Position numbers and translations under genes: made by a program. The notes beneath the pieces were generated by a model. The model was not told the DNA's origin. It worked only from the letters and a program-made list of their open reading frames with translations, and did no database searches. DNA of 25,418 bases from Phocaeicola plebeius (lineage in GTDB: Bacteria; Bacteroidota; Bacteroidia; Bacteroidales; Bacteroidaceae), in the NCBI RefSeq assembly GCF_003437535.1, contig NZ_QSQT01000041.1:2922-28339 (forward strand), given 5' to 3'. This document shows, piece after piece, positions 1 through 25,418 of the stretch (within the stretch, counting starts at the first letter, position 1; each line of letters starts with the position of its first letter).

Positions 1-1233
1 CGCTGTTTGACAACATTTTAATTGATATACATAAGTTTAAATCACTTCAATATTATTGCTCTTATTGCAAAATATCAGAGAGAGAAACTTTTTAGTCAGA
101 GAAATTTTGTGTTGAGTGATTTTAATAAGTATGATAAAGCTATTTGTCGTAATACGGTATCTGGTATTCTAAACAGTTATGCTACAAAAAATCAATGTGA
201 TGATGAGTCTAAATTCTTTTACAGTACCAAAATAGAATCACTGGATTCCCAAATGTTAGCAATTTTGATTTTTGGGTTAGAAACAAAGGAACTTCGAGAA
301 GTCTTTCGTCAATACGAAATTTATAGTATTGATATAGACGAAGATGGTAAACAATATATTACGAAGTGTATTAATAATCTCCATAAGAAGGTTTTTGTGA
401 GATACCAGACACAGCCAATAATGGATTCTGTGAAAAATTTGATATATATCATAGGTCGTTGTACTTCAATTGATATTGATGTCTCGGCTCTTTATGAAGT
501 TGTAGATATTATGTGGGGTATAAACCAACAACGATATGAGCTGGAAAATTTTTTGAATGTGGTTATTGATTCTCATAGTCCAACTCCAGAATTTGCCATG
601 CAGTTTCTTTATAAATTATTGGATGATAAAAATGGAAAGGATAGGTATGAATACAATAATATAGTTAAAGAACTTTGTAAGGTTATTTCAAAAGGTAATT
701 TAAAAATAGAGAATATTGAACACTATATTTCTCAAGGTATCTCTGATTTTAATATGTTACCGCTGTATTCTATTACACCAGATGTAGATAAAATGAAATT
801 AATAGAGTACGGTAAAACATCTTTCCAAAAATGTTGGTTTCCTTTATATGTTGAGTTTATGCACAAGACGCAAACTGTTCCTGATTCTCCTGAAGAATTT
901 GAAGAACGACTGAACAATGGTAAAAATAGGATAGAAAGTAATAATGCTATTGCATGTAAGTATTTGGCAGAATGGAAAAAAGATGAAAGATATAAGGAGC
1001 TGTGGAATATTATAGATAATTATCGGGATAAAAATGATTGTTTGCAATTCTTCTGTGATCCTATAAACTATGTTCATCCTGAAAAAGTGGAGATTGATTG
1101 GATTACTGTATGTTCTCCTGATATTATAAAAGAACTTATGACTAAGGCTGTGTATTCGGAGAAGTTCAAGACTTACATTTCAGATTCACGAATAAATCCA
1201 CAGTGCCGTCGAGTTCTCATGGCTATTTTTTAA
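1..1233 (+). pseudogene. Unrecognised protein, 5' part missing and interrupted by TAA
   Basis: The frame is open from the window edge, stops at TAA 19-21, and is then open for 403 codons from a TTG at 22. A TTG directly behind an in-frame stop is an unlikely start, and the residues on both sides of the stop read as continuous protein. The simplest reading is the C-terminal part of a longer gene with one nonsense codon; alternatively translation restarts further in. I see no signal peptide, membrane segment or nucleotide-binding motif, and I do not recognise the family. The product is Lys/Asn/Ile-rich and mostly helical in character, ending near residue 403 with a Cys-Arg-Arg turn. It lies 29 bases upstream of a GIY-YIG gene that also carries a TAA, so this accessory block may be decaying. 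It is certainly coding-like over its length; its function is unknown. Confidence 0.5.
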
Positions 1234-1262
1234 CATAAACGTTGATTTTTACTATAAGAATT

Positions 1263-2090
1263 ATGGGCAAAACTGTAACAACATACCTTATTGACGGAGA
1301 TCCTAAGGATACACAGTACTCATTTATTAGCAATAAGATTTGCCAGATGTTTGTGGTACCACGTTCTAACCTTACATATTTAAATGAACAGGAAAAGCTT
1401 CACAAACCTGCTTTTTATATTTTAATCGGTGAAGATGAAGCAACAAAGCCTTAAGCTTATATTGGTGAAACGGAAAATTTTAGAGAACGTGTAAAAGATC
1501 ATGATAATAAGAAAGTTTTCTGGCAAAAAGCTCTTATTTTTGTTTCAAAGGATGAAGATATGACTAAAGCTGATGTTCAATATTTAGAGTATAAGGCTAT
1601 AACATTAGCAAAAAAATCAAACTCATTCATTCTAGATGAAAATAAACAGACACCTAAATCACCCAATATGCCTGAACACCAACGTGATGCAATGGATGAA
1701 TTCTTTGAGGATATTAAATTCCTTACATCATTTATGGGGTGTAATATTTTTGAGGTTTCAGAACCTATAGTTGAACATCTTTTTTATACTAAAGGTAGAG
1801 GGTGTAATGCTAAAGGATTTTATAATTCTTCAGGTTTTACGGTATTAAAAGGTAGTATAATTGCTAATTCTTGCGTTTCATCTTTTTCGTGGAAAGACAG
1901 ACGTGAGAAAATGCTAAATGAATATATTTCAGTTGAAAATGGTTTATTGATATTGGATTCAGATAAAACATTTTCAAGTCCAAGTACTGCAGCTGATTTT
2001 TGTATCGGTAGTAGTAATAATGGTTGGCTTGTTTGGAAAGATAAAGATGGAAATACATTAGATTCAGTTTATAGAAAACAATTAAAGTAG
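1263..2090 (+). pseudogene. GIY-YIG nuclease with DUF4357, split by an in-frame TAA
   Basis: Reading one frame from ATG 1263 to TAA 2088-2090 gives a 275-residue protein interrupted only by TAA at 1452-1454 (codon 64). Upstream of the stop is the GIY-like strand (FYILIG, about residues 53-58). Directly after it comes AYIGETENFRERVKDH, which supplies the YIG element and the conserved Arg, and then an LEYKAI helix that should carry the catalytic Glu near residue 106. The C-terminal part (FTVLKGSI ... SSPSTAADFC ... NGWLVWKD) is a DUF4357 domain, often found on GIY-YIG proteins. The stop probably arose by AAA to TAA, since family members have a charged residue there. The two halves would separate the GIY from the YIG strand. 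A restart at ATG 1560 would give a 176-residue product without the nuclease core. Family assignment is firm; loss of function is inferred. Confidence 0.85.
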
Positions 2091-2096
2091 AATATT

Positions 2097-2849
2097 ATGA
2101 AATTTATTGACATTGTTGCCATTCTAGGTGCTTTAGCATGGTTACCACAGATTATTTCTTGGATATATAATTGGATGAAGAAGCCTAAAATATCAATATA
2201 TCATGATGGTGAGGCTGAAGTTGGTTATATAAAGAATGGTAATGCCTTTAATCTTAGGTTTTCATTTCTTGCAAGAGATAAGCATGCTTTGATAGATGAT
2301 ATTGAGCTAGTCCTCATAGATAAAGACGGAGCACACCATACTTTAAAATGGATGTGGTATAGTGAAACCTTTTATGAACTTCAAGGACCTGGTGGTAATG
2401 CAACTATGGCAAAACAGCAGAATGCAATAGCTATCAATGCTTTTAAGGATGTATTAATTGAGAAATTCATAGGATTTCAATCTGTTGCTTTTTTGGAAAA
2501 GAGAAAGCAGTTAGCTTATAAACTGACAACATTTATTGAAAACCAAAAAATTAATACAAATGTAGATGTTGATGCTATAAAATGCTCAAATGAATATAAT
2601 GAATTAATCCGTTTATATAAAAGCTCTTTATTTTGGAAAGCCGGAGATTATAATGCTGTTGCCAAAATTCATGTAGCAGATACAAATGAAATTATTGAAC
2701 ATAGCTTTAATTTTAGATTATCAGAACTAGAAATAGATACTTTAAATAAAAACGTAGAGTTTGCTAAGTCAGTTATAGACTGTGAATTTGTTGACTCTAG
2801 TAAACAACCTACTGGCACTTGGTTATGGGCAAAACCTACTATAAACTAA
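2097..2849 (+). CDS. Membrane-anchored protein of unknown function
   Basis: A 250-residue protein beginning 6 bases after the GIY-YIG frame ends, so probably cotranscribed with it. Residues about 4-27 form one hydrophobic helix rich in Trp and Ile, followed by a basic stretch (MKKPK). That predicts an N-terminal anchor with the remainder in the cytoplasm. The rest alternates beta-like segments (residues 32-85 and 195-250) with a helical middle containing FLEKRKQLAYKL. I see no catalytic motif and do not recognise the family. The start ATG at 2097 is the first in frame and directly precedes the hydrophobic helix. Position beside a nuclease gene on a mobile element would suit an accessory or defence role, but nothing in the protein itself shows this. 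Confidence 0.7.
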   Translation: MKFIDIVAILGALAWLPQIISWIYNWMKKPKISIYHDGEAEVGYIKNGNAFNLRFSFLARDKHALIDDIELVLIDKDGAHHTLKWMWYSETFYELQGPGGNATMAKQQNAIAINAFKDVLIEKFIGFQSVAFLEKRKQLAYKLTTFIENQKINTNVDVDAIKCSNEYNELIRLYKSSLFWKAGDYNAVAKIHVADTNEIIEHSFNFRLSELEIDTLNKNVEFAKSVIDCEFVDSSKQPTGTWLWAKPTIN

Positions 2850-2884
2850 TGGTATTTAATTTTGCGAAAACTTTATTTTACCAA

Positions 2885-2915
2885 TTTTCTCCCATTTTCC
2901 CCACTTTTCCCTCAC
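2885..2915 (+). repeat. Three tandem 10-11 bp pyrimidine repeats
   Basis: TTTTCTCCCA (2885-2894), TTTTCCCCAC (2895-2904) and TTTTCCCTCAC (2905-2915) lie head to tail, forming an almost pure pyrimidine tract on the plus strand. They end just before the -33-like TTG of the promoter for the 2976 operon. The helical spacing suits an upstream activator site, for example for an element regulator such as RteC. That role is inference. Confidence 0.5.
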
Positions 2916-2948
2916 TTGCGTCATCCGCATAAGTAAGCTATATATTTG
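2916..2948 (+). promoter_or_regulatory. Probable promoter of the DUF3945-topB-helicase operon
   Basis: TATATTTG at 2941-2948 matches the Bacteroides -7 consensus TAnnTTTG. A TTG at 2916-2918 lies 22 bases upstream, slightly longer than the usual 19-21, so activator dependence is plausible. Transcription would start near 2955, giving a leader of about 20 bases before ATG 2976. The non-optimal -33 box lowers confidence. Confidence 0.45.
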
Positions 2949-2975
2949 GTGTTCAAACCCATTAAATTTAGAATT

Positions 2976-4337
2976 ATGGATACGAACACCAATGACTACA
3001 TCCTTGTATTGGAGGATAAGGAATCGAAAAAGTTATCAGTAGTTTCATCAGTTGATGCAGAAGGTAAGGTACAGACAGTTGAACCACTTGATGCACATTC
3101 AGGACAGTTCATGAAATTCAGTGAAAATGACAGTATTTTCAAGAACTTCATGGAGAATTTTACCAGACAGTTTAATGATCCTTCAAGAACTGGATTGTAT
3201 AGGCTGGTTGCAGACAAAGTGGAAAGTTCTGTAATGATTCTCCAGGAAATGCTTCAGCAACCACAGAAGAATGAAGAACAGCTGAAACTGATGCGTGTGA
3301 ATCTGGAGGACTATGTTCCAAAAGAACAGCTTGGGCGGGTAAACGAAGAACGTATTGACTGGAATGAGCTTACGGCAATTGGTATCACTCGTGAACAGTT
3401 GAAGGCTTCTGGCAATCTTGAAAAGATGCTTGGATGGGGAAAGAGTAATTTGATGCCTATTGCAGTTCCTTTTGGCGATAAGACTATCTATACGGAAGCC
3501 AGACTTGCTTTCCGTGAAGATACTGACGGTAATCTTGCACTAGCTATTCATACAATCAGAAAAGAGCCGCGGTTGGACTTTCCTTTCATGGGTGTTGAGT
3601 TTTCAGAGGAAGACAAGAAGATGCTCCGTGAAACGGGTAATCTTGGAAGACTGGCTGACGTTACTCCTAAAAACGGAGAGCCGTTCAAGGCTTTCATATC
3701 CGTTGACCCGCAAACAAATGAACTGATTGCTTTGAGAGCTGACCGTGTGCGTGTCCCTGATGAAATCAAGGGTGTTAAGCTTTCCGAACAACAGAAGGCA
3801 GATTTGGCTATGGGCAAGGCTGTTGCAGTGGAAAATATGATTTCCAAAGCCGGTAAACCTTTCAATGCTCAGATTCAGATTAATGCCGATAAGAAAGGTA
3901 TTGAATTCAAGTTTGACAATACTACAAGGCAGAGTGTGACTCAGCATGTAAATCAGGAACAGCAGAAAGGTGTTTCACGGAAAATTTGCGGAGTGGAACT
4001 TACAGAAAAACAGCAGGCAGCACTTAATGAAGGACGTACACTCTACATCAAGAATATGGTTGATAGAGCCGGACAGCCTTTCAATGCATACGTTAAGTTT
4101 GACAAGGAAGAAAACCGACCGAGATTTTACAGATGGAATCCGGACAGGAAACAGGAACAGGGTGAAGCGAAAGTTGTTGCTGTTGCTGAAGGAAACAAGA
4201 CTCAGGTTGCCGTGAACAATGAAGGCAAGACAAATGAGGCAACTAAACATGTAAAGGAACCTCTGAAAAAGGAACAGTCAGAGCCGACTGAAAAACAGAA
4301 GAAAGAGGTTCAGAAGAAAAAAGGTCGTAAAATCTAA
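2976..4337 (+). CDS. DUF4099/DUF3945 mobile-element protein
   Basis: A 453-residue protein of a family typical of Bacteroidales conjugative elements. I start it at ATG 2976 (MDTNTNDYILVLED), not at the TTG ten codons earlier, which overlaps the -7 box. After an N-terminal segment (about 1-100) comes a DUF4099-like region (about 105-200, with a VNEERIDWNELTAIGI stretch). Three copies of a DUF3945-type repeat follow, at about residues 205-253, 266-313 and 339-387. Each has the form GVxLoxxQxxxLxxG, then AGxPFNAxhxh with hydrophobic strands. The C-terminus is Lys/Glu-rich and disordered-looking. It precedes topoisomerase III by 11 bases, and that enzyme's tail carries the same repeat, which argues the two proteins share a binding partner or substrate. 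The biochemical role of the family is not established as far as I know; a DNA-processing or scaffold function is inferred. Confidence 0.85.
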   Translation: MDTNTNDYILVLEDKESKKLSVVSSVDAEGKVQTVEPLDAHSGQFMKFSENDSIFKNFMENFTRQFNDPSRTGLYRLVADKVESSVMILQEMLQQPQKNEEQLKLMRVNLEDYVPKEQLGRVNEERIDWNELTAIGITREQLKASGNLEKMLGWGKSNLMPIAVPFGDKTIYTEARLAFREDTDGNLALAIHTIRKEPRLDFPFMGVEFSEEDKKMLRETGNLGRLADVTPKNGEPFKAFISVDPQTNELIALRADRVRVPDEIKGVKLSEQQKADLAMGKAVAVENMISKAGKPFNAQIQINADKKGIEFKFDNTTRQSVTQHVNQEQQKGVSRKICGVELTEKQQAALNEGRTLYIKNMVDRAGQPFNAYVKFDKEENRPRFYRWNPDRKQEQGEAKVVAVAEGNKTQVAVNNEGKTNEATKHVKEPLKKEQSEPTEKQKKEVQKKKGRKI

Positions 4338-4348
4338 TCTGCAGTACT

Positions 4349-6451
4349 ATGGGTATGACTTGTATTATTGCAGAAAAACCGTCAGTTGCCAGAGAACTGG
4401 CGGCTATTGTTGGTGCAAATAGCCGTGAGAACGGATATATGGAAGGAAACAATTATATTGTTACCTGGGCTATAGGTCACCTCGTTACTCTTGCTATGCC
4501 ACAACAGTATGGTGTGGAGGGATTCAGAAAAGAGGATCTTCCGTTGCTTCCTGAACCGTTCCGTCTTATTGTCCGTCAAATAAGAAAGGACGGAGAGTAT
4601 ATCAATGATCCGGCTGCAGTCAAGCAGCTTGGGATTATCAAGAATTGTTTCAATCGTTCTGAAAAGATTATCGTGGCTACTGATGCCGGTCGCGAGGGTG
4701 AACTCATTTTCAGATATATTTATTCCTATCTTAATTCTGACAAGCCTTATGTAAGATTATGGATAAGCAGTCTTACAGATAAGGCTATAAGGGAAGGGCT
4801 TTCAAAACTTCGCCCGGGCAATGAATTTGACAATCTTTATAGTGCAGGCAAGGCACGCAGTGAAGCTGATTGGTTGGTTGGCATAAATGCCAGCCGTGCC
4901 TTGTCTATCTCTGCAGGTAAAAACGGATTCTCACTTGGAAGGGTTCAGACTCCTACACTTTCTATTATATGCAGAAGGTATATCGAGAACAAAGAGTTTA
5001 AGAGTGTTCCTTATTGGAAACTTGAAGCGATGCTGGATAAAGATGGTATTCTATGGAAAGCTGTATCAGAGACTACTTTCGAGAGAAGGGAAACAGCCCA
5101 GTCCGCAGTGAAAGCTATCCTTGCGGATAACATCACCACTGACGGACACGGCTGTCTTTCCGTGTTGAAGGTCGAAAGAAAGGCAGTCCGTACCGAACCA
5201 CCTCTCTTATACGACCTTACCACCTTGCAGAAAGAAGCAAACAGAAAATACAGCTTTTCAGCGGATACAACGCTGTCTCTTGCTCAAAGTCTGTATGAGA
5301 AGAAGCTTATAACTTATCCGAGAACGGGAAGCAGATATATTGGTGATGATGTGTTTGATGAAATCAGTGGACTGATAGAGTTCTCAAAGGATGGTTTCAG
5401 TTTTGAAAATATTGTTCCCGTGATTCTAAGACATGAACTGAACAGACGTTCTGTAGATGCTTCAAAAGTAACTGACCATCATGCGCTACTGATTACAGGC
5501 AATAAGCCTGAACAGTTGAGTACCAATGAGGATAAGATTTACCGTATGATAATGGCGAGAATGCTCGAAGCATTTTCTGAAACTTCACAAAAGGATGTAT
5601 TGACTGTTACATTACATGGCGCTGATGTTGATTTTGTTCTGAAAGCGGAAAAGGTAACTTATCCAGGGTGGAAAGCTGTGCTTAATGAAAAAGAAGAGGA
5701 TGAAGATAAGGAAGTTGAATTTTTGCCTGATTTTAAAGAGGGTGAAAACATTAGAATATCTTCATTAAAAGAGACGGAACATAAGACAAAACCAAAACCT
5801 TTGTTTACTGAAGCGACTCTTCTTTCTGCAATGGAGAATGCAGGAAGAGAAATTGAGGATGGCGAGGTAAGAAAAGCTATGGACGGTTGTGGTATAGGAA
5901 CTCCGGCTACAAGAGCCAATATTATAGAAACTCTGCTTCTGAGAGAATATATCAGACGTGAGAAGAAAACACTTGTTCCTACTGATAAAGGTATGGCAGT
6001 CTATGATATTGTTAAGGATAAGCGAATCGCCAATGCAGAAATGACGGGTACGTGGGAACTTGCCTTGGCAAAGATTGAGAATGAAGAGAATGATGCAGCC
6101 AGATTCAACCAGGAAATAAAGGATTATACCGGACAAATATGTACGGAACTTTTGGAATCGTCAATTGTCTCAAAGGATAATACAGAACTGCTTACTTGTC
6201 CGGTTTGCAAAAATAATTCTGTAAAGATTTATCCTAAAGTTGCCAAATGTACTTCTGAGGGTTGTGAGTTCCGAATTTTCAGGGAGGTATGTGGTAAAAT
6301 GCTTACTGATAAGGATGTGAGAAGCCTTATCACTCAAGGTCATACTTCTACGCTGAAAGGGCTTATTAGCAAAGCCGGCAAGAAGTTCAATGCCGTACTG
6401 ATATTAAAGGAGGACGGTTCTACATCATTCGAATTCAAGAACAATAAATAA
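4349..6451 (+). CDS. topB: DNA topoisomerase III (type IA)
   Basis: A 700-residue type IA topoisomerase, which passes one DNA strand through a transient break. The N-terminal Toprim domain begins IIAEKPSVARELA (residues 6-18) and contains TDAGREGELIFR near residue 110. GKARSEADWLVGINASRALS and SLGRVQTPTL mark the next core segments. The active-site tyrosine is in YPRTGSRYIG (about residue 330). A Cys4 zinc motif (CPVCK ... CTSEGCEF) follows near residues 615-635. The last 50 residues are a DUF3945-like repeat with SKAGKKFNA, matching those of the preceding protein. In CTnDOT a related enzyme, Exc, sits in the RteC-controlled excision operon; this copy is likewise element-encoded, not the chromosomal enzyme. 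ATG 4349 is used; a second ATG two codons on is equally possible. It is cotranscribed with both neighbours (gaps of 11 and 12 bases). Confidence 0.95.
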   Translation: MGMTCIIAEKPSVARELAAIVGANSRENGYMEGNNYIVTWAIGHLVTLAMPQQYGVEGFRKEDLPLLPEPFRLIVRQIRKDGEYINDPAAVKQLGIIKNCFNRSEKIIVATDAGREGELIFRYIYSYLNSDKPYVRLWISSLTDKAIREGLSKLRPGNEFDNLYSAGKARSEADWLVGINASRALSISAGKNGFSLGRVQTPTLSIICRRYIENKEFKSVPYWKLEAMLDKDGILWKAVSETTFERRETAQSAVKAILADNITTDGHGCLSVLKVERKAVRTEPPLLYDLTTLQKEANRKYSFSADTTLSLAQSLYEKKLITYPRTGSRYIGDDVFDEISGLIEFSKDGFSFENIVPVILRHELNRRSVDASKVTDHHALLITGNKPEQLSTNEDKIYRMIMARMLEAFSETSQKDVLTVTLHGADVDFVLKAEKVTYPGWKAVLNEKEEDEDKEVEFLPDFKEGENIRISSLKETEHKTKPKPLFTEATLLSAMENAGREIEDGEVRKAMDGCGIGTPATRANIIETLLLREYIRREKKTLVPTDKGMAVYDIVKDKRIANAEMTGTWELALAKIENEENDAARFNQEIKDYTGQICTELLESSIVSKDNTELLTCPVCKNNSVKIYPKVAKCTSEGCEFRIFREVCGKMLTDKDVRSLITQGHTSTLKGLISKAGKKFNAVLILKEDGSTSFEFKNNK

Positions 6452-6463
6452 AATGTATAGCCT

Positions 6464-9400
6464 ATGTCATATAACAAGAAGGTTGTTCTCCGCAACAACA
6501 TTGAGGCTATACGTACAGTATTGCTTCTTGAAGCGGAAAAAAGAATACCGAGTAAGGAGGAAAGGGAGATTCTAGGCAGATATAATGGATTTGGCGGATT
6601 GAAGTGTGTCCTGAATCCGGCAAGTACTTTGGCTGACCGTTCCAGATGGGCAAAATCAGAACTTGAACTTTTTCCTATGGTTCAGGAATTACAGCAGGTA
6701 ATCAAGGAAGGTGCTGCAAATCCGGTACAGGCTAAACTGCTCATGGATAGTATCAAATCAAGTGTGCTTACTTCTTTCTATACTGATACAAGGGTAACTG
6801 ATACCATAGCATCAAGTTTTGCCGATAACGGTATCAGGTTTGAAACTTTTTTGGATCCTTCGGTCGGTATGGGTTCTTTTATCAACTCATTCGGGAAAAA
6901 TGCAGAGGAAAGATTCTGTTTTGAAAAGGATCTGCTCACGGGAATGATAATGAAAGCATTGAACAGTACAGGAAAGGTCTTTCTGCACAATCGTGGTTTT
7001 GAGGAAATATCACCTGAGCTGATGAATCGTTTCGACTGTATTTCCAGTAATATTCCTTTTGGTAATTATGTGGTATATGACCGTGCATATTCCAAATCAA
7101 AGGAGGAGGCAAAGGTTTTGTCAACTCGTGCCATTCATAACTATTTCTTTGTTAAAGGTCTTGATACTCTTCGGGAAGGTGGAATACTTGCCTTTATTAC
7201 TTCACAGGGTTTGTTGGATTCACCGTCCAACAAACCTGTTAGGGAGTATCTGATGAATAATTCAAGTCTTATTTCTGCTATTCGTTTGCCGGAAAATTTG
7301 TTTACAGAAAATGCCGGAACGGAGGTTGGTAGTGACTTGATTGTTTTGCAGAAAAATACGGGTAAAGGTATTGTTTCCGAACAGGAACGCTTGTTTATAG
7401 AAACGGTTGATGTTCCCGATCCTGATAATTCTGATAAGGTGTTGTTTACTCATAATGCCATGTTTGCAACGGAGAGCATGGAGAATTGTGTGGCTACATC
7501 AAGAAAACTTTCGACTAATCCTTATGGTAAGAAATGTATGGTATATAACCATGAAGGTGGAATTGAAGGTATATGTAGTGACTTGAAACTAAAGCTGGAC
7601 AGGGATATATCAAATGAGTTATCAAAAGGACTGTTCTATGGAGATGATGACTATGTGGAGAAACTTCAAGGTGAAATGGAAGCTAAACAGGCTTTTACCT
7701 ATATGCCGAAGGAGATTGCTGATAAGATTCCTGCCCTGTATGAAACGGATGGTGGACTGATTGGTGATAAGGTAGCTTATATAAGATATTTCATGCCATT
7801 TGGTGCATATACTTGTTATGTACTTGAAGCGGATAAGAAAACTGGAGATTTGTTTACACTGACCACAATGGGCTATGGATGGGAACTTGGATATGCTTCT
7901 CTCCATGAGATTGAGGAAGTTGAAGTAAGAGGTGTAAGGATAGAACGTGATATTCATTTTGAACCGGCCAAGCTTCATGAAATCCAGGAGTTGAAAGAAT
8001 ATGTCGGTAACCGTTATACTCCTGAAGTGGTGGATGCTGTAGCAGAAGAAATAAAAGAGCCTGTTCAACTTTCTGTTAAGGCTATAGGCGATGCTATGAG
8101 AGCTTATGAGTCTATGGCTAAGGTTGATGGAAATACAGAGGCTATTCTTCAGGAAGCTGCAAAACACGGATATATTACTATTTTGTCTGGTTCTCAGGCT
8201 CACTGGCTTGATGAAGGTCTTGAACGGGCATGTAGAGAACTGGAGGGAATGAGTTTGCGGGAATGGAGAAAGGAGAATATGGATCCTTCCGTTTATGCCT
8301 ATATGTATAAGAAAGAGATTGAGGAAGAGGAACGTCAGAAGAGTACGAAAATAGAAAAAGCTCCTGTAGGTGTGCCGGTTCTTACTCTGTTTGATCTGTA
8401 TGAAAGTGCAAGAACAGATATAGAGTCTCCACGTGAAATGGACGGTCAGACTGTGTACTTTGATGATGAGCATCATCCCATTTCTGTTATGGTAGAGGAT
8501 GAAGATTATAATCTTCCGGATAAGGCGATACAGGCATGGGCTGAAGAAGTGGAACGGTTCAATCAGGAAATAAAGGCTTCTACTCCTAAGGTTACTCCGG
8601 CTCCATCCGAAAAGAAACGTGCTGGCAAAAAGCAAACGGGCAAACAGAAAGCCGGACAAATAAAAGGTAACAACCGGCCAGGCAGAACAAAGAAAGTTCA
8701 GACTAACAACGTGCAGCTTGACTTGTTTTCTGAATTGCTTATAGATGATGGCAAGCGTAACATTATACCACCAAAGGTAGAGTCGAAACCGATAATAGAT
8801 ACTACTCCACGACCTTATACCACAATGATGTCTTCGCATCTGAAGGACGGTTCTATAGTAAGGCAAGGTACACAGCTGGGATTTCTGTCGAATACTTCCT
8901 TTGGTAATCCAACTTTCAATCCGCTTGATCTTCCAATCGGTCAATTGACAAAATTAGGCAAGTACATTGATTTAAGGGATTGCTATCATCGTTTGTATGA
9001 CAATGAGAGTGAAACAAGGACGGAAGATAAGGAGGAACGCAGTAAACTGAACCGGCTTTATGATGATTTTGTAGGCTTCTATGGCTTTCTGAATACAAAA
9101 AAGAATCTGGATGTGCTGAAAATGGATCCTGGTTCTACTGAGATACTTTTTCTTGAACGTTCACGTGAAGGACAGTTTATAAAGGCTGATATTTTCGACC
9201 ATCCTGTTTCGTTTCAAGTGAATGAAGTCAAGACTGTTACGACTTCACTTGAAGGACTTGCTGCTTCTTTGAACAAGTACGGTGATGTGAATTTGCCTTA
9301 TATATGTTCGCTTTTGCCTGATAAGGAGGAAGATGAGATAATTTCTGATTTGGACGGACGAATCTATTATAATCCTCTTGAAGGAGGTTATGAGATTGCA

Positions 9401-12400
9401 GACAGATTCATATCCGGCAATGTAGTGGAAAAGGCAGAGCAGGTGGAATGGTGGCTAGAGAATCATCCTGGCAATGAAGAGGCAAAAAAGAGTCTTGAAG
9501 CATTGAAGGCTGCTGTACCTACGCCAATATCTTTCGGAGAGCTTGATTTTAATTTCGGTGAAAGATGGATTCCTGCAAAGGTCTATGAAAAGTTTGCGTG
9601 TGAGTTTTTTGAAACAGACGTAAGTGTGCGCTTTGCAGCAAGTGCAGATGAATATTCTGTAAAGTGCAGCAGTAAAAATGGTAATATTAATCATAAGTAT
9701 GCCGTCAAGGGCGAGTTCAAGACTTATGACGGTATTAACCTGATGAAACATGCTTTGCATAATACGATACCGGACATAACAAAAAGCAAGACGGTTGTTG
9801 ATTTTAATGGTAATGAAACTGAAATCAAGGTAAGGGATGGTGCAGCCATTCAGTTGGCCAATACAAAGATTGAAGAAATCCGGAATGGATTTACAGATTG
9901 GCTACAGTCGCAGCCGGATGGATTCAAGAACAGGTTGGCAGAAAAATACAACAGGTTGTTTAACTGTTTTGTACGTCCTAATTATGATGGAAGTCATCAG
10001 GAGTTTCCGCAGCTTGATTTGAAAGGTTTGGGCTTTCCTGATTTGTATAAGAGTCAGAAAGATGCTATCTGGATGCTGAAGGTGAATAATGGTGGTATAT
10101 GCGACCATCAGGTGGGAGCAGGAAAGACTGTTATCATGTGTTGTGCTGCATACGAGATGAAACGTCTTGGTATTGTAAACAAGCCTATGATTATCGGATT
10201 GAAAGCAAATGTATTTGATATTGCAAATACTTTCAGAAAGGCTTATCCCAATGCCAGAGTATTATATCCCGGTAAGAATGATTTTACACCGCAGAACAGG
10301 CAGCGTATCTTTAATGACATAAAGAACAATGACTGGGATTGTATTATCCTTACACATGAGCAGTTTGGAATGATACCTCAGTCTTTGGATATTCAGCAGG
10401 CAATTCTTCAGAAGGAACTTGACAGTGTGGAAGAAAACCTGCAGGTTCTTATCGAGCAGGGTAAGGAGGTTTCACGTGCTATGCTGAAAGGTGTGGAGAA
10501 GAGAAAGATGAATCTTGAAGCTAAATTGAAAAGTATTGCAGACGATATAGCTTCACGAAAGGATGATGTGGTGGATTTCAAGCGAATGGGTATAGATCAT
10601 CTGTTTGTAGATGAAAGCCATAAATTTAAAAATCTGATGTTCAACACACGTCATGACCGTGTAGCCGGACTTGGAAACTCGAATGGAAGTTTGAGGGCAC
10701 TCAATATGCTGTTTGCTATCCGTACCATTCAGGAGAGGACCGGAAAAGATCTTGGTGCTACTTTCCTAAGTGGTACAACTATCAGCAATTCACTTACAGA
10801 ACTTTATCTGCTGTTCAAATATCTAAGACCTCAGGCGCTTGAAAAGCAGAATATAAACAGTTTTGATGCTTGGGCAGCCGTGTTTGCGAAGAAAACTACT
10901 GACTATGAGTTTTCTGTAACTAATGAAATAGTGCAGAAAGAACGATTCCGTCACTTTATCAAAGTTCCGGAGCTGGCTGCTTTCTATGCTGAAATCTGCG
11001 ACTATCGTACAGCGAAGGATATAGGTATAGACCGTCCGGAGAAGAATGAGATTCTTCATAATATTCCACCTACACCTGTTCAGGAGGAATTTATAAAAAA
11101 ACTGGTGGAGTTTGCTCGTACAGGTGATGCTACTTTGTTGGGCAGAGAGCCATTGTCACAAAAGGAAGAGAATGCAAAGATGCTTATTGCAACTGACTAT
11201 GCACGAAAGATGTCACTTGATATGCGAATGATAGATCCGTCATACGAGGATCATGTGGACAATAAAGCTTCACATTGTGCTAAAATGATTTCGGAATATT
11301 ACAAGAAATTTGATTTTGTAAAGGGTACACAGTTCGTATTTTCCGATCTTGGTACATATAAGCCTGGAGAATGGAGTGTATATTCTGAAATCAAACGTAA
11401 ACTGGTGGAAGATTATGGTATCCCTTCCTCAGAGGTTCGTTTTATTCAGGAATGTAAGACCGAACAGGCTAAAAAAGCAATGATAGAGGGAATGAATAAA
11501 GGAACTATCAGAGTGTTGTTCGGCTCAACAGAAATGTTGGGTACCGGAGTTAACGCACAGGAACGTGCGGTTGCGGTGCATCATCTTGACACGCCTTGGG
11601 TTCCTTCTGCTTTGGAGCAACGTGATGGCCGTGCTGTTCGTAAAGGCAACTGGGTAGCCAAACAACATGCTGACAATAAAGTTGATGTGATTGTATATGC
11701 TGTAGAGAAGTCTCTTGATTCATATAAGTTCAATCTGTTACATAACAAGCAGTTATTTATTAATCAGCTAAAGACTAACAGCTTGGGTAAAAGAACCATT
11801 GATGAAGGAGGAATGGATGAGCAGAATGGACTTAACTTCAGTGAATATGTGGCTATTCTTTCTGGCAACACGGATTTGTTGGAGAAAGCCAAGTTGGAAA
11901 AGAAGATTACGGCACTTGAAAGTGAACGTAAGAGCTTTGCCAAGGAACGTGATGAAGCAAAATTCCGTTTGAATACTATTGACAAATCTATTGACTTTCA
12001 TACAAGGCAAGCGAATGAAGCTAAAGCAGATATGGAGCAGTTTAACCGTCTTGCACGTAAAGATAGTGACGGTAATTTGCTTAATGACTTAAAGTTGAAT
12101 GGAATAGAAAGTCAGGATGTCAAAGTCCTTGCAGCAAAGCTACAGGAGATTTCTAATAAAGCCAGAACCAATGGTGAATACCATCAGATAGGTGAGATTT
12201 ATGGCTTTCAGGTGGTCGTAAAGAGTGAAGCATCCCAAAAGGATATGTTCGATTTTGTGGATAACCGTTTTATGGTTAAGGGTATGGGAAACATATACTA
12301 TACTCATAATAACGGTCATTTGGCAAATGATCCCAAATTGGCTTGCATGAACTTTCTGTCCGCTTTGGAAAAAATTCCCAAGGTAATAGAAAACCATGAA

Positions 12401-12649
12401 CGTGAGCTTGAAAAAGTAAAACGTGACGTTGAAACGTATAAAGCCATAGCTTCAGGTGAATGGAAAAAAGAAGGTGAGCTGAGAAAACTGAAATCTGAGC
12501 TTTCTGAGCTGGACCGCAAAATTAGTCTTACTATTAATAAGAATAAGGATGATGGTGATAAGGAACAAGTGGTTAAGACTGATACCTCAGGAGAGGTTTA
12601 TAATCGGATTGACAAGGGAAATGATGGGGTTAAGGTGAAATTGAGATAG
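6464..12649 (+). CDS. Giant N6-methylase / SNF2-type helicase fusion
   Basis: A 2061-residue fusion. The N-terminal part is a class I adenine-methylase fold: NGFGGLK near residue 40, SAM-binding DPSVGMGSF near 130, and SNIPFGN near 195 where catalytic enzymes have (N/D)PP(Y/F). The middle holds a Lys-rich linker (about 700-745, many KK/GK). The helicase begins after residue 1150: Walker A VGAGKT near 1217, Walker B DESH near 1383, SGTTISN (motif III), then a second RecA lobe with [13 protein letters not shown] (motif V) and [13 protein letters not shown] (motif VI, near 1718). A coiled coil (about 1805-1840) and charged tail close the protein. The layout resembles phage P1 DarB and Bacteroidales element proteins called methylase/helicase. 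Those are thought to protect or process incoming DNA; that role here is inferred. The NIPF variant leaves methyl transfer uncertain. Last gene of the operon. Confidence 0.9.
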
Positions 12650-12679
12650 AAAAATAAAATGGATTTAGTTTACCATATA

Positions 12680-12719
12680 CTCTCGGGAAAACTGATATAT
12701 TGGGCGTTATTCCCGAGAG
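12680..12719. terminator. Hairpin between convergent transcripts
   Basis: CTCTCGGGAA (12680-12689) and TTCCCGAGAG (12710-12719) form a perfect 10-bp stem, with a possible extra AAC/GTT pairing inside the 20-base loop. It lies 30 bases after the helicase stop and 15 bases after the reverse transcriptase stop, where a bidirectional terminator would be expected. Neither side has a clear T tract, so termination is inferred from position and stem strength. Confidence 0.6.
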
Positions 12720-12734
12720 GCATTTAATAAAACT

Positions 12735-14261
12735 TTATTTCCTGTTTTGGATACTGGTAAAAATTCTACCACCATAATTGTAATATTCGAACCATTGTCT
12801 TTTAGATATAGAACTATTAATATCCTGTTTTGCTTTAAGTATCAGTGCCTTAAGAATAGGTTTGTTACGTTTTAATTGATGTAAAATTTCTTTTGATTCA
12901 CAAATTGCAGCAGATTTAATAATATAACTCCAGTAATTTCCATAAGACCTTTTACCTGTATAAAAGAACTTCTTTGTTTTCTTATCACGTTTACGGATTT
13001 TATGGCATTTGCTACCAATAGGAGTATATTTTTTAAGTATTTGATTAACAAATAAATGTCCTAACGTATTATCTTTTTTGTAAATAGCATATTTCTTTTT
13101 ACGGTCAATACTTTTGCGCATTTTAAGATAGTAATGATTTATTCCTTTATTTTTGATTCTAATAGACTTACCATCAAACGCAAATCCTAAATATTCAATA
13201 CTTGAGTATTTCTCCTGGTTTCTGACGCAGGTTTCAAGCTTACAGTTTTTGTAAACTTGGTATATTTTAGTCTTATCTTCAGAAATTGTTAGTTTGACAT
13301 TTTTTATTTCTATATTTAATTTATTAATACAACCATGAGTATTACAACTTGGACAAACAATCATAATATCATCGGAATATCTACGATAAAAACCACCTAA
13401 TGATTCAACATATTTTGAAAGCTGCCAGTCAAACCTATACATATAAATATTAGCAAGGATTGCGCTGATAGGCAATCCTTGAGGAATACCAACATTGGGT
13501 TGGTTTAATCTTATTAGACCTTTAGAACGAATAAATGATATTTTATCTTTGTTACAGAAGGCTATAACATTTTTATTTCGAAAATACTTCATGTTCTTTA
13601 CCTTCCTTTCTATGTATTTATTACTTTGGGGTTTTGAACAAATCATTTTGTCTTTAAACAACTCAAATAATTCCTGATTGTTTATATAAGAAAAACGAGT
13701 AACATGTTTAAAAATGTTATATTCGTCAATGCCTAAACTCATCTCTCCACAAATGAATTTCCACGCTCTTTTTAATAATGTATGGTTTATGTTATCAAAA
13801 AAAGAATTTATGTCTGTAACAATGACAGATAGAGAGGTATGTACAGATTGCTCTTTTATAAAATTGAATGCTTCTTTAGCAAAATCAATATTACATTTAC
13901 TTCCTTTTGGTTCTTTTGGTACAGAACGATATGCAATAACATTGTTTCCTAAATTGTTGTTTTTCAGAAATATTTCATATTTCTTACTTAATTGTTGAGC
14001 ATAGTAAGAGTATATTAATGAATCAAAATGTGAAGCATAACTAATATGACGTATTTTGGTTTTCTTTCTAAATTTACCGTCTGGGCAAAGTTTATATTTG
14101 AATGTTCTATGTTCCCTTCTAATCAACGGTAAAAAAGCATAATGTGATATTTTGATTTTATTATGAATAAATTTTTCAATATCATTTCTTTGATTAGGTG
14201 ATATGGGAAGACCAATATGTGGATATCGTTTAAGCTTAAACCAGCTTTTATTTGCTTTCAT
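12735..14261 (-). CDS. Defence-associated reverse transcriptase, probably DRT2 (UG2) type
   Basis: A 508-residue reverse transcriptase. Motif A is VTDINSFFDNINH (catalytic Asp about 150), motif B is GIPQGLPISAILANIYM (258-274) and motif C is YSDD (295-298). A thumb-like motif IEYLGFAFDG follows, then a basic C-terminal region. The N-terminus has LKRYPHIGLPI, FLPLIRRE, RHISYASHFDS and NIDFAKEAFNFI, which I recall from DRT2-type antiviral RTs; this is recognition from memory, not a search. It lacks the maturase and endonuclease parts of group II intron RTs and is longer than typical retron RTs. DRT2 enzymes copy a cognate upstream RNA into repetitive cDNA during phage infection. Here about 480 bases upstream are non-coding and encode a structured RNA with a long open frame, which fits. 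Other UG groups with ncRNA (for example DRT9) are not excluded. The region is more AT-rich than the helicase, suggesting separate acquisition. Confidence 0.9.
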   Translation of the reverse strand: MKANKSWFKLKRYPHIGLPISPNQRNDIEKFIHNKIKISHYAFLPLIRREHRTFKYKLCPDGKFRKKTKIRHISYASHFDSLIYSYYAQQLSKKYEIFLKNNNLGNNVIAYRSVPKEPKGSKCNIDFAKEAFNFIKEQSVHTSLSVIVTDINSFFDNINHTLLKRAWKFICGEMSLGIDEYNIFKHVTRFSYINNQELFELFKDKMICSKPQSNKYIERKVKNMKYFRNKNVIAFCNKDKISFIRSKGLIRLNQPNVGIPQGLPISAILANIYMYRFDWQLSKYVESLGGFYRRYSDDIMIVCPSCNTHGCINKLNIEIKNVKLTISEDKTKIYQVYKNCKLETCVRNQEKYSSIEYLGFAFDGKSIRIKNKGINHYYLKMRKSIDRKKKYAIYKKDNTLGHLFVNQILKKYTPIGSKCHKIRKRDKKTKKFFYTGKRSYGNYWSYIIKSAAICESKEILHQLKRNKPILKALILKAKQDINSSISKRQWFEYYNYGGRIFTSIQNRK

Positions 14262-14404
14262 TTTTGTGTATTTAGAAATAATTCCTTATCTGTTTATATA
14301 GAAAGTATATATTTCTTTATGAGAATTCATTCTAATGGCCACATAAAAATGATGTATCAATTAAATCTTCTCCAAATAGAAATACCATACCTCAGAATAT
14401 AAAG
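14262..14404 (-). other. Spacer between predicted ncRNA and RT start
   Basis: About 140 AT-rich bases without a gene. Small possible hairpins are visible in the minus-strand RNA: GAGAA/TTCTC enclosing ACAT/ATGT, and ATATA/TATAT about 45 bases before the RT start codon. I see no second promoter matching the consensus, so RT and ncRNA are probably made from one transcript. Confidence 0.5.
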
Positions 14405-14741
14405 TATAGAGCGAGTAAGAACGGAGTTTAACGTAAAATATTACGTAGCCTTCGATGAGTAAACAAGAGGCCATGTTAAAGACCTCACCCCTAAGATATT
14501 TAGAATAATATCCTTAACTTTGTTTATAAATATAATCATAACCATAACAGCCATGAATACAGATAAACTCGGTAAATTACTATCTAATCTTAGCAATATT
14601 ATCACAATATTATCTTTCCTTTCAGAAATTATATCGTTAAATATTTGCTACTTTAGAAGTATTATCCTTTTGCACCAATTTGCAAAAGCTGATGAAAGTT
14701 CACTTTAAAGATAAGCTTCAGAAATCTCACTCGCTCTAAAT
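14405..14741 (-). ncRNA. Predicted structured RNA, probable template of the adjacent RT
   Basis: Read on the minus strand, the 5' arm 14738-14725 and 3' arm 14420-14407 pair over 14 bp (UAGAGCGAGUGAGA with UCUUACUCGCUCUA), bringing the ends of a roughly 335-nt RNA together. The one non-Watson-Crick position is G-U in minus-strand RNA but A-C in plus-strand RNA, which fixes the transcribed strand. Inside are hairpins TTTTGCA/TGCAAAA (14687-14668), TACTT/AAGTA (14661-14649), AGGATATT/AATATCTT (14514-14493), GAGGTC/GGCCTC (about 14486-14467) and ACGTAA/TTACGT (14446-14431). GTAGC (14651-14647) can also pair with GCTAC (14449-14445), closing the central region into a loop. That loop is stop-free in one frame from 14647 to 14444. 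DRT2-type RTs use a similarly placed upstream RNA as rolling-circle template. Ends and folding are predictions by eye. Confidence 0.75.
14444..14647 (-). other. Stop-free 68-codon frame inside the ncRNA (candidate neo template)
   Basis: In the sense frame starting CAA ATA TTT at 14647, no stop occurs until TAA at 14443-14441. The preceding stop is TAG at 14650-14648, in the 3' arm of one hairpin; the following TAA lies in the 5' arm of another. The other two sense frames carry six and eleven stops over the same stretch. The conceptual peptide has a charged start (ISERKDN), a strongly hydrophobic middle (VFMAVMVMIIFINKVKD) and ends SSKAT, so it looks helical. There is no convincing start at its beginning; in-frame ATG codons occur near 14554. 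In DRT2 such a frame becomes endless when cDNA is concatenated in multiples of three. An antisense frame is also open over 14520-14705, so strand choice rests on the RNA structure and the DRT2 precedent. Confidence 0.5.
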
Positions 14742-14746
14742 GTATT

Positions 14747-14754
14747 CAAAGTTA
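14747..14754 (-). promoter_or_regulatory. -7 box of the ncRNA/RT promoter
   Basis: TAACTTTG matches the Bacteroides -7 consensus TAnnTTTG exactly. Transcription would begin about 6 bases later, at 14741-14740, precisely where the 5' arm of the ncRNA closing stem starts. No TTTG is found 19-21 bases upstream; the nearest TTG (14787-14785) is 30 bases away, so the promoter may be weak or activated. Confidence 0.6.
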
Positions 14755-14846
14755 ATAATATTTTTTATTTTATAGAGCTTTTGACAACCCAAAAAGTAAA
14801 ATAAAATCCTTTAGCTGTCACATTCTTAAAATAAGGTCTGTTAAAT

Positions 14847-15320
14847 TTACAGATCTTTATTTGATGAGAAAAATACTTCTAATACCTGCTCAAAAATCGG
14901 TATATACTTTCGTGGAGTTAATGGACTTTTTGAAAAAGCATAAATCAAATTTATGTATTCTTCATCCGAGAGAACTCCTACAACCTCGGCAGACTCAAAT
15001 GACTTTAGAAGATTTTCCTGTTCACCTTCTCGAAAACAATAATCAAACGGGATGGTAGTTACCAGTGGAAAAGAGAAATCCTCGTCAGAACCATATTTCT
15101 TTCCAATGCACCTGTTGGCTTCAAATACGTACGATACAATATCCTGTCCTCTGTAGTTCTTGCCGTGTTTCGGTGATAAGCTACCGGAACGTTTTCTTGA
15201 AGTAGGAAATACGGCAACAACGTTCAGTTTTTCACTTCTATAGAGGGAAATCAGATACTTGTTTTTGGGAGGATTTGTAAAGGTGCAAAAACCGTAGATA
15301 ATATTCTTTGCCCTTAACAT
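14847..15320 (-). CDS. Putative toxin partner of the Panacea antitoxin
   Basis: A 157-residue protein whose ATG overlaps the stop of the upstream Panacea gene by 7 bases (ATGTTAA), so the two are translationally coupled. The N-terminal half is beta-rich (KNKYLISLYR, LNVVAVFPTSRKR, FPLVTTIPFDYCF), the C-terminal half helical (SDEEYINLIYAF, IPIFEQVLEVFF). The alternating strands recall MazF/PemK-type RNase toxins, but I cannot identify catalytic residues and do not claim that family. The toxin call rests mainly on context: Panacea antitoxins are known to be paired with small, highly diverse toxins. No signal peptide or membrane segment is present. It ends just before the promoter region of the RT system, which it could help to stabilise or complement in defence. 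Confidence 0.6.
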   Translation of the reverse strand: MLRAKNIIYGFCTFTNPPKNKYLISLYRSEKLNVVAVFPTSRKRSGSLSPKHGKNYRGQDIVSYVFEANRCIGKKYGSDEDFSFPLVTTIPFDYCFREGEQENLLKSFESAEVVGVLSDEEYINLIYAFSKSPLTPRKYIPIFEQVLEVFFSSNKDL

Positions 15321-15895
15321 ACCGATGTCGCATTACAGAACTGCATATATTCCAGTGCATCCTCAAAAACTTCTTCTTTTTCTTCGTCACCTTCAATAAG
15401 ACGGTTCAGATGAATTTCACAGTCAGAACGACCTGAATCTGAAAAAGTAAGATTGTTTTCATTCACTACTTTACTCCACAAGGTATCATCAAGATGGGTA
15501 ATGTCGGTAAGCTCATCTGCTGACATGGATCCGTATGTAGAAATGATTTTATCAATCATATCCATTTCATACTGACTGTAGAGGTTTAGCTTTTCTTGTG
15601 TAAGAATACCACTAACCGGAGATACTTCACATTTGTCTTCGTTGTTACGATGGCACTGTACATACTCTGAAAATGATCCGTTCTTTACATCATATACTTC
15701 AGGTGCAACAGGGCCTTTTTTCCATGCAAAGTAACTGAACCAGGTTAGAGGGAATCCTCTTTCGATAGTGAATTTTTCATCTGTAAGATACACCAGCTTC
15801 AATAGCTTCCTAAGGGTTATGTTAGGAATTCTTTCTGCGAGGTATGCTAATAAAACCCCATTCTTTTCTTTATTTACTGTATATCCAAAGCTCAT
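15314..15895 (-). CDS. Panacea/SocA-like (DUF4065) antitoxin
   Basis: A 193-residue protein started at ATG 15895 (MSFGYTVNKEKNG). The frame remains open to 16069, but the added residues are hydrophobic, unlike the family, and cover the promoter. Residues about 10-130 match the Panacea domain: GVLLAYLAERIPNITLRKLLKLVYLTDEKF, followed by GFPLTWFSYFAWKKGPVAPEVYDV, which contains the typical W-x-KGPV-x-EV element. The C-terminal third is acidic (EGDEEKEEVFEDALEYM). In known systems the Panacea domain neutralises a cognate toxin, usually the adjacent gene; here that is the 157-residue downstream protein, overlapping by 7 bases. Antitoxin-first order and a consensus promoter directly upstream suggest an autonomous operon within the element. 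Confidence 0.85.
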   Translation of the reverse strand: MSFGYTVNKEKNGVLLAYLAERIPNITLRKLLKLVYLTDEKFTIERGFPLTWFSYFAWKKGPVAPEVYDVKNGSFSEYVQCHRNNEDKCEVSPVSGILTQEKLNLYSQYEMDMIDKIISTYGSMSADELTDITHLDDTLWSKVVNENNLTFSDSGRSDCEIHLNRLIEGDEEKEEVFEDALEYMQFCNATSVC

Positions 15896-15958
15896 AATGC
15901 TGTTTTTAAAGTTGTAATATTCTAATAAATAACTGTTTGAAGATATTATTAGCGTTTG

Positions 15959-15989
15959 CAAAATTACAATTATTATCGTATTCCGCAAA
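15959..15989 (-). promoter_or_regulatory. Promoter of the toxin-antitoxin operon
   Basis: On the minus strand TTTG (15989-15986), a 19-base spacer and TAATTTTG (15966-15959) fit the Bacteroides consensus exactly. The start would be near 15952, about 57 bases before ATG 15895. An imperfect inverted repeat, CGTTTTGC and GCAAACG, brackets the promoter and could be an autoregulatory operator; this last point is weak. Confidence 0.8.
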
Positions 15990-16007
15990 ACGTTAATACT
16001 TATATTC

Positions 16008-16280
16008 TTATCGTCTTTCCTTTTGATGTGCAAGAACATCTTTTGCATAAAATAATCGTCTGCCACCAATCTTTACCGAAGTAACTTTTCTTTCGTAAGC
16101 CCAGCGGTAAACGGACTTGGGGGCAATTTTGACTATTTTGGAAACATCCACTACATCGAGAAGAGTATCCGGACCAACCAGCAGTTGGCTCTTCTCCAGA
16201 TTGCTCAATGTAGTTTCTATGGCTTTAAGGCGGGTAAGGATTTCTTTTATCCATACATCCATTTCTTCATCATTATTCAT
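16008..16280 (-). CDS. Excisionase-like helix-turn-helix protein
   Basis: A 90-residue DNA-binding protein. The N-terminal 35 residues form a helix with coiled-coil character (IKEILTRLKAIETTLSNLEKSQ). A MerR/excisionase-type winged HTH follows: LDVVDVSKIVKIAPKSVYRWAYERKVTSVKIGGRRLFYAKDVL. The pattern SVYRWAYERKV plus GGRRLFY is typical of Bacteroidales element Xis/MobC-like HTH proteins. Its ATG overlaps the stop of the upstream primase-helicase by 4 bases (ATGA), so it is the last gene of that operon. In CTnDOT, small proteins of this kind direct excision. Here the role could be excision or replication control; no integrase is in the window to decide. Identity as an HTH protein is firm. Confidence 0.85.
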   Translation of the reverse strand: MNNDEEMDVWIKEILTRLKAIETTLSNLEKSQLLVGPDTLLDVVDVSKIVKIAPKSVYRWAYERKVTSVKIGGRRLFYAKDVLAHQKERR

Positions 16281-18337
16281 AGGCTGATATTCCCGGTTAT
16301 GTAATAATTATTGGAGTCTTGCGACAACATTTCGTTTTCTTTCATGTATCGGATATAGCTTTTGGCTGTACGTTCTTTTACGTCAAGCATATCCATTATT
16401 AGTTCTGTCAAGTCATTGTAAGATACCTTTTTTCGTGACTTGAATATCTCTTTGGTAATATTGGATAGTTCTGTACGTTTTCGCTTTTCCTTATCTTCGA
16501 TGGATTTTTCTCCGGCATAGACGTGCATGTCCTTTGTTTTGTCCCATGTAAAGAGTAACATGGGAACATCAAGAGGGCTACCATCCCTTACTTTGATAGC
16601 TTTTACAACTGAGTAAGCAGGATTTTCATCTTTCTCAATGGAGAGGATAGCAGCAGCCTTTCTTTGCAGTTCTGAACCAATATGTCCTCTAAGTTTGATT
16701 CCATTGGGTACGAAATGCAGAACACATATTATACATGTTTTGTATATACCTGCAAGTCTGTACAGTTCGTCAACAATGGCTATACTTTCAGTTTCATCAT
16801 TTGCGGAGCGGATTAGGTCTGCTATTCCGTCTATAACGACAAGGTGTATTCCTCCCTGGCGGTGATAATACAGGTCCATGCTGTCCCTTATAATCTGTAG
16901 CCTTTCTTTCCTGGACATGGATGCCAGATAAAATGTGTGATATGTTTCCGGAACAGAATCAATGCCTACTCGTTTTAAAGTCTTTGAAAGGTTCTTGTAG
17001 AGCTGATACTCTGATTGTTCTGTGTCATAATGAAGTATTGCTTTTTGATTATAGTTTGGGCAAATATCCAATCCTAATGTATCAACAGAAGAATCAGTTG
17101 TTTCATCTATCAATGTTCCGGCTATAATGGCTGAAATAAAGTTGCTTTTACCAGTGCCTTCACCTCCGGTTATACAAAACAGATTATCGTATGTTCCTAA
17201 TGGTACATCATTGACTGATACAACAGTTTTAGAAATTTCAGGTGGATTGTTATAGTCCATTTCGCATGATTTGAGTAACATGAGTGTATGAGAATATAGT
17301 TTTTCCAATGAATTTGTGATAAGTTCCCGTAAATCTGATGCACTTTTACCAAGAGCAAAGAAATCCGATATATCTTTTTCCTTTTTACTTCCTGATAATG
17401 GCAGTTCCAGACGTATGACATTATGGTCTGACAAAGCATTGTAATGGCGTAGAGATTCCCTTTTACCTGTCTCATCAGAATCGTATAAAATGATGATGTG
17501 TCTGAATTTCCTTTCAAGCATTTCTATCATGGTTGTTGGAATAGATGCTGTTTCACTGTTGAAGCAGACAGCAAAAAATCCTTTTGAATAGAGTGACATC
17601 ACGTCTTTTTCTCCGCCTGTTATGAAAACAATATCTCCTTTGTTGGGGAGTTGTTCCAGTCCAAAGCAATATACTTCAGGCATTTCACCACCATACAGAA
17701 AGCGCATTTTGTTATTTAATGGTCTATAAAGTTTTACATATCCATTTCCGTTATAGGCAAAAATGGGATCTAAATCTGATGATTCTATTTTGAATGGCTC
17801 ATTATTCCTGTTTATGCTTTCGTATGATTTTACAGATGTTACATGATAAAGCCTTAATGTGGAGAGTTTTATGCCATATTTTTGCCAATATCCAAGTTCG
17901 GTAGATGTGAATTGTTTTGATTCGACTTTGAAAGAACTTGTATTCTTTTCTACTGCTATATTTGGAGAAATATTTTCTTTGGATACTGTTGCCGTTTTTG
18001 CTGTAGTGGTGGTGTATGTTCCTGTTGTACTTGGTGCAAGATTAAGATTCAAGTCTGAGTTTATAAGACTGACTATATTGGAAAAGTCGGATTTGACATT
18101 CCAGCCTTTTATTGTGGCAACGAACCAGAAACAATCGCCGGAATAACTTTCGTCACCAAAGTCCTTCATCTTGAAGGTGCGTGAATGTCTGTCAAAGTAG
18201 ATGTTACATGAGGCATTTTTATCATCATATAACGGATTCTTGAAGTTTTTTCCCGGTCGGAAATCTATCCGAAGATAATATTTGAAAACATCAAGTCCCC
18301 TGTTAGTACGGTCCAGTATTTCTTCCTTGTTTATCAT
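16277..18337 (-). CDS. Toprim primase / RecA-like helicase
   Basis: A 686-residue replication protein. Residues 1-90 resemble a CHC2-type primase N-terminus (NPLYDDKNASCNIYFDR, then FKMKDFGDESYSGDCFWFV), though classical zinc ligands are incomplete. After a Thr-rich linker (about 100-125), a Toprim domain carries FITGGEKDVMSLYSKG (near 239) and IILYDSDETGKRE (near 284). A RecA/DnaB-like ATPase has Walker A GGEGTGKSNF (near 392) and Walker B HLVVIDGIADL (near 500), then LHFVPNGIKLRGHIGSELQRKA. The last 60 residues look like a winged helix (KKVSYNDLTELIMDMLDVKERTAK). It resembles mobile-element bifunctional primase-helicases that replicate the excised circle. It overlaps the upstream HTH gene by 35 bases and the downstream one by 4, so the three are cotranscribed. 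Confidence 0.9.
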   Translation of the reverse strand: MINKEEILDRTNRGLDVFKYYLRIDFRPGKNFKNPLYDDKNASCNIYFDRHSRTFKMKDFGDESYSGDCFWFVATIKGWNVKSDFSNIVSLINSDLNLNLAPSTTGTYTTTTAKTATVSKENISPNIAVEKNTSSFKVESKQFTSTELGYWQKYGIKLSTLRLYHVTSVKSYESINRNNEPFKIESSDLDPIFAYNGNGYVKLYRPLNNKMRFLYGGEMPEVYCFGLEQLPNKGDIVFITGGEKDVMSLYSKGFFAVCFNSETASIPTTMIEMLERKFRHIIILYDSDETGKRESLRHYNALSDHNVIRLELPLSGSKKEKDISDFFALGKSASDLRELITNSLEKLYSHTLMLLKSCEMDYNNPPEISKTVVSVNDVPLGTYDNLFCITGGEGTGKSNFISAIIAGTLIDETTDSSVDTLGLDICPNYNQKAILHYDTEQSEYQLYKNLSKTLKRVGIDSVPETYHTFYLASMSRKERLQIIRDSMDLYYHRQGGIHLVVIDGIADLIRSANDETESIAIVDELYRLAGIYKTCIICVLHFVPNGIKLRGHIGSELQRKAAAILSIEKDENPAYSVVKAIKVRDGSPLDVPMLLFTWDKTKDMHVYAGEKSIEDKEKRKRTELSNITKEIFKSRKKVSYNDLTELIMDMLDVKERTAKSYIRYMKENEMLSQDSNNYYITGNISL

Positions 18338-18710
18338 TTCGTCTGTCTTTGCTCATGTAACTGTTTAGAATTATGTTGTCCTTGAATTCACTAAGCCTTC
18401 TTAAAGCTTCTTCCTTTGGCATTGCCGGCACTTTAATCTGATAACATTTAATTCCCACAAAAAGCGAATTGTAGAAATATCGCACATCGCCAGATTCAGC
18501 ATATCTGTATCTGATTATGCCTTTCTTTCTCCATCTGTATAATGTGGACTCAGATATGGCAAGTGCTTCCATCACATCCTTTGAACTTAATTCTAGGGCA
18601 TCATCTATTTCTTTACTTAGGGTAGTTGAACGCTCAATATAACTCTCAATACGGTTCAGCTGCTCTTTCAGACTTTGAAAGGCTTCACTATCAATGGTAA
18701 TTACTTCCAT
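18303..18710 (-). CDS. Helix-turn-helix protein of the element
   Basis: A 135-residue protein with an N-terminal coiled-coil-like helix (FQSLKEQLNRIESYIER) and an HTH around residues 45-75: LSSKDVMEALAISESTLYRWRKKGIIRYRYAESGDVRYFY. This has the same plan as the 90-residue HTH protein at the far end of the operon (coiled coil, then xSTLYRWRxxG, then a wing ending in xxRYFY), so the two may be distant paralogues. The C-terminal 50 residues are basic and probably unstructured (SKDRRNDKQGRN). It starts 9 bases after the XRE gene ends and overlaps the primase start by 35 bases. Likely functions are DNA binding for excision, replication initiation or regulation; the sequence does not decide. Confidence 0.8.
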   Translation of the reverse strand: MEVITIDSEAFQSLKEQLNRIESYIERSTTLSKEIDDALELSSKDVMEALAISESTLYRWRKKGIIRYRYAESGDVRYFYNSLFVGIKCYQIKVPAMPKEEALRRLSEFKDNIILNSYMSKDRRNDKQGRNTGPY

Positions 18711-18719
18711 ACTTTACTA

Positions 18720-19028
18720 CTATTGGTGACCTAATATTTTAAATGCTTCATAAATTCTATTCAAGTCTTCTTGGGAATCTACATTAAGGGAAATGCTAAG
18801 TGAAATCTTCCTTTGTTTGGATTCACTTGCATCACATGCAAATAGCTCACCAATAGTGATGTCTAAAATATCGCAGTATGCCTGTAATTGCTCTACTCTT
18901 GCTGAACTACAGTCCGTTTCAATTCTGGATACTGTAGATGATGAAACTCCCATATTTTCAGCAACATACTCTTGTGAATAACCCTTTGCATCCCTTAATT
19001 TCCTAAGTTTCTGACTTATCTTTTTCAT
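18720..19028 (-). CDS. XRE-family (Cro/C1-type HTH) regulator
   Basis: A 102-residue repressor-like protein, started at ATG 19028 (MKKISQKLRKLRDAKGYSQ), because the family begins directly at this helix; the frame is open for eight more codons from ATG 19052. Residues 5-60 are a classic Cro/C1 HTH: LRKLRDAKGYSQEYVAENMGVSSSTVSRIETD, then a helix with LDITIGELF. The C-terminal 35 residues form a short beta strand (RKISLSISLNV) and a helix (DLNRIYEAFKIL) probably used for dimerisation. It is the first gene of the leftward HTH-primase-HTH operon, the usual place for a regulator that controls its own operon. Upstream repeats of ATATGCA type (19072-19121) are candidate binding sites. Confidence 0.9.
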   Translation of the reverse strand: MKKISQKLRKLRDAKGYSQEYVAENMGVSSSTVSRIETDCSSARVEQLQAYCDILDITIGELFACDASESKQRKISLSISLNVDSQEDLNRIYEAFKILGHQ

Positions 19029-19052
19029 ATAATGTAAATTTAGGAAGGACAT

Positions 19053-19375
19053 CCAATAGGTTATGTTTCGCTATATGCAAAAAACTGCATCGTTTGCAAC
19101 ATATAATTCATCATATGCATAATGATTTCGTTAATCAATATAATATCCAATGAAGATGTGAGTATAGAAGGATATAAATTAAATTCTGTTCTTGTTTGTT
19201 GCTTAAATATTATTGTTCTCATATTGCTGACTAATTTGTTTTTTGCAAAAGTCGGAATATGTGAATGATAAAAAGTCATGGTTTATACCATCATGGTAAA
19301 AATAAAATAAAGGCTTATTTCTTTTATTTTGGCTTATAAAGTGGAGTAATTCTATGTACAGTAAATACAAATAAA
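19053..19375 (-). promoter_or_regulatory. Intergenic region upstream of the XRE gene
   Basis: Over 300 bases with no credible gene; open frames here are short, AT-driven and overlap one another. I see repeats related to ATATGCA at 19072-19080 and 19112-19121, and a reversed copy TTGCAACATATA at 19094-19105; these are candidate XRE operators. A palindrome TACCAT-C-ATGGTA lies at 19286-19298, overlapping a second one (ATGGT/ACCAT). I find no exact TTTG/TAnnTTTG pair for the XRE operon, so its promoter is unassigned. Confidence 0.4.
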
Positions 19376-19407
19376 AAAATACCATGTTGGTATAAACACG
19401 GTATTTT
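19376..19407 (-). terminator. Intrinsic terminator after rteC
   Basis: On the minus strand AAAATACCGTG and CATGGTATTTT form an 11-bp stem with one G-U pair around a 10-base loop, followed by a T-rich tail (complement of 19373-19379). It lies about 23 bases beyond the rteC stop and should end the leftward PadR-to-RteC transcript. Confidence 0.75.
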
Positions 19408-19429
19408 ATCATATAAAATTTATGAGGCC

Positions 19430-20278
19430 TTATCTTATATCATCCTCATCCATTCTTTTAGAAAGATTTTCTATCAGTTTATTTAAATAGGAGGTACGAT
19501 CTTTACGTTCTTTCATAGCTATATAGGCATCATAGTAACCTCCTAGATCTATATTGAACATCGTGCTAAGATAATTCATGAACTCTTTAATTTCAATATT
19601 TCCGTGGTTTATATCTCCGGAAGAAACTAATGCATAGCCAAGTTCTATTAATGCTGCTTTTTTCCCTGTAAAACGAATAGGTATTTTAGTGCTGATGCTT
19701 TGGTACTGTTTTCCTATATGGTTCTCATTATCGAGTTTTTGTAATTTCTTGTTGAGATATATGCGTAACATCTCATTGGAAAGTATTTTGGCGACTTTAT
19801 AATCATAGCCTGTCGAAAAATTAGGATCTTTGTCAAATAAAGTACTATCTGTACATAAACGAATATCTGTTTTCCCTCGCAAAAAATAATGTTCATCATA
19901 GGTAGTTGAATGAGAACGGTAATATTGGTAAAAGTCCAAATTGCGATTGAAGAAATATGTAAGATTATCTAACTCTTTATTTATGTATAGTTTTATTACT
20001 TCATTGCTACCTGTAGGACATTGGGTTTCAATACGATAAATTTTATGAAAAAACAGTAAGCGGCTTAATAATTCAGGTTTTTGATTTTTGAAAAAGAATA
20101 TTTCTTCTTCCTTAGTGGGGAATGTATAAGTTTGTAGTTTAATTCTTAAATTGGTTAAAATATTTTGTAGCCGATATATCATAGAGAGAGAGGTTTCAAT
20201 AATGTCATATCCAAATAGATCGATTTCATCTATCATTGAGTCTACTTCTGATAATATTTTATTGAAACACTCTTTCAT
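19430..20278 (-). CDS. rteC: RteC-family regulator of conjugative transposon transfer
   Basis: A 282-residue protein of the RteC family. Recognisable parts are the helical N-terminus ending in FPTKEEEIFFFKNQKPELLSRLLFFHKIYRIE, and the signature YDEHYFLRGKTDIRL ... FSTGYDYKVAKILSNEMLRIYL near residues 125-190. A C-terminal helical DNA-binding part follows (ALIELGYALVSSGDIN, IKEFMNYLSTMFNIDL). In CTnDOT, RteC activates the excision operon (including the topoisomerase-like exc gene) and is itself controlled by RteA/RteB in response to tetracycline. No rteA, rteB or tetQ is present here. Instead the gene follows a secreted hydrolase by only 19 bases, suggesting it belongs to the PadR-led transcript. 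Its targets are likely the XRE/primase operon or the DUF3945-topB operon, which is inference. Confidence 0.93.
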   Translation of the reverse strand: MKECFNKILSEVDSMIDEIDLFGYDIIETSLSMIYRLQNILTNLRIKLQTYTFPTKEEEIFFFKNQKPELLSRLLFFHKIYRIETQCPTGSNEVIKLYINKELDNLTYFFNRNLDFYQYYRSHSTTYDEHYFLRGKTDIRLCTDSTLFDKDPNFSTGYDYKVAKILSNEMLRIYLNKKLQKLDNENHIGKQYQSISTKIPIRFTGKKAALIELGYALVSSGDINHGNIEIKEFMNYLSTMFNIDLGGYYDAYIAMKERKDRTSYLNKLIENLSKRMDEDDIR

Positions 20279-20297
20279 TATTTTACTTAAGTATAAA

Positions 20298-21542
20298 TTA
20301 TAATTTATTTATCCAATCGACAATGTCTTGAAGAACCTCTTCTGAACAAGTTTCTTCAATGTTATAGTAATCAAGAGAATTGTTTATTTGACAATGCTGA
20401 AACAAGTGATTCAAGCCTATATATTCTTTAAACACATTCTTTTTGTTTTTTTTGATTAGTTCCTTTTTTATAGCATTAAGGTTACTTGTTGATATTACTT
20501 GCATATCATTACTACCATTAATTGCCATTACAGGAATTTTTATTTGTGAAATAGTAGAAGTTGGATCATAATCTATAAAATAGTTTAGCCAACTATCTTT
20601 AGGATTCATACTTACTTCAGCTCTTACAGATTCTACAGTTCGATTAGCTGGTTGACCATAAAGCTTTAATGCGGCATTTTGTTGTTCAGCTAACAGTGTA
20701 TCACCTTTTATTCCGGGACCTGCCATACTTATGATAAAATCGACTTTACTTTCAGCTCCTAACATAAAAGCTATTAAACCACCTTCACTGTGTCCTAATA
20801 CTCCTATTTTGCCAAATTTGCCACAATCTTTTAACCATTGTAATCCACTATCTGCATCATCTGCATAATCTTGTGAAGTACATCCACTGCGCTCTCCAGT
20901 TGATTTACTTACACCTCTGTCATCATAACGTAATGAAGCTATTCCATTTTTTGCTAAATAGTCGGCAATAACCAAGAATGGCTTATGTTTAAAGATTTCT
21001 TCATTACGGTCTTGTGGACCACTTCCGGTTATCATTAAAACAACAGGTATTCGTTTTTCTTTAGAATATTCTTTTGGATAAGTCAAAGTACCCGAAAAAA
21101 CGGCATTTGCATTTTTATTGGTGAAGCAGATCTCTTGTGTTTGATAATCAAAAGGTGGGAATGGTTCTTGCGGGCGATTTGGTTTGTCAATCTCTCCCTG
21201 CTCCAAGTCCATAGGAATGGAAACCCCATTCTGTTTGAATAAGCCTTTGATTTTATCTTGTACCAGTTTGCCATTATATGACATTCCAATCGCAGGTAAA
21301 TGTAAACTTATAGAATCTTGGGTAAGTAGTGAAAGATTGATGGGCATATCTGTAACACTTTGTTGTGGTATATCCATTTTTCCAGAAGGCTTTCCATTTT
21401 CGTCTTTATACAAATGAAAAATAAGGCCTAATTTTTGTCCATTAAAATTTAGATTACCATGCCAAATCCCATCAATTTCTTGTGCATAAGATATTGTCGA
21501 ATATATCCAAACGGCAAGTATCAATAATAAGTTTTTTTTCAT
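20298..21542 (-). CDS. Exported alpha/beta hydrolase
   Basis: A 414-residue protein when started at ATG 21542, which gives a clean signal peptide (MKKNLLLILAVWIYSTISYAQ) and a 4-base ATGA overlap with the upstream gene; the frame is open 30 codons further. After about 120 residues of a beta-rich N-terminal domain (DGIWHGNLNFNGQKLGLIFHL) comes the hydrolase domain, with oxyanion-region ITGSGPQDRNE, RYDDRGVSKSTG, nucleophile motif GHSEGG (Ser about 255) and a probable catalytic His in GLNHLFQH. It matches Bacteroidetes periplasmic alpha/beta hydrolases of the S9/dienelactone-like group, which cleave esters or peptides; the substrate is unknown. It sits third in a PadR-HAAS-hydrolase cluster and is followed by rteC after 19 bases. 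Confidence 0.9.
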   Translation of the reverse strand: MKKNLLLILAVWIYSTISYAQEIDGIWHGNLNFNGQKLGLIFHLYKDENGKPSGKMDIPQQSVTDMPINLSLLTQDSISLHLPAIGMSYNGKLVQDKIKGLFKQNGVSIPMDLEQGEIDKPNRPQEPFPPFDYQTQEICFTNKNANAVFSGTLTYPKEYSKEKRIPVVLMITGSGPQDRNEEIFKHKPFLVIADYLAKNGIASLRYDDRGVSKSTGERSGCTSQDYADDADSGLQWLKDCGKFGKIGVLGHSEGGLIAFMLGAESKVDFIISMAGPGIKGDTLLAEQQNAALKLYGQPANRTVESVRAEVSMNPKDSWLNYFIDYDPTSTISQIKIPVMAINGSNDMQVISTSNLNAIKKELIKKNKKNVFKEYIGLNHLFQHCQINNSLDYYNIEETCSEEVLQDIVDWINKL

Positions 21543-22117
21543 AATTGTTTCTTTAAAATATTTCTTTTTATAAGTATTGTTCCTGTTAAATACAGAATAC
21601 TTGAAAAAATGAGGCTTATAGGAATAAACCAATAACCAAGAATATCATTCATTGATGAGTCCATCTCAGAAGTATATCCGATAAAGAACTGTTCATAGTT
21701 ATAGAAAAATCCAATGCTATTAGGCATAAAAATTTTAAGTATTGATAATATGAGAAAGATTATACTGAATAAGTATAAAATCCCAGAAATCAGATATTTT
21801 CCAGTACGAACTATGCAAAGAGTTGCGTATTTGATAATTTTAAGAGGATTTCCTTTTATCAGATTTTTTTTCAATCGAGCTTCTGATATATATAATTGAG
21901 CTATTTTTGTTGGGTTGCCCAATTGGCTTAAAACCTTGCCTAAACGTTCTTCTTCTGATAATTTTTTGTCTTGCAGCATACACATGCTTTCATATATATG
22001 TGAAGCTAATTCATTTAATATATCGTCTTTGGTCTCATTATCCAATATATTAAGGTTATGCTTTAGTTCATGCATATAACCTAAATATTGCTTGCTGTTT
22101 TGATAGTCTGTATTCAT
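21539..22117 (-). CDS. HAAS-domain (DUF1700-like) membrane protein
   Basis: A 192-residue protein. The N-terminal 80 residues form a helical HAAS-type domain (YMHELKHNL, TKDDILNELASHIYESM, LSEEERLGKVLSQLGNPTKIAQLYISE), which in many bacteria is linked to PadR regulators. Two hydrophobic stretches follow (about 105-130 and 165-188), predicting two membrane helices. Together with the adjacent PadR gene this is a common one-component sensing arrangement, in which the HAAS protein is thought to affect PadR activity or act as its output; the exact mechanism is not established. Its stop overlaps the start of the hydrolase gene and its start is 7 bases after the PadR gene ends. Confidence 0.85.
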   Translation of the reverse strand: MNTDYQNSKQYLGYMHELKHNLNILDNETKDDILNELASHIYESMCMLQDKKLSEEERLGKVLSQLGNPTKIAQLYISEARLKKNLIKGNPLKIIKYATLCIVRTGKYLISGILYLFSIIFLILSILKIFMPNSIGFFYNYEQFFIGYTSEMDSSMNDILGYWFIPISLIFSSILYLTGTILIKRNILKKQL

Positions 22118-22124
22118 TTGTATT

Positions 22125-22448
22125 CTAAATTAATTGTCCTATACGCTTTGTAATATTTAGATAATAGTCTGTAAGATTAACTATATATTTTCTACCAATC
22201 TCTGTTATTTTGTAATATTTTCTTGGCATACCACTATCTTTCTGTACCCAGTATGGCTCAATTAATTCATCTTTACATAATCTCATTAAGATTGGATAAA
22301 TAGTTCCATCTGCAACCTCAAATCCAAGAGTTTTCTCTATTTCTGAAGAAATTTGGTACCCATAACTATCTTGTTTACTTATAATTAGAAGTACAACAAG
22401 CGGAAGTATTCCTTTCTTCATCTGTGTTATTAAGTTATCTTGTAGCAT
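22125..22448 (-). CDS. PadR-family transcriptional regulator
   Basis: A 107-residue winged-helix repressor of the short PadR type. Visible hallmarks are the N-terminal helix with MKKGILPLVVLLIIS, the recognition part SYGYQISSEIEK, and the wing region DGTIYPILMRLCKDELIEPYW ... GMPRKYYKITEIGRKY. A C-terminal helix (LTDYYLNITKRI) serves for dimerisation. PadR proteins usually repress their own operon and release it on ligand binding. A consensus promoter and a palindrome lie directly upstream (22461-22521), consistent with autoregulation of PadR-HAAS-hydrolase and possibly rteC. Confidence 0.95.
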   Translation of the reverse strand: MLQDNLITQMKKGILPLVVLLIISKQDSYGYQISSEIEKTLGFEVADGTIYPILMRLCKDELIEPYWVQKDSGMPRKYYKITEIGRKYIVNLTDYYLNITKRIGQLI

Positions 22449-22460
22449 AATTATTTATAA

Positions 22461-22481
22461 ATACATTGTATTACTATGTAT
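22461..22481 (-). promoter_or_regulatory. Candidate PadR operator
   Basis: ATACAT (22461-22466) and ATGTAT (22476-22481) form an inverted repeat with a 9-base spacer, similar to the ATGT-N8-ACAT pattern known for PadR sites. It lies just downstream of the -7 box and covers the likely transcription start and leader. Confidence 0.55.
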
Positions 22482-22489
22482 ATCGTACG

Positions 22490-22521
22490 CAAATATATGT
22501 TGTTCTTATGGGATTCCCAAA
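22490..22521 (-). promoter_or_regulatory. Promoter of the PadR operon
   Basis: On the minus strand TTTG (22521-22518), a 20-base spacer and TATATTTG (22497-22490) match the Bacteroides consensus exactly. The start would be near 22483, inside the candidate PadR operator. Confidence 0.8.
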
Positions 22522-22610
22522 TAAATATTAATGTTTTTAATGAGAGACTATTAGAAATTCATAAAACTATAGCTGTAATACTTTGTCTATTAATTTTTAC
22601 TTTTAAAATA

Positions 22611-23123
22611 TTAATCGTAAGTTTGATAAGTAGAACAAATTATATTGCTATTTAAAATGTTACTTGTAATAAGTTTTAAATCGCAATTTGGTATATCATG
22701 AAAAAGTTTTATGCCTTTTCCTAATAATTTAGGAACTGTATAGATTGTTATGTAATTTATTAGCTTAGCTTTTATTAAAGTAGTTATTAAATTGCCGCCA
22801 CCAACTACTAATAGATTTGTTTTATGTCTTAATTTATAAATTTCTTCCAATTGTTTGTTTACTAAGAACTTTACTCTACAATTAGGCGTAATATTGGTAT
22901 TATGATGTGAAACTACAAAGGTTTGTTTATTTGTATATGGCCACCCTCCCCAGTGATCAAATATATAGTGGTAGGTGTTAGCTCCCATAAGTAGTGAATC
23001 AGCTATGGCGTACTGTTCATTAAGAATTGATTTAATTTCATTGGGAAGCCATTCTAATTCATTGTCTGAAGTAGCAATAAATCCATCAAGAGATACGGCA
23101 ATGTGTGCTTTAATCTGTTTCAT
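22611..23123 (-). CDS. Dihydrofolate reductase-family (RibD C-terminal-like) protein
   Basis: A 170-residue protein started at ATG 23123 (MKQIKAHIAVSLDGFIA); nine earlier codons are open but unlike the family. Features are the first strand with SLDGFIA, then EWLP, LLMGANTYHYI, WPYTNKQTFVVS, LLVVGGGNLITTLI (NADPH-binding GGG) and a C-terminal ITIYTVPKLLGKGIKLF. This is the RibD_C/DHFR-like fold of NADPH-dependent reductases found widely as dihydrofolate reductase family proteins; most have unknown substrates and are not known to confer trimethoprim resistance. The gene lies behind a long structured leader (23160-23410) and ends 90 bases before the PadR promoter, so it is probably its own transcription unit. 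Confidence 0.9.
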   Translation of the reverse strand: MKQIKAHIAVSLDGFIATSDNELEWLPNEIKSILNEQYAIADSLLMGANTYHYIFDHWGGWPYTNKQTFVVSHHNTNITPNCRVKFLVNKQLEEIYKLRHKTNLLVVGGGNLITTLIKAKLINYITIYTVPKLLGKGIKLFHDIPNCDLKLITSNILNSNIICSTYQTYD

Positions 23124-23175
23124 GTTACTTGTAATTAAACAGTTAAACAATATGTTTTACTGTTCACCAGTATCC

Positions 23176-23253
23176 AAAAAAGAAGCGTGGCTCTTACACT
23201 GCTTCAATGCGAGGTACTGGCATACCTAAACGAGGAACAGGCAAGACCACGCT
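23176..23253 (-). terminator. Terminator-like stem in the leader of the DHFR-family gene
   Basis: On the minus strand AGCGTGG (23253-23247) pairs with CCACGCT (23190-23184), followed by TC and six T residues (23181-23176). The 56-base loop holds GGTA/TACC. A GC-rich stem directly followed by a T run, about 50 bases before the start codon, resembles an attenuator. Confidence 0.5.
23194..23223 (-). CDS. Possible 9-codon leader peptide (MPVPRIEAV)
   Basis: A mini-ORF from ATG 23223 to TAA 23196-23194 lying inside the loop of the terminator-like stem. It starts 2 bases after the stop codon of the 30-codon ORF upstream, as expected for coupled leader peptides. Whether it is translated cannot be seen. 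Confidence 0.3.
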   Translation of the reverse strand: MPVPRIEAV

Positions 23254-23320
23254 ATGACAAGGCATAGCATATCCTGCGCTGAATATCCCCTCGTTTTGAA
23301 AAGTGCCAGTTTTCGCATTG
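23205..23320 (-). repeat. Long imperfect inverted repeat (three paired blocks)
   Basis: CAATGCGA (23205-23212), ACTGGCA (23216-23222) and AAACGAGG (23228-23235) are complementary in order to TCGCATTG (23313-23320), TGCCAGT (23304-23310) and CCTCGTTT (23289-23296). This gives 23 bp in three blocks. The centre holds GCTATG/CATAGC (23251-23256/23263-23268). Pairing here conflicts topologically with the terminator-like stem, suggesting alternative structures in RNA. Confidence 0.75.
23226..23318 (-). CDS. Possible 30-codon leader ORF
   Basis: ATG 23318 to TAG 23228-23226 encodes a short peptide beginning MRKLALFKTRGYSAQ and ending in a hydrophobic VIAWSCLFLV stretch. It spans almost all of the long inverted repeat and the 5' arm of the terminator-like stem, so ribosome position on it would decide which structure forms. 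It could be a leader peptide or chance; I recognise no homologue. Confidence 0.35.
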   Translation of the reverse strand: MRKLALFKTRGYSAQDMLCLVIAWSCLFLV

Positions 23321-23322
23321 GG

Positions 23323-23418
23323 ACGTTCGGCGAACGTATATGTTATATATAAAGACGACTTTAATGTAAATTTATCATTAAAGCGCCGTTATTCTCTTAT
23401 GTAAGTTTCGCAAAGTTA
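23323..23418 (-). promoter_or_regulatory. Promoter-proximal leader with two hairpins
   Basis: TAACTTTG on the minus strand (23418-23411) matches the -7 consensus; no TTTG lies at the expected distance upstream. The transcript would start near 23404. It would first form CTTTAATG/CATTAAAG (23383-23376/23366-23359, 9-base loop), then ACGTTC/GAACGT (23337-23332/23328-23323, 3-base loop), before the long inverted repeat. Confidence 0.45.
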
Positions 23419-23822
23419 ACAAAATACAATAATATATGCTACTTTGAAGTAAGGAATCTATTATTAATGGTTTGTATTTTGTGTAAATAAGACATTTTAA
23501 GATGTTTATTTTAAGTATTTCTTTTGTGAACTAACATATTAAACGATAGTGATTTTATTTTTTTGGTAAGATATCTATTTATAGTAGATTATTAATTAGT
23601 TTTTATCTTATGTGGTGAAGTTTATTTTTGATTTAAAAAAAATCTATTGTGCATTATTATAGTTTGTTACGATACTATACACTGTAGGTGGTGAAAATAG
23701 CATATTGGGGTATATACTATTCAGAATTTATTAATTTTGAAGATACTAAAATGAAAGATATATAGGAATAATTGATGAAAAATGTAGCAAAATAATATGG
23801 ATGAAAGAATTTTTTATATCAC
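23419..23822. other. AT-rich intergenic region
   Basis: About 400 bases between divergent units with no supported gene. It is strongly AT-rich with many stops in all frames; the only longer open frame (minus strand, 23746-23940) overlaps the next gene's start and looks like chance. I see no tRNA, repeat array or element end. Confidence 0.6.
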
Positions 23823-23855
23823 TTTGGGAACTAATTTTTAGAATTATTATATTTG
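23823..23855 (+). promoter_or_regulatory. Promoter of the DUF2441-like gene
   Basis: TTTG (23823-23826), a 21-base spacer and TATATTTG (23848-23855) fit the Bacteroides consensus. The start would be near 23862, about 20 bases before ATG 23883. Confidence 0.8.
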
Positions 23856-23882
23856 GATTAAATTTTAATTCATAGAGAACAA

Positions 23883-24389
23883 ATGCTGGAAATATTAAGA
23901 AATGTAGATTATAACCCTCATTTTTTTCATATTCATACATTTAATAGTGAAGAAGAAAAATGGAGTGAGGGGCAAATTATATCCACTCAAAATCGTGGTA
24001 AAAGAACTTTTATAAATTACCCTAAGAAGTTTAGAGAAGAAGAATTCGAGAAGATTAGACAAAGGTCATTTGAAAACTTTCCTTCTAGATATACATGTTT
24101 ATTTTTATCTGAAGATATGGATACTGCAAAATTCTGGTTAGATAAACTTTTTAATAGGTGTAATTTTATTCAATTTGTTGAGGTTGAATTGTTATCAGGT
24201 AAATATGTATATGTAGATGAGCAGATATACAATATTGAGAATTTTTCTAAAGATTTAATGATTGAAGAGGCAAATAGTTATTGGAGTGGAGAGGAAATTG
24301 AAAATAATCGGATCTTGACTATTTTATTTGAAGGGCGATTTAGAGTTTGTAATGTTAAAGATATACATAATATAAATGATATATTATAG
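23883..24389 (+). CDS. DUF2441-like protein
   Basis: A 168-residue cytoplasmic protein with its own consensus promoter. The visible pattern is NPHFFHIHTFN at the start, then INYPKKFREEEFEKIRQRSFENFPSRYTCLFLSEDMDTAKFWLDKL in the middle. It ends with strands FIQFVEVELLSGKYVYVDEQIYNI and ILTILFEGRFRVCNVKDI. The FPSRxTCLFL ... A-xxW arrangement is what I associate with DUF2441, a small family of unknown function; this is recognition without a search. There is no signal peptide, membrane segment or known catalytic motif. It is followed after 26 bases by a very short ORF with a strong ribosome-binding site and then by another unrecognised gene on the same strand, perhaps one operon. Confidence 0.65.
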   Translation: MLEILRNVDYNPHFFHIHTFNSEEEKWSEGQIISTQNRGKRTFINYPKKFREEEFEKIRQRSFENFPSRYTCLFLSEDMDTAKFWLDKLFNRCNFIQFVEVELLSGKYVYVDEQIYNIENFSKDLMIEEANSYWSGEEIENNRILTILFEGRFRVCNVKDIHNINDIL

Positions 24390-24415
24390 CATTAATTCAT
24401 TTAGGAGGAATATTT

Positions 24416-24529
24416 ATGTTTACTACGAAAAATATATAAGGTGTATCGAAATTTAATAATGGTAATACATCTATTAAAAATGATAGAAGCTGTGAAATAA
24501 CAATTAAATTCTCAGGAAGATATTTATAA
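24416..24529 (+). pseudogene. Small 37-residue ORF split by TAA
   Basis: AGGAGG at 24403-24408 stands 7 bases before ATG 24416, the strongest Shine-Dalgarno-like site I noticed here. The frame gives MFTTKNI, then TAA at 24437-24439, then continues in frame for 29 codons (GVSKFNNGNTSIK ... EITIKFSGRYL) to TAA 24527-24529. A CAA to TAA change would explain it. Alternatively only the 7-residue peptide is made, or the real product is unrelated. I do not recognise it. It stands between the DUF2441-like gene and the gene at 24548. Confidence 0.35.
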
Positions 24530-24547
24530 TGTAATCATATTATAATT

Positions 24548-25418
24548 ATGGAACAATCGCTTACAGGAAATATTGATTTTCTGTTGACTTTAGATACGAC
24601 TAATGGACAACATACATTCAATGCTACTATTATAAACATAGAAAAAGAATTTAGGATTTATCTTTACCCAGATAAAACAGTTTCATTTAATGAATTAGTA
24701 AAACAATCAAGATTCTGGAATGATAAAATCCCTTACTTTTTGTTCGGAAAGAATCTTATAGTAGAAAATGCTCAAATAAACGGAACTGAAATTGAGCTTG
24801 ATTTATCAAGAGCCAAACTAATTACTTCACAAACTATTGTTTCTTCGAAGAGTAATGTATTCTATTTTATCATAGATACCTATCAATACCGATACACAGA
24901 CATGAGTGTTCAAAGTAAAGCTTCATTTTATCTAAGTTTCCCAAGTAACATGTTGGTGGACGATTTTCATTTAATAGAATATGGGTTAAACAATGAAGAC
25001 AATAAATCCATTCCTTTTGAAAGCAACATTGCTAATATAGATTTTACAATCTTACCCAATTTAACTACTAATCCATATACAGCAGTTATTCAATATCATA
25101 TATTTGATTCAGTTGAAAATGTTATTGAAAAGAATAATACATTATTGGATTTGCTTTCATTTTATTATGGTATCCCCATAGAAACCTTATCAATAATTGT
25201 AAAACAAAATGGATATACTTATGTAATTTATAAACAACCAACATATAGGTTAATGCAAAATTCACCTAAAAATATGAATTTAGCTTATCTTAATTTATAT
25301 AGTTTTAATGATTTTGCAAAGGGTATCACCGCGGATTTCTCAAATATCAAAGCATTGCATACCACAATACATATTCCGGAGCATACCCGTTCACTTTCCG
25401 GCAGCTTATTAGGGTATA
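24548..25418 (+). CDS. Unrecognised protein, 3' end beyond the window
   Basis: An open frame from ATG 24548 (MEQSLTGNIDFLLTLDT) runs 290 codons without a stop to the window edge, so the gene is partial. The N-terminal 150 residues are rich in short beta strands (FNATIINIEKEFRIYLY, IPYFLFGKNLIVENAQI, ASFYLSFPSNMLVDDF). Later comes a helical stretch followed by strands (KNNTLLDLLSFYYGIPIETLSIIVKQNGYTYVIYKQPTYR). This beta-rich start followed by an LLxFxxGxPI helix loosely recalls the N-terminal domain of ApeA-like HEPN defence proteins, but I cannot support that without the C-terminus. No signal peptide is seen. It begins 18 bases after the small ORF and is probably in one operon with the DUF2441-like gene. 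Confidence 0.75.
   Translation, partial: MEQSLTGNIDFLLTLDTTNGQHTFNATIINIEKEFRIYLYPDKTVSFNELVKQSRFWNDKIPYFLFGKNLIVENAQINGTEIELDLSRAKLITSQTIVSSKSNVFYFIIDTYQYRYTDMSVQSKASFYLSFPSNMLVDDFHLIEYGLNNEDNKSIPFESNIANIDFTILPNLTTNPYTAVIQYHIFDSVENVIEKNNTLLDLLSFYYGIPIETLSIIVKQNGYTYVIYKQPTYRLMQNSPKNMNLAYLNLYSFNDFAKGITADFSNIKALHTTIHIPEHTRSLSGSLLGY

Follow-up and report, generated by a model that had tools for sequence, protein, structure and literature searches.

A diverged DRT2-family reverse transcriptase in a Bacteroidales conjugative element and its candidate endless gene with a Bacteroidota-type promoter

Does the reverse transcriptase (RT) carried by this Phocaeicola plebeius locus recopy an RNA loop into a never-ending gene and, if so, how would such a gene be read in Bacteroidota? 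For KpnDRT2, the neo gene has been described as antisense to the ncRNA, with ACA repeats bounding the template and a sigma70 promoter that is built by the junction (passages of PMC12039810 and PMC11100668). Portions of PMC11100668 also predict ncRNAs for divergent clades, call Neo annotation there "more challenging," and raise alternative mechanisms. The primary promoter of Bacteroidota, TTTG/TAnnTTTG, is distinct from sigma70, and for F. johnsoniae its -33 part is described as weak or undetected (as set out in parts of PMC7366714 and PMC6847099). From the 25,418-nt stretch of DNA analyzed here (the window), we consider it likely that the locus belongs to a Bacteroidota DRT2 branch whose synthetic gene carries the promoter of the host phylum, and the RT of the window element probably does recopy an RNA loop into a never-ending gene.

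The RT is encoded on the minus strand (12735..14261) by an uninterrupted open reading frame of 508 amino acids with FFDN, GIPQG, and YSDD motifs, in agreement with the first-pass annotation, which had described an intact enzyme. Its proposed DRT2-like nature is borne out by profile HMM, fold, and phylogeny, all of which place it inside the DRT2/UG2 family. PADLOC assigns it to Drt2 with 426 bits (E 4.8e-128), the next group, UG17, reaching 81 bits. The solved structure closest in sequence is KpDRT2 (9c0i, E 5.9e-56), which is also the top PDB match of the AlphaFold model (pLDDT 87.6; TM 0.87 on the target); the runner-up by E-value in the fold search, DRT9, scores 0.51, and no other structure among the rows listed exceeds 0.58. 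In a quick tree of 50 RTs, from which L017, L031, L050, and L094 were left out for their short open frames, the window RT joins P0002 and then P0003, and falls with L108 and L002 in a starred group of 13 rows within a larger Bacteroidota DRT2 group. The protein records closest to it (P0002-P0023) share 45-64% identity. The NCBIfam Drt2 model gives the window RT 346 bits, below its equivalog cut-off of 390, which is a naming threshold rather than a criterion of mechanism; all six relatives tested score below it as well (336-383 bits), three of them bearing Bacteroidota names (Parafilimonas, Pedobacter, and Dyadobacter), and a plasmid-borne Photobacterium Drt2 reaches 567 bits. The window RT is a diverged DRT2/UG2 enzyme, and the earlier description of the locus as diverged suits, along with this score, a boundary repeat that is not ACA and a predicted promoter that is not of the sigma70 type.

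The surroundings are likewise as had been supposed, namely those of a Bacteroidales conjugative element: Pfam recognizes RteC, a topoisomerase, and a methylase/SNF2 helicase of 2,061 aa, and the element also encodes small HTH proteins and a primase-like, Toprim-containing protein. The space from the HTH/primase genes to the methylase is occupied by cargo, which comprises the RT with its upstream RNA and the adjoining Panacea pair that had already been noticed. The latter consists of a SocA_Panacea-domain antitoxin-like protein (15314..16069, minus strand; PF13274, E 3.1e-21) and, in an overlapping gene on the same strand (14847..15320), a 157-aa partner that is a candidate toxin, with 166 homologs and zero matches in Pfam, NCBIfam, and PADLOC. 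The G026 genome shares the HTH-HTH-primase-HTH backbone and the methylase with the window, and there AbiEi and AbiEii (PADLOC 284 and 447 bits) fill the site between them. The suggestion that this segment is a small defense island thus gains partial support, from one comparable genome. Because the methylase alone was visible in 10 of the 12 regions compared (one region being 3 kb), the comparison of this site is confined to G026 and G001, a near-copy of the window. From G001, the window differs by 1 base over the RT/ncRNA stretch (12614-14900) and by 32 over 14901-16323. Rfam returned 0 matches in the window and a tRNA scan found none there; searches of viral_contigs gave 1 and 6 distant loci, none of them close, and PLSDB and phage records held nothing at 60% identity or above.

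A structured RNA on the same strand, just upstream of the RT gene, had been predicted as well. The stretch 14741-14405 (minus strand) folds at -94.2 kcal/mol, compared with a shuffle mean of -66.4 (sd 6.13; z = -4.54), and 0 of 100 shuffles folded as well. The predicted ncRNA, comprising scaffold and template (14405..14742, minus strand), is drawn from this folding potential and from a stem-to-template distance similar to that of relatives. Its ends can form an 11-bp closing stem, one G-U included (pairing by eye), between a 5' arm, GAGCGAGTGAG (14726..14736), and a 3' arm, CTTACTCGCTC (14409..14419), both on the minus strand, and a predicted 8-bp hairpin (14667..14688, minus strand) sits directly 5' of the template as a candidate 5' handle. 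The -7 box that the first-pass annotation used to place the RNA 5' end at the closing stem is present as TAACTTTG (14747..14754, minus strand). As the predicted ncRNA promoter, it would set +1 near 14742 if its G is taken as -5, as in F. johnsoniae (described in part of PMC6847099); no TTTG was seen by eye at the matching -33 position.

The closing stem of the window lies 78 nt before the template and 147 nt before the RT. Candidate closing stems lie 71-96 nt before the template and 16-21 nt before the RT start in L002, L017, L059, L088, L099, L100, and L108, the corresponding distances in L091 being 90 and 7 nt. These stems of eight further loci, mostly unrelated in sequence, were chosen by position from at most three candidates per locus in a search stretch of 430 nt, beyond which the window's own stem falls. 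In a clade of 20 Bacteroidota loci (see below), the RNA ends pair by eye, GGGNCAG with CTGNCCC and variants; one position shows each of the four Watson-Crick pairs, and some pairs are G-U. RNAalifold, applied to the 20 clade ncRNAs in a prediction that omits the closing stem (out of register in the alignment), gave 60 pairs, 18 of which show at least one change on both sides. A crossing helix, GTAGC/GCTAC, is also possible in the clade and was seen by eye in A2/A3; it is nearly invariant and therefore gives no covariation evidence. When R1, a covariance model built from the 3' scaffold of this Flavobacteriia-type clade, was run unfiltered on 12000-16000, its best match fell elsewhere (E 1.5), with the window ncRNA unmatched; over 19 sources, its sole strong match was the training sequence L014, with one weak match in L100 (E 4.3). 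Because the clade model fails on the window, the likeness that we claim between these RNAs is one of architecture, not of sequence.

Several short direct repeats occur on the plus strand of this region, and two 7-nt pairs stand out near the expected ends of a template: TTTAGAA, with copies 153 nt apart, and TATCCTT, with copies 154 nt apart. ACA repeats as template bounds, of the Kpn type, are absent in the window; TTTAGAA takes their place. Given in cDNA sense, its copy at the template 5' end (14652..14658, minus strand) would be the equivalent of ACA-1, and its copy at the 3' end (14499..14505, minus strand) would serve as the re-priming site, equivalent to ACA-2. From these repeats and the reading frame, the template is predicted to be one repeat unit of 153 nt (14506..14658, minus strand), the cDNA of which reads as the plus strand. 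The three frames of the neo strand contain 8, 5, and 0 stops per 153-nt repeat, and head-to-tail copies, predicted to join as TTTAGAA then TAATATCC, would form one endless frame of 51 aa per repeat. The first part of the candidate neo runs from an ATG on the plus strand (14553..14658), resuming at 14506 past the junction, and has no stop. The predicted Neo, MNTDKLGKLLSNLSNIITILSFLSEIISLNICYFRIISLTLFINIIITITA repeated, is hydrophobic (mean Kyte-Doolittle 1.19). A 62-aa antisense ORF (14520-14708), whose frame the direct repeats make endless, went unremarked in the first-pass annotation; its product would come from the strand opposite to the RNA.

How would such a gene be transcribed? The 153-nt junction reads AATATTTGCTACTTTAGAA then TAATATCCTTAACTTTG and yields TTTG, 20 nt, and TAACTTTG. 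The TTTG (14644..14647, plus strand) would be the -33 element of the predicted junction promoter, and TAACTTTG (14515..14522, plus strand) its -7 element, the two standing 20 nt apart only across the junction. Judged by its sequence, this TTTG-N20-TAACTTTG arrangement is a sigma-ABfr promoter, of the host-phylum type and not sigma70. A scan of the window returned it as the single candidate (153 nt, N20, endless). Among 20,000 dinucleotide shuffles of the 500 nt upstream, 5 yielded an endless candidate whose boxes were exact and whose repeat was at least 4 long, and 0 did so with a repeat of at least 7.

The same geometry recurs in the clade of 20 Bacteroidota loci, which was chosen on a shared Neo-like antisense ORF before lengths were measured and has GGTAT-type boundary repeats throughout. 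Measured from repeat to repeat with the frame ignored, its units are 150, 153, 156, or 159 nt, multiples of three in 20/20, and an endless frame is present in every locus (L018 has two open frames). TTTG-N20-TAnnTTTG is exact in 17 of the 20, with L006, L019, and L055 one base off in the -7 box, and the candidate neo has an ATG in all 20, with A at -3 in 18. Within the clade Neo core, 780 of 2297 single-base codon differences are synonymous (0.34, versus 0.23 expected under uniform change), which we read as a moderate sign of coding selection, the pairs being non-independent and RNA constraint possible. This synonymous excess is a weaker sign of coding than the unit lengths, which change by multiples of three, and the avoidance of stops.

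A wider scan took 22 further loci, the window included, with criteria shaped in part by the window and in part by the clade: TTG, TAnnTTTG with one mismatch or none, a spacing of 19-21, a direct repeat of at least 4, and a unit of 100-200 nt. Endless N20 candidates were found in the window (153 nt), L108 (141 nt), L002 (132 nt), L088 (150 nt), L099 (162 nt), L100 (129 nt), L059 (129 nt), and L091 (132 nt). The endless candidate was top-scoring before openness was counted in six of these eight loci, with ties with non-endless candidates in L099 and L100; because the scan selected endless frames, the multiple-of-three lengths outside the clade are not independent evidence. Altogether, of 42 Bacteroidota DRT2 loci, the window among them, 28 have the N20 geometry and 14 gave no endless N20 candidate. 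The earlier expectation that the upstream RNA is kept with the RT thus holds in many relatives for the closing stem, the repeats, the open antisense frame, and the junction promoter; it fails for the 3' scaffold, where the clade model misses the window, and for the 14 loci without an N20 unit.

When spacings of 12-28 were compared, N20 stood out, with endless candidates in 20/20 clade loci and 8/20 others, versus 1/20 and 0/20 in sense-strand controls, 0/20 and 1/20 in further-upstream controls, and 0/20 in each of six shuffled sets (three per locus set). In the clade, endless candidates also occurred at spacings of 13 (13/20), 23 (7/20), and 26 (7/20); the peak at 13 is consistent with an inner TTG that lies 7 bases farther downstream within the same predicted junction. 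In the mixed 20 loci, other spacings gave endless candidates in 0-4 loci, and the further-upstream region in up to 6, and because of this background single loci of the mixed set are less sure than the clade. The spacing test left out L101 (no candidate) and Persicobacter L154 (no endless candidate), both of which count as misses in the 28/42. Excluded from the Bacteroidota counts were L017, which is not from this phylum, and L001, L058, and L150, which are copies of the window locus. L056, L095, L097, the weak RT matches L061-L087, and a partial Marivirga plasmid match (H25) lay outside all scans, and the closest relatives, P0002-P0023, outside those of upstream DNA.

For comparison, a sigma70 scan covered 37 DRT2-like loci, mostly of other phyla but with L101 (from a Bacteroidota genome) and viral contigs among them, allowing at most one mismatch per box and a repeat of at least 3, its counts being made without a shuffle control. 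Endless candidates were commonest at a spacing of 17 (15/37), other spacings from 12 to 23 giving 2-11. An annotated Photobacterium drt2 locus, a useful positive control, has TTGACA-N17-TATAAT with a 111-nt unit, and the same boxes with a 135-nt unit occur in Lachnospiraceae bacterium A4 (L053), in the similar locus L046, and in L031. The scan is incomplete, since two more loci annotated as drt2 depart from this pattern: Nitratidesulfovibrio L153 has a spacing of 16, and Psychrobacter L152 gave no candidate. Moraxella L017, whose RT is 40% identical to that of the window, offered an endless TTGACA-N17-AATAAT candidate (108 nt, repeat 4), and was given no weight because its RT frame is open for just 94 codons from the start used. 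Within reach of these scans, the junction promoter appears to follow the host phylum. More tentatively, and as a proposal that we would not yet call probable, DRT2 may be a portable gene-writing module that is phylum-locked by its junction promoter (sigma-ABfr N20 in Bacteroidota; sigma70 N17 elsewhere); a move between phyla would then demand a change of promoter type in the template rather than in the RT.

We infer the following course of events from this anatomy. Once the RNA is produced, the RT would bind it in its closed form and copy the 153-nt loop between the two TTTAGAA repeats; the TTTAGAA of the cDNA, reached at the template 5' end, would re-pair with the 3' copy and allow another round of rolling-circle synthesis. 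Second-strand synthesis, expected on phage infection, would create TTTG-N20-TAACTTTG at each junction, and a junction transcript would read the antisense strand from ATG 14553 to give an endless, hydrophobic Neo with a 51-aa repeat, which should halt growth and abort infection. The RT might instead jump at TATCCTT (14509/14663), which equals TTTAGAA in length and abuts the 5' hairpin. The unit would then be 154 nt, with the promoter at N21, and the frame would therefore shift at every repeat, so that the product would be a bounded protein of little over one repeat. This 154-nt unit has stops in all frames, and wherever a relative has an N20 candidate, 11-14 nt separate the -33 element from the end of the repeat, which agrees with TTTAGAA; the unit was set aside, since the geometry of the clade fits 153 nt, and we regard a jump at TATCCTT as unlikely.

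A DRT2-like RT could also make a product that acts as DNA, such as the repeat or homopolymer cDNA of DRT9 or DRT10, with the open antisense frame being incidental; indeed, several kinds of product are described among class 2 UG RTs (in part of PMC12632851). That possibility appears quite improbable, given that UG17 (equated with DRT10 in the same part of PMC12632851) and DRT9 trail DRT2 by far in HMM score, DRT9 by far in fold as well, and that the endless frame with its N20 promoter recurs across the phylum. Little credence, in our judgment, can be given to the view that the upstream region is a mere structured RT leader or an ordinary small antisense ORF with repeats that arose by chance: the 62-aa ORF does figure in the mechanical ORF list, and short repeats come easily in AT-rich DNA, but the shuffle and control-region counts, the 20/20 clade units in multiples of three, and the covariation all speak against it. 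Equally slight is the probability that this DRT2 copy has decayed and lost its function. The 147 nt from the ncRNA end to the RT start, versus 7-21 nt in eight relatives, would suit decay; however, the RT is uninterrupted and keeps its catalytic motifs, the predicted parts are all present, and the stretch 12614-14900 is one base from the G001 copy, the flank differing more.

If the preferred reading of a Bacteroidota DRT2 branch with a host-phylum promoter is correct, an endless gene appears in much of this branch once the promoter expected is the phylum's own and not sigma70. Exact repeat units are predicted for 28 loci, one of them in a gut-type mobile element, which suggests that the promoter of a synthetic gene is fitted to its host. 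Direct repeats, an endless circular frame, and a junction promoter may together serve as a search rule for hidden genes. Among the matches listed in a literature search, supplements and most subscription papers lying outside it, no paper was recognizable from its title or the start of its abstract as treating the Neo genes of Bacteroidota or their junction promoters, and "Bacteroid" is absent from the main texts of PMC11100668, PMC12039810, and PMC12596737.

Among known systems, DRT9 and DRT10, both class 2 UG RTs, resemble that of the window in pairing an RT with an ncRNA and in making repetitive cDNA; they differ in that their product is homopolymer or short tandem-repeat DNA and no gene, and in their lower scores given above. 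The GGTAT clade of 20 loci is like the window in its N20 sigma-ABfr junction promoter, its endless unit of 150-159 nt, and its terminal closing stem, and differs in its boundary motif, in its scaffold, and in the position of the frame relative to the promoter, which by eye is one base off in the window. With KpnDRT2 (9c0i), the window shares the UG2 RT fold, an upstream ncRNA on the same strand, and short direct repeats bounding the template and, as predicted here from sequence, an antisense endless ORF, a unit that is a multiple of three, a promoter formed only across the junction, and a hydrophobic product. The boundary repeat is ACA in KpnDRT2 and TTTAGAA in the window, the unit 120 versus 153 nt, the RT 425 versus 508 aa, and the promoter sigma70 with a 17-bp spacing versus sigma-ABfr TTTG-N20-TAnnTTTG; the window also adds the 11-bp terminal closing stem. 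Because its boundary repeat is not ACA and its RT scores below the NCBIfam cut-off, we do not call the system a Kpn-type DRT2. It is best described as a putative DRT2 variant, in which the mechanism would, by its anatomy, be the same, and the differences lie in the boundary motif, the class of promoter, and the length of the unit.

Across the RT and ncRNA (window 12614-14900), the near-copy of the locus in genome G001 differs from the window by a single base, whereas 32 bases differ over the next 1.4 kb (14901-16323). This imbalance suggests that mosaic exchange may have replaced either the DRT2 module or its flank. Opposite the ncRNA lies proto-neo (window 14520-14708), which gene callers may label as a 62-aa hypothetical protein.

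Homology searching with the 157-aa partner of the Panacea protein (window 14847-15320) returned a family of 166 matches; neither a Pfam domain nor an informative name was found among the matches listed (120 of 166). The partner is a candidate new toxin neutralised by Panacea. In G026, a genome with the same ICE backbone, AbiEi/AbiEii (9665-11466 of the fetched region L139) occupy the ICE site that holds the Panacea and DRT2 cargo in the window; this site, between the HTH/primase genes and the methylase-helicase, is possibly a defence hot spot.

An endless unit with N20 spacing between its junction-promoter elements was not found in the Bacteroidota DRT2 loci L098, L089, L103-L107, L154, L020, L023, L060, L090, L101, and L102; in these, the promoter may take another form or the mechanism may differ. 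For the Bacillota and unplaced DRT2 loci L046, L053, L031, L029, L028, and L022, the predicted endless units are 135-150 nt long, and the predicted junction promoters are sigma70-like with a spacing of 17 (18 in L022). The DRT2 of a gammaproteobacterium, Moraxella caprae (L017), also has a sigma70-like junction promoter candidate; its RT is 40% identical to that of the window and, counted from the start used, has an open frame of only 94 codons.
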